Source: Heliocidaris erythrogramma (Eukaryota; Echinodermata; Echinoidea; Camarodonta; Echinometridae). From it: 64,000 nucleotides of DNA. Positions 1 to 64,000 of the stretch are shown here, piece after piece; position 1 is the stretch's first letter, and the number at the start of each line of letters is the position of its first letter. The position numbers and the translations under genes were made by a program. The DNA lies in contig CM046867.1 of the NCBI GenBank assembly GCA_025617745.1, positions 26,218,705-26,282,704 on the forward strand, in the 5' to 3' direction. The notes under the pieces are model-generated. The model saw nothing but the letters and a program-made list of their open reading frames with translations. It made no database searches and was not told the DNA's origin.

Positions 1-236
1 AGCTACATGTATGATATTCTACCTGATTCTGTTGGAACTCTGTTGCCATGGTAGCGATCCAACGATTCAAAGCTTGTTGGTTGGTCAGCCACATTTCTTG
101 ACCACTCCAATGAAGTAGATGAAGTAGGACTTTGAGAGCCAGGTCATGACCTAACAGTTCAAAGGTCACAGAATATGAAAGGTACAAGGTGGTTTTATAA
201 TCACAGATTAGGGTAAGATTAAAGCGATCAATATAA

Positions 237-897
237 AACCCAAGTTTGGTTGAAAAGTGAGTGATGGTTGCAAAGTTATCTGTCATAAGAGAGTCTTGCA
301 GGTAAACTTTAATGTATGACCTTTGACCTTATCATGTGACCTCCAACGGCACCATAACATGCAGGTCCCCTCAGTGCATCTACAACCCAAGTTTGGTTGA
401 AAAGTGAGTTATGGTTGCAAAGTTCTGTCATAAGAGAGTCTTGCAGATAAACTTTAACGTATGACCTTTGACCTTATCATGTGACCTCCAACAGCACCAT
501 AACATGCAGGTCCCCTTAGTGCATCTACAACCCAAGTTTGGTTGAAAAGTGAGTGATGGTTGCAAAGTTATCTGTCATAAGAGAGTCTTGCAGGTAAACT
601 TTAACGTATGACCTCAAATGACCTTTGACCCTATCATGTGACCTCCAACAGCACCATAACATGCAGGTCCCCTTAGTGCATCTACAACCCAAGTTTGGTT
701 GAAAAGTGATTGACGGTTGCAAAGTTATCTGTCATAAGAGAGACTTGCAGGTAAACTTTAACGTTTGACCTGAAATGACCTTTGACCTTATCATGTGACC
801 TCCAACGGCACCATAACATGCAGGTCCCCTCAGTGCATCTACAACCCAAGTTTGGTTGAAAAGTGAGTGACGGTTGCAAAGTTATCTGTCATAACGT
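237..897. repeat. Tandem array, units of about 145-157 bp
   Basis: Four full units and one partial unit begin with ACCCAAGTTTGGTTG at 237, 385, 530, 687 and 844, so the spacing is 148, 145, 157 and 157 bases. The longer units carry an extra TGACCTGAAA-like insertion. Each full unit contains a TGACCTTTGACC core, which read on the other strand is a direct repeat of AGGTCA spaced by one base. Minus-strand open frames across the array only reflect the repetition and resemble no protein I know. The array leads into a GACGG microsatellite and then a hairpin, so all three probably belong to one mobile element. Confidence 0.9.
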
Positions 898-960
898 TTG
901 TGACGGACGGACGGACGACGGACGGACAGACCGACGGACGACGGACGACGGACGGACGAC
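898..960. repeat. GACGG/GACG microsatellite
   Basis: Imperfect run of GACGGACG words directly after the tandem array. A similar GTCCGTCTGTCCGTCCGTC stretch opens the tandem element at 18550, which suggests related elements share this terminal module. Confidence 0.85.
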
Positions 961-974
961 ATTTGGATCCCTTA

Positions 975-1003
975 GTCTCGCCTTCACCTCCGGTGGGCGA
1001 GAC
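975..1003. repeat. Short terminal hairpin of the repeat element
   Basis: GTCTCGCC at 975-982 pairs perfectly with GGCGAGAC at 996-1003 around a 13-base loop and is followed by AAAAAT. A degenerate version, GTCTCAC...GGCGAGACAAAAAT, closes another repeat at 7594-7619. A short hairpin near one end is a known property of Helitron-like 3' ends, but I see no Helitron protein, so that class is only a possibility. Confidence 0.6.
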
Positions 1004-2329
1004 AAAAATTGATATAACAAGGCATCTGGTCATTAATGTCCCAAAGGTTACCAAATATTGGGAAATTATGAACATGATTGACATAAAAAATATCATTGTA
1101 CTTCATTCAACTTCATATAATCATCAGATATACAGTCAGACCGCAGGTCGTATGCAAATGAGCAAATATCGCGCATTTTATTTCCAGTGCCCGAAATGGA
1201 CTCTCTCCCTGCACCCAGTCGGCTGTATCGCATGGTCATCTTTAAAGTTATGTTCTTCAATAAATATTAATGCTGTGCTCATTAGACTTTCTGCAAAAAT
1301 AAATGAATAGTTTACCAAGACAGTGATATTTTGTTTCAGTCAGAATTTTAGAAATAAGTTGTTTAAAATAACTGATGAAATAGTCATACAAAAGCCGTTT
1401 TTTCACAAGATTTCAAGTTGTTAAAAAGTATATGAGACGCCATCAAGACACATATGTATGGAAGCGCTGGAATCTCATCTTTTTCATCATTACATTCAAA
1501 ACATCCATAAATTTATGACAGAGTCAGGATCCAGCAATATTCAGCCGCAGATTATCCGTTGTCATGACCATGGTCAAGACCATAGAATCTTAGCCCTGTG
1601 ATTGGCAAGCGAGCCATCTGTAACCAAGCGCACGTTGAATGAAACAATGCGCAACCTGTTGCTTCATCCTTGCGCAAACATGCGCATAGCTGTTGACTAG
1701 CTGTGAGAAAACATCTCGCGTAGTGGTAACCAATCGGAATGCTGGAATTGACTTTTTTAAAGACAAAGTGTGTACATTGGTTACATATTGCTGGATCCTG
1801 ACCCTGTCATGAAGTGCACATTAATGTTATTTCAATCTTTGGAATGTACAGAAAATGCCTTTTACGCTCATGTCAAATTTGCACTGGCTCACAATAAAAC
1901 TATGGTAGTTTTGGCCAGATTTATATTTCATTTCATTTCCATTTTTTGTCATAAAAGGAACACCATTTTTTACCAATTTCGTCTTTTATTTTGAACATAA
2001 TAAAAGCATGTCACAAATCTCTGATCCCTCTTCTTTTATTCGATGTATAACTCATGACAATTGGTGAATGATAAGTAGTCTATTCAATAGTTTGCAAATG
2101 AGATGTTCCTGGCTGTTCTTGCTCATTATGTATTCATAGTCAGGCAGAACTGGAAATAAAACAGCGCGCTTTTGGGGGACCTGCGGATTGGCTGTATAAT
2201 GAATTCTTAGATGAGATTGGTAACGTACTGGACAAAATAACTTGGAGCTTTCCATATGAAGTACATTTCATAAAGATGTGATATCACTCTTTTCATGCTC
2301 ATAGAAGTGATAAGACTGGTAGGACTCAC
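1004..2329. other. NCDN intron or flank, no gene seen
   Basis: No exon of the next expected NCDN segment (the helical repeat after the KEGQG... exon) could be found here on the minus strand, so the following exon probably lies left of the window. The stretch is AT-rich, and its short open frames do not resemble a protein family. Confidence 0.5.
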
Positions 2330-2472
2330 CTTGTCCTTCCTTGAGACAAATATCACAAAGTACATTAACCCTGTTGTCTTTCATGAGTTCCTTCCTACCA
2401 GTCTCTGTGGATGCTAAACCAATCAGTACCTGGTAAGCATCTTCTCTAGCGGTAGATTCAGCCTCACTCGCA
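2330..2472 (-). CDS. NCDN: NCDN exon 4
   Basis: Acceptor TGTATTTATAG before 2472, donor GTGAGT at 2329. Encodes SASEAESTAREDAYQVLIGL and then ASTETGRKELMKDNRVNVLC, corresponding to the DTYQCLTAVA... helix of the vertebrate protein. It ends in phase 1; the next exon is not in the window. Confidence 0.85.
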
Positions 2473-4788
2473 CTATAAATACACAAATCAAAGAGAAAGA
2501 CTGTCATCCTCAGGTGCTGCAGAGCATTATTGAAAGTGGGGAGGGGGGGAGGCTAAAGCCCCTATAAAATCACCTTCCTTCTTTCCCTTGAATGGTCTTT
2601 ACAGACAGTGTAAATGGTATAGTCATATGTAGTAATTGCTTGCAGCAGACAAAGGTATACACTGAACATTCTTCCCTTAGCAACTGCTCCCCACTACTGA
2701 TCCTCATATCCGCTGTTAGCACAGTATTCTAATGACTTACCTGGTTGCCATGGTAATGCATTCTACGATTTGTGGTAGTTTATCTAGCATCTGGGGATGA
2801 GCTGCTAAGAGTGGATCTGTACTGAAGCATGCCAGCAGAGTCATGGCTAATGACTTGTACATGTGACTATCACACCCATCTGGTACTGAACCTGAAAACA
2901 GATACATACAAATGTCTGCTCAACTGCCCGACAGTTTTCTGTACTCTTCTATATTTTCACTCATTTAAATTTCCATCTTCACATTGGCAACATTGATATT
3001 TTTCCCACTGATTAGCTGATAATACAAGGTAGTAGATTTGTACGGAAGCATGCCAGATGATGGCTAATGACTTGTACATGTGACTATCACACCCATCTGG
3101 TCTATCGTATGATGTACATGTACATGGTGTCAAGGAATTATATTTCTTTCAAATTGGCAACATTCTTCTTCTCCTTGTTATCTTCCAAGGGCTATGCAGC
3201 CAATCGTGAACATTGATATCCTTTCCACAGATACATATTTTCAACAAATTATCATATGTCTCTCATGAAACTGTATGCACTGATAATATATGTAAATACA
3301 GAGGGGTAATACAGCAATAACAATTTTATTTTAAAGGATGTTTATGTTGAATTTCCCTATATATTCCATTTCATTCATGGAGTCAAAATATGCAATACAT
3401 TGTAATTGCTCACTCTGCTAAACCAATTAACTATTTGGAGCACATTTAATCACAAAATCACACCAATAAAAAAATTAACCTGGTTTCTGATAGATTCAAT
3501 CACAATAAAATCATTAGCTACTTCTAGGATTCTGTGAACAGAGAATTATTTTTTTGACCAAATTTATGACTTCTGAAAGAAAAAAAATTTGATAAAAGAA
3601 AAAGAGATTAACATAGCCATTCAGTATCTTCCTGGGTCTAGTAAAATGGCATTTAGTTATATTCTTCTATTTCAGCAGGGCACACAATGATACATGAGCT
3701 GTATCGAAGCGTTGTATACCGATCTTTAAACAGAATATAATCAAGATAAAGTGGCTTTTTCAAAAGGAGATTCCAGGAATAGCAGTATGATGCCAGTTTG
3801 TGTGTGTGTGTGCGTGTGTGATGGGTTTTTTACAGACGTGTATCAGTCTTGATATGAGAGTAGTCTTGATCCCAGACTTACTTGATGATAGGAGACGAGA
3901 AAGGAATGTGAATCCAACAGCATCGAAGATCCTCTTTCTCATTGTAGCATCAGTATTCTCTGCTTTAATCACCTTGGTAACCTAAACAACAGACATATAG
4001 CAAGAATATAGATTAGTGTAGTATAGAATATAGATGAGGTCGGGCTAACTTCGCACTGGGGTGAACTCGTCATCGCGCTGCGATTAGATTCCAGTGTTGA
4101 AGTGCGAGCTAAACATTTTAAGCGTTTTTATCAAATATATCTGTAAATGTGGGTAATATAAAAGATTTAATCAGTGCAAAATTAATGTAATTTAAGTCTT
4201 TGCAATCGATTCAGCTCTTTTGGATGCCTCAGCCTTGATTTTCCGCTGAGGCCTAGTTGTCTCTAGTAAAGTGCTAGCCTGCATCCATAAAAGGTAAATA
4301 ATTATATACTGAAAGAAAACTATGAACAAGAAGCAAGATATTTTGGAATTCAAGACTATACACAAGTTTTCATCATCTCCACTCCCAGGAGATTATTATT
4401 CTGCATTGATATACATGTAGGCAATAGCAAACTGGAAATCACTAAATGGCTTTCTGCAATCCTCATATACATGTATTCCCATTCTTGCTGAGATTACATG
4501 TGCCAAATGTTGTGTACATGTCAGTATCTTGCAGAAGGAAATTATGATCCATGATAGATGGTAGTTATTTTGCAAATGAACACCTTGTGCCAAGTCATGT
4601 GATAACTACGTGTCAACAGCGCTCTAAAGGATACAATAAAAGGAACATACCAGCATGAGGGCAGCAAACTTCTCTGTGTCAGACTTAGCCACTTTCAGCA
4701 CCTCCAGACACTTGTCTAACTGAGCCAAGTTGGCAGCTGCCGCTTCGGACTGCTTGGAACTGGTTCCATCAGGTCCCGGCTGCTCCAT
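2330..4788 (-). CDS. NCDN: Neurochondrin, N-terminal part (4 exons, continues off the left edge)
   Basis: Coding exons on the minus strand: 4788-4651, 3981-3882, 2891-2741 and 2472-2330, all with GT-AG introns and consistent phases (0, 1, 0-after-carry, 1). The joined reading starts MEQPGPDG and continues with LDKCLEVLKVAKSDTEKFAA, KRIFDAVGFTFLSRLL, HMYKSLAMTLLACFSTDP, and EDAYQVLIGLAS. These match in order the N-terminal part of animal neurochondrin (for example IFDAVGFTF and LLACF.SDPELAAHPQ in the vertebrate protein). Neurochondrin is a cytoplasmic helical-repeat (armadillo-like) protein expressed in neurons and linked to neurite outgrowth and signalling. About 180 of the roughly 700 residues usual in the family are present; the rest lies beyond base 1. 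The orthology is from sequence; function in this animal is inferred. Confidence 0.85.
2741..2891 (-). CDS. NCDN: NCDN exon 3
   Basis: Acceptor TGTTTTCAG before 2891, donor GTAAGTCATT at 2740. Encodes VPDGCDSHMYKSLAMTLLAC and then FSTDPLLAAHPQMLDKLPQI, matching the second helical-repeat region of neurochondrin. A degenerate partial copy of this exon lies upstream in intron 2 (3032-3101). Confidence 0.87.
3032..3101 (-). pseudogene. Partial duplicate of NCDN exon 3 in intron 2
   Basis: Bases 3032-3101 repeat 2811-2884 of exon 3 in the same orientation: the shared block ATGGCTAATGACTTGTAC and what follows (to ACCCATCTGGT) is identical, and the flanking part has a few substitutions. The copy lacks four bases (after TGCCAG), which breaks the frame, and it has neither the rest of the exon nor the acceptor sequence. 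It is best read as a local duplication that left a dead exon fragment. Confidence 0.8.
3882..3981 (-). CDS. NCDN: NCDN exon 2
   Basis: One hundred bases, acceptor TTGTTTAG before 3981 and donor GTAAGT at 3881. Encodes VTKVIKAENTD and then the strongly conserved RKRIFDAVGFTFLSRLLSS, the most diagnostic neurochondrin segment in the window. It ends in phase 1. Confidence 0.88.
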
Positions 4789-4800
4789 TCTACCTAACAC
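4651..4800 (-). CDS. NCDN: NCDN first recognised exon with start codon
   Basis: The start ATG is at 4788-4786, followed by 46 codons up to a GTATGT donor at 4650. An acceptor-like TTCTGACAG ends at 4801, four in-frame codons before the ATG. The exon is therefore either an internal exon with the ATG near its 5' end or has an upstream non-coding or short coding exon that I could not place. The conserved stretch is the LEVLKVAKSDTEKFAALML helix. Confidence 0.75.
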
Positions 4801-6292
4801 CTGTCAGAAGATAAAATGTGCAATGTGAGTTGGTCTAGTAGTACAGTCACCTCTCTGATGGACACCAGTTCGAAACATTGTCCTGCCTTTCAGATGGTGA
4901 CGCTTAATGTCGGGTTGACCTCAGATGAAAACAACCAGATCTGATTGATACATGTCTTTAAAAATCAATCACACCCACACATATATTATGAAAATTTCAC
5001 TCTTGAATTATTTTTTGTTAAAGATATCCTACAGATTCCTAATACCTACCATGTCTTCAGAAGCGTGACAGGATAGGACAGGTTGTCTTCAATGTCAAAT
5101 ACATCAAACTCACTTTACAATGTATATCTGAACAGACGGCAGTATGACAAAGCCATGACTGCTAGTCCTATGCCTCATTGACTTGCTATTTTCATTAGTT
5201 TCTTTTGAATCTTTAGAATAGAAGGATATGAACATGTACCTTGAATACATGTACAGTGTCGGTGGAAAATAACATAAGTTGCAACTAAGCAATTATTTTC
5301 TTGGTGTGAAGAATGACTGGTTAGTGCTAACCTCATGTTAGAAAGATGAAAAACTGAATCTGGTGAATACTGAAATATTCCTAAAGCCTTCACACTCTAC
5401 ACCTACATGTACATGATTTATAAAATAATGGCAGTATTTCTCAGATAACATAATATATATTAGAATATAAGCCATACAATCCCTCCAGTGAAATTCATAC
5501 ACACTCAAGAATTAATTTGGAGAGTCAAAAGAATAGACATTCAGATCAAATCTATTACTGGATAAAATCATCCCAAGTACTATACAAGTTTTTCATGATC
5601 ATACATGTCTATAACTATATCATAAAATATAAATATAAGTCCCCATATAAGCAATATAATACCTAAGAGGATATATTAATAGACAAGGATTTATTGGGGG
5701 AGATAAAAGAACAGATATTTAGCTTTAAAAATTCATGGAGAATCTACAGCACTAGCAGTTTTCACGATAGGCCTACATGTCTATGTACGTGTATATTATA
5801 CCAATATTGACTGCTTTGAGTGGCACAGTTCAAAACTATTGTCCAAGGTGATCTCAACACTGTACTGTGCCCAAAGTGAAATCAAGGGGCATCGTGCAAT
5901 CTCTAGATCACAGAGGAGCTATAGTTTTAACCGTGACCCCCAAATTATGCAGTCAATATTTGTTTTATAAACCGCATCCCACGTATGGATTCTCAAAAAA
6001 GATATTTTTTAACAAAATATGACTGTCAACATGTATTTATTTGCAAGGAAAATTACCAATCTAAGATCAACACGTGTGCTTCACGCCCTCATCGTGCACA
6101 TATATCCATTGTTAACTTTGTGCAAATCATGACAATATTATGTGTTGATCTTTTTTATTCAGGGCTGAATGTGATATGTGGGATGGATTTTCTGCAGGAG
6201 AATCAGTCCTAAACTTATCAAACTCAAAATAAATACATGTCGTTACATGAAAAATAATTATTTTCCTCACATTATCATTTCATACAGTATCA
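4801..6292. other. Intergenic, no gene seen
   Basis: AT-rich sequence upstream of the NCDN start with scattered ACATGTA words. No CpG-rich promoter, TATA box at a convincing place, or coding similarity could be recognised. An NCDN 5' untranslated exon may be hidden here. Confidence 0.4.
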
Positions 6293-6687
6293 TTAAAGGG
6301 CCCCTGCAACCCAAACGCAACCCAAATGAAAGTTTATTCCTGTTGATGTGCAGGGATGCATACAACTAATATTCTGTTATTCACACATCTAGATACGTTT
6401 CATAGATTTGTAATTGTTTTTTAAAATATTTTTCCCAACCTCTAAGCTCCACCTTAAAAAATGGTCCAGATCTCATTCCGGCATTGACATCTGTCAATCA
6501 TCAGTCAGCTATACTAACACTCTACAATAGACAGTGGGTCGAGATTATCATGTTTGAGAAAATTATTTTAAAATATTTGAAAAAATTATGAAACATATTT
6601 AGATGTTTGAATAAAAAAATCTAAGTTGTATGTATCCCTGCACATCAAGAGAAATCAACTTGCATTTGGGTTGCAGGGGACCTTTAA
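6293..6687. mobile_element. MITE-like element with TTAAAGG-CCCCTGCAACCC ends
   Basis: The left end TTAAAGGGCCCCTGCAACCC is repeated in inverted form at the right end (TTGCAGGGGACCTTTAA). The outer TTAA could be the target duplication. About 395 bp, no coding capacity. Confidence 0.8.
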
Positions 6688-7259
6688 AATTGTAGTTTTA
6701 ATATGGATGGTGTTCTTAAAGAAAAATGCAAAAGTTCATGAGAAAGCAAAATCATTCTGATAATCTTTTAACAGATAGACCGTTCATTTTTGCTAAGGCA
6801 TTATTGCGTGGACTGCTCTTCAAGACAACACATAACCGGTACATTCTGTGGCATTGTCTGCTGTACACTGCAGCTACATGTACCAGTGTCTGTAAAGATG
6901 GTTTGCGAGAAAAAACGTGCTTGAGATTATTCCCTTTCTGCATGAATTATACAGTTTGCCTCTTAAACTACAGCTACATGTACCTTGTATGGGTAACCCG
7001 CATCACTTGGATTACTGTGACCTGAGAATGGTTACTCTATAATGTTAGCTAGAACATTCATATATTCAGAGCAATGGCATTTACCTCCATATGAACTGAT
7101 CTACTACAGGATAAATTGCAAATAAGGCTTGGGAATAAAAAAAAAGGGGAACGCCTAGCATTGTCGCGCCTGCATCTTACAATTGACAGCACACCCTGAT
7201 CATTACCCGCATGAACGGTAACTGAGTTTTTACTAGATTTATTGATTTCCACTGGTTTG

Positions 7260-7622
7260 AGGTGAGCTTAAAAATAGCAACAAGGCTACACTCTTGAAGG
7301 TAAAGATCGATACAAGAAAGTGATGTCAATGTGAACACATTTTACAAAAGTTATTACATGTGAGGTGATTTTCACTGAAAGTTCATTGACCTCTTGACCT
7401 CTGTCCTTTGTCAGATTCAACTCATTTTCGAACTTGACCTGCACCTTTAAGAGATGTACCTGTGGTATGAATTTGGTGATTATAACTCAAATTCATAAAA
7501 AGTTATAGTGATTACAGTGATTGTTGCAGAAAGTTCATTGACCTTTTGACCTTTTGATTGTTGACGCCAACAACGGATAAAGTGACGCCTATAGTCTCAC
7601 TCCGCTACGCAGGCGAGACAAA
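7260..7622. repeat. Repeat with TGACCTTTTGACCT motifs and terminal hairpin
   Basis: Contains two AAAGTTCATTGACC...TTGACC blocks about 150 bases apart and ends with a GTCTC...GAGAC hairpin at 7594-7619 followed by AAAAAT, just like the element that ends at 1003. It is probably a divergent short relative of that family. Confidence 0.55.
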
Positions 7623-8542
7623 AATGCATTCATGTACATTCCAAATGCTCTACATGTACTTATAACATCTACATGTCAATATCAATTGATATAGTCATTC
7701 AGTTTGAAAATAGATTACATTGTATGAGAAACTTTATTAATATAGAAGAAAGGAGAATAATAATTAAAGTAATAGTTCTTAAATAGCTCATAATACTTTA
7801 AAAATGTCTCTATATGTATGCGCTTTAGTATAACAAAACAGTGATAAGTAAGCTTATAAAACAACTATGAATGTATTAACTAATTTCTATAAAATAATTT
7901 CAATGGTATACATGTATATAGCAGAGTGATTAATGAAGTATAATTATCTTAGTAAGATACATAAGAATTTACAAAAGGTAATTAAAAGCATATATAACAA
8001 GATTGAATTTAATTTATGTTGGTAGAAAAGGATGGGTAGTAGACATTAAAATATGCAGCACAAATATATATTCCTGACTACACGTAGGCAATCAATGAGT
8101 GAAAGGGTAGAATATTCATGTAGATACATGTACTACATACAAGGATATAAAATGTTTACTTGAAATGAATGCATTTCCAGAAATAAAAAGTTCAGTTTTA
8201 CATTTGTTAATATGAATGATAATCGAGATGCTTTCAAATAAATCTTCAAATGACCTGTTGACAAAATTAGTTCAGAACTAATTACATGCGGTACCTACAA
8301 TATACATTGTAAATTATGCCACATTGACTTTACGGTAATCATTTTATTTATTCATTTATATACACACATGGGGTGGGTTGCCCTTTTAACAGAAGTTGAT
8401 TTTCAAAGGGGTTCACAACTTTCATTTCATTAATCCTGTTATCTATCTTTCACAATACATTTTCCAATCATAAACACCAACACATATTCCACTTTAATCA
8501 TGAACTTTTCATCTCCTCTTACTCTTACTACGGGAAGCTCTT
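7623..8542. other. AT-rich intergenic DNA, nothing recognised
   Basis: Strongly AT-rich with no long open frame, no clear inverted repeat and no protein similarity that I can see. Confidence 0.4.
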
Positions 8543-9223
8543 AAGGCTCATTCACACATGACATAGTAATCGGCCTCAAAAAAACTGCCACAGCAAAATA
8601 AAATCAGATTTCTGGATCTTAACATACGGATATTAAAGTACATGTAAGTAGTAGTGTAAAACCAGAAACGCGCCCGACATGAAACTTTCACTATTTCTAA
8701 CCAACAGCCATTTTAACAGCAAGACGCTTTCGCTAATTGAAAAAAAAATTAAGTGTCGTGTCAGTTGTAATTCAACAATTTCAAGGCATGAAACTTTCGC
8801 GAGTCTAACCACTTGCGAAATTTGCGAGCATCAATGCGAGCATCAAATGCATGAGAAAGTTTCTGGCTGTAGGGTATGCATAGGGATCTGCGTTTTGCGC
8901 AGACAGCCGTTACTCCCACTTGCCATTCATTTTAATACACGTAAAATGTTCTTATTTCCCTGCCACAGTTTTTTGAGGCGGTGTACCAATGATCTGACAT
9001 TTGCTCTGGCAACAATTGCTTTGGACTTTATTGCGTAAAAAATGTAGGGTTATGGTTAGGGTTAGGGCTTAGGTTTGACTTTAGGTTCTAAAGGTATATG
9101 GTTAGTGTTGGGTGCATGGTTGAATTTACCGATTCGGTCAGTGTAGGGAAAGGGCAATGGAGCAATTAAAGCTGGAGCATGCGTAATGGAACCGTTAAAC
9201 TGTGTCATGTGTGAACAAGGCTT
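8543..9223. mobile_element. Non-autonomous inverted-repeat element
   Basis: Ends AAGGCTCATTCACACATGAC (left) and GTCATGTGTGAACAAGGCTT (right) are inverted copies. A second, internal inverted pair, GGCCTCAAAAAAACTGCCACAG and its reverse at 8964-8985, lies inside. The 119-codon open frame at 8679 is within the element, shows no transposase motif and is not called as a gene. A hAT-like origin is a guess from the end sequence style. Confidence 0.65.
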
Positions 9224-9439
9224 TAGATTGAGCTCCTTGGAGTCAATTAAACTGCTTCTGAGTGGGATGAAGAAGAAGAATAATGAGATGGCTCAGACAT
9301 CCTCACTAGATAATGAGCAACACACCATCGTAATAAGGTTATCCAACAAAAGACAGATATAGACATCATTATAGACAGTAAGAGAGAGATAATGGGGAGA
9401 AACAATGCTTGGTATGACTGTATACAGACTGCACGTTTT

Positions 9440-9715
9440 ACAGAGATATGAAGAGACTGGTAGAGAGAGAGAGGTAGAGAGATGCCAAGAGAAGGGGGGG
9501 GGGGTGAGCGGGAAGGGGGCATGGGGGTAGGGAGGTAGAACATGCACAAAAACACAGAGAAAATATGAGATTCTATTAAGAAAAAGATGCACATCGAAAG
9601 GATGTAAACATACTGTACAATGATTTACATACAAGTACATACAAAGATAGAGAGGGAGAGAGAGAGGGATACGATAAAAGCAAAGTAGATGACAGATAAA
9701 GATATGATTCAAGAG
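9440..9715. repeat. Purine-rich (AGAG) tract
   Basis: Long plus-strand purine bias with AGAGAGAG runs and a G10 run near 9495. Low complexity; the minus-strand open frames over it are serine/leucine/proline shadows. Confidence 0.7.
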
Positions 9716-10851
9716 AAGTTATATTCAATCATGGATGTCTTGCCTTCACAGGAAACCCACCCACTTGTACCAGTCCAGCCTCCACTTCATAAAGGTCACC
9801 CCAATTTTCCTACTAATTCCACAGCAGTTGCAGTTTGAACCTCCATTGCAGAATGACATGACGATTTAGAGTTGTGACCTTCAGTTAGAGTTGTGACCTT
9901 CAGTTATGGTTGCTCCAATACTAATATCTAGTTCTACACTTTAACACTTTCTTAACCCTTTCAGGACAGGGAATTATTCAAGGCTAAATTGATCACATTT
10001 CATTCTTCAAATTGGCAACAATATTATTTTTCATTTAGTACTACATGATTCTAATAAGTGCCTTTGAGAACAATATATGTCTAGGAATTTTGTTGAAAAG
10101 TTTTAAAAATTGCCAATTTTGATGATAAATAGTGATTTTGAACCTCTCAATGTGTTGCCAATTTAAGGATTTTGAAGTTTATTCTCGTTTTTAAAATTCC
10201 TGTCATCAAACGCAATATGGTCAAGCAATAAAAATGGACATAGTGTGTGTAGAAATTTTTGCTCTTTCTACTCATGCATCTGGTATATTTTTTAGAGCTC
10301 TGAATCAAAAGTTGTTGAGCCAAACTAGCTAGCTCCCTTTCTTGTTCTCTATTATTACATTTGTACATATGTACTGTACTACATGTACAGTATGCATTTT
10401 TATGTACATGGATATATACATACATGTATACATGTACTGTAGTGTTGTCCAATTACATAATTTCTTATAAATCTTAAGTTTGGGGCAACAAAATTTTTCC
10501 CTTTTAAAATTAGGCTTTGAATAAGCTTGTTCTAAAAAAACAAGCCAATTTTACATTCTAGAATATCATTAATGACATATAATGTGGTCCACATCCACTA
10601 TTCAAGAAATGCTGATAAGTTTCATAATTGGGATGTTTCTTATATACCGTATGTCATATATGTCAAACACTTCATGTAAAAACATAAAATGAAAAAATCT
10701 GGAATTCTTTGCTTTCTTCTTTAATACAGTTTATTTGCTTTAAACCAAAAGGCATTATTTGAAACATTTGCTCTTTTTTTTGTGTGTGTAGTCTATTAAA
10801 TATTTCATCTGTCATATTCATTAAACTCTACTTTTAACCAATGTATGTGTA
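9716..10851. other. Intergenic, only a 19-bp duplication noticed
   Basis: A GAGTTGTGACCTTCAGTTA word is repeated head to tail around 9869-9906. Several ACATGTA-type palindromes occur at 10380-10440. No gene or element end could be recognised. Confidence 0.4.
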
Positions 10852-11350
10852 CAGTTGTGCTCAAAATTATTCATACCCCTTGGAAAATTGATTTTTTTTG
10901 CATTTTTCCCTAAAATGAAAGTCGAACTGGAGTTAATTGCACATCAATAGAATGAATTTAGCTGTCATCTTCAAATGAAAGCTGTTTCAGTTTTCGCCTT
11001 ATTTGTATTACAAAACAAGTGGGTTATTCAAATTTGTTGATGTTCAAAATCATTCATACCCTTGGTAATTCATTGACTTTGTTGATCAATATGAATACAG
11101 TCCTTTGTAATTAATGCTTGTAACACTTCACGTAGCATACTTCACGCTTGTAACACTTCTTTTTTCCTTCAGCCTTCACAAGGCTTCTAGAGGTCTCTAC
11201 TGGGATATCAGGCCAATACCTAGTATTTAATGGCTTAATCTCCTTGAGGATGCTGTCTAGACATGCCTTCACCTGATCTTCAGGGGGTTCCTTGGATTTA
11301 AAGCAGGTTTTATGTCTACAAGGGGTTTCGTTATTGACTTAGTAATTACG
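10852..11350 (-). mobile_element. Truncated Tc1/mariner-like fragment
   Basis: The left end, CAGTTGTGCTCAAAATTATTC after a TA, is typical of Tc1-like terminal repeats. Minus-strand reading near 11170-11270 gives RYWPDIPVETSRSLVKA preceded by ACLDSILKEIKPLN, which resembles a Tc1 transposase C-terminal region. No opposite terminal repeat or complete frame was found, so it is a dead fragment. Confidence 0.5.
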
Positions 11351-11397
11351 GGACTATGATACATGTATGGATATTTTCATTCAGTTTTCCATTTATT

Positions 11398-11686
11398 TTA
11401 AAGGGATACGCCACCACGCGGCCGTGGGGAAAGTCAGGATTGCGTAAGCCCCATTCACTCGAACACAAAGTTTGTGCGTCGAATGCGTCCGTTGGACTAA
11501 TGGATTATATTTCGGATTGCACAAAGTCGACCGAATCTCGCACGAGAGCTCGAGCTCAGGCGGAGCGTGCATGTTGTGCGGCGACCAGTCTGTCCCCCGC
11601 GGGGCAACGGCACGATCACGTAACAATCACGTTGCCCTCTCGTGGCATAAAAACGTCCACAATCTGCGGTGGAGTATCCCTTTAAA
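11398..11686. mobile_element. MITE, copy 1 of a local pair
   Basis: Ends TTTAAAGGGATACGCCACC and GGTGGAGTATCCCTTTAAA are inverted repeats. The interior is GC-rich (CGCACGAGAGCTCGAGCTC, GGCATAAAAACGTCCAC) and is shared with the next element. The open frames at 11356-11807 run across it and are not genes. Confidence 0.85.
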
Positions 11687-11802
11687 GGGTTCGCCCTCAT
11701 TCTTTGGCTCCAAAGAATGTATGAGCTCTAACTTTGACTTTGCAATTTACATCTCTTACCAGGATGTACATTGTGTAAACTGTTGTTCATCTCTCACACC
11801 TG

Positions 11803-12107
11803 TTTAAAAGGATACGCCGCCAGGGGGTTGTGGGGAATGTCAAGATTGGGTAAGCCCTATTCACTTGTACACAAAGTTTGTGCATCGAACGTGTCAGTCG
11901 GACTACTGGGGTTACATTTCCAACTGCACAAAGCCGACCAAATCTCGCACAAGAGCTCGAGCTCAGGCGCGGTAGAGCGTGCATGTTGCGCGGCGACCAG
12001 TCCGTCCGGAGTTTGCACCCCGCAGGGCAACAGCATGATCAGGTAACGATCACGGTGCCCTCTCGCGGCATAAAAACGTCCACAACCTGTGGTTGAGTAC
12101 CCTTTAA
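11803..12107. mobile_element. MITE, copy 2 of a local pair
   Basis: Starts TTTAAAAGGATACGCCGCC and ends GGTTGAGTACCCTTTAA, in the same orientation as the copy 120 bases to its left and with the same interior landmarks. The ends are more diverged than in copy 1, so it may be older. Confidence 0.82.
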
Positions 12108-12127
12108 TATTCCATTTTAACAGAAAA

Positions 12128-12540
12128 TAATGTTTTTCTTTCTTTTAATCATTCTATCGTCTTTTTTTTCCTTTATATTTCTTGTGTTTTTATTTTTTTT
12201 ATCATTCTATCATTTTATCTTTCTATCTTTCCTCGTTTTTCTTTGGGTTTTTTTCATCCTTTCATTTTCTCTTTCTATCTTTCCTTGTTTTTCTTTCTTT
12301 TTATTCTATCATTTTCCCTTTCTATCTTTTCATCATACTATCATTTCTTCTTTCTATCTTTCCTTATGTTTTCTTTCTGTCTTCTCTTTCTTTAAATTTC
12401 TTATGTTTTTCTTTGTGTTTATCATTCTATCCATTCCTCTTTCTATCTTCATTCCTCTTTCTATCTTCATTCCTCTTTCTATCTTCATTCCTCTTTCTAT
12501 CTTTTTTTATGTTTCTTTCTTTTCTTTATTCTATCATGCA
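12128..12540. repeat. Pyrimidine tract with CTTTCTAT words
   Basis: About 400 bases of T/C built from TTTCTATCTTTCCT-like words; near 12430-12500 the 18-base word ATTCCTCTTTCTATCTTC repeats four times. The 167- and 127-codon open frames here are low-complexity Phe/Leu/Ser shadows. Confidence 0.9.
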
Positions 12541-12680
12541 ACGATGGCCTGCACTGCCCTTATAGGAAAATCAAGGAAAATCACACATGATTTCCCGCGC
12601 AACACACACACACACAATCTCACTTCCGGTTGAATTATGCTATTTTTTTATTGCTTTCTCGTACACACTGCATGTTAAAT

Positions 12681-12776
12681 TAGGACCCGTTCCTCAAGAC
12701 CACCTCCTGAGGTGGTCTTCTGGACCACTTTTGCATACACACTCACCTCAAAACCATTCTTGCAGAACGGGTCTTA
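12681..12776. repeat. Small inverted-repeat element with internal hairpin
   Basis: TAGGACCCGTTC at 12681 pairs with GAACGGGTCTTA ending at 12776. Inside, AAGACCACCTC (12696-12706) pairs with GAGGTGGTCTT (12709-12719) around two bases. Confidence 0.6.
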
Positions 12777-13160
12777 GTTAGACCACTCTAACGAAGTGAG
12801 CGTGAATGGGATCTCAGTCCTGATACTTCAATACCAAAGAGATATACAGAATTTCAACAGCACAAAAACTATCTAATATTTTCACAGCTCATGATACTTG
12901 AGAGTCTACATGTGAGTTGAAAGATAAAAGGTTGCCCTAACATTCTAAAATTTAGAAATTAGATAATTTTTACATGATTTTTACTATTGTACACTTGTCT
13001 TGAGCTGCTAGTTTGAAATAAAATACAAGATATAATAGGAGTTTCAGGTGATTTTTTTCTTCTTGTAGAGGGAGGGTGAATAATGGCACAGGTGGACAGA
13101 TCCTGATTTTAGATGAATACTGCAATTTGAATTTTTGAAATCGGATGAAACGTTCCCGAG

Positions 13161-13214
13161 TTTGAGGACAAATTTTGAGGACAAATTTTGAGGACAAATT
13201 TTGAGGACAAATTT
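13161..13214. repeat. 13-bp tandem repeat, four copies
   Basis: TTTTGAGGACAAA repeats four times head to tail, nearly perfectly. Confidence 0.9.
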
Positions 13215-15944
13215 GACAGATTTTACAACGTCATTCTTATTATATTCTTTTTATGGATGGCACCATTTAAGCACCCTTTGTACTAAGAGACACACTGCAT
13301 TTGCCAGTTTCATGCCTCTGTATCTCAAGAAAGTTAGTGAAACTTCTAACATATATTCAAAATATATCAGAGATTATATTTATCATATTTTTTATTTTAA
13401 TTATCACATTACTAATTACGCTAATTTATGCAAATTGTTTCATAATATGCAAAATAATGAAATTTCTACAAGGATAACATCACTGAGTGTTGTCAGTAAT
13501 CTGAAAGTCATTCCATTATAATACTACTTCAAAGGAAATATAACTAAAACTTATTGAGAGCTTATGTTTTTATTGCTTCAGGAATTTCTTTACTTATTCT
13601 TTGTTTAACGTGATATTCAAAATCATGAACAGAAAGTAACAAGCAATACATTTCATGAGATCAAGATTTTTCATTCTTTAGTACTTTTTCTTTTAATGTC
13701 ACTAATCCATGTATTCAAGGGTCCTGTGATTTTGTTTTTTATTGTCTTCTGCTTTTCTTTGTATTTTATTGCTTTCATTTTCCAATATTTTTCATTAATA
13801 TTTTTTTTTTTTAAATTCTTCTGTATTTCTCTATTTAGTTGTGTTTGTTCTAACCGATTATATCAGACAGGAGAGTGAGAAAATACTTATACTTCTCTCC
13901 TACACTTCTCAAATATAATTTAGCTGATTTTTTATATTGCTTATAAAACTGCTTATCATGCCTATTGTTTTAATGGGATTTTTTTTTTTAAATGTGTTGT
14001 TTATTAGATGATTTTCATTGTTAATTTGCCAGAAGAAATATAAATTAATGAAAGAACCCTTATCATTGGTAAATCTGGAAGAATTATAAAATGACTGCAC
14101 ATTCCAAACTCAACGTGTAACTTTAAGTACATCTAGTAGATTCTGGTTCCTTTTTTTTTGGGGGGGGGGGGTTTGTTGTTGTTGTTGCATATTCATAGCC
14201 TTTTTTTCGTAGACTCGAAATGCCAACTTATGTGAGCAAAATTTGGAAGTGTTTGATAATGATTAAATGTGCTGCCAAGAAAATAAACCAGAGATTATGC
14301 CCAAAACTGAGGTGACCCGACGTCATCATTTTTAATGGTTTTTTTGTCATGTTTGTGTTTTCTAGTCGTAGAAGGGTCTACAAAAGTTATTGTTTGCATA
14401 CGATTTCATAAGCTCAAATTACTTCCAGCTATGAAATGTTACTCTAAAAATATATCTTTAGGTGTTCATTATCAAAAGATTTTGATCGGATATTTCTTTT
14501 ATCATTGGAAAATCTATGCACTAACCACGGTATCATGGTCAGGCCATTTTATAAATATTTAACACCCAAAGATCATGACATATGGGACCGTACCATACAG
14601 AAATAAACGAGTTGAAGTCCATGTTGCATGTCCACCGCGATCATAGTTTTGGTTTAAAAATTTGCATCACAAAATGAAATCCTGATTAAATCTTGTTCTT
14701 AAATGTCAAATCAAACAAAAAGAATGTGTAATATTATACTTGGGTAGTCTAATAATAAATAAATAAACATTTTTATACATGTTTTTCTCAAAGTCATGAG
14801 TCAACGAAACTACGGTTCATGAGGAAACATCCCATTTTGTCACGAACGGAGCAAAAATATACTAACGTTTGGACTATTTATTTCGTATTATACAAGGCTA
14901 CAAAATATTATTTTTTCCTTCCGATAATAATCTTCATTTCAAAGTATTATTTATATCATACACTAATAATCCGAAGCGAAAATATCCCATTACTTTGGAG
15001 GTCATCCCCTGTGTTCCAAAAACACTCCTACAACATAATTGACTGGTCCACTATGAGAGCTCTCAACTGGGCTCCTGTTTCTAATTTTGATGCGACATGG
15101 TCAGTCAAATTTCATTTTCTGTGGGTCGAAATAACATATTATATCAAAGTCATATATATGTTTAGAATTTTGAAAAATCAAGGATTCGAAAGTTCAAAAA
15201 GTCCAAAAGTTGGTTTACAAATTTCTTTGAAAAGATGTCTCTACATGTAGCAAATGCTCAATGGAAATTCTTGAAGAGTAATCCCCATTTTGTCAATCAG
15301 AACCATTCAGGAAAAAATTTGAAGAAAGAAACGGCGATGGAAACGACACAAAAAGGAACGATATATAACTCACTAAAAGCATCATTCTGAAACCCCTAAT
15401 AAAAGTATAATAAAAGATAAAATAACATGAAAATAAATCATTCAGGAATTGAGTTCTCATTTCATTTCACACATATATGCAGTACTGTAGTACTACATGT
15501 AGAGCATCTAACTTAGACTCTAGTCCCTACAGTGCATTCCAGAAAAAAAACATTAGTATTATGCAATTCACTTCGCCACCATTGTTGGACATACAAAGAC
15601 TACAGCGTGAAGCTGCCTGTAGTAGGAAAGACGGAAAACCAAAGACTAGAGTCAGAGAGTCGAGAGTTTTTACCCTTTTCTCGATAGGTTTCCTTTAAAA
15701 AAAAAATTTTTGGTGCTTGTCAGTGTACTAGCATACATAATGAGCACATATTTTTGCTCAAAGAAAGAAGAGAATGGCCAAACTGGGCTGTGACAAAAAA
15801 TGGGGGCACTGTGACAGTAAAAATCCCCAGTCAAACTCGAAGAATGTCCATTGACATTGTAGTTGTACGACCATGACGACTGAGGTTAAACCTCGCACCA
15901 AGTGTGAGTGGACTGGACCACTCACGGGTACATTTCTGTAAAAT
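13215..15944. other. AT-rich intergenic DNA, nothing recognised
   Basis: Very AT-rich with poly-T and a T9G10 run near 14150. Open frames of 60-143 codons are scattered, have no recognisable domains and are composed of AT-biased codons, so none is called. A short palindrome GTGAGTGG...CCACTCAC sits at 15904-15925 within the left flank of the next repeat. Confidence 0.4.
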
Positions 15945-16285
15945 AGTTGGTATTTTCTGTCGCATGTACTGAAGGTATGGGGGAAAAATAAGATAAATAT
16001 TTTAAATACCTTGCTTTCAAATTCAGCCCTTAAAAATCTCACTCCTACATCAAATGGCCGTTAGGAAGAACTTTTGATATTTTCAGCAAAATCCAAAGTC
16101 AAAATCTTGTCCAAAACCGGAGAAATCCCCGCCGATTTGTTTCGCGATCGCGTATTGTTTACATACTGCCGATGTCTTAGACTAAAATCGGCCAATAAAT
16201 TTTTTGTCCACGAAAAAAACTCGGGATCGCAAGCGCACATCGATCTTTACGATCGCGCACACAGAAAATCGGGACTTTTCCGTGT
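15945..16285 (+). repeat. Dispersed repeat, copy A
   Basis: Contains TTTTGCTG/CAGCAAAATCCAAAGTC, GGCCAATAAATTTTTTGTCC and CGATCGCGCACACAGAAAATC landmarks that all recur in the reverse orientation at 52752-53150. The 126-codon open frame at 16074 lies on this repeat and is not a gene. Confidence 0.85.
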
Positions 16286-17497
16286 ACGCCATATAGGGAC
16301 CGAATTTTTAAGGACAAAACTCTTTTGGGGAGATGTCAGCGCCCGCGGCGACAAGGAAATGTACACAATGACTCCGATAGCTCGTTTCGCAAGAATCGAG
16401 AGTAAATTACGGATTTCATTTTTTGAAATATATTTTCCAACATCGGTGAGTTGAATTTATTGTATTTCTTGAATATTTTGGGGTCGGTTTTTGTAAATTA
16501 AATGCCGATTTTGAGTGAATGTTGGTGACTTTTGTGCAGTGGTGTTTTAAAAAGTTGAGGTGTATGACTGCCTACATTATACACACGAAGTATAGGAATG
16601 TAGCTATGAGTGGACTGGACCAATCCCCGCAGTTACACACAAAACCTATTGAAGCCTATTCACCTGTTAAAGCTATTGTGGAGTACAAGATTATCTTCAA
16701 ATAATGTTATACATGTAGAAACTTATCTTCAAATAAGCTTGTAATGTTGTATATGGGTCACCCCATTCATACTTAGTGCGCATGCAAGTTTCAATCAAGT
16801 TCAACTGCCACTCAGTCCATACTGTGTGGGACTGGAATAGTCGTCCATCTCAAACCCATTTACGGCCATAAAAAATGCAACATGTGATACTTACGTCTAT
16901 AGCAAATTCAAGATAAACCTCAGGATTCCTAAGATAATGTAAACTGAAATACTCAAGGAAAAGAAGAACGCAATCGCAGTCGATATCTTATAGCAATCCA
17001 TCAGCATAAATTATTTATAAGGAGAAATTTGGTATATGTTCTTGACAGTGTTTACACCTCTGACCTGTGGGTTAATCTACACTTGACGAAGGGTTAGAAG
17101 GGATTATAAACAATGAAGATTTTTATTTAAAAAATAAATTGTTGAGGAATAATTTACAAATTTGATAACAATTAAACTTCTTATTTTTTAAAGGGAGGGT
17201 GACGTATCAAGTTGTGACGCAATATTTAGATATTATTTGTATGCATGCATTTTTCTTTTAATAATATACCCTATGTGAGTAATGGTATAATCCAATCTTA
17301 AAGGATGAATTCGCACACGTGTGTGTGTGGCATGCAGTGCTGTACATATTTTGGTGTGCAGCTCGATATTTGTCGAACATCACTTCCAAGTTCCAGTCTA
17401 ACTTTATATTTTAGTCAACCAGTTCAAGTTCGATGGGTCAGAATGGTGACAATCAGCTTGAAATGAATGACCAGATTCCGTAAAGAGCGTATTTAAG
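16286..17497 (+). other. Region upstream of CARS2, promoter not resolved
   Basis: Presumed to hold the CARS2 promoter and 5' untranslated leader. No TATA box at a convincing spacing or CpG-dense core could be pinned down. An in-frame TGA stop at 17468-17470 precedes the CARS2 ATG. Confidence 0.35.
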
Positions 17498-17766
17498 ATG
17501 GGTTTGAGATTCATTAGACCTAACGTTACAGCTGACTTTGCATTTGGGAGACATTGTAGAATTTTTAATTCATGTAAACACTGGAAGTGGAACTTTTGGA
17601 GAAGAGATGTCTCCACATCATCATCTATGCATGGATCAGTGAGGCATCCAGTGCAGAAGGATGGAAGGACTACTGTTCAAGTCTTGAATTCTTTAACAGC
17701 AGCACATGATAGAAAAGGTGCAAGGAAGGAGCCTCTTTTATTGATGAATAAAAATGTGGCGACATG
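17498..17766 (+). CDS. CARS2: CARS2 exon 1
   Basis: Starts at the first ATG after an in-frame TGA (17468). Encodes the targeting-peptide-like leader [20 protein letters not shown] followed by [20 protein letters not shown], which matches the VYNSLTGRKEP start of the mature enzyme. Donor TG|GTAATT splits the Trp90 codon. Confidence 0.88.
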
Positions 17767-20700
17767 GTAATTAATGTCGTTTTTTATTTTTGTTTTTTCA
17801 TTGTTAATATTATTCTTACTAACTTTAACTTTAATCTTAGAAATTATGGCTGCCCTTCAGGCTTCACTCCTGAATTGAACAAGGCTGAAGCTTCTTGCAG
17901 ATGAATGGACCATGGTGATGAATGGGGGTGTGTGACATGACAATGTGTGAAGTACAAGTGCTGGGTTTCCTGTTTACACATTTAAAGGGGGAAGTCCACC
18001 ATGATATCAACGGAATTCTGAAAACTGTTTTATCTCTAATAATATAATTGTAACTTCACCATTATAACAAAATTGGTATTCTGAAAATTGTAACTTTTGT
18101 TGTAAATCTTGTTGTATCTTGTATGTTTTACTCTGCACATGATCCTAATTTACATATCAGCATATGCGCGCTGAAGATACATGTAATATCATGAGATAAG
18201 TTGTATTCTGAAAATTATTTTATCTTTTGTTGTATCTTAATATCTTCCAAGGTAATTACAACAAAACGTGTAACAGCTTCCAGCTGTTGTATCTTATCAT
18301 GTCAGCAATTTTTCTAGCTTAGAATCATACAGTGTATGCTCGAATAGCAAGATGGAGACTGTGTGTGATTCAAGATCTCATAGAGGAGACATTTTGAAGA
18401 AATGACAGGTGAGATTCAATGATTCTACATCAATATGTGACTTGGTTCGGGCAGAAGAGGGTGAGTCACTTTGTTAATTAATTGCAATCTAATAGCGCAT
18501 AGCTTAAGTTAGTCTTAGTCCACTTTCGAGAATACGGGCCATATGTTTTCAGGTTGTCCGTCTGTCCGTCCGTCATGCTTTCTCGTTCTCGCGGTAACTC
18601 AAGAACCATTTCAGGTATGAACTTCAAACTTGGTGCTAGTATGTATCACCATAGGAAGACGATCTGATTAGATTTTGGGGTACGTAGGTCAAAGGTCACA
18701 GGTCAATTTCTGAAATTTCAGGTGTTAGCTTCGTTCTCGCTATAACTAAAAAAACATCCTAGGCATGGACTTCAGACTTAGTGCTAGTATGTTTCACCAT
18801 AGGAAGATGATCTACTTAAATTTTGGGGTATGTAGGTCAAAGGTCACAGAGGTCAATTCTGAAATTGCAGGTTTTTACCTTGTTACTGAAAACACTATTT
18901 TCTCAAGGACCATTTCATCCATTAACTTCAAACTTGGTACTAGTGTGTATCACCATAGGAAGACAATATGATTAAAATGTGGGTTAATGTAGGTCAAAGG
19001 TCATGGAGGTCATTTACCATGAAAATTCTGGTTATCACAATATTTCAAGAACAGTATAAGCCATCAACTGAATTTAGGCAGAGGCCTATAGGAGACACAG
19101 TCGCATTCATCTTGTTTACTATGTCCTCTTGTCAGATCTCTGGATTTTAATACAAGAATTTGCGTTACATCAGAATCATATTTATTAAAAATCTTGTACG
19201 TTTACATCGTATCGCCTCAAGCCCTCCTGTAAGAGCTAAGGTACGGATATTCAATTGTCTAGGGTGCATATACATGTACATGTATGATAAAATATTTTCT
19301 TAATGGTAATAGAGTTTTGGTAAGTCAGCAAAAACTTTTTCAGATTTCTTTGATTTTTGTTGATAAATAGCAAGATACTAGCAATACTAAGACACTGATG
19401 ATATTGCCACCTAATGTTAATATTAAACAACTAAGAGGCAAAATATAATTTATATGCTGGGCCAGGTACGTAAACTCCCAACAATACACTATACACACAC
19501 GTGTTAAACCAATGAGTACATGTAGCTACACCACTGGCATAGACAGGGGGGGGGGGGCACACAAGGGCCATGGCCCCATATTCAGCCACTAAAAACAAAC
19601 AAAAAAGCAAGAGCGAAAAAGCGGGGGAAGTGAGAGAAAAAGGCCTAAAAGGCACTACGTTATGTTTCTCTCAAAATTTGCTACAACGTCAAAGTTTTCG
19701 CGCTTCGCGCGGGAAGGGGGAATAACTTTCTTCTCCCTGCACCCACCCCTGTTACATACAGTGAAATGTTGCGTCCAAACTTTCCGCTTAAAAAAATTGT
19801 TTCCTGCCAGTGAGCCGTTATCTTTCAAATTGGCTAAAACGTCAGAGCTTTCACACTTCGCGCGGGGAGGGGAAAACTGCACCCACCTCTGATACATAGT
19901 CAGAGCTTTCGTGCAGTTTTGCCTCCAAAATAACTGAAAAGCAGCCAGGGCGTCGAACTGACATTCCGCCTAAAAAAAGGTGCTAAAACGTCAGAGCTTT
20001 CGTGCTTCGCGGGGGAAGGGGCAAACTCCCCCTTCCTGCACCCACCCATGTTACATGTACATATTACGTCCAAATAACTGAAAAGCAGTCGGGGCGTCAA
20101 CTATAACTTTTTGCCTAAAGAAATTGTTTGCTACAAGCCGTTTATCTTTCTCTCAAATTTGCTAAAAGTCAGAGCTTTCGCGCTTTGCATGGGAAGGGGG
20201 AAACTCCCCCCCTCCCTGCACCCACCCATGTTACATGTACATATTACGTCCAAATAACTGAAAAGCAGTCGGGGCGTCAACTATAACTTTTTGCCTAAAG
20301 AAATTGTTTCCTACAAGCCGTTATCTTTCAAATTTACTAAAACGTCCGAGCTTTCACGCTTCGCGTGGGAAGGGGGAAACTCCCCCCTCCCTGCACCCAC
20401 CCCTGTTACATACAGTGCAGTATTGCGTCCAAATAACTGAAAAGCAGCCAGGGCGTTGAACTAACTTTCCGCCTAAAAAAAGTGTTACGAGCCGTTATCT
20501 TCCTCTCAAATTTGCTGTAAAACGTAAAAGCTTTCACGCTTCACAAACTCCCCCCCCCCCCCTGCACCCATCCCTGTTACAGTGCAGTAGTACGTCCAAA
20601 TAACTGAAAAGCAGTCCGGACGTTGAAATAACTTTCCACCTAAAAAAAGGTGCTACCACGCTTTGTCGCACTCTTCGCGTGCTCACAACCGCCCCCCCTA

Positions 20701-23700
20701 AAATGAAATCCTGGCTATGCGGTTGGATCCTTCACATCTGGCCCCCCCCCCCCCCCCCTTTTGGAAAAATCCTGGCCACGCCTGTGAGCTACACACAGTG
20801 ACATACATGCTGTCTCTATGCGAAGCCCCAAGATTCCTGTGCGGGGAGCCTTCGGGGTGGAAAAGTGTTAGCATACATGTCTTTTGATACAAGGAGAACA
20901 GCAGCAGACTAAATGTACATGTATATTTAACACGTTTATTCCCACTTTCCTTTTCGTTATCAATATTGTTCATGAGCTTTAAGAGAAAAAGGAAATGTAT
21001 GATGTTTTTCAGTAAATGGCAAATGGATATGTTTCTTATTGGATTTTGCTATTAAAATTGATCTATTTCCTTCTATTTTTTTTTGCTTCTTTTCAAACCA
21101 AGTTGATATCAGGGTGGACTTCCCCTTTAAGGAGCTAAACTCTCATGTCTATTTTCAGTTTAACATTTGCATTTTCATCATTTTGTTAATGACCGACTCT
21201 AATCATTAAATTATCAACCAAATAATGATACTTAATGTGTATAAAATGGTTTTTCTTATACTTTTTTCACTCAAGAATGTACATGTAGACTGCAACATTT
21301 ATTTTTTCCTTTTGTCATTTTCAGGTATGCCTGTGGCCCTACAGTTTATGACTCTGCCCATATTGGGCATGCAAGGTAAATATCAATAGTTTTCTTCATC
21401 ATGCAGTTACATGTATAATGTATATTCACTTCTTTAATATTACTCCCCGGCACATACATACCGGTATATTCTGCTTTAATATTCCCTTTCACTCCCCTCT
21501 TTGACATCTTTTTCTTGTTTTATAATTGTTCAGCTTATTTTATGATGTACACTCTGCTTTAAAGGGAAAATATCAGTTTGGGCAAAATCTGATGAGAAAT
21601 AAGATTTTTGAAGTTGTAATCAATCAATCACAAATTGGCAACTGTGTGACATATCTTGCGAGCTCCTATCCCATTTGCCCTGTACTTTAAAAAAAACCCA
21701 TAAATTTCCATTTTTGCCTATAGAAAATATTTGATCATACATGCACTGTTGATATTATCATTGCACATCCAGTGCTGGTCAAAAGTTTTGGTACACCCTG
21801 GATTTTGTGTCAGTTTTTATTTTCCATGTAATGACCTTCTCCAGAATCTCAAAAGCATTTTTACAGGTTTGGATACTATATAAAGATAGTCTACATATAA
21901 TGTTTTGATACTTACATGTGTATTTTTCATTCTCCATTTTGACTTAAAAATTTAAACTGCCAAAAAGCAGCCTAAGTTATGACACTTGCTTCTTTTTTTT
22001 AAACACTTTTTGGTCAAAAATTCATAGAAAACTGACTCATACATGTACAGTAGAGACACCCCCCCCCCCCCCACAAAAAAAAAAAGAAGAAAAAAAAAAA
22101 AGAAAAAAGAAAAATCATGACAGGCTGTTTTGGTTATAGTCTTGTATTAAATCAAATGCATTTACCATGTCCACATGATTTCTTTCACTGGTTATTAACT
22201 TTAAATATATCCATCTAGTATTCTTCCAGCAACAGTCCAAAATGTTTCTTTGCCACTTCTTTTCAATTCGTCCCACCTATGCCATTTAGGGTTCAGGTAG
22301 AGAAGCTAAGCTCACTATAAAATTAAAGGCTGTTCCTCTATGTTGTGTCTAATTATTTTGTCATCCACTGATCCTGTATATGGTATGTAGCTTGAATAAA
22401 CATTTGTTTTTCGGGGTTGTTACTGTGATGTCGTGCGAAATGATGTTGTGGCATTCATGGTGGTCAGGAATATCATCAAATTTATATGGAACTCCATCAT
22501 CCATGCTTGACAAGTGGGGACAATGAAGGCAAGGAACACTTGTTCACCATCCATATGGACCCTACACTCATTTGAGTTGGCACAAAACTTTCCTCAGTGA
22601 AAGATTCCAGCGTTCTTTTCCTTTGGGAAAATCATAAATCTGATTTTTTTTTTTCATCGTAACCGGAAAATAACCCCCTAAACTATGTTTTATTGAAAGA
22701 AATATAAGAAGAAGGTTAAATAAATGAAACTGTTTGGCGTGTTCTGTCTCTGGACCCTAACCCCACACAGCTTGTGTTGGATGAGTTGAATAGGAAGGTC
22801 TAAGTAACATCCCTGAACTTTTGTGCTAGAATACTTAATGGAAATTTTAAGTAATAATTTTTCAGAAATTAATATATTACATTTGAAGTCCATAACCAAA
22901 CGGATGGCTACTTTGGACAATTCATTGAATAATTTGTTTTTCTTTCAATTTTGAAGAGAAATGTACTCTAAAATTGCATATATTGTTTTGTCATATTTTG
23001 TCAGTTGTGGGGATCCAACCAAGCACCGTCAAAGTAAATGACACCCTGAATGTATCAGAACATATCTTAAAATAAACATGTAATGTATTATAACCAAACC
23101 TTTAGGACATGTGTCAGCTAGGGCCTAGCCAAGCTCATTCAGTGGGGAATAGACATTCAAGTAAAATCTCATCTCAAAATCCAGGGTGTACCAAAACTTT
23201 TGACCAGCACTGTATGTTTTACACAAAAGCTGTATGTAGCAAATCTTTTGCATCATCAACAACTATGAAAATCAAATGTACTAAGCAAATGGGAGAGGAG
23301 CTCGCAATATACGTCACGGAGTTGCCAATTTGTGTTTGATTGAATAAACTTTAAAAATTCATAACTTTCTTATTTCTTATCAGATTTTGCTAAAACTTTC
23401 ACCAATCTGTTTCTCTCATTTTTCCGCTTTTATTAAAATAAACTAAATTCCAGGGTAGACTTCCCCTTTAAGACTATAAGTTAGGCCTAAGCCTGAGTCG
23501 AATCGATTGGTTAGCCGGTGTTCGATCGAAGACATCGAATCCCGATTTCGTTTTGGCAAAACCGGTGCATCGATTTGCAGTCCGCCAGATTTTTGACTAC
23601 CGTAGCCACCATGAAAAAAGCAAATAAAAAAGAAACTCCGTAACGTACAGCATATATACTAGCAGAGAACGTGAAGGCGACTTCAAACTGTGGCTAACTT

Positions 23701-26700
23701 TCGCTAATAGCGGGCTATTGTTAATGTCGAGCAGCGAGAGCCCCATACATATGTCCGCGATGCCAGCGGACCGGTCACCGGTGCATGGTGCATGCACTGC
23801 GTGCAACTGTGTGCAACTCTGTTCTCACCACCCATCATTTATCGATGCTCCGGTATTCGACCTAATCAAAGCCGTTGAATCCCGGATTATGAAATATTCG
23901 ATATGACTCAGGCTTAGTTAGGCCTAGATGTATCTGAGCCTGATTGGTTAGTCACGGACGGACATTTGACAAATTTTGGAAGTTTGAAGGCTTGTAGAAA
24001 ATAAGTATTTAATTGCAGAGTGCTATTTTATATTTCATGATGAAGGGCATCACTGAAGGAGTTGAAATTTGATAGAATTTGGTTGCCATGGTCGTCTACT
24101 AAATTTATAATCCATAAATTATTCAGTGTCACGGACGGACAAAATACTCTTAACCGATCAGGCTCATCGTTGAACCTACATTGATTGGGTGAAATAGATA
24201 CTCCTGTAATTTTTTTTGAATTTGAAATATATTTTCTGAAGAATTTCTTTCTTCCAACATATTACAACACATCAATAATCTTTACAAGTAGGCCTACATA
24301 ATAATTATCAGTGAAATGAAAAAATACCAAGGCTCTGAAATTTTGAAGTATTGAATTTCATTTAAAGCCCAATAGGCCTTACGTGTGATAGGCAGAGTGC
24401 AAAACTTAAAATTTGGGATAAATTTATTGACGACACTGTAGTATATTTGAGGGTGTTTCTTCGGCTAAAAAATTTTAATAATTGAAAATAAACGAGATCT
24501 TGGGTCAGATTTGCAGAAGTTCATTGTACATGTAAATGTAATTCCACCTTCTGTCAAGGCAATTGAAACTCTTAATTGTATGAATATACATTCCTTTGTC
24601 AATACCCCTGTTATATGAATTTTGGAAAAAAGTAACCTATTTTGGTTATCAAGCACATTTCATTGTGAAACTTAACATATGTCATTCTATTTGTGTGTGT
24701 ATCAAAAAAGTATACCCAACTTTGAAAGCTTCGTATTAAAAAAGCTTAAACCAATGTAATGCAGATTAAGCCAAGGTTGTGTCATCATAGCAAAGAAAAT
24801 ATCATAAATTTTGCTTGTAATAAGTCTTTTCTTAAGTTTGAGTTGACATGAACGCCTTTTCTATTCAAATGCACAAAATCAATTGAAATAACTCAGCAAT
24901 TGCTTTCAAACTGAAATAACACATGCATAATTGTTTTTGACCCCCATTCGTTGCTTCAGCCCAAACTTGGTACAAGAGGATTTTGGCAATACTTTTTGAA
25001 AAACCTACTATTCAGTCATCTGTGGCAGCATGGTTATGAATGAGGTATCATTTAAAGATAGAATAAAAGTTGCTCTTTACTATAAAATAAATGTCAAGCT
25101 CATAGAGGTTATAAATTACTTTTTGATTAGAAGTTGGGTATACTTTTTTTAAAATACACAATGTACAGGTGTATGTAGCCTATTTCTTAACATACACATA
25201 ATGGAAACTTTCTTATTGCTCACTTATAATACAGCTCCTATGTGAGATTTGACATCATCCGTCGTATCTTAGCAGAGTTCTTCCAGACGAGCGTCGTCAT
25301 GGTGATGGGTATCACTGACATCGATGATAAAATCATAAGACGGTCACAGGAGCAGAACGTACAGGACTTCAGAGAAATATCCCGACACTATGAAGGAGAA
25401 TTCTATCAAGATATGCAACACCTTGATGTAAGTATACATTGTATTATATGTTTCAAAGACATGAATATCTCTAGTACAATGTCTACAATTTGTTGAATTT
25501 GTATATTTTCAGGGGGAGGCAGTATAGAAATACACTGTTTGTCGAGTGAAGTCAATTAGCAGACAGTGAAAATCATGTTTAAAAACAACATGCAAAAGTA
25601 AAGTTGAAAAAAAATTCTGTATTTTATCCTTTCTTCGTGATTCCACATTGATAATGAAATGTGTTTTGTAACTATTCCCCCCCTTCATTTAATTCACTAC
25701 TGTTATACAGGTGCATATGTTTAAAGAAATTTGATTTTTTTTCTTTTTTTTTTTTCTTTTTTTTTTTACACTAGCCAGTTTTACATCAAACTAAAAAATT
25801 CCTAACTCTTACTAAATTATTGGATTTTTTTCTTCAAAATTCCACTGACCTGTTTTTATTGTTTTTTCCTACTATTTTAAAAAGTAAAGTGTATTTTCAT
25901 TATTATTTTACTCCCTCTGACCCTCTTACAGGTCTTACCAGCGACTGTGTACACACGTGTATCAGACCACATACCAGACATAATTACTTTCATTGAGAAG
26001 ATCATTAGAAATGGCTATGGCTATACTACAAGCAGTGGTAAGGCATTCAACTTTATTTGTTCACTTCAGTTCATATGCATGGTTGATTACTCTATTAAAA
26101 AGGAAAAAATATAATGCATATAAATTTTTGTGGTTTTCTCTTGGGCCATATTGTCTTGTTATGAATAACAGAAGTTTGTTAAAAATCATTACAAGTCTTT
26201 TTTGCTAATCAACATGAACATGACTAGTAATCATACATGTTTTTTTACTTCACCAGTCTGGTTAGTGTTGAAGCATAGCATGTTATTGACTGACTTTACC
26301 TAGCAGCATTTCCTTTCTCTAAACATAATTAATTGGAATAATGAACATGATATAGCCTAGGACTTTGCACACTTATGACATTTTTGTCTTAAAGCCCATG
26401 TATGTCACTCAAGAGTCGCAAATACAATGTGATCCTATCCGTATTTTGCATTTTTACAACTTCTATTAAGATGGCTACTTGAAATCCAAGGATGTTCATA
26501 AGGTGATTTAGATAGTTACTATTGCTGGTATATCAATTATTATTCACCTCCTTTGTTTATTACTAAGTATCATTCTCTGTAAAAGAGTTGGGGCAACCAG
26601 GATGAAATGGAACACTTGCACATCCCAATCAGTTATACTAGGAGGAGAGCCCCCCCCCCCCCCATATATTGCTGTACACATGCGTGAACAAAAAAACACA

Positions 26701-29700
26701 TGAGAAGGGTAGCTTTGGCTGGTGAAGTCGCATGACACATTTAGGGTGTCAAATAGGCCAAAAATTAAGAAAAAGGGTATGTTTCCTCAGTTTTAGAGGT
26801 TTAATTAATTAAAAGTAGACCTTATTTAGGGGTACATTTTCTTTAGTAAAAGCACAAAAAAATTGAAAATGGTGTAATTTTTACCATAATGGATAAAACT
26901 TGTTTAGGGGAGTTGTGGAAAACCTGTGGTCACACATGTATACTAAAATATATACTTACTGCCCGACCCTAGGGTTATAGTGATTAGGCTTAGGTGACAC
27001 TGAATGAATAGTTCTAGTACTGGGATTTTGATTTACTGTAATCTGCAACCAATTTGTTTGTAGAAAAACCTGCTGGATAGGTTTGGCAAGTAATAATACT
27101 TGACAGAATGATGCCTGTTTGTGTGTAATTCTAAAATAACTTTATACTACGAGACCTGACTAAGGCATTCCTCATTGAGGGTTTTGGGGCATACACAATG
27201 ATTCTGCAGGTTGCTAATACAGTGGTAATTGTAAACTTAAAGATAAGGTTGTGTAATTTAATTGTAAAAGAAACAGTTAATCTGAATTGTTCATTATTTA
27301 GTAAATATGGAAAATTGAATATTATGAGCATTTAAAAACATCAAAATTATAAGAAATTTACACAATCTTCCTCAAAATCACAACAATGAAAACCACTTGA
27401 CACAGATATGGGTATAAGGGACTAGGCAGACTTGTGGCATCAGAATTTGGTCTAAAGTTATAACCTATTTCAAGTCATATTGGGAATATGAGAACATTTC
27501 AAGAGCCATTTTCTCGAGGGACACATTACTACTACTATCATGATATTCTTCCACATGGGAATAAGAAGAATGAGAAAAGTCACAAATTAATTTTCACCTC
27601 TACCAGATAACTCAGTCTTCCAATGAATTGTTTGACTTCCCTAGGTAGTGTGTACTTCAACGTAGATGCCTTCACACTAGATAGATACAACAAGCTAGCC
27701 AGTCAAGACTTAGACGTCCAACATGACGAGGGCAAAGAGGTGATTGACCCGGAGAAGAGACACCCTAGAGACTTTGCTCTGTGGAAGGGGGCCAAGCCTG
27801 GGGAACCTTGGTGGGATACACCATGGGGAAGGGGGCGACCTGGATGGCACATTGAATGTTCAGCTATGTCGAAGTGAGTAGGAGATATAGAGGATTAGAT
27901 ACTTCAATCTGGATTACAAGTTCACGTCTTAGTGTTTCCTGATGAGAAATTAAGAGGCATCATGTAAGCTGATGTATCCGACTGAGTGAACTATTTTAGC
28001 AAATTCCTATTTCAGCAAATTCTGAACATTGTAGATCACACGCATTACCTGTATATAAAGGTAGATTTGATGCAAGTTTGTTAGATTAACTGAAATGTTC
28101 ACTCTGCATACATGTGTCTTCAATTTTAGGAGATGAGTTTCACTATATCTCTGAATGTCCTTTTTTCAGAGGGAAAAGTGCATGTATTTATCAACAACAA
28201 AAATTGACCAAGTGGGTTACAAATATCCCAATTATTCATTTCTGCTAATACTTGCCAGCTTAAGAAAATAGCAAAATTTGCCAGAACTATTATGATGCAA
28301 TTTACTCAGACACCAGAAGAGAAGAGTGAAGAATGCCATAGAGACATTGATAAAAATGAATCATGTGCTATACAAGAACTGAGTATTATTATTAGGCCAA
28401 GTAAAAAAAAAACATGTTTCTTGTCCGGGATTTTGAAAAAAATGAAAAAAGAGGGGCTTTTTATTATTTATTTTTTATTTTTTAAGATGGCACCATCTGA
28501 GAGTTTTGTCAATTCCGTATGTTTTCCCAATCACACAAAACATCAAAATAACGGAGACACTGTATGCCACACAAGAACTGAACATATTTACGATGTTTTT
28601 GATAGTGTTAGCACCATGTTTTAACACTTCTAAGCATATGAAATTCAATTTAGTGCAATAAAGCTATAGCAACCTTGCGATCACGGTCTGGGCGTCGCAA
28701 CATACACACGACTGCATGCAGGCGCTATGCGCGGTGTATGTGTTCGAATCCCACTGCAGCACTAGCATCCTTTGGCAAGACGTTAATCTACATTTGCCAC
28801 TCTCCACCCAGGACGGGTGTTAAATGGGTACCCGGTAGGATGCGAAAGTTAATGTCATTTGCTTAGCAACGTGAGCGTCACTGTACTGCCCATTGCTGGA
28901 ATACTCCCCAGGGAGTGGAGAATATGCCTACATTGTGTGCGGGCATGCCAGTATCCAATGACCGGGGTAATAATATATATCTAATTGTGAGCGCTTTGGG
29001 CCAGTATGGGAAAAGCGTGTTATAAATGCCAGGTATTATGTACTCTTAGTAGTAGAATAGTCAAACAACCAGAACAGGTAGTCTTGTAAACATGTTTCTA
29101 TATAGTGTACAATATTCACACTTATACACTTATACAGTGTGACCTCATTTATCCAACCACTAGCTACGTGTATCGGGTTCCTTCTGTCAACCAGACGGGA
29201 TCATGCAGTACATGCAATTCCACATGAAAATATCACTCAAACCTTGCTCAAAACTCACTCAAAACTCACTCAAAACTCACTCAAAACTCACTCAAACTTT
29301 CCTGATGCATCAATGATTGTTACAAACAGTTATAGCAACAAGTAAATACATAATCCCATGTATCAACCCTACTGAATGTATTATAGAAATGTTGTGCTTG
29401 AGCATAACTCTCATATAAGCCTAAAGCACATGACTGAGTTGGTTCCGTACCTGACCTGTTTGGAGGAATGAAGTCAGACTGTATGTTAACCCTTTCAATG
29501 CCACCAGACTTTTGAGCAAATGTCAAAAATGAAGTTTCAATAGTTAGATATTAACTTTCAAAGAGTTTTTCCTCAAGCAAACTGGGCAAAGATATATTGC
29601 ATAAGAATAAACATTGGACTGATGGCACAGGTTTCTGTATGAGGAAGAATTTTTATTCTGAACCTTAACAAAATGTTCAATACTCAAACATTTGGGCGGG

Positions 29701-32700
29701 ATTTGCCACCCACGGCATGGTAGGGGTTAATAACATGCTCCAATCGTGAAGTAAGCTGGATGAAGTACAGTCAAACCTGTCTTAGTGGCCACCTGTGTAT
29801 AGTGGTCACTTATATTGCCTCCCTGTAGCAAGAAATATGTGCTTTAGAACCTGTCTATAAAGGCCACCTGTCTACAGTGGCCACTTTTTCTGTTTGCCTT
29901 GGGTGGCCTTAATAGACGGGTTTGACTGTACTTTATATTATCAAGCAGCTAAATATTGAGATGCTCCATTCTCTCTTGTTCTCTGGTAGAGTTATCTTTG
30001 GTGAGAGATTGGACATTCATACTGGTGGCAGAGATCTAGCTTTCCCACATCACAACAATGAGATAGCTCAGTGTGAAGCTTGCTTCAACTCACATCAATG
30101 GGCTAATTATTTCTTGCATTCAGGTACATGTTGCTTGTAATAAAATTTAAGTACTCAAATACATCATAAACTGTGGAATCTCTGGTTTGAAATATAAATT
30201 CAAATTTATAATGCCATATTTTTACATCTGATAAAATATTATGATAGTGCCCCTTTAGGTCCTTTATTATATGAATAACACTTCATTTCCAATTCTATGT
30301 AGTTTGAGTTATCCTATGAATCAATTAATAAGACAATACAAGTATATGAGGATTTTAACCTGCTCTCTAGTGCATTAGAGTTTAATTCACTGCTACCTTG
30401 CATCATCAGTAGAGGTCTGTACAAAGACAGGATCAGTGACTATGTCATCTTCTCATACAACTACATTGTATCTCTCCAAGTGTTTCATTCTGGAGCAAAC
30501 TGCTTCACTTTACCATAACCCACTCCACTGCAATTTACAAGGAGATCTTCCAAGAAAGCTTTACGAAGTCTCCTCTGTCTCCTCTTTCCCTTTGGATGAT
30601 CTTCTAAGACCCTGAGCAGTAAGCCTTCATGTCGCATTATGTGTCCTAACAAGTTCTTCTGTCGTCCTCTGATCATTTCAGCAGTATATGCTCCCCATGA
30701 ACATGATTTAATAACTCTTCATGTGATTCTATCTCTCCTTGACGCTTCTCTTACCTTGCGGGTGTGGTTAAACAAGGCTGTGCTCACTGGCTTTCTTCAT
30801 TTTGATTTATTTTCCTTCAGGTCATCTTTACAGAAAGCATGATGTCGACAAGATGTCAAAGTCTTTGCAGAATGTTGTCAGTATCCAGGATTTCTTGAAG
30901 ACCTACACATCAAACCAGTTTAGATTCCTGTGTCTTATGTCAAAATACAGTCATGGTAAGAAGATCTGTACACTAAACCAGTTTAGATTCCTGTGTCTTA
31001 TGTCAAAGTACAGTCATGGTAAGAAGATCTGTACACTAAACCAGTTTAGATTCCTGTGTCTTATGTCAAAGTACAGTCATGGTAAGAAGATCTGTACACT
31101 GAACCAGTTTAGATTCCTGTGTCTTATGTCAAAGTATAGTCATGGTAAGAAGATCTGTACACTAAACCAGTTTAGATTCCTGTGTCTTATGTCAAAGTAT
31201 AGTCATGGTAAGAAGATCTGTACACTAAACCAGTTTAGATTCCTGTGTCTTATGTCAAAATACAGTGTCATGGTAAGAAGATCTGTACACTAAACCAGTT
31301 TAGATTCCTGTGTCTTATGTCAAAGTACAGTAATGGTAAGAAGATCTGTACATTGAACCAGTTTAGATTCCTGTGTCTTTTGTCAAAGTATAGTCATGGT
31401 AAGAAGATCTGTACACTAAACCAGTTTAGATTCCTGTGTCTTATGTCAAAGTACAGTCATGGTAAGAAGATCTGTACACTAAACCAGTTTAGATTCCTGT
31501 GTCTTATGTCAAAGTACAGTCATGGTAAGAAGATCTGTACACTGAACCAGTTTAGATTCCTGTGTCTTATGTCAAAGTACAGTCATGGTAAGAAGATCTG
31601 TACACTAAACCAGTTTAGATTCCTGTGTCTTATGTCAAAGTACAGTCATGGTAAGAAGATCTGTACACTAAACCAGTTTAGATTCCTGTATCTTTTGTCC
31701 AAGTTTAATCAACATAAGAATCACATGTGCTTTGAACTTTGTCAAATGGAGAAGAGGTTGTTGGAAACAGCATTAATAGATAGTGATTTAGAGATAAGGC
31801 ATACCATGACTTGGAACCCTGTTACACATGCGTCAGCTTTCAAAGGCGGTCCCGGAGCCGGCTTCACACCTGCAATTTGAAGCCGCCTCAAGACCATTAA
31901 AACCCCTGTTACACATACCTCGGGCCCGCAATTTTGTGTCTACACATAGGCCGGCTTCACGTCGCCTTTTCACGAGCTGACGTTGGGGCGCACTCCATGT
32001 AAAAAATTTTGCGCGGTTCGCACACTCGCACTGCAGGTGCTGTACTATCTCATCGACATCGTGAACGGTCCGCGCATGCACAGCTCTTACGGGTTACGTA
32101 ACTTCCGCTTAAAAGCCGGCGCCGAGTCCACTTTGGTGTTACACATACTGATTGCGGGACTGAGTCCGGCGTGAGGCCGGCCTCAAACCACATCCAGAGG
32201 TGGACTGGGATGGAGGCGGCTTCAGTCCGGCTTTTAAAAAAAGTTGATGTTACACATACGTCGAGCCGCCTCCGGAGGCGGCCTCAGTCCACTTTCAGAG
32301 GTATGTGTAACAGGGGTCTAAGTCATCCATGTCATTTTCTCATGTATGCGTTCCCAGTAAAATGTCAAACTATTGCCCCATATGAATATTAACCATGGAT
32401 CTGAATGTATAAGATCACTCAAATATTCATTTTAAAGGAGATTTTACTGAAAGATAATCACTAAGAGACTTAAAATGGAAATGGCATTACCGGAACTGAT
32501 TAAAGTTCCTATTTTTCTTTTCCATTACATTTCAGATTTTGAGTATGGACCTGACACAATGCAGCAAGCTGTGGTGCTACATAGACAGATGTCAGCATTT
32601 CTCAATGATGCTGATGCATATGTCAAAGGTCAAATATGCTGTAAACCATTCGATGAGGCTGAACTTATGCAAAGGTAATATTTATTCCTGCCATTATCAA

Positions 32701-35700
32701 CCTTATATTAGTACATACATATGACACTTCGGCAATACTTTAGAGCCATTTTTTTTTATTGTATCCCCCGGCAGTATGCCGGAGGATACTTTGGATTCAG
32801 CAGCGTTTCGCCGCCGCCGCCGCCGCGTCACATTCTTGTGTGCGCTCTAGCGGTCACATTTCTCGACGAATTTCTTTCAGACTTCCTATGGACGTGTATC
32901 TTGGTAAAATCTGGACCCCTATAGTTTCTGGTGATGCTGCCCCCAGTGTTCCGTCTTTTATAGGGTAAAAGGCCATATTTTTGGGGAAAGTTTGTGTGCG
33001 CTCTAGCGGTCACATTTCTCAACGGATTTTGTTCAAATTTTGTATGAAGGTGTTTCTTGGTAAAATCTGGAACCCTGTAGATTTTGGTGATGCTGCCCCC
33101 AGTGTTCCGTCTTTTATAGGGTCAAAGGTCATATTTTGATAGATGTCTTGTGTGTACTCTTGTGTGCGCTCTGGCGGTCACATTTCTCAACGGATTTTGT
33201 TCAAATTTTACATGAAGGTGTCTCTTGGTGTAATTTAAAAACCTATAGTGTTTGGTGATGCTGCCACCAGTGTCCCGTCTTTTATAGGGTCAAAGGTCAT
33301 ACTTCAGGACATGTCGTGAGTGCACTCTGCAGGCCACATTTCTCAATGGATTTTGTTCAAATTTTGTATGGAGATGTATCTTGGTATAATCTACACATGT
33401 TTAATTTTTGGTGATGCTGCCCTCATTGTTCCGTCCTTTATAGGGTCAAAGGTCATTTTTCCATTTCTTGCACTCTTACTTCTGCATTTCTTGACGGATT
33501 TCGTTCAAATTTTGCATGAAGGTGTCCCTTGGTGTAATCTAAAAACCTGTAGTTTTTGGTGATGCTGCCACCAGTGTCCCGTCTTTTATAGGGTCAAAGG
33601 TCATACCTCAAGGGATGGCGTGAGTTCACTCTGCAGGCCACATTTCTTGATGGATTTCTTTCAAATTTTGTATGGAGATGTATCTTGGTATAATCTACAC
33701 ATCTTTACTGTTTGGTGATGCTGCCCTCATTGTTCCGTCCTTTATAGGGTCAAAGCTCATTTGTCCCTTTTGTGCACTCTTACTTCTGCATTTCTTGACG
33801 GATTTCATTCAAATTTTGTATGTAGGTCCATTATAGATTACACCTCTACAGTTTTTGGTGATGCTGCCTCTAGTGTTCCGTCTTTCATAGGATCAAAGGT
33901 CATATTTTAGTGGATGTCTTATGTGCGCTCTGAGGTCATATTTCTTCCGAATTTTCTATAACAATGCATTATACTCTAATCTACACAAATCGTTTTGGTA
34001 ATGCTGCTCCTGGTGTTGACAATATTCCGGGCCACTGGCGGCAATTTCTACACCATCCTTTTGTTTGAGGGAGGGGATGGGGGAGGGTCTTTGTCCCTCC
34101 TTCAAATCGCTGCCAGCGCCGGGGGATACATTTCGCATTGCGCGGCACGAGGAATGCACATTTCTAGTTTGTCATTTGTTTTGATATCACCTATGAAAAC
34201 ATGTAACAAAAAAAATGGATGACTATTGATATTTATTATATTTGGCTTGATTGCAGAATACCCCACCAAACATCATTACAGTGCATTAGGCTTAGGGTTA
34301 GGATCAGGGTTAGAGTTAAGGTCATGGTCAGGGTCAGGGTTAGGGTTAGAGTTGGGGTCAGGGTGAGAGTTAGCGTCAGGGTCAGGTTTAACATTAGTAT
34401 CGGGGTTAGGGTTAGAATGAGGGTTATGGTTGGGCCCTAGGGACAGTTTTAGGGTTGGTATTAGGATTAGGGTAACTTGTGTAGTTGGATAATTTTCAGT
34501 TCTTCCATTTATTTATTTCGGGATGTCCCATCGTTTACTATGCGATGTAGGTTGGATGAAACTCAAGAGGAAGTCATTGAAGCATTTGCTGATGATTTTG
34601 ATACCAAGAGGGCGCTAGACTGCATCATGAAGCTGGCTCATACATGCAACTCCAATTTCAGCCAAGTTTCAGAGGTAAGCCTAACGTCATGTAAACACAT
34701 TGAATTGGAATTGCTTTCATTTGCATGGAAGCCTTTAAAGTTCAAGAGGAATAATCCAGGCTTAGAGAAAACCATAACACATGCATATATCAGACAATTG
34801 GAAGGAGTAAACTACAATTTGAAAAATAAGTGTCGTGGTGGCTCAAAATAGACACGATTCTTAAAAATATATATTTTGTATTAGATTAATTTTGGTGTTT
34901 GTATAGTAATATTTGACATGATTTTACCAATGTTGTAGATGTTCACAATGGGATTTTGTTTGTTTTTTTTGCAGGATGTATCAGCACGTAGCCCAGGAGT
35001 AGTTGCTGCAGTAGCAACATATATGAACCATGTCTTATCTAGCTTAGGATTACACATGTCTACAAGAGCCGTAAGTATGATTTGCTCTTATCATTTATTT
35101 GTGAAGCAGTATGTTTTCCTTGATAATTATAGAAGGATTGTGAATCAAATAGCCAAAAAATAAGGATATTTCTAAATTCAGAACAAGTATTTTTTTATTA
35201 TTCATTGTTCGTTCCCAAGTTCACTGAGAAAAAGAACATTGGGTCCAGACTCGATTTCATCAACAATTTAAGAATAACCTAAATCATGAGACTTCTAGAC
35301 ATAAGTCTCTTCTTGGTATAAATGATTGTCGATGTGATATCATTATGGTTGTATCAAAGTGTAGTTGCAATTTGAAATTCTAACCCCTTTTGTGCCACCT
35401 GGGCCCTCTTGCCTAAAAAGTTGTGTTTAAACGCAACTCAAAAGGTTAAATGCAACTCAATTTTCAACCAATCAGGATCGCGCATTTGGGACTTGCTTTT
35501 AATTATTTAAGCTGCGATTGCACGCAACTTTTTATGCAAGCAGGATCGCGAACAATTCCCCGAAAATGAACTTTCAAGAATCAAATTTGTGGTCTTAAGT
35601 CTTTGTTTGATGGTTAAATTTGGTTTTGAATATCTTCTATGAGAACAACCTTCAAAATGTATGCACCTGTCTCTATTTCAGGATAAAAACAAATGGCTAC

Positions 35701-38700
35701 TTTTCATCCAGACACAAAGTTGAATATTAATATTTGCGGGTGTGATGTGCCACTCCATGGCACGGTAGGGGTTAATTTCTGTGGAGCAATATAATTGAGC
35801 ATTGTTTATTTTTTTATTCCAGAGTGCCCACCTTGACCAGTCCTCACAAGCCATGACCACTGCTGTCGACACACTGGTCAACTTCAGACAGGATGTCCGT
35901 CGATGGGCTCTCACTGACCAAGAAGATCATGGAATATCTAGTGTTAGTCAGAGCAGCCATGGTAAGTGTTATCGTACCATAGAGTGTCTTGAACAACATA
36001 AATTCCTCAACCGGTTGTACAACACATGTACAACCATGGAGTGTCTTGAACAACATAAATTCCTCAACCGGTTGTACAACACATGCTCGGGGACGATTGC
36101 TCCTTGATCAGTATCCAATATTAACTACAACCATGGACCAAACACTACACATGTGCCTAACCCTAAACCTAAAGCTAATTTAAATCCCAAATGCAACCCC
36201 AACCTTAACCCTATATTTAATCGTAACATGGCAAAGTGTATTGAGAGAGATAGTTGTGACACATGTGCAGGAGTGCCGTCATAAGTTAAATAAAGGAGCT
36301 CCGAATTGTACCCACCCTCATACAGTCTCTTTGAGAGGGAACTATGTGGAGCTCCATGAAAGGAATGACCACTCAGGAGCAGCTTCACATAACTATTTCT
36401 CTCAACTAGCCATGTATTACAGGATTTGCTGCCCACCTTATGGGAAGGAATGTATTTTCTCCTTGCAAATATCTTTTATATTACAAGTTAATTTTCAACA
36501 AAAAAACTTGTATTTGATTAAGTTGTAGTGAATGTTTAATGGTGTGTATCAGAACATGGAGAGCAGTAAGTGGGATAAAGGATGTTCATTGATTACCAAT
36601 AGTAGAATTATCACTTTTGCATGTAATAGATTTATCAGCTGCTGTTCATCTCTGTTTTTCTGAGCATCCATTGCTTCAGAAGAGCTTTACATGTATATGA
36701 TGTTTTACATTGGATGATGGTATTGTGAGTATTACAAATATTCTGTTTTTATGTCATTCCAGGGGATTCAGAGGATATGAGAGAGAGGAGAAAAAAGCTG
36801 ATGAAAGAGCGAGCTCCACTGCTTAATGCATGTGATCATGTTAGAGATACATTGGCACAGAATGGCATACAGATTAAGGTAATCTAGAGAGTGTTCTTCA
36901 GTCAAATAATAGAACGCCATATTACATACAACTACTGGTTTATTGACATTAAGAGAAATCATGTGGGTAGTGATAGATATCACGCTTTTCCCAGTTGTGT
37001 GTATGTAATTGTGTACGTTATCAACTTGTAACGCTGCACTGACATGTATGTCACTTTTATTATAGGCTGCTGGAGAAATTGATAAATTGAATCAAATGAA
37101 GTAAAAAATTTTACTTTCTTGCATGCAACTGTGCATCAAAATTTTCTTTCATCATTAAAAAAGAAAGAGTTGTTACAATTTTATGTTAAAAGAGCAATCC
37201 AATCATTCCAACAAGTAAACTTGGATGAAAACAGAATTGTGACAGTTTGAACAAAATCAGAAAAATAATATGAAATTTATTCACATTTCAAAGTTGTAAA
37301 CACTATGCATATTGGAACCTCAAATTGGCGAATGACTTACATATTTTGAAACAATTCTCGCATTTGTGTTTTTCACTAAAATATCATTAATTCTGGGTTA
37401 ACGCTTTTCCTCGGGTAGTACTCAAAATATATTGTGATTGAGGTATTCCACAACAGAAAGATCCTACCCCGTCATAGATTTTGCATAAAAAATAACATTT
37501 TAGTCATTTTGTGTGTTGGAACAAGTGGGAGAAATGTCTGCCTCTACATCACAGTGCCATTATCAATCTGACCAATTTGAAATTCCCATACATACAGTGA
37601 TTACAACTTTCAAAGAATCATTACTTTATTATTGTTTATCCAATTCAATTCAAACTTTTTCCAGTGTGCTTCTCTGATTTATTTTCTTTCTTTCAAAGCA
37701 ACTGGCTATTAAAGTTTGATTTCAATATAATATAATCCTTTGCTTCTCTCTAGGACCGTGGAGCTTCAGCCACATGGGAGTTTGTAGAGAAGAAGAAGCC
37801 AATCAAAACAGAGGTATGATATTAAGTACCAATTCATACATACTCGTACTATGTATTCTAAATGTACAGATATATATCAATATACAGGGGGAACTCAATA
37901 TAACGAGGCCGTCGGGACCCAAGGGTCTTCCTTGTTGGAGCCGTTATCTTGTTAAATCTGAACATACATAAAAATGCATATATGGCACTAAATTCTACGT
38001 GTACACTGATAATGAATGTACCGAGTTCTGCTGTCGCCGCTTATATACTCATTTGATAGATAAGAAGGGATTAATAATTTAATCCTCTGGATTAGTTAAT
38101 AAAATATCGGATAATATTGGAAAATGCGTGAAAAGAATTATGTAAATTACTGATTACAAGTCAAGTTCGTCACACTTGTGAGCTCATGAACATCGATGTC
38201 CGTTGAATGGGTACGGCTCGTGCATATAGCACTCTCATGATATGAAAAAAAACAAGTCTCATTTGTGTTTCGGGGACGGACCACTGTGGTACGAATAAAA
38301 AGACACACCCCGCATAGCGCAATCTCGTCCACTGTCGCCCAAAATGGCCCGATATCTCTTTACTACACTCGCATTTGTGTTAATAGTGAATTCATTCTCC
38401 AGCTTAATGATTTCGTCCATTTGAGGCGCAGTGAAATTTGTTTGCTCGTTATAACGGGAATGATTACCAGTCTTTTTCTTTGTTTTAGAGGCGAGGGATT
38501 TAGCTCCTTATAGCCGACCTCGCTATAAAGTTACGTGCCACCATAAAATTACACATAAGTAAATTTGGGGCCGTGACAATATTCTCATTAAAGCCGACCT
38601 TATGTGGAGTTTGCCCTGTATATATTTTTACTTTGTGAGGTTGTATTCATTCATGTAACGTTGATACAAGGTATGGTGTGGATATATGGGAGCCCCTAGG

Positions 38701-39048
38701 TACTGTATTAAGAAAAGCTAAGCACAAACAAGCTCAGATACCAAACAATCTTATATGATTTACATTCTTTGTTAGTGTGGCTTTCATGGGGGAAAACAAA
38801 AATTGTCCTCTTAAAAGTTGACAAAACTGAACCTCTCCTTTCTTCTTGTACACTCCTTTCATCAGCCCACATTTTTTCTTCTTTTTTTCCTCTATCGACA
38901 TCTCGTTATTTGTTTCTCCTCTCTCTCTCGTCCCCCAAAATTATCAAGTTCCACTATTTCTATTGCCTTTATGATTAGATACATTGAAATGTATTCATAT
39001 TCCTGTTTCTACCCTCTTTCGTTTGTACAGGACGAGATTGAAAGGTGA
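17498..39048 (+). CDS. CARS2: Mitochondrial cysteinyl-tRNA synthetase (14 coding exons)
   Basis: Joins cysteine to tRNA-Cys in mitochondria. Exons: 17498-17766, 21325-21375, 25235-25427, 25932-26037, 27645-27873, 29990-30123, 30821-30955, 32536-32674, 34551-34674, 34975-35070, 35823-35961, 36763-36878, 37754-37813, 39031-39048. Their sum is 1809 bases, in frame, giving 602 residues (human CARS2 is about 564). The first ~60 residues are rich in Arg/Lys and poor in acid residues, fitting a mitochondrial targeting peptide. Class I motifs are present: HIGHA at 102-106 and KMSKS at 338-342. Expected zinc ligands are Cys93 (YACGPTVYD), Cys278 (WHIECSAM), His303 and Glu307 (FPHHNNE; most relatives have HHENE). 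The extra length is mainly in the N-terminal and late regions. Introns hold many transposons, and exon 7 carries a tandem array with multiple donors. Confidence 0.93.
18550..19140. repeat. Tandem element with AGGTCA direct repeats, period about 147 bp
   Basis: Starts with a GTCCGTCTGTCCGTCCGTC run, then four diverged units around 18582, 18730, 18877 and 19013 with the landmarks AACTTCAAACTTGGT, ATCACCATAGGAAGA and GTAGGTCAAAGGTCA. The last block is an exact AGGTCA-A-AGGTCA in three units, followed by a third half-site (AGGTCAA). Confidence 0.85.
19548..20760. repeat. GC-rich tandem element, copy 1
   Basis: Opens with a G-run and a CATGGCCCCATATTCAGCCAC-like block, then repeats of about 180-190 bases with the landmarks CAGAGCTTTCGCGCTTCGCG, CTCCCTGCACCCACCC, AATAACTGAAAAGCAGTC and CTTTCCGCCTAAA. 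Another copy of the whole arrangement is at 55480-56460. Confidence 0.85.
21325..21375 (+). CDS. CARS2: CARS2 exon 2 (HIGH motif)
   Basis: Small 51-base exon after TCATTTTCAG, donor GTAAAT. Encodes [16 protein letters not shown]: the first zinc-binding Cys and the class I HIGH signature that binds ATP. Confidence 0.93.
21558..23470. mobile_element. TTTAAAGGG MITE split by a Tc1-like insertion
   Basis: The left part (21558-21768) and right part (23215-23470, ending CTTCCCCTTTAA) form one element of the AAAGTCCACCCT family. The junction words CATGCAC...CATATGTTTT are continuous in the related copy at 39565, which shows where the insertion at 21771-23211 went in. Confidence 0.8.
21770..23212 (-). 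mobile_element. Degenerate Tc1-like transposon
   Basis: Inverted ends CAGTGCTGGTCAAAAGTTTT then GGTACACCCTGGATTTTG (left) and the reverse ending CTTTTGACCAGCACTG before TA (right), about 1.44 kb. Minus-strand fragments in the interior read [13 protein letters not shown] near 22230-22290 and VKHG*WSSI near 22490-22510, which are recognisable as the WxELKR and VKHGGGSxMVW blocks of Tc1 transposases. Stops and shifts make it inactive. It is nested in a TTAA-type MITE; the left TA of the target duplication has mutated to TC. Confidence 0.8.
23481..23926. mobile_element. Inverted-repeat element, TTAGGCCTAAGCC ends
   Basis: TTAGGCCTAAGCCTGAGTC at the left matches GACTCAGGCTTAGTTAGGCCTA at the right in inverted form (with a 4-base difference). 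It lies directly beside the previous MITE; no coding capacity. Confidence 0.7.
23935..24166. mobile_element. MITE, TGAGCCTGATTGGTTAG ends
   Basis: TGAGCCTGATTGGTTAG and TTAACCGATCAGGCTCA are inverted. Inside each end lies GTCACGGACGGACAAA in direct orientation. About 230 bp, immediately next to the preceding element. Confidence 0.75.
24704..25150. mobile_element. MITE, AAAAAAGTATACCCAACTT ends
   Basis: The left end AAAAAAGTATACCCAACTT is repeated inverted at 25131-25149 (AAGTTGGGTATACTTTTTT). No coding capacity. It ends 85 bases before CARS2 exon 3. Confidence 0.8.
25235..25427 (+). CDS. CARS2: CARS2 exon 3
   Basis: Acceptor ATAATACAG, donor GTAAGT. Encodes [20 protein letters not shown] and [17 protein letters not shown], the NVTDVDDKI-type strand of the Rossmann fold that is diagnostic of cysteinyl-tRNA synthetases. 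Confidence 0.93.
25932..26037 (+). CDS. CARS2: CARS2 exon 4
   Basis: Acceptor CCTCTTACAG, donor G|GTAAGG. Encodes [20 protein letters not shown], aligned with VLPPTVYLRVTENIPQIISF in the human enzyme. Confidence 0.93.
26038..27644 (+). other. CARS2 intron 4, nothing recognised
   Basis: AT-rich, with a C14 run at about 26650 and no identifiable element ends. Introns 3 (25428-25931) and 5 (27874-28675) are similar. Confidence 0.4.
27645..27873 (+). CDS. CARS2: CARS2 exon 5
   Basis: Acceptor CTTCCCTAG, donor AA|GTGAGT. Encodes [10 protein letters not shown], then [19 protein letters not shown] and [21 protein letters not shown] and [11 protein letters not shown] are signature blocks; Cys278 is the expected second zinc ligand. 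Confidence 0.93.
28676..29038 (+). mobile_element. tRNA-derived SINE in CARS2 intron 5
   Basis: A B-box-like GTGTTCGAATCCC lies at about 28739, followed by CCTTTGGCAAGACGTTAATC, a stretch with GTGTGCGGGC and GACCGGGGTAATAATA, and an AT-rich end. The body is shared with the reverse-oriented SINE at 56758-57134; the tRNA-like head is more diverged here. Confidence 0.75.
29247..29296. repeat. 11-bp tandem repeat
   Basis: AAAACTCACTC repeated head to tail about four and a half times. Confidence 0.9.
29766..29930. mobile_element. Short Tc1/pogo-type MITE
   Basis: TA-CAGTCAAACCTGTCTTAGTGG at the left and the inverted AATAGACGGGTTTGACTG-TA at the right, with two internal GGCCACCTGTxTA words. About 160 bp, 60 bases before CARS2 exon 6. 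Confidence 0.85.
29990..30123 (+). CDS. CARS2: CARS2 exon 6
   Basis: Acceptor TCTCTGGTAG, donor G|GTACAT. Encodes [20 protein letters not shown] and [20 protein letters not shown]. The HHENE block reads HHNNE: His303 and Glu307 are kept, the middle acidic residue is Asn305. Confidence 0.93.
30430..30700 (-). mobile_element. LINE-like retrotransposon 3' fragment
   Basis: Minus-strand reading at 30676-30485 gives [18 protein letters not shown] followed by [17 protein letters not shown]. This resembles the (R/K)xxWLGHxxRxxx...GxRxRGRPRxxWxDDL segment after the reverse transcriptase domain in RTE/jockey-like LINEs. Only this piece is present. Confidence 0.65.
30821..30955 (+). CDS. CARS2: CARS2 exon 7 (KMSKS motif), 3' end variable
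   Basis: Acceptor TTTCCTTCAG. Encodes [20 protein letters not shown], the class I KMSKS loop, and ends [14 protein letters not shown]. The first donor, G|GTAAGA at 30956, joins exon 8 to give SHDFEYGPD, which aligns with the human protein without extra residues. The last 44 bases of this exon plus 19 intron bases form unit 1 of a 13-copy tandem array, so five donors (30956 and four further) would keep frame. Confidence 0.88.
30912..31720 (+). repeat. 63-bp tandem array spanning the exon 7 splice donor, 13 copies
   Basis: Units begin AAACCAGTTTAGATTCC at 30912, 30975, 31038, 31101, 31164, 31227, 31292, 31355, 31418, 31481, 31544, 31607 and 31670. Each of the first 12 holds the end of exon 7 and a CATG|GTAAGAAG donor (copy 7 reads AATG|GTAAG); copy 13 has lost the GT (CAACATAAG). 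Translated, a unit is [16 protein letters not shown] plus KKICT. Copy 6 carries a two-base insertion (CAGTGTCATGG) that breaks the frame and leads to a TAA at 31291. Copies differ by a few substitutions, so they are real diverged units rather than one read collapsed or stuttered. Confidence 0.95.
31818..32318. mobile_element. GC-rich MITE with ACCCCTGTTACACAT ends
   Basis: The complete inverted pair is ACCCCTGTTACACATACCT at 31902 and AGGTATGTGTAACAGGGGT at 32299-32317. A truncated end of the same type (ACCCTGTTACACATGCGTC) precedes it at 31818, so one copy appears inserted into or beside another. Interior words are CGGCTTCA/TGAAGCCG palindromes. Lies just after the exon 7 tandem array. Confidence 0.8.
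32536..32674 (+). CDS. CARS2: CARS2 exon 8
   Basis: Acceptor TACATTTCAG, donor AG|GTAATA. Encodes [20 protein letters not shown] and [16 protein letters not shown], the start of the helical anticodon-binding half. Confidence 0.9.
32761..34129. mobile_element. Element with GTATCCCCCGGC ends and a tandem core
   Basis: GTATCCCCCGGC at 32761 and GCCGGGGGATAC at 34118-34129 are inverted ends; the left end alone can also fold (GTATCC...GGATAC, 32761-32789). The core is at least six units of about 150-158 bases with landmarks GCGGTCACATTTCTC, GGTGATGCTGCC, GTGTTCCGTCTTTTATAGGG and GTCAAAGGTCAT. The open frames at 32721-33562 are shadows. Confidence 0.85.
34287..34475. repeat. Degenerate telomere-like (TTAGGG) tract in CARS2 intron 8
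   Basis: A near-continuous 6-base register of GGGTTA, GGGTCA, GAGTTA and similar words for about 190 bases. TTAGGG is the usual animal telomere unit, so this looks like an interstitial telomere-like tract or a derived hexamer satellite. It ends about 75 bases before exon 9. A short GGTTAGGGTTAGGGC stretch also occurs at 9051 and a complementary one at 36152. Confidence 0.75.
34551..34674 (+). CDS. CARS2: CARS2 exon 9
   Basis: Acceptor TGCGATGTAG, donor GTAAGC. Encodes [20 protein letters not shown] and [17 protein letters not shown]; the ADDFDT block is shared with human CARS2 (LADDFDTPRVVDAILGLAH). Confidence 0.93.
34975..35070 (+). CDS. CARS2: CARS2 exon 10
   Basis: Acceptor TTTTTTTTGCAG, donor GTAAGT, 32 codons, phase 0 on both sides. 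Encodes [20 protein letters not shown] and [12 protein letters not shown], matching the SPAVFGAIISYFEQF helix region. Confidence 0.85.
35071..35822 (+). other. CARS2 intron 10, nothing recognised
   Basis: AT-rich; no element ends seen. CTTCAAGAATC and AACGCAACTC words do not repeat regularly. Confidence 0.35.
35823..35961 (+). CDS. CARS2: CARS2 exon 11
   Basis: Acceptor TTTTATTCCAG, donor G|GTAAGT. Encodes [20 protein letters not shown] and [13 protein letters not shown], matching VVDELVRFRQKVRQFAL in the human protein. Confidence 0.9.
35976..36085. repeat. 57-bp direct duplication after exon 11
   Basis: ACCATRGAGTGTCTTGAACA then AACATAAATTCCTCAACCGG then TTGTACAACACATG occurs twice head to tail, at 35976 and 36033, with one mismatch. 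It begins 15 bases after the exon 11 donor. Confidence 0.95.
36086..36762 (+). other. CARS2 intron 11 remainder
   Basis: Contains a short CCTAACCCTAAACCTAAAGC telomere-like stretch (36152-36225) and nothing else identifiable. Confidence 0.4.
36763..36878 (+). CDS. CARS2: CARS2 exon 12
   Basis: Acceptor GTCATTCCAG, donor GTAATC. Encodes [20 protein letters not shown] and [19 protein letters not shown], matching LLEACDTLRRGLTAHGINIK near the C-terminus. Confidence 0.92.
37180..37720. mobile_element. Diverged member of the AAGTCCACCCT MITE family
   Basis: Left AGAGCAATCCAATCATTCC... and right ...AATTCAAACTTTTTCCAGTG then TGCTTCTCTGATTTATTTTC parallel the end regions of the copy at 62772-63482, including GTTTGAACAAAATCAGA and AAGTTGTAAACACTATGCAT. 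Termini are too worn to set exact ends. Confidence 0.5.
37754..37813 (+). CDS. CARS2: CARS2 exon 13
   Basis: Acceptor CTTCTCTCTAG, donor GTATGA, 20 codons. Encodes [20 protein letters not shown], matching the DRSSTTSTWELLDQ tail of human CARS2. Confidence 0.9.
37883..38620. mobile_element. Tigger/pogo-like non-autonomous element
   Basis: TA-CAGGGGGAACTCAATATAAC at the left and the inverted TATGTGGAGTTTGCCCTG-TA at the right. Internal ATAACGAGG/CCTCGCTATAAAG words echo the ends. No transposase frame. Lies in CARS2 intron 13. Confidence 0.75.
39031..39048 (+). CDS. CARS2: CARS2 exon 14 with stop
   Basis: Acceptor TCGTTTGTACAG. Encodes DEIER then TGA at 39046-39048. It is tiny and chosen because it follows a good acceptor in phase 0, and a polyadenylation signal follows about 100 bases later. 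An alternative is that the previous exon reads through. Confidence 0.7.
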   Translation, partial: DEIER

Positions 39049-39146
39049 CAAGAATGAATGAACTGAGACAACAGACTTTGATTGCAACATGTATTATTAT
39101 CACAGCAAGCAAGCAAGCACATATAAAGATCTTATTTACATGAAGA

Positions 39147-39152
39147 AATAAA
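39147..39152 (+). other. CARS2 polyadenylation signal
   Basis: AATAAA about 100 bases after the CARS2 stop codon; a short 3' untranslated region of roughly 110-130 bases would follow. Confidence 0.6.
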
Positions 39153-39564
39153 CTAAAGACATTGCAACTTCAATTATGCTATCTTCCTCATTACTTAATA
39201 CAATTACAACATTTCTTTAGTAAAAGTCTTGAATTTTCTGCTGCAACACATTTGACTTTCACATACAAAAATACTGAAATAGCTCAAACTTTATCAAATT
39301 GCAACACATAAAACTTAAGTTAAAAGACAAGGATAAGAGAGCAGGAGGGTCTATAAAAGTAGTAGCAGTGATTAAAATTATTTTGAAAAATACCCATAGA
39401 TCAGTATTTGGGGTGTAATGTTTTCATTTACTTCAATAGAATTAGTTTTGTTACCGATGAATAATAGATTTGCAATATATTTACAAATTCTTTATCATAG
39501 TGTAATTCATCAAATGACTATTGGATCCAATTTCTTATTGATTTTTGAAAGATAAATCTTGTGC

Positions 39565-40195
39565 TTAAAGGGAAAGTCCACCCTAATTACAAGTTGGTGT
39601 TAAAAGAAGCAGAAAAATTAAAGAAACAGATCAGTGAAGATTTGAGCAAAATACGATAAGAAATAAAGTTATGAATTATTGAAGTTGTAGTTAATCCAAC
39701 ACAACTCAGTTACGTATCTTGCGAGCTCCTCTCCCATTCACCATGTACCCCAATTTCCATTTTCTTTAAAGAAACTATTCAAACATACATGCACCATTAA
39801 TAGATATAATCATATCTCATATGTTTTTACACAAAACCTGTATGAAACAAATCTATTCCTTCATCAAAAACAAAGAAAATAAAAATTTATGAAATTTTCT
39901 GTACAGTGGAAACTCAGTATAAAGAGGTCTGATATAACAATATTCCTGATATAACAAGGTAATATTCCTGGTCCCAGGTCTTTATATTCTATTGTTTTTG
40001 TAACCTGATATAACAATATTCCTGCTATAACAAGGTCATTTTTGATGGTCCCAAGCACCTTGTTATATTGAGTTTCCACTCTACTGAGCAAATGGGAGAG
40101 GAGTTGCCAATTTGAGTTGGATTGATTACAAAAATCCATAACGTTCTTATTTCTTATCGTATTTTGCTCAAACCTTCACTGATCTTTAAAAGATT
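39565..40195. mobile_element. TTAAAGGG MITE with nested element
   Basis: Left end TTAAAGGGAAAGTCCACCCT; interior ACAGATCAGTGAAG and TCTTGCGAGCTCCTCTCCC; right part TTTTGCTCAAACCTTCACTG is truncated near 40195. A TA-flanked element sits inside at 39904-40081. It preserves the sequence that the 21.7-kb Tc1-like insertion interrupted in its relative. Confidence 0.8.
39902..40083. mobile_element. Short Tigger-like MITE nested in another MITE
   Basis: TA-CAGTGGAAACTCAGTATAA at the left and TTATATTGAGTTTCCACTC-TA at the right, with internal GATATAACAATATTCCTG repeats. The flanking MITE resumes with GAGCAAATGGGAGAGGAG, as in the copy at 23290. Confidence 0.85.
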
Positions 40196-42224
40196 CAAAA
40201 CTGCTTGTGCACAATATATATTTATAATGGCAATCAAGATGTATGCTGAAGTACTAGTATTAACTGAAGTTTAACTAAGCTCTGATAACTTATATTGCAG
40301 ATGAATATTGCTACTTTTTTCCCTGGGGCCATATTCTGAAAACTATGTTTTCTCCTCGATGTTTTCACCAACACAAAAAATAATATAGTTTTAACAATAG
40401 TACCCAAGATTTTTTGTTCTACATAGGCTTAACTGATATGTACATAAAATTCAATAAAATTGAAACAGATCTTTTCAACCACAAGTTCACAATTACATTT
40501 TCCACTGAAATGAAGAGTTTGAACAAAGCAATGTTTTTTTAACTTTTTGAAAAATGCCTAAAGAGTCAACAACAATAATACTCAGTAAAAATACAACAGA
40601 CTGATGTTTACATCGATGGTTGCATAATATCATTGGTTTTCATTTTGAAAAAAAAAATAGAAATAAAACAAGCCAGCATTATTTGTGATGTTACTTGGAC
40701 ATTCCAAACTCGAATCTGTTGGTCTTTTGATGTATCTTAATTATCTATATTTAATATAACTTGGCTACTGAATTGGTTATACATGTTATACTTGTATTTC
40801 ATACAAATTTAAATGACTGAACACAAAAAGGCACAATGATATTAAATACGAGATGGATGAAGAATATGGATGAAGAATTAACACGAAATGAAAGACGGCA
40901 AAACTGAATACTGGCCTAATAAAAATCAGTTTACAAATCTCATCAGTTTCCTCACATTTTATGTTCTTTTTTAATTCTTTTTTCTTTTTGTTTTTTATGT
41001 TGATGAGTTTTATGAAAGGATATTACATGATGTACTGCAATGAATGTAACAAATCAAAATTTTACTTTACATCTTTGTAAATAAGTTATTGTACATTAAA
41101 AACAAAACACTTGTCACATCAATAACTGTGGTACTTTGATATCCCTTTAACTTTAAATCAATTTCTTGAATTAGGCGTATATTAAAGTATTTGGACCTTA
41201 TTTTTAGCATAATGGTTTTGTGAAAATCTTCAAAACCATTGAGCAGCAAGAGCAAAGTATAATAAAACAGCTGTTAAAAGAATATAAATGCAGAAGTGAT
41301 TGGGTGTAAAGTGACAGAGAATGGAGAAAGATGTAAAGGGAAGAATGAGGGTGTATAGGAGAGAAGTATGAAGAATGAGAAGGAGAATCTGATAAAGAAT
41401 GAATAATGGTGTAAAAGAGAATCTGATAAAGAATAAATGAGATTGCAAAGGATAGAGAATATGAGAAAGAATTTATTCTGGTGTAAAAGGAGAAGGAAGA
41501 ACAGTGGAAAAGAGGAAGAATCTGAAGAAGAATGAGCAAGGGTGTTAAAGAGAAGGTTCTGGGAAAAGTACAAAATAATTTGTGAGCTTTCTCATTCTTT
41601 TTATGTTAGTTTGGAAGATTATCATAGTAGAAATGTCCCCTGAAAAGGATTACTCTTCAAAAGCCCTCACATTCAAAATATGACAAACGGGTGAAATGTT
41701 CGGGACAAACATTTGTGTGTAGTTCTGTGTGCAGTCAATTTCTTATCATTTTGGTGATTCCAAAACCTTACAGCATACACCAATTCTTATGTGCTATTAT
41801 CATCAACCTTTCCCCAATTGCTTTGAGACAGTGTCTTTCACAATTCAGCCGCTGATTTGTGGAAGGCCATTCATCAAACCCCTAAGTCCTGTGTAAATTA
41901 AATATTGATGTAACAAACTAAAGAAAAAAAAATATTTTCCAGCATGAAATGAGCATCAGAAATTAATTCTATCGTGTCAGTTTTAGTATTTGCATTATGG
42001 TGATTTTGTAGGATAAAAAGAGGGTGACATTTGGTTCTCCATAATTCGGTGGCTAAATCTACATACTTATTAAAGCTGGGGCTTAAAGTTAGGCGCGTTT
42101 CGAGAATACGGGCCATTAAGTCTAGGATTTTCCCCATAGAACTGTTGTTTGTCCTGTCATAAATTTGATTATACACCAAACTAAATGTTGATAAGCATGA
42201 TAGCGAGTTTATGCATCAAGATGA
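40196..42224. other. Convergent intergenic region CARS2/CFAP97
   Basis: AT-rich with no gene recognised. At 41280-41580 the plus strand is a purine-rich stretch with repeated AGAGAATCTGATAAAGAAT words. A TTTATT at about 41470 (AATAAA on the minus strand) is a possible far CFAP97 polyadenylation signal. Confidence 0.4.
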
Positions 42225-42490
42225 GGTGCTTCCAACAGAAATGGTTTTAATTTAAGGTTTAATCTACACCAACACAAAGATTTTGTGCTTACAACAGAAC
42301 TGGTGTCGATTTATGACTGAGAGTACACTGACTTAAGATTTGGTGCTTAAAACAGAACTGGTGTTGATTTAAGACCAAGTGTATCCTTACACCAAGATTT
42401 GGTACTTAAAACAGAATTGTGGTCAATTTAAGGTTCAGTTTACACCAACACCAAGATTTGGTGCTTACAACAGAGTTAGTGATGGTTCAA
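42225..42490. repeat. About 62-bp tandem repeat in the CFAP97 3' region
   Basis: Four to five diverged units with the landmark ACACCAAGATTTGGTGCTTA then AAACAGAACTGGTGTTGATT then TAAG. It lies 50-320 bases beyond the CFAP97 stop codon, so it is likely in the 3' untranslated region. Confidence 0.85.
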
Positions 42491-42543
42491 GTACATGTAG
42501 TTTACATTTAAAAAGTATCAAGTGCATGCTCTAGATGGTTCAT

Positions 42544-42716
42544 CTAGTCGTCAAGATAGAAGCGGTCATCCCACGCAGGTCTACGGGCTTTGTAACCAGA
42601 CCACTTGGCACTGCTGGGTCTGGAGCGGCCAGTACTAGATGAAGTGAAGGCATCAGCACTGAAGTCTGTTCCCATGCTTGAGGCCCTGCTCATTCCACTA
42701 TTGCTATAGCCTTTAC
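42544..42716 (-). CDS. CFAP97: CFAP97 exon 3 with stop
   Basis: Acceptor CTTGAATCCAG, stop TAG at 42546-42544. Encodes KGYSNSGMSRASSMGTDFSA and DAFTSSSTGRSRPSSAKWSG then the RRPAWDD tail; Ser-rich tails ending in a Trp-containing motif are usual for the family. Confidence 0.88.
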
Positions 42717-45700
42717 CTGGATTCAAGGTATAAGAACAGATTCAAGATATAAGAACAAACTGGATAGTAATACGGCTGTCTATACCAAGGAGTGATTTCC
42801 TCTTCACACAGGCACTACTAATTCTTGTCTTTTCTGCCCATGCATGTTGAAATTCTTGCATAAAATGAAATACAATGGAGCAACAAAAAAAGAAGTATAT
42901 ACAGCCCTGGAAAAAAATTGTTAGACCAGCTGCTTTACTGAGCATGTGAACAGTGTTAAGTCAATTATTTCTACAGATGGGAAAAGAATTATGAACAGCT
43001 AATTCATAATTCCTGGACTGTCAGTCCCCATGACAATTACCCCAGGACATCACCCCAGGACAATTACCACTAGGATGACTATACCCAGGACAAATTTCCC
43101 CAGACAATATGTCCCTTCATCCACTGAAATATGAAAAATGGTTTTGTACCACCTAATACTCTGTAAATATCCAATAGGATGATTGTTTTGAGTCTTGTCT
43201 TGGTCTGTGCACTGTGGACTGCTTGTTATATTGATGTGATGTCACTTCTATGTTGCTCACTTCTATGAAAAATCACCACTTTGTGGATAGCATGCCAAGA
43301 GGCATGTCAGCTAATCATCACACTTTGCTACCAAGAACTGAACAAAATGCCTCTTCAGGAGTGAATATGGCTTAGATAGACAATCAGGCATACCACGTGG
43401 ACCATTACACCCAGACCACTACTGCCAGGACATTTATTCCAGGACCCCTACCCCCTGCAAAATATCCCTAGGACAACTAAGGTATCCTCTAGGACATTTA
43501 TGTTCTGTTTGTGGTTCTAAAGTTTTTGACAGGTCTATGGGGGTACCCTTTGCTGTATTTGTTTTTTGGGGATGATTGTCCGGGGGATGATTGTCCTGGG
43601 GATAATTGTCCGGGGGTAATTGTTTTCAGAAAGAGTCATTGATTCATCATAAGTTAGCTAGTAGAAATCATGTTGAAAGTTCCTTTACTGATGTACATGT
43701 AGTCAACACTTTCTACATAGGCCATTAAAAGGAGTTGGTCTAATAATTATTTCCAGGGCTAGTAAATACTAAATATTATGCAGGTGTAATGTGTGCTGGC
43801 CAGGGCTCCGCTTATAAAGAGTTGCTATTGATTTGAATCGATCACAACTTCAAATTAATTGCAACTTTTATCTCTTAAGTACCCATTTGCGAATGAATTT
43901 AAGTTGCAATTGATTTGAACCAATCACGACTATTTTTAAAAAGGGGCACAGGTCTTCACATGGTCCCCTTATAATACCCTACATTATATAAATAGCAATA
44001 TTTTTGTTTTCATCCTACCGCCCCCCTCCCAATATTCACAAAATAAAGGTCTTCACATGGTCCCCTTATAAAACCCTACATTATATAAATTAGCAATATT
44101 CTTGTTTTCACCCCCCCCCCCCCCCCCCCCAACAATATTCACAAAATACAAATATCATGACATGGTGTCCTACACAAACAAAACAATGTCATATGATAAG
44201 AATGAAAGGGATATTTTTTATCTTTGACTTTTTAAAATATTGCAATGTTAAATAAACAGAAATTGTTCCTTCCCCCTTGGATGATAAGGTGCATTCCCAT
44301 TTATAGTCCAAACAAGCTAGAACTTGAGATATCAGACTGAACAGCACTTCTTGAAAAAAAAAGAGTTTCTCTGTTTCTATTAGCCCGAATCAAGTAATCC
44401 ACACCTGCTCAAGGAATTACATGCAGCTCAAGGAATTAATGTACATGTAGCTCAAGCTACACAATGAGCATAGTCAGAGTGCATTTTTTACCTGCTATTT
44501 GACCAAAGAGTGGGTTATTTTGTGGACAAGCCCTACATGAAGTTTGCTTGGGATAATGGCTCAAGCTAAAATCTCAAGTGCAACAATAAAATAAGTGTGT
44601 CTTCACTTCTTGACTGAATGAACTCAAGCTACATGTAGTTGTCATCAGGCTAATTTCCAGCGATCGGAATTAGCAGGCTGTTTTGAAAACTTGGGTTATG
44701 AAAACCGGCCTACATTACCTGCTCGTTTAGCACTGCTTGGTCTAGATGTAGGTCCTCCAGGGGTCTTAGAGACCTGTGTAGCATACTGCATCTGTTGATG
44801 GTAATCTTTAAGGAGTTCATTTTTCTTCACTTGCGGGGTAGCCCGAGCTGCCTCAATACGCTTTAAGATTTGCTGCAGAGGAAAACAAGACAAATTTTAT
44901 GAGAAAATATATCAAAGTTACTCAATGATGTATCTCTGTATTCAAGGTGTTTGCCAGTGAAGAACACTTTAGTTACGTTCACAAGAAGGGAGCTAAACTT
45001 TAAGTTTCGCTTGTAGTTTCAAAGCTTTAAGTTAACTTGTAGTTATCTTGTAGTTTCAGATCGTATGAACGGATTCGTAGTTTCCAAACTTTAGTTTACT
45101 TGTAGTTCTAGAACCACAAGCGAGCTCGTGGTTAAGGCTGAAACCTCTCTGTTCATGTTTAACTTCCTGGTCATACACTTCACACAAATTATGAACACAG
45201 GATCTGTATGTGTACTGTACACACAATCGGTAGTATCTACTTCCGGGGTTAACCACAACGATCGCTCGGCTTGTAGTTTCAGCTTTTTGTTTCGGGCTCG
45301 TGTGAACCCTTGTTGCGGTTAGGGAGTCGTGGTTTCGTTAACTTAAAGTTTTGAAACCACAAGACCCGTATGAACATAGCTAGTAATGTGGAGACCAAGC
45401 ATGGAGCATATATCAGACAAAAATACCAAGGGCAAATAAATTCTCCCCTATAAGGACACCTACATGGGTATTTAAATCTGTAAATGCATACTGTCAACCT
45501 GCAAATTTGCTTTGGTCTTTCTACATGTAATCACCTACAAATCAACCAAAAAAATGTTGCAAGGGCATATTTCACTCAATATGGACCAAGGGTACACAAT
45601 TTTCTGCTGATAAGCCTGTCTGTATCATCTCTGGATAATATGAAGATTCACATTTCATGATACCACATGTGAATGTAATACATCTAGAATATTACATGTT

Positions 45701-48700
45701 CTGGTGAGTATTGTCTGCATTTATCCTAACCCCAAGGAGCTCCAACGCTGCGCGTTGGAGCCCCAGGTACAACTATCCAAAGTCGACCTCGCCCATTTTA
45801 TGGCTAATCGCATCACTTAATTTCGGCAGGTAAGATAGAAATTTGTACTTATACTTCAAGAGAATTACTGTAACTACAGTATCTAGCAGGCTCTTTGATT
45901 TTACGATTTAACGATTGTTTCGATGAAAAAAAAGTGGAATTTCCTCGCCGAGCCGATCTTTTCCCTGTACTGTACCGTCGATTCAAATGACTCGATCGCA
46001 CTGTGTGATCGAGTCAGCGACGGTATACAGTACATTACACACAGTGCGATCGAGTCATTTGAATGGACGGTACAGGGAAAAGATCGGCTCGGCGAGGAAA
46101 TTCCATTTTTTTCATCGAAACAATCGTTAAATCGTAAAATCAAAGAGCCTGCTAGATAGTTACAGTAATTCTCTTTAAGTATATGTACAAATTTCTATCT
46201 TACCTACCGAAATTAAGTGATGCGATTAGCCATAAAATGGGCGAGGTCGACTTTGGATAGTTGTACCTGGGTTTGTAACCATTTCAAGCTCTTTTTCTGT
46301 TTTCCAGAGCTCAACAGTCCTGTGTATTTTTCCGCTGATACCCAACATAAAAAATATAAAATTGGATGAATACCAACAACAGAAAGCAACAAAGGAAATG
46401 TACACATATTGTATAGTGTATGATATTTAAAAGAAAATTGCGTCCTCACTTTTCGTATGTATGACTGGCATTCATCTACATATACATGTGAATAAGGACC
46501 AATTTGTCGCTGGTATCATAAAGAGTCAGAAAATATGTCCACCCAAACACACAGGCTGATGTACAGTACAATTTTTAATTTAAATGAAAATGAACCCCCA
46601 AAAGAGCAAATGAAACATCATATCAATCTTTTTCCCTAAATGACAGTACATATTGAAATGAACAAATATCAATCGGATAATGTGTCAAATTATTTAGTCT
46701 GCTTCAACAGACACTATACATGTACATGTATGGTCTTGTACGAGTAATAAATATGGAGAAAAAAAATATTTTACTAACATACATGTACATGTAAGTGCAG
46801 TTTGTGCATGGGCCTACAATTTTGACCTTTGACTCTGAATTATACATTACCCCAGAAGCTAAAAAATTTACATGTACATTCTTTAAAAAGGGCCTGTATA
46901 TACTATTTGCTATTTTTAAGTGGCAATGAAATTTGAATACTTGTTTCAATGTTTGAAATACATTGGAAAGTGAAAGCACAATGATAACCATACGCTGGGT
47001 TACCAGAGAAACTTACTTCTTTCAAACATAGCTACCCGAAAATCCATTAAAAAATAACATTTATAATTTAACCTGGTGCCTAAAAGGCCCTCCATACATG
47101 TGTAAAATTTAGAAAATCTGCATTGAATGCATGTTCTTGGAAACAAAGAAAATTTGAACTGCATATTATTATTATTATTACTATTATGGTTACTATTATT
47201 ATTATAATAATTATTATTATGGTTATTATCATTACAACATTATTTCCTACGTTAGGGTGAATCCTATCAATGCGGTTTATTCCATCACAATACAAATTTG
47301 ACGTTGGGACGAAAGCGACCGTGCAGTAAGGCGAATGATAACAATAGGCTGATATTCGCCCAAACGTCGCAATAAGAGTAATTATTATTATCATTATTAC
47401 GATAAATAATATTATCATCAATATTACACTTATACATCAAAAAACTGGCAAACATTTAACCTAACTGCTTTAACCAGTACGAATCACTTTAAGAGCTCTT
47501 GTGTGAAAATAAGAGGGAGAGCGAGACAGAGAGAGAGGTGTGGGGTTTTATGCGTTTTGATGAGATGACACTGTGAAGGTAATTATCACTTTATTTGCCC
47601 ACAAAACCACGACCAATAATTGGATTAATATCCCTCATTTGCTTGCAGCAGGGTCTCTGCTCATAAACTACACATCTATTAAAGGATAGATGTTTGTTAG
47701 ATTGGAAACCATGGTAACCATAGTACCTAGAAGGTTTGGTGTTGGCCTAATGGAGTGCAACCTTTCATCAATCACACTCACTGGCTTTGGAGCTTTGTGT
47801 TCAACTTTTTGCTGTAAGAGTTGATGCGTGTTGCAATATTTGTAATAAAAAAGTCTAGACCTACACCTAATTATGCACAATACAAGAACTGATTATTATT
47901 ATTATTATTATTATCATCATCATCATCATTATTGGAAAAATTCCAATCTAAATGAGCATTCCCAAATCCTATTATCATTTACACAGAAAAATTTAAATGA
48001 TAGAGCAAGTTTACATGCATAAAATCATATCCCTTCTTGGGCAAAGTCCAACTTCTCATCTCATGTATGTATACAAGCCCAACATGGACTTTTCTCATCA
48101 ACTGAACCCATTAATGAAACTCCCAGTGTCACTCACTTTGGGTAAAATTACAAAGCTTCATATAAGCAGTATGAATTTATTGACTGATTGTAATTAGCAG
48201 ACATCAGAGGGTGTTGCCTAGCAATGACACTAGTAAAGAATGGAGCAGATGAATCTGACCTTGATTATGAATATGACCTATTAGTTCGTTGTCAATTGGT
48301 CAAAATATTGGGTTAGAATGCAATTTAGTGATGATTTTTGGAAAGGTAATTTAAAGGAGAATTAACATTAGAATATATAAATTTGCTCATATTCAAAGAT
48401 GTAATCTATTCCTTCTTGTTGCCCTACGTAGTTTTGCATTAAAATATACAAGATGGGTATACAGTAAATCAGGATTTTCTCAGCAAGATTTATCGTCTGC
48501 TAGCGATACCAGGGGGCTGCCCTTTTCCTGATGTGTGCATAAAGACATTTTTAATCCGAATGCAAAATTGTCTTTCTTCCTGATACAAAATTCCATCTGA
48601 GATTTAAAATATTTAACAGATATATACATATATTCTAGAAACGAAAATGTGTTTTATATTTCTTTGAAAATTAGTAATTTTCAATCTATTTTCTTGATAC

Positions 48701-51700
48701 TATGACGTACGTGACAGAGCGAATTAATTCAAATTTATGGATGATGACTTTCCCGAGCGTCAATAGTGACAAACTATGCATTCACCTGCTTTGAGATAAT
48801 GGACTTCAAAAGACAGAATGCGCATTGTATAAATTATGTTCTGCTCTGCCAGGCAAGACCAAGAAATTGATTTCTAGTTAGCAAAACCGGAGAATTTAAA
48901 AAGAAATCTATAAATTTCAAATTTTAAAATAAATGTATACACCTGTTATGTATTTTCCATCATATATGGGGCTTTTTTATAATGAATAGAAGCAATTTAG
49001 CTTGAATTTAAAAATATCTTCTTGACCAGAACGGTCTCCAATGGTTCATGTACAACTCCATGTCATCAAGAAAATGGCAGCCCCCATGAAGTGTTAGCAG
49101 ATGATACCATGTGCTAGAATGTCAAGATTTAAACCCTTTTCTGATATTTTATTTCTAAAGTGATACAGGCAATGATTAAGAATATATTACACCTTTGAAC
49201 ATAAGTACTTTTATATTCTAATGTTAATTCTCCTTTAATGAAAAAAAAACATGAATGTTATTTCCAAATTTTAAAAGTTACTTCTCAGGCATTTCTTTTT
49301 AAGTGGATTTGGGGCACTTTTTTTTTTTTTTTAATATTATGAATAAATATCTTTACTGCATTAGGGATGTAAATTCCTAACCTATTTTATATGAATACTA
49401 TTGTAGATGATTTTCGAGAAGAAATTATGCAGAAAAATTCATAGTGAAGGCAAATCGTGTATGTTTCAAATGCCCTCTATGATGACTACAATACTGGGGT
49501 TATCTGATTTAAATACACTTAAGTAAATTACAGCACATCAGCTATTATTTGAATAATTCCTAACATAATTACTTAATTAGTGCTTTCATCAAGTACAAAT
49601 TTCTTTGTCGACATATCGGGTCAAATTTAGTAGCCAACTGTCGACATCAACATACATACACGTCCACCAGTACCCACACTTTATAAACAACAATACTGTG
49701 GTACGAAACTGCTGATAAATAAACACAAATGACCAGTTAAATCAACACTTGACAAATTAAAATAAAATATCAATTATTTTACATTTTCTGCAAAAATTAT
49801 ACTTATGCGGAAAGATAAAGTCTTTTCCGACTAGAAATGTTGGTGTTTAAACTTCTTTTTCTTTTTTTTGTGAAAGACATGACTTAAACACATCAAACTA
49901 ACATGAAAAGTTTCACCGGCGGTCTATATTTGTGAGTAATACATGTACATGAATATTATGTCTACATATCGTCTTCCCATCTACATACAGTTTTGTCGAA
50001 AACAGCACTATACGTAATAGACATGAGCATCATAGCTTGATGTATATGATCTAACGTGATAAAATATGACTTGTTGAAAATACTAAAGCGAGCAGATAAC
50101 CCTGTATTGTAGTCATCGTAGAAGGCGTTTAAAATATTAAATTAAAAGACCTAGTACATAATTTTCCTTCACTGTGAATTTTTCTACATAATTTCTTCCA
50201 TAGTATTTGTATAAATACGTTAAGAATTTACATCCCTACTGCAATAAAGAATAATATTTAGACATAATTCAAAAATCATAAAAAGCCCCAAATCCACTTC
50301 AAAAACATGTCTGAAAAGGAACTGTAGACCCATTTTAAAATTTGGAAACAACATTGATGATTTTATTTATATATGTTTCAAAATATCATGAAAAAATTGC
50401 ATTCTAAGTACCATTTAAAGGGAAAGTCCACCCTGATTACAAGTTGGTTTTAAAAGAAGCAGAAAAATTAAAGAAACAGATCAGTGAAGGTATGAGCAAA
50501 ATATGATAAGAAATAAGTAAGTTATGAATTTTTGAACTTGTAATCAATCAAACACAACTCTGTGATGTATCTTGCGAGCTCCAACTTTCTTATTTCTTAT
50601 CAGATTTCACTCAAACTTTTACTATTCTGTTTTTCTCAATTTTATGCTTCTTTTAAAACCAACTTGTAGGCAGGTTGGACTTCCCCTTTAACAACTGACT
50701 ATGGCCTCAGTGGCTATACATAACATGCACATGTTCTTTTGCTACCCATGGATGCTGTATTGCATTTATCACTATTTGGTGTTCAAAATATCAATCATTA
50801 ACAAACAACACCATGAATCAAATGATGTTGACATTTGACATTGACATGTAACCAAGGAGCTTCAACTAAAGGAAGGCACATACACGTACTTCTTGGTGGG
50901 AGGTTATTTGATCCCTGTTCATCTGTAAAGTCTGTTCACACTTTACAACATGTATAATGGTATCCTTGAAAGTTCTAACATTTAGGACTACAAAGCATTG
51001 ACCATAGTTTTGTCACAGCATTGTAAGCCGTCCCTTGCTGTTGTTCTTCTGTTTACTCTGCCTCCTTCACTCCTGAAGGTTCTTGCTCATGCTTGTAACT
51101 GTAAAACCACTTATTCAAATTGAAGAGCAGAAAAGGAAAAGGAAACCGGAGAGCCTTGAATTTTAAGTGTACCAATCACCTGAAAAAAAATTGTGTACCA
51201 CTAGAAAGTATGAAATCAACCTCAAAGAACTTTATCTGGCATTCTATAGGTCAACAGTTTAGGAGTATGAAGGAAATAAAGAATTACATGAAGGTGAGCG
51301 CTTGGAACCAAACTCCGAGTTGGGTCTCATGCGAGGCCTTATCCCTGGCTAGAGTGTACTGATGCATCAAGTAGTCTACTCATGACTTTCATGAGCCATG
51401 TTTACGCTTATAGAGAGTGTAATTAATCTTGCTATATTTCTTTATAGAAGTAGTATTTGAAGCTCATACATTCAACCTTGCATAACTCGAAGTCGCATAA
51501 GTTAAAGTTTCCCTAAGTTGAATCAATTTTTTTTTTACCAAACTATGCAAAACATGTGTTATTTACATTTCCTAGGTCGAATTTTGCAATAAGTCCAACT
51601 ATTTTCTGTGGTCCTGACAGATTATGCAAAGTTAAGGGTATCATGAACATAGTATAAGGACATGTAGCCCCGGGACGCTGCCACGAAGTGGCAGCGTCCT

Positions 51701-54700
51701 GAGTGAAACCAGTACGATTCGGTGGGTCTCACAATCTACCAATGTTCAAATGACCATTTAAAAAATGGCCATGTAATTATTATTTTTTAATTAAAGTATC
51801 ATATATACGATGCCACTTACCTAAACAGACTTTACGCAAATCAGCTTTTCCTAAAAAATGTGTAGAATCGATGAATGTCACTTTTTACTCTCAATTTTCG
51901 AAACCAGTCCCATTCGCCATGTTGTTAAAGCCAAATTGAAAATAGGCACTTGCGCATGCGCCTATGAATGTTTATTACAATGACGGCATAGTTTTCGTCA
52001 ATGGAATAATGAATATTCATATACCCACTGTAATCCGCCGATCGCTAGCTGTCTAGCGCTCTCGCTCAAGCTCGTCTTAATGAATATTCATAATCCTCCC
52101 TTCTTGTCTGTATTATTATTGGAGCTGCTGACGCATGCGCATTGCAAGCAAAACACCGACCTTCGGAAGTTTTTACTACAGGCTCTTGGAGATAAATCTG
52201 CCTTTTTTGTATCATCCTCATTGAAAAGAAAGACGACAGTCAACCGTAAAGTATTGTAAGTACCTAAAATAGCCTAAAATCAACTGATTTCATGTTTCAT
52301 GGCTATCATTTTGACAAACGACCTTGTAATTATGTGACATCCATGCGATCAAAGGACTGCGAAGCGCAGCCCGAACACTACGTGTTCGGGCTGCCGCAGT
52401 AAAAGGACATGGAACCTTGAAAATACAGAGCAAATATTTTTGTATTTTGTACCCTTTAAATTCTTTTCATACCCCTCCAACAAATGCCTTAATAAATGTC
52501 CATTCATGACATGTATACTATCTATTTGCTTGTTAGAAAACAGTTTTGACGGTGCTTATTATTCAAATTTGATTATTCACACCATGTACATGTATGTCAA
52601 TGTACTGAACTCTTGAAAATTTTGTGCAGCTCACAGGGAGGAAATATAGGAATACTGGGGGTTTTCTTTAATTTATTAGTCTGATTTTTTCAGACCTTAA
52701 TCAATTTCACTCTCTCCCCAAAAGAATTTTGTCGTTAATAGTCAAGTTCCTATCGCGTACACAGAAAAGTCCCGATTTTCTGTGTGTCTGCGCTATCGTA
52801 GAGATCTATGTGCGCTTGCGATCCCGAGTTCTTCATGGACAAAAAATTTATTGGCCGATTTTAGTGTAAGACATCGGCGGTATGTAAACAACACGCGATT
52901 GCGAGCCGAAACAAATCAGCGGTGATTTCTGACATGATTTCTAAGGGGCTGATTTCTGATTTGGACATGATTTTGACTTTGGATTTTGCTGGAAATATCA
53001 AAAGTTCTTCCTAACAGCCATCTAGGTAGGAGTGAGATTTTTAAGGAGTGGATTTTTAAGGGCTGAATTTGAAAGAAGTTTTTAAAATATTTATCTTATT
53101 CCCCCCCCCATACCTTTAGTACATGCAACAGAAAATAACTATTTTTGCATGCATATATCATAGTGGTCAATATGACCACTATTCGTGGTGTGATATGGAT
53201 TAGGAAGGAAAAATCGATGATACATGTAGATCTATACTGTACATAAGGAGAAGAGGAACATCTTGGCAAACCCAAATTTGTATCAGAGCATGGAAAGTCC
53301 ATAAAATAAAATTCTAGTAAATGTCAGTGAATTCAAACTTAAATTAATTTGCGTATTTTTCTTTCTTACTAGTGAAGTAGTGAATGTTTGCCGTAACCCC
53401 ACATAGCTGAGGAATAACCCTGAGGATCTACGAGTGAGAAATTTATGTTTCATCTTCAGGTGTGAACAAATGTGTGAACAAATATTATTTGATATGAGGA
53501 TGAAAAATATTTTGTCTCTTAAACTTTTATATGAACATATCAAACATTTAACAAATTATTAATAAAGCTGTTTTGATGAAGTTGAGCCCTTCTTCTTTTC
53601 ATGTATTCAAAATGTAAACAAATAACTGAATTACGAACCATGTTTTCAATCTCTATCCTGCGCTGCTCTCGCTGTCTCTTTACTGCTGAATGGCTAACAG
53701 GTTTCTCTGGAGTGAAGGTGGTCCGTTTTGCACTGCTTGGTCTACTGACTCGACCTGATCTAGGAGGCTCACTAGGCTTCCCAACAATCTTATCCAGGAG
53801 TCTCCTATTGTCTCTATCAATACGCCTCACTTCATCGTTACTAAACGACATGTTCATTCTCTGGTGGGGCATCGGGGCCGACTGCGGTCGATTTTTTCTC
53901 TTCCCAGAGATGGGTCTCTTTAAATTCTTGTGCAGAGCGGACAAATCAGATTCACTTGGGGTTTCATCCAATTCCAGCACTGCTCTAAGCAGCATGCTCA
54001 GTTCTTTTGCTTCAGTTTCTCGTCGACGAGGATCCTCATCATACTGTGAGTAGCCTGGTGTTTTGGTCACTTTGCGACCCTCTTTGCCTTTGGGCTTGGA
54101 TGATTTGGGTCTGCTCTTGGCACGTCTTTCATTGGAATCTCTGTAACTGTCTGTATGATCCTCCTCAAAGTGAACAGTTCTCATTCTCTCCGTTTCCCGC
54201 TCCATTTCTTGTTCATCATATTCCAGCTTAGGAATAGGGGAACTCAATGGACTTTGGAGGGGAGACACATCTGTCACACTGTCATTGTCTCTGTGACTTT
54301 GACTCGACTCTGAAGTAAAACTTGAGCTTGATCTTGAGCTCTCAGTGGATGCATTGGAACTTGAACTATCTGATCTTCTTCTCCTACCAACGGATGTTTT
54401 GGGACGAGAATTTGAACCAGTTTTACTTTTAGATGCAGCTTTTCCATTTAGAGAACGTCCTCTATCATGTCTATCTTGCCGTTTTTCTTTCAGTGCATCA
54501 ATATCGTCTTTAAAACGAAATGTGTCATTCCCATTCTTTGCCTTCTGCTCTTCTCTATCACTATCATCAAAATCATCGGAATAATAATCCGCATCATTAC
54601 CGTCATCGTGAGTTGGAGTTGCTGTTGGAATTCTGACGCTCACACTGCTACGGCTGCTGGCCACACTTCGGACCGACTCCCTATCATTGTCCCCGTCGTA

Positions 54701-54835
54701 TCCCCGTGCACTGCCCGCCCGCTTACCGCTCAGCGGTCGGTTTGGTTTTGGATCAGACCTCGAACTGCACTTCGTTGATGAACCTTCGTCAAAGAAGTCG
54801 AAGTCTATCGGTTCTGGGCTACTTTCCTGATTCAT
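42544..54835 (-). CDS. CFAP97: Cilia- and flagella-associated protein 97 (Hemingway family)
   Basis: Coding exons: 54835-53639, 44872-44719, 42716-42544, total 1524 bases, 507 residues (human CFAP97 is about 530). The N-terminal half is disordered and rich in Ser, Asp, Arg and Lys (DFFDEGS at 14-19, DADYYSDDFDD 81-91, a Ser tract 155-180, VTDVSPLQSP 187-196). The family core is at 279-395: LSMLLRAVLELDE, then MSFSNDEVRRIDRDNRRLLD and HSAVKRQREQRRIE, continuing in exon 2 with QILKRIEAARATPQVKKNEL. The tail is KARRPAWDDRFYLDD. The family is needed for motile cilium and sperm-flagellum assembly (fly Hemingway, mammalian relatives); a ciliary role here is inferred. RPxSxKR-type motifs recur five times. 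Confidence 0.9.
43021..43625. repeat. Foldback-like element of CCCCAGGACAATTACC motifs
   Basis: The left part is built of CCCCAGGACAATTACC-like words in tandem; the right part (43565-43625) of GGGGATAATTGTCCGG-like words, the inverse. Between them lies unrelated DNA plus further CCAGGACA words at 43415-43500. A second element of this type is at 59205-59962. Confidence 0.7.
43951..44150. repeat. 97-bp tandem duplication
   Basis: GGTCTTCACATGGTCCCCTT followed by ATAAxACCCTACATTATATA begins at 43951 and again at 44048. Both end in a C-run (22 Cs in the second) and an ATATTCACAAAATA word. Confidence 0.92.
44719..44872 (-). CDS. CFAP97: CFAP97 exon 2
   Basis: Acceptor TTTTCCTCTGCAG, donor G|GTAATG. 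Encodes QILKRIEAARATPQVKKNEL and LKDYHQQMQYATQVSKTPGG then PTSRPSSAKRA. LKDYHQQM matches LMDYHRNM of the human protein. Confidence 0.9.
44970..45382. mobile_element. Inverted-repeat element in the CFAP97 intron
   Basis: TAGTTACGTTCACAAGAAG at the left and an imperfect inverse CTATGAACATAG-type end (GTATGAACATAGCTAGT) at the right. The interior repeats CTTGTAGTTTCAAAGCTTTA-like words in both orientations. About 100 bases upstream of exon 2. Confidence 0.5.
45739..45761. repeat. Perfect 10-bp-stem hairpin
   Basis: GCTCCAACGC-TGC-GCGTTGGAGC, abutting the left end of the long hairpin element. Confidence 0.85.
45762..46271. repeat. Near-perfect 510-bp foldback (long hairpin)
   Basis: The left arm 45762-46007 and the right arm 46038-46271 are inverted copies with four substitutions and three small indels (2-5 bases) by my count, around a 30-base loop. 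End words are CCCAGGTACAACTATCC and its reverse. The two oppositely oriented open frames over it are mirror shadows. It lies inside CFAP97 intron 1, so the primary transcript should form a long duplex. Confidence 0.95.
46272..47159. other. CFAP97 intron, nothing recognised
   Basis: AT-rich with several ACATGTACATGTA runs (46730, 46785). No element ends identified. Confidence 0.4.
47160..47425 (-). mobile_element. Element flanked by (ATT)n microsatellites, copy 1
   Basis: ATT/ATTATT arrays on both sides enclose ATTACAACATTATTTCCTAC then GTTAGGGTGAATCC...GGTTTATTCCATCACAAT and GGCGAATGATAACAATAGGC. The reverse complement of the same core, also within AAT arrays, is at 56575-56815. Confidence 0.8.
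47426..48349. other. CFAP97 intron, low-complexity and unassigned
   Basis: A GAGAGAGAG tract at 47515-47540 and an ATT/ATC run at 47894-47935; otherwise nothing recognised. Confidence 0.4.
48350..49238. mobile_element. MITE, TTTAAAGGAGAATTAACATT ends
   Basis: The left end TTTAAAGGAGAATTAACATT then AGAATATATAAA is inverted at the right (TATTCTAATGTTAATTCTCC then TTTAA). About 890 bp and no transposase frame. Confidence 0.85.
49255..50355. mobile_element. 1.1-kb element with long inverted arms
   Basis: The left arm (about 49255-49512) has CCAAATTTTAAAA, AAGTGGATTTGGGG, AGGGATGTAAATTC, ATTCATAGTGAAGG and GACTACAATACTGG; the same landmarks occur reversed at about 50085-50345. The arms are around 250 bases and clearly diverged, with an AT-rich centre. 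No coding capacity. Confidence 0.8.
50414..50691. mobile_element. Compact MITE of the AAAGTCCACCCT family
   Basis: TTTAAAGGGAAAGTCCACCC then TGATTACAAGTTGG at the left; CCAACTTGTAGGCAGGTTGG then ACTTCCCCTTTAA at the right. This 278-bp copy is the clearest full-length reference for the relatives at 17981/21130, 21558, 37180, 39565 and 62772. Confidence 0.88.
50692..51665. other. CFAP97 intron, nothing recognised
   Basis: No repeats or conserved frames seen; the 80-codon plus-strand frame at 51120 shows no similarity I recognise and runs against the host gene. Confidence 0.4.
51673..51699. repeat. Perfect 12-bp-stem hairpin
   Basis: GGACGCTGCCAC-GAA-GTGGCAGCGTCC. With the hairpins at 52357-52391 it may mark the two ends of a roughly 720-bp insertion. 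Confidence 0.85.
52357..52391. repeat. Twin GC-rich hairpins
   Basis: CTGCG-AAG-CGCAG (52357-52369) is followed by GCCCGAACAC-TAC-GTGTTCGGGC (52369-52391), sharing one base. Confidence 0.85.
52752..53150 (-). repeat. Dispersed repeat, copy B (inverse of 15945-16285)
   Basis: Shares with copy A the landmarks GAAAAGTCCCGATTTTCTGT, GGACAAAAAATTTATTGGCC, TTTTGACTTTGGATTTTGCT and GGAGTGAGATTTTTAAGG, in the opposite orientation. It has short duplications (GGCTGATTTCTGA and GATTTTTAAGG) absent from copy A. Confidence 0.87.
53151..53638. other. CFAP97 intron start, nothing recognised
   Basis: AT-rich; holds the intron's 5' portion directly after the exon 1 donor. Confidence 0.4.
53639..54835 (-). 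CDS. CFAP97: CFAP97 exon 1 (coding)
   Basis: Begins MNQESSPEPIDFDFFDEG; an in-frame TGA lies 45 bases upstream of the ATG. The exon is 399 codons and ends at ENM with a weak-looking donor, ATG|GTTCGTAAT. This splice is preferred because joining exon 2 gives IENMQILKRIEA, which matches RENLALLKRLEA in vertebrate CFAP97. Failure to splice would add 32 unrelated residues before a stop. Confidence 0.88.
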
Positions 54836-55107
54836 CCTGTGGTCATCAGTTGTATTTGAATTGCAAAAATTGCTGCAAATTCATCACATTTTTTGGTTCG
54901 CAATTGCAAGTGTTCTCTCGAGCCTAGCCAGGATCAGGAGGACGTACAGCTTGAATGTGTTGTAGCAACTGTGACGTCATAGTGTCAATTATTTACCCAC
55001 ATTCTTACCGACAGATGGCGCTCAACTAGAAAGCAAACAGGAGGGCATACTGGTATGATCGAATCTCTTTGAAAGCAAACCCAAAGAATAGGTTTATGGG
55101 GGTAACA
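54836..55107 (-). promoter_or_regulatory. CFAP97 5' leader and probable promoter region
   Basis: Directly upstream of the CFAP97 start; contains TTGGTTCGCAATTGCAAG and GTGACGTCATAGTG at about 54971, a CRE/ATF-like TGACGTCA. No TATA box is evident. Assignment is by position only. Confidence 0.4.
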
Positions 55108-55307
55108 TCATAATCAGGGAGGAGGGTCGCTATTCATAATCAAAGAAAAGGGTCGCTATTCATAATCGGGGAGGAGGGTCGCTATTCATAATCAAAGAAA
55201 AAGGTCGCTATTCATAATCTGAGAAGAGGGTCGCTATTCATAATCGGGGAGGAGGGTCGTTTGTCATAATTGAAGAAGAGGGTCGCTATCATAATCGAAG
55301 AAGAGGT
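55108..55307 (-). repeat. 26-bp minisatellite, 7-8 copies, reverse orientation
   Basis: GGGTCGCTATTCATAATCGG then GGAGGA repeats head to tail, alternating GGGGAGGA and AAAGAAAA variants. It is the reverse complement of the larger array at 60274-60879. Confidence 0.92.
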
Positions 55308-55479
55308 TAGGGTAAGGATTATTTGTAAAATATTGGATATGATTTTCGTTGTTCAATGAAACACTCAAATATGAAAGAATTAACTTAGCAAACAAAATAA
55401 TAATATTTGATGGGAGACACCCCACGGCTGTGTGGAAGCAATATGGGGAGGCAATATAGCCAGGCGGGCAAAGGCGGGC

Positions 55480-56460
55480 CATGCCCCTCCCCCCCCCCCC
55501 TCCCCCTATTCAGCCCCTTAAAAAAAGGCGAGAGCGAAAAAGCGGAGGAAGCGACAGAGAAAAGCCTAAAAAGTCGCTAGGAAATTTGCTAAAACCTCAA
55601 AGTTTTCGTGCTTCGCGCGGGAAGAGGGAAGTAACTCCCCCTCCCTGCACCCATCCCTGATACATACAGTGCAGTAGTGCGTCCAATAATTGAAAAGCAG
55701 TCCGGGTGTGGAACTAACTTTCCGCCTAAAAGAAGGTGCTACGTGTACAAGCCGCTATCTTATTCTCAAATTTGCTACAAATCGTCAGAGGTTTCGCGCT
55801 TCGCGTGGGAAGGGGAAAACTTGAAAACTATGCCTAGAACTTTCCGCCTAAAAATAATTGTTTGCTACGAGCCTTTATCTTTCTCTCAAATTTGCTACAA
55901 AACGTCAGAGCTTTGCGCGGGAAGGGAGACCCCCCCCCCCCTCCATGCACCATCCCTGTTACATACAGTACAGTATTGCGTCCAGATAATTGAAAAGCAG
56001 TCTCGACGTCGAACAAACTTTCCGCCTAAAGTAGATGCTATTAAAAGAGACATTTTCTTTCTCTCAAATTTGCTTTAAAATGTCGGAGCTTTCGCGATTC
56101 GCGCGGGAAGGGGAAAACTTGTAAACTAGTCTGGCGTCGAACTATGCCTATAACTTTCCGCATAAAAAGAATTGTTTGCTACGAGCCTTTATCTTTCTCT
56201 CAAATTTGCTACAAAACGTCAGAGCTTTCGCGCTTTGCACAGGAAGGGGGACACCCCTCCCTGCACCACCCCTATTACATACATGTACAGTGCAGTATTG
56301 CGCCTAAATAATTGACAAGCAGACTCGACGTCAAACTAACTTTCCGTCTACAGTAGGTGCTACGAGCCATTATCTTTATCTCAAATTTGCTATAAAACGT
56401 CAAAGCTTTCGCGTTTCGCGCGGGAGGGGGAAAACTCCCCCTCCCTGCACCCACCCACTG
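55480..56460. repeat. GC-rich tandem element, copy 2
   Basis: Begins GCCATGCCCCTCC, a C-run and CTATTCAGCCCCTTAAAAAA, then units with CAGAGCTTTCGCG, CTCCCTGCACC, ATAATTGAAAAGCAGTC and CTTTCCGCCTAAA, matching the copy at 19548-20760 in the same orientation. Confidence 0.85.
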
Positions 56461-56574
56461 GGGAGCACGTAGAGCGTGCTCATCACCAAATTCATAAATG
56501 GCATAGCCTGCGTGCGGGTGAGGGGGGGGGGGGGGGTTGCTGTAGTGGGTTTTGCCACCAGGTGTTGTTCTATA

Positions 56575-56755
56575 ATAAAAATAATAATAATAATAACAAT
56601 AGCTCTTTTTCCAGCATTAGGGGGAATCCTTTTATCTCAGCCTATATTGTTAGCATTCCCCTTAACGCACGGTTTCTTTCCCCGTAACGTCGAATTTCTA
56701 TTGTGACGGAATAAACCACATTGTTAGGATTCCCCCTAACATAGGAAATAATGTT

Positions 56756-56757
<2 letters not shown>
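56575..56757 (+). mobile_element. Element flanked by (AAT)n microsatellites, copy 2
   Basis: Between AATAATAAT arrays lies CAGCATTAGGGGGAATCC...GTGACGGAATAAACC then ACATTGTTAGGATTCC and CATAGGAAATAATGTTGTAA, the inverse of the copy at 47160-47425. Confidence 0.8.
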
Positions 56758-56809
<52 letters not shown>

Positions 56810-57134
56810 TATTACATTTATATAGCGCATTATGTGAATACTTCAATGTTATTTATTATTATCCCTGGTCATTGCATTTCAAGCCCGCACACAAGTGTGC
56901 ACAGTCTCCACTCCTTAGGGAGCATTACTATTATTTGCACCGTTCACATGCATGCATGTAGTGTAATAACAAAAAAGTCAAAATGACTTTCGGCAATCCT
57001 CACAGGTACCCATTACCTCCTGGGTAAGAGTGGCAATGGAGATTAATGTCTTGCCAAAGGACGTGCCGCGGCTGGACTCGAACCGCGAACCACGTGATCA
57101 ACAGACCGGTGACGTATCCGCTAGACCACGACAC
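56758..57134 (-). mobile_element. tRNA-derived SINE, reverse orientation
   Basis: Reading the minus strand from 57134: TGTCGTGGTCTAGCGGATAC (A-box region), a CTGTTGA anticodon-loop-like word, GCGGTTCGAGTCC (B box) and CCGCGGCA, which pairs with the first eight bases with two G-U pairs. The body has CCTTTGGCAAGACATTAATC and GTGTGCGGGC, and the tail runs into (ATT)n. A functional tRNA is unlikely because the anticodon stem is poor. Confidence 0.85.
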
Positions 57135-57165
57135 CTACAAAAATCATGTCCATTATCCTCAGAAA

Positions 57166-57432
57166 GGGCGAGATAGCTCACCGGTCGAGCAGTGGTTTGT
57201 AATTAATGACCCGGGTTCGAAACCAGGATGCACACTTGTCCTTTGGTAAGGCATTAACCCCTAGTCCCTCGGAGAGGACTTAAAGCCGTTGGTCGTATGG
57301 TTGTTTACATACAAGCAGTATGATTTACACCATTGTCACTGATGGAATAATGTCAGGTTGATGCTGAAGTTATGCATTAATTAAATTGTATATTTTGCTG
57401 GAAATGGGAATAAATTAGATTGAATTGAATTT
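57166..57432 (+). mobile_element. tRNA-derived SINE, forward orientation
   Basis: GGGCGAGATAGCTCACCGGT then CGAGCAG (A box), GGGTTCGAAACCAGG (B box, about 57213), then TCCTTTGGTAAGGCATTAA, a body, and an AATTGAATTGAATT tail. It begins 32 bases from the start of the opposite SINE. Confidence 0.85.
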
Positions 57433-58480
57433 CGTTCAAAGCAAACATAGAAAATCCATGATACACAGGCCCTTATTATAGGGAACGCTGGCGAGCAGGG
57501 CTTGAACAAAACAAAAAGAAAGCAAACCAAAAAGGGGTCCAATTATTGTCTTATTTTCTTTTCCTTTTCCTCTCCTCCATCTTTTTCTCTTTTCTCCTCT
57601 TTCATTATTTTCTTTTACCCCATCTGATTTGCTGAGCACGTGCCCGATTACCCCTCGTAGTTAGTACTAGTTACGCCCCTGTTTTAGTTTTGTTTTTTAT
57701 TTTTATTTTTTTGTTTTTGTTTTTATTTTTCCCCAGTATAATTATGTTAAAGCATATATATATAATCGCATTTTCAAAATTATTGTTCCATATACATTTG
57801 AAAGAAATATCAACTTTCGGTGGCCTTCCTAAATTCCTTGGTTATTTCTCACTTGTTCCGTCAGTGTTGTGCCCCCTTCAAAGAAGTGAGAAAAGGGACT
57901 TTTATCAATGTTCAATATTTGGATCTTGGCCTAGATCGCAGTGGTTATTTGCGAATTTTCCTCAGTACATGGAATATGAAATGACGTTTTAAAGCTTAAA
58001 AATGAGAAAATAATTTTTAAAATCACTTTGCTCCCAGCTTGTACAATTCCGTATAACTTGGAGGGGGATATAGGCGTGCGAAGGGCTGCAGCCCCTTGAG
58101 GATTTTGAGAAGGGCAATATTGGCTCGACTATCACCTCATTACGGGCAGCGAGGTACTCCAATATCCTCATATTTAGATAGTTTCATACTGGAATAGATG
58201 TAATTTTTGTACATTTTCACTGCAAAATGTCGAAATTTTTCCTTTCTCGCTTCGCTCGCTCATAATTTATACATAGAAAAGGGAAAATTGAAATTCGGGC
58301 ATTTACGCCTATGGGGAGGTCGAAAACGCGTTTTGCCCCCCCCCCCCCACCTTTTTGTTGGGGCGATCGCCCCCCACCCCCACTTCCGACGCCTATGAAC
58401 GCATCCTAGATCTCAGCTAGCTTTAAATGACGTCACAGTTTATGGCAGGTTTCTTCGCAAAAACCGCACCCTTCTAGAGA
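57433..58480. other. Intergenic, nothing recognised
   Basis: Poly-T/poly-A stretches and a C13 run near 58337; GCTTCGCTCGCTCAT at 58250 is a frequent repeat-end word but no partner was found. Confidence 0.4.
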
Positions 58481-59195
58481 AAACTAGAAGAGAGATATGA
58501 AACAAAATACAAAATGATAAAGGAAGAAATAAAAGAAAAATGCTGAAAACATAAAAGAAGGAAAGAGAAGAAAATGCCAGAATAAGAAAGACAGAATAGA
58601 GAAGATGATAAAAGGAAGAAACAAAGAATAAGAGACAGAGGAAAGATCAAAAGAGAAGATGAAAGGAGATTAATGAAGAATGACGGGGTAGGGTAGAACA
58701 AAAGATGAAAGAGATGAAAAAAGGAAAAAATAAAGGAAAACATAAGGAGAGATAAAAGACAAAATGATGGAAGGATAAAACAAAGACTAACATTTATAAA
58801 GGAAGGACAGCAAGAGAAGATAAAGAAAGGGAACAAAGAACAATATATGGAAAGACAGAAATAGAAGATCCAAGAAAGATCAAAATGCAGAAAGTGAAGA
58901 ACAAAGAAAGATCAAAACAAAAAAAGAGCATGAGAGAAGACAGAAAGAATAACATAAGAAAGGACAGAAAGAGAAGAATAGCATAATCAAAGAAGGAAAG
59001 GAAGAAGAAAATAAAGAGCGACGAATAGAAGGATATAGAAATAAAGAAGAAGGGAGAAAAATAAAGGAAAGGTAAAGATAAAATGATACTAAAGCAAAGA
59101 ATATAACATAAGAAAAGTTTGGGAAAACAAATGCAGAAAGATAAAGCAGTATTAAGTTTAAGACAGAAGAAAAAATAAAAGGATGAAAATATGAA
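58481..59195. repeat. Purine-rich tract (GAAAGAAGAAA)
   Basis: About 700 bases with a strong plus-strand A/G bias and GAAAGA words. Minus-strand open frames of 120 and 148 codons are Phe/Ser/Leu shadows. Confidence 0.88.
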
Positions 59196-59204
59196 CGAAC
59201 ATAT

Positions 59205-59962
59205 GTCCTGGTGGTAGTTGACCTAAGGTGGCAGTTGTCAGGGGGTAGTTGTCCCGGGGGTAGTTGTACGGATACGATATATACATGTATACCCTGCACC
59301 TTTTTTTTTTCAAGTGGGGAGTTCATAAACGACGGTTCTAGTAGTAGAATTTTTATTTTAAACGCGCTGGAAGCATGGGTATCAATATCCCAGGAGGGGG
59401 AGGATGTGTGATATATTCCCCAAATAATTCAGGAGGAGGGGGCGGGTGGCCTGTAGGATTGGCCTGTATCATGACCCCCCCCCCCCCCCACCCCAATAAT
59501 TCACCTTCAAAAAATGACATGATCAAATCAGGATGAGGAGGAGGAGGACCATAATGATTATTATTTTGTCATGATTTTTGTTAAGATTTGATTATGACCG
59601 AATAATGATTTCAAAGAAAATAATAAAATTAAGCAAGTTAGTAATTACCATGAAACCACATGCACTGAAATGCTCTGAAAGGTGATTTTAATTCAGGGAA
59701 ATTTGAAAGTCCGAACCGTGGGAGGGCATACTTCATTCCCACGTCCATGGCCATAAACAGAGGCACACTGTAAGAACGGTAGATGCCAATAAATTGTACG
59801 CTACTAAAATCATGTATTATGAAAATATTGCTACGAGGGCTTGATATCCCATCCCAAAATCAAAACAAAAACAAATTTCTCGCGGCAATTTCTAAGCGGG
59901 TATCTGGACAACTACCTCCCCCCCCCCCCCCACAACTAATCTGCAGAACAACTACCCCCTCC
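59205..59962. repeat. Foldback-like element of GGGGGTAGTTGTCC motifs
   Basis: The left part repeats GGGGGTAGTTGTCCCGG-like words (59205-59275); the right part has the inverse GGACAACTACCTCCCC and CAGAACAACTACCCCC (59906-59960). Same design as 43021-43625. Confidence 0.7.
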
Positions 59963-60273
59963 AACAATCCCACTTGAGATAAAGGCTAAGGATTAGGGTC
60001 TCCACAGGAGATCTGGATCTGTGCGTGTGGGTGTGTGGAGGGGGTCCTCTCCTCCCACGTAGATGTTTGGATTAGACATCGTTTTCTAATTATTAAGGCA
60101 TTGGCATAAGGCATTTGCAAAGCGCCTTTCAAAGCGTGGGGAGCATTGATAAATATAGTTCACTTAAAAAAAAAAATAGGGATATATTTGACAAAAGCCG
60201 GGAATGCATTCTAAGGCTTTCTTAAATACAGTACCGTTGGGTTGTCTTTTATCCATTTCCCTTTCTTATTTGA

Positions 60274-60879
60274 TTTAAATGACGACCCTCTTCTCCGATT
60301 ATGAATAGCGACCCTCTTCTCCGATTATGAATAGCGACCCTCTTCTCTGATTATGAATAGCGACCCTCTTCTCCGATTATGAATAGCGACCCTCTTCTCC
60401 GATTATGAATAGCGACCCTCTTCTCCGATTATGAATAGCGACCCTCTTCTTCGATTATGAATAGCGACCCTCTTCTCCGATTATGATTAGCTACCCTCTT
60501 CTTCGATTATGAATAGCGACCCTCTTCTCCGATTATGAATAGCGACCCTCTTCTCCGATTATGATTAGCTACCCTCTTCTCCGATTATGAATAGCGACCC
60601 TCTTCTCCGATTATGAATAGCGACCCTCTTCTCCGATTATGAATAGCGACCCTCTTCTCCGATTATGAATAGCGACCCTATTCTCCGATTATGAATAGCG
60701 ACCCTCTTCTCCGATTATGAATAGCGACCCTCTTCTCCGATTATGAATAGCGACCCTCTTCTCCGATTATGAATAGCGACCCTCTTCTTCGATTATGAAT
60801 AGCGACCCTCTTCTTCGATTATGAATAGCGACCCTCTTCTCCGATTATGATTAGCTACCCTCTTCTCCGATTATGAAGT
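60274..60879 (+). repeat. 26-bp minisatellite, about 23 copies
   Basis: GCGACCCTCTTCTCCGATTA then TGAATA in tandem, with variants TTCGATT and ATTAGCTACC recurring at intervals. No spacers, so it is not a CRISPR array. Confidence 0.96.
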
Positions 60880-60884
60880 ACCCC

Positions 60885-61612
60885 AAAAGTGCCCTTTTTT
60901 ATCTATGAAAATTGCCCCCTTTTCTTCGTATAGTGTCCTTTTTTCTTTCTAATAAGTGCCCTTTTACCTTCTGATAAGTGCCCCTTTTAACCTCAGACAT
61001 TACTTCCCCTTATGAAATCTAATAATTGCCATCTTTGTCTAATTAGTGCCTATTTCCCGTTCTAATAGTGCAAATTTTCCTTTTGATGAGTGCCCCTTTT
61101 CCTTCATAAAACTGCGCCCCTTCTTCTTTCTGATAAATGCCCTTTTCACCTTCTGATAAGTGCCCATTTGACTTCAGACATTACTGCCCCTTTTGAAATC
61201 TGTGCCTTTGTTTTTCGTCTGATTAGTGCCCATTTTCCATTCTAATAGTACAATTTTCCCTTCTTATAAGTGCCCTTTTTCACCTCTGATAAGTGACTCT
61301 GTTTCTCTGTATGACTGCCCTTTCTTCTTTCTAATGAGTGCCCTTTTGTCTTCTGATAGGTTCCCCTTTTGAGTTCAGATAAGACTAGTGTCCCCTTTGA
61401 AATCCGACAAGTGTCCCTGTTTTCGTCTGATTGGTGCCCATTTTCTGTTCGAATAGTGCAATTTTTCCTTATGATAAGTTCCCTTTTCACCTCTTATAAA
61501 TGTCTCTTTTTAAGTGCCCCTTTTACTTCTGATCAGTGCCCCTTTTTTCTTTCTAAAAGTATTATTTTCCCTTTTGATAAGTGCCCCTTTTGTCTTCTGA
61601 TAAGTGCCCTAC
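60885..61612. repeat. Degenerate GTGCCCCTTTT tandem tract
   Basis: Dozens of TTCTGATAAGTGCCCCTTTT-like words at 25-30-base spacing, directly following the minisatellite. A short run of the same type is at 62470-62515. Confidence 0.85.
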
Positions 61613-62771
61613 CTATATACATATATATATATTTAATTTATTGTACCTATATACTCTAATGTCGCTTACAAACTGTGCCCTAAAGTCCACAAATGATCCA
61701 CATTGGCCAACCTAGCTCCAAATAATCAGAGGCTTCAAAATAATAGATTCCCCTACTGATATCAGCACAATGAGAGACAGTCTAGCAGAGGGCAGGAGGG
61801 GCACAATAAGCCACTTCGGAGATGCAATCTGAGCATGAGCAGATAAAGGTCATCTGTACCAAATTCTAAAACCCACTGACACTAATATTCGATATGTGCT
61901 CATGAATGTCATGTAATCATTATTCAATTATGCACTAATGGTGCATTCCATGATATCCAGGTGGAAGTATTCTTTTTAAAGGGGGAAACAAAAGCTATTC
62001 ATGAGGCACCTCTATCACTCCCAGAGTTATTTTTCTGAAGTGCACATAAAGGGACCCTCCATGTCTAAAATATCTGTGGATATTTGGGGTCATTTATACC
62101 ATGCGCTAACCCCGAACTGGCTTATTCCATAAGTTCTACAAGAATGAGCAGTGCCACTAAATCAAAACAGGAAGGAGGACAATTTTTTCTAAAAATTTTC
62201 CAAAGCTCGCTCGCTACGCTCGCTCGCATTTACCATTGTCTTCTTATCATATTAGGAAAATCGCTGTTATTCAAAATATCTTCAATATTTTGCTCGCTCG
62301 CAAATGAATAATCAGACCATTGCACTCAACTGCAAAGTAGTTTTTATCTAGAACCATACGTTAAGACAAACAATGTGTCGAAAATGATCCTCGATAGTGT
62401 ATTAATCAGAATGTAGCGGTATACTAATGTCTCAAAGTGGCATTTTCCGCCTTGTTTTTACCCCTTTTGTTGGTGCCCCTTTTTTCCCCAAAGTGCCCCT
62501 TTTTGTTGGTGCCCCCCACTTTGAAAGACGCTCCACCGTCCCTGTTTATGTCCATATGCAATCCAAAATAAAATATGTACTTTTTGTTTCTTTCTATTCC
62601 TCTCTCAGTCATTATCTGTTCAATTCACAAGGATACTCTGGCAGTAAGAGTATCTAACTCATGATGGACATGAAATGTAATTGATTCAAAGGTTTTGCAC
62701 ATTGTTAGTCATTTGAAAATTATTTTGTTTTTCTTGCTCTACTTAAAAAAAAAAGATCTTCTGTTTTCTTC
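61613..62771. other. Intergenic, nothing recognised
   Basis: Contains an ATATAT tract (61618-61632), CGCTCGCTACGCTCGCTCGC at about 62209 and no recognisable gene. Confidence 0.4.
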
Positions 62772-63482
62772 TTAAAGGGAACTCCAACCATAATGGCAAG
62801 TTGTTCTGAAAGAAAGAGGAAAAATCAGAGAAGCAGATTGGAGAGAGTTTGAACGAAATCCGACAAGCAATAAGAAAGTTGTGAATTTTTTTGTGAAGTT
62901 GTAATCACTATTCATATGGGAATTTCAAATTGGCTGAATAGGCAATGGTTACTGTTATGTTGTGTAGGAAAACTCCCCCATTCACTCCAACACACAAAAA
63001 GACTAAAATGTATTCCTCAGTAGGATCTTTTTCATTCATGAGGACCTATAACAACAGTGGTGGATCCATGGGAGCACTTCCGACCCGTGCCGCCCCTTTT
63101 GGAAGAAAAATATGCATTGTGCTCCCCCCTTTTTGGATCATGCCCCCCCCCCTTTAAAACGAAAACTTTTTTTTTTGGTTGCTTGTCAGAAAATTATGGA
63201 AGGAAACTGGACCCCCATAACCCCCCCCCCCCCCCCCCCCCCCCCACTGAGCGAATTTGGAGGTCTGGTGGAAAAAACAATATTTGTCACCACCCCGCCA
63301 CAAGTATGTCACAATTGACTCACCAAATTGCCAATTATGTGATTCGCATAGATTTAGTGATCTCATTTTCCTTAACTTTAATATTCCTTGTCCGATTTCC
63401 TTCAAACTTTCACCATCCTGTTTTTCTTATTTTTCTGCTTTCACAGAATTCATCTTATCACCAAAGTTGGATTGCCCTTTAA
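62772..63482. mobile_element. Large member of the AAAGTCCACCCT-type MITE family
   Basis: TTAAAGGGAACTCCAACCAT at the left and AAGTTGGATTGCCCTTTAA at the right. The middle holds an unrelated C-rich insertion (poly-C at 63222-63245). Confidence 0.75.
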
Positions 63483-63837
63483 ATAAGAGGACAACTGGAT
63501 CTAGCCTATCTGTCCCATCTTAACACTCACATTCACCTACAACCATCCATCCATACACACACGCTTCTTTTCTCTCCTTGGATTGTTTGGCATTCTTAAT
63601 ACATCCTCTCTTCTCATCATTTCACTTTTTTCAATTTCCAATCCTTTTTGCAGTACCGTATTCGATAAATTATTACAAACAGAAACTTGATGATGCTTTG
63701 AACATTTAGTTGAAGCCATTTATTTTCAGGTATAACACATACATGGACACACTCAACAGAGACAAAACGGATCACAATAAAACAATAAATATATCTACTC
63801 AAATTCTTTGATGTAGAGTTGGAAATATTGTGGTCAT

Positions 63838-64000
63838 TGGAGCCTTTCTGCTACCAATGCATTCTTTTGATAGTCAATGGAAATCATGATCGTAAAGACT
63901 TCCAAATATCAATGTTAGCGCCATTCTGCTACCAATGCATTTGAAAGTCAATGAATATCATGATCATAAAGAATTCCTAATATCAACATTAGTGCCCTTC
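63838..64000. repeat. About 77-bp tandem repeat running off the window
   Basis: TTCTGCTACCAATGCATT, AGTCAATG, ATCATGATC and TCAAxxTTAG landmarks occur twice, and a third unit starts at the end. Confidence 0.85.

What the first reader, a model, noticed from the sequence alone, without database searches (positions are those of the whole stretch)
30912..31720. A CARS2 exon end and its splice donor repeated 13 times in tandem
The last 44 bases of exon 7 and 19 intron bases form a 63-bp unit present 13 times; 12 copies keep a GTAAGA donor. 63 is a multiple of three and units 1-5 have no stop, so donors 1-5 would yield proteins with 0, 21, 42, 63 or 84 extra residues right after the KMSKS region. 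A two-base insertion in copy 6 ends this open series. It is a natural splice-donor ladder in a housekeeping enzyme, and the copy number could vary between individuals.
Basis: partly seen in the sequence, partly recalled or inferred. Interest (0 to 1): 0.85.

Follow-up and report, generated by a model that had tools for sequence, protein, structure and literature searches.

The report
Repeated splice donor in CARS2 intron
The end of one exon of an animal's mitochondrial-type cysteine-tRNA synthetase gene, with its splice donor, has been copied into 13 tandem units, which looks like the 'mirage' minisatellites already described in lancelets and probably leaves the normal protein unchanged.

Summary
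A 63-bp unit spanning the 3' end of a CARS2-type exon is present 13 times; 12 copies carry the same ATG|GTAAGAAG donor. Donors 1-5 stay in frame with the next exon (+0, 21, 42, 63 or 84 residues); a 2-base insertion in unit 6 breaks the series. I correct the unit: not 44 exon plus 19 intron bases but the last 59 exon bases plus GTAA, forming 13 complete units (30897-31717) with GAA at both limits. The outermost unit probably holds the ancestral donor, now dead. Interior units are homogenised and both edges diverged, as in a turning-over minisatellite. Donor 1 joined to the next exon aligns to two of three displayed CysRS structures without a gap, so donor 1 is very probably the working one. 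This is a known kind: amphioxus 'mirages', tandem copies of exon/intron boundaries reported not to disturb splicing. Human IFI6 shows that extra repeat donors can be used. The isoform ladder is possible but untested: I have no RNA data, no relatives and no species name. The array would make a clean natural test of choice among identical donors, but it is a new member of a known kind.

The parts
30821..30955 (+).
   Evidence: AG acceptor and GT donor, frame continuous with neighbours; spliced protein passes the TIGR00435 cysS cut-off
30897..31717 (+). array of 13 complete 63-bp units (13 x 63 + 2), with GAA at 30897 and GAA at 31718
30897..30959 (+). unit 1: real exon end plus donor 1 (last exon base 30955); 5 of its first 15 bases differ from the unit consensus
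30960..31211 (+). units 2-5; donors after 31018, 31081, 31144, 31207, in frame with the next exon
31212..31276 (+). unit 6, 65 bp with a 2-base insertion; donor after 31272, out of frame with the next exon
31277..31654 (+). units 7-12; donors after 31335, 31398, 31461, 31524, 31587, 31650; use of these meets a stop codon
31655..31717 (+). unit 13, diverged (9 of 63); donor position reads CAAC|ATAAG, dead; probably the ancestral donor
   Evidence: ancestry is inference
32536..32674 (+). next CARS2 exon (acceptor TTTCAG); joins donor 1 in frame
21325..36878 (+). CARS2-type gene, identified exons 21325-21375, 25235-25427, 25932-26037, 27645-27873, 29990-30123, 30821-30955, 32536-32674, 34551-34674, 34975-35070, 35823-35961, 36763-36878; a short last coding piece lies beyond 36878; N-terminal exon(s) not found

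Best explanation
The array is a minisatellite that arose by tandem duplication of the last 59 bases of a CARS2-type exon plus the first bases of its intron, probably by slippage or unequal exchange between two GAA triplets that would lie 63 bp apart in a one-unit ancestor. It expanded to 13 units by further unequal exchange. The working donor stayed at the exon-side end of the array (donor 1). The ancestral donor at the far end, 758 bases away, lost its GT and decayed. Units 2-13 are now intron, and normal CARS2 mRNA joins donor 1 to the exon at 32536. Because donors 2-5 are the same and in frame, occasional use would add 21-residue steps; use of donors 6-12 would give frameshifted transcripts, most of them probably removed by nonsense-mediated decay. 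Shown: the unit, copy number, donor identity, frames, edge divergence and the gap-free fit of donor 1 to two solved enzymes. Inferred: the duplication mechanism, which donor is used, NMD, and copy-number variation between animals.
For: Array and register. Edges differ from the interior: unit 13 has 9 of 63 changes against 10 of 693 in units 2-12 (Fisher p 5e-6), and unit 1 has 5 changes in its first 15 bases against 1 in the other 48 (p 0.002) (edges were picked after looking, sites treated as independent). The same variants recur in separate units (A-to-G at column 16 in units 4, 8, 11; C-to-T at column 52 in units 4, 5, 8), as unequal exchange or conversion gives. Donor 1 plus next exon aligns without a gap at the junction with 1li5 and 8qhp. 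The +21 form scores lower (TIGR00435 357.2 against 366.9 bits; Pfam PF01406 32.5 against 39.7 bits on fragments). The exon's KTYTSNQ has a counterpart KYTSNQ in PDB 9yru (1 of the 3 chains displayed), which suggests that the exon is the source and the unit's KICTLNQ the derived form. Published arrays of this anatomy are reported not to disturb splicing.
Against: No RNA evidence of any kind. The third displayed chain, 9yru, has a 2-residue insert 7 residues after the junction, and the +21 form still passes the cysS cut-off of 340 bits. The 12 donors have the same U1 pairing energy (-8.0 kcal/mol), so intrinsic strength does not favour donor 1. Predicted local folding leaves donor 1 less open (0.12 and 0.08 in two settings) than 10 of the other 11 (0.21-0.42; donor 6 is 0.10 and 0.09). 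Four of 6 variant types in units 1-12 are synonymous in the exon frame, P 0.014-0.049 by transition weight (the first 15 columns of unit 1, the 2-base insertion and unit 13 were left out of that count), a weak hint of coding constraint. The ancestral-donor claim rests on one diverged unit.
Confidence: 0.8

Rival explanations
1. Isoform ladder: donors 1-5 are all used at appreciable levels, giving CARS2 proteins with 0-84 extra residues, perhaps functional and variable between animals.
For: Same donor and conserved frame; 4 of 6 variant types synonymous; the +21 form still passes the cysS cut-off; in human IFI6 two downstream repeat units serve as extra donors, giving three mRNAs (PMC4526556); in human segmental duplications 66% of repeat-driven intron modifications also have support for a transcript that keeps the repeat in the exon (PMC2812944).
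Against: The insertion point lies in a stretch that aligns without gaps to two of three displayed CysRS chains; lancelet arrays of this type are reported not to give aberrant mRNAs; a length that is a multiple of three with no stop is not rare by chance (my estimate, about 1 in 4, no call).
Confidence: 0.12
2. Poison array: the most intron-proximal donors are often chosen, so that many transcripts carry the frameshift or stops and CARS2 output depends on array length.
For: SRSF1 favours the intron-proximal of two competing donors in human DOK7 (PMC5585400); donors 6-12 lose the frame.
Against: Donor 12 would make an 830-base exon, long for exon definition (general knowledge); a housekeeping enzyme would be impaired.
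Confidence: 0.05
3. The run of donors acts as a U1 landing pad that strengthens definition of the exon and is kept for that reason.
For: 12 intact donors, while the outermost one is dead.
Against: Homogenisation by unequal exchange explains the intact donors without selection.
Confidence: 0.04
4. Assembly artefact: the copies were made or miscounted by the assembler.
For: Units 2, 3, 9, 10 and 12 are identical.
Against: The units carry patterned differences, a unique 2-base insertion and diverged edges that fit a real array. The exact copy number may still be wrong.
Confidence: 0.04

Closest known systems
Amphioxus 'mirage' minisatellites (Adh3; globins BflGb6 and BflGb9; TnC; PGBD5 similar)
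   Same: Tandem repeats over an exon-intron boundary, units 10-160 bp, splice signals in many copies, interior homogenised and edges excluded (BflGb6); BflGb9 copies a 3' exon boundary as here (PMC3087553 and PMC3902484, passages)
   Different: Here the gene is CARS2, there are 13 units, 12 with one identical donor, and the unit is in frame. The species is not known, so whether it is a cephalochordate is untested
Human IFI6 (6-16, G1P3) splice-donor minisatellite
   Same: A minisatellite in which repeat units offer splice donors; an in-print case of repeat donors being used (PMC4526556 passages; the original Turri 1995 paper is not held)
   Different: Short units (12 bp, recalled); here the unit is a 59-base exon end plus GTAA, and donor use is unknown
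Tandem repeats altering exon-intron structure in human segmental duplications
   Same: Variable tandem repeats at exon-intron boundaries that may form novel introns (PMC2812944 passages)
   Different: Those are paralogues in primate-specific duplications with transcript support; here no transcript is known
Intron gain by tandem duplication with a proto-splice site (Drosophila)
   Same: Tandem copy of exon sequence turned into intron; multiple-of-three copies allow alternative forms (PMC2891723 passages)
   Different: Here an existing intron is extended; no new intron is made

Membership tests
Mirage minisatellite | Tandem repeat unit spans an exon-intron boundary | tested here: met
   Unit is 59 exon bases plus GTAA
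Mirage minisatellite | Copies carry the splice signal | tested here: met
   12 of 13 units keep GTAAG
Mirage minisatellite | Interior concerted, edges excluded | tested here: met
Mirage minisatellite | Length instability between haplotypes or cells | not testable with these tools
   one sequence only; no genome held
Mirage minisatellite | Regular splicing undisturbed | not testable with these tools
   no RNA data
Mirage minisatellite | Host is a cephalochordate (all cases seen are) | not testable with these tools
   species not given; no eukaryote collection offered
IFI6-type donor minisatellite | Several repeat donors used in mRNA | not testable with these tools
   no RNA data
Cysteinyl-tRNA synthetase (cysS, TIGR00435) | Score above curated cut-off | tested here: met
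   366.9 bits, cut-off 340
Mitochondrial CARS2 rather than cytosolic CARS1 | Bacterial-type length without the cytosolic insertions, plus a mitochondrial leader (features recalled) | tested here: inconclusive
   Aligns to 8qhp and 1li5 without large inserts; N-terminal exon not found

The most novel reading that the evidence does not exclude
The array is a length-variable, in-frame donor ladder: donors 2-5 are used at measurable levels to make CARS2 with 21-residue steps, while donors 6-12 divert transcripts to decay, so that array length and the position of the unit-6 insertion set the isoform mix and output of an essential mitochondrial enzyme.
Probability: 0.1. Interest if true: 0.65.

Novelty: new member of a known kind. 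Interest (0 to 1): 0.35.

Why it matters
Twelve donors with the same 11-base core and nearly identical flanks in a row form a natural competition assay: position is the main difference between them. RNA from one animal would show whether the exon-side donor wins and how fast use falls with distance. If the ancestral-donor inference is right, it also shows an intron growing at the expense of copied exon ends.

Tried and rejected
Splicing inside the array between units was judged unlikely but not excluded: of 75 AGs in the array the 8 best were listed, with pyrimidine fractions 0.75 (31704, in diverged unit 13), 0.70 and six at 0.65, against 0.60-0.85 in 10 real acceptors, which is a weak separation. 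RNA accessibility gave no support for donor 1. Exon-against-window BLAST (E up to 0.05) gave array hits for 1 of 11 exons, plus one 15-base minus-strand hit of another exon far from its boundary. Rfam reached no gathering score in the window. The exon limits first guessed were partly wrong and were replaced by those. The row for donor 21374 is off by one base and was not used. No paper search used CARS2 as a term.

Full report
What is there. No whole genome is held for the window; the gene has introns, so it is a eukaryote. The window carries a cysteinyl-tRNA synthetase gene on the + strand. Eleven exons were recognised by reading frame and splice signals. Ten of them plus a short last coding piece, read by eye from the sequence printed, gave a 482-residue protein that passes the curated cysS cut-off (366.9 bits, cut-off 340). 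I call it CARS2 because it aligns to bacterial-type enzymes such as 1li5 (E. coli, species recalled) without large inserts. The N-terminal exon with a mitochondrial leader was not found, so this name is likely but not proven.

The array. The exon 30821-30955 ends ...AGTCATG|GTAAGA. From there a 63-bp unit repeats (TRF 30912-31704). The core is found 13 times, spacing 63 throughout except 65 at copy 6. Twelve units have the same 11-base donor region, and GTAAGAAG occurs nowhere else on the + strand of the window (12 of 12 inside). The thirteenth has CAAC|ATAAG.

A corrected unit. That is 10 of 15 identical, and all five differences are transitions. At 73 of 62,951 other positions of the window the match is at least as good, and at 348 of 62,951 the extension score is. 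At the 3' side, similarity runs to TAAGAA and then stops. With these limits the array is exactly 13 units plus the 2-base insertion, 30897-31717, with GAA at both limits. So each unit is the last 59 bases of the exon plus GTAA. The exon version is probably the older one, since KYTSNQ occurs at this place in PDB 9yru; the other two chains displayed, 8qhp and 1li5, do not have it.

How it arose. In a one-unit ancestor the two GAA triplets would lie 63 bases apart, which fits slippage or unequal exchange between them (inference). Interior units differ little (10 of 693 positions in units 2-12), while unit 13 differs at 9 of 63 and unit 1 at 5 of its first 15 bases. The same single-base variants recur in separate units. 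This is the usual pattern of a minisatellite that turns over by exchange, with its ends left out. In a tandem duplication the last unit is the one that stays joined to the old intron, so unit 13 probably holds the ancestral donor, now dead. The working donor would thus have moved 758 bases upstream relative to the rest of the intron (inference; distance).

Which donor works. Donor 1 joined to 32536 gives a protein that aligns to 1li5 and 8qhp without a gap at the junction; the best hit, 9yru, has two extra residues shortly after it (three of the eight hits were displayed as alignments). Each further donor to number 5 adds 21 residues in frame. Donor 6 reads the next exon in the wrong frame and donors 7-12 meet a stop. 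The +21 form scores lower on the family models (357.2 against 366.9 bits in TIGR00435; 32.5 against 39.7 bits in PF01406 on fragments), though it still passes the cysS cut-off. The insertion point lies 30 residues after KMSKS (counted by hand on the translation). U1 pairing is -8.0 kcal/mol for all 12 donors and -1.4 for the thirteenth; nine other donors of the gene range from -6.6 to -11.0.

Results against the ordinary reading. Four of the six variant types in units 1-12 are synonymous in the exon frame (P 0.014 to 0.049 by transition weighting). The first 15 columns of unit 1, the 2-base insertion and unit 13 were left out of that count. The number is small, the types are shared between units, and the three codons that differ in the first 15 bases of unit 1 all change the residue (T/I, Y/C, S/L, seen in the translations), as do most of those in unit 13 (by eye). 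I therefore do not take it as coding selection. Predicted folding makes donor 1 one of the two least open donors. No RNA data could be consulted.

What is known. Tandem copies of exon-intron boundaries are described in amphioxus as 'mirages': Adh3 with 10-72 bp units, globin BflGb6 with 150-160 bp, BflGb9 with 157 bp at a 3' exon boundary. [quoted passage not shown] PGBD5 of lancelet has 60- and 108-bp repeats at splice sites, and Adh and TnC mirages are said not to generate aberrant mRNAs (PMC3902484, passage). On the other side, in human IFI6 two downstream repeat units serve as extra donors (PMC4526556, passage, citing Turri 1995, which is not held), and in human segmental duplications 66% of repeat-driven intron modifications also show a transcript that keeps the repeat (PMC2812944, passage). 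The array here has the anatomy of a mirage. I cannot say whether the animal is a lancelet. Ten paper searches ran; none used CARS2 as a term, so they say nothing about whether this array is in print.

Verdict. The unit was mis-assigned, and a ladder in use is unproven and less likely than plain use of donor 1. It is a clean new member of a known kind, useful as a natural test of choice among identical donors.

Noticed in passing
window 53543-54880, - strand: 446-codon open frame with a Hemingway/CFAP97 domain (PF13879, 35.6 bits).
   Followed up: partly
window 55108-55306 and 60283-60877: Two arrays of nearly the same 26-bp unit in opposite orientation, about 5 kb apart (likeness judged by eye).
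   Followed up: no
window 35976-36085: A 57-bp tandem duplication begins 15 bases after the last base of another CARS2 exon (35961), in the intron and without the donor.
   Followed up: partly
window 32836-33945: Array with 156/304-bp units in the following CARS2 intron.
   Followed up: no
window 34286-34431: Degenerate TTAGGG array inside a CARS2 intron.
   Followed up: no
window 31239-31880, + strand: Units 7-13 and about 160 bases beyond are open in one frame (213 codons), offset from the exon frame by the 2-base insertion in unit 6.
   Followed up: partly
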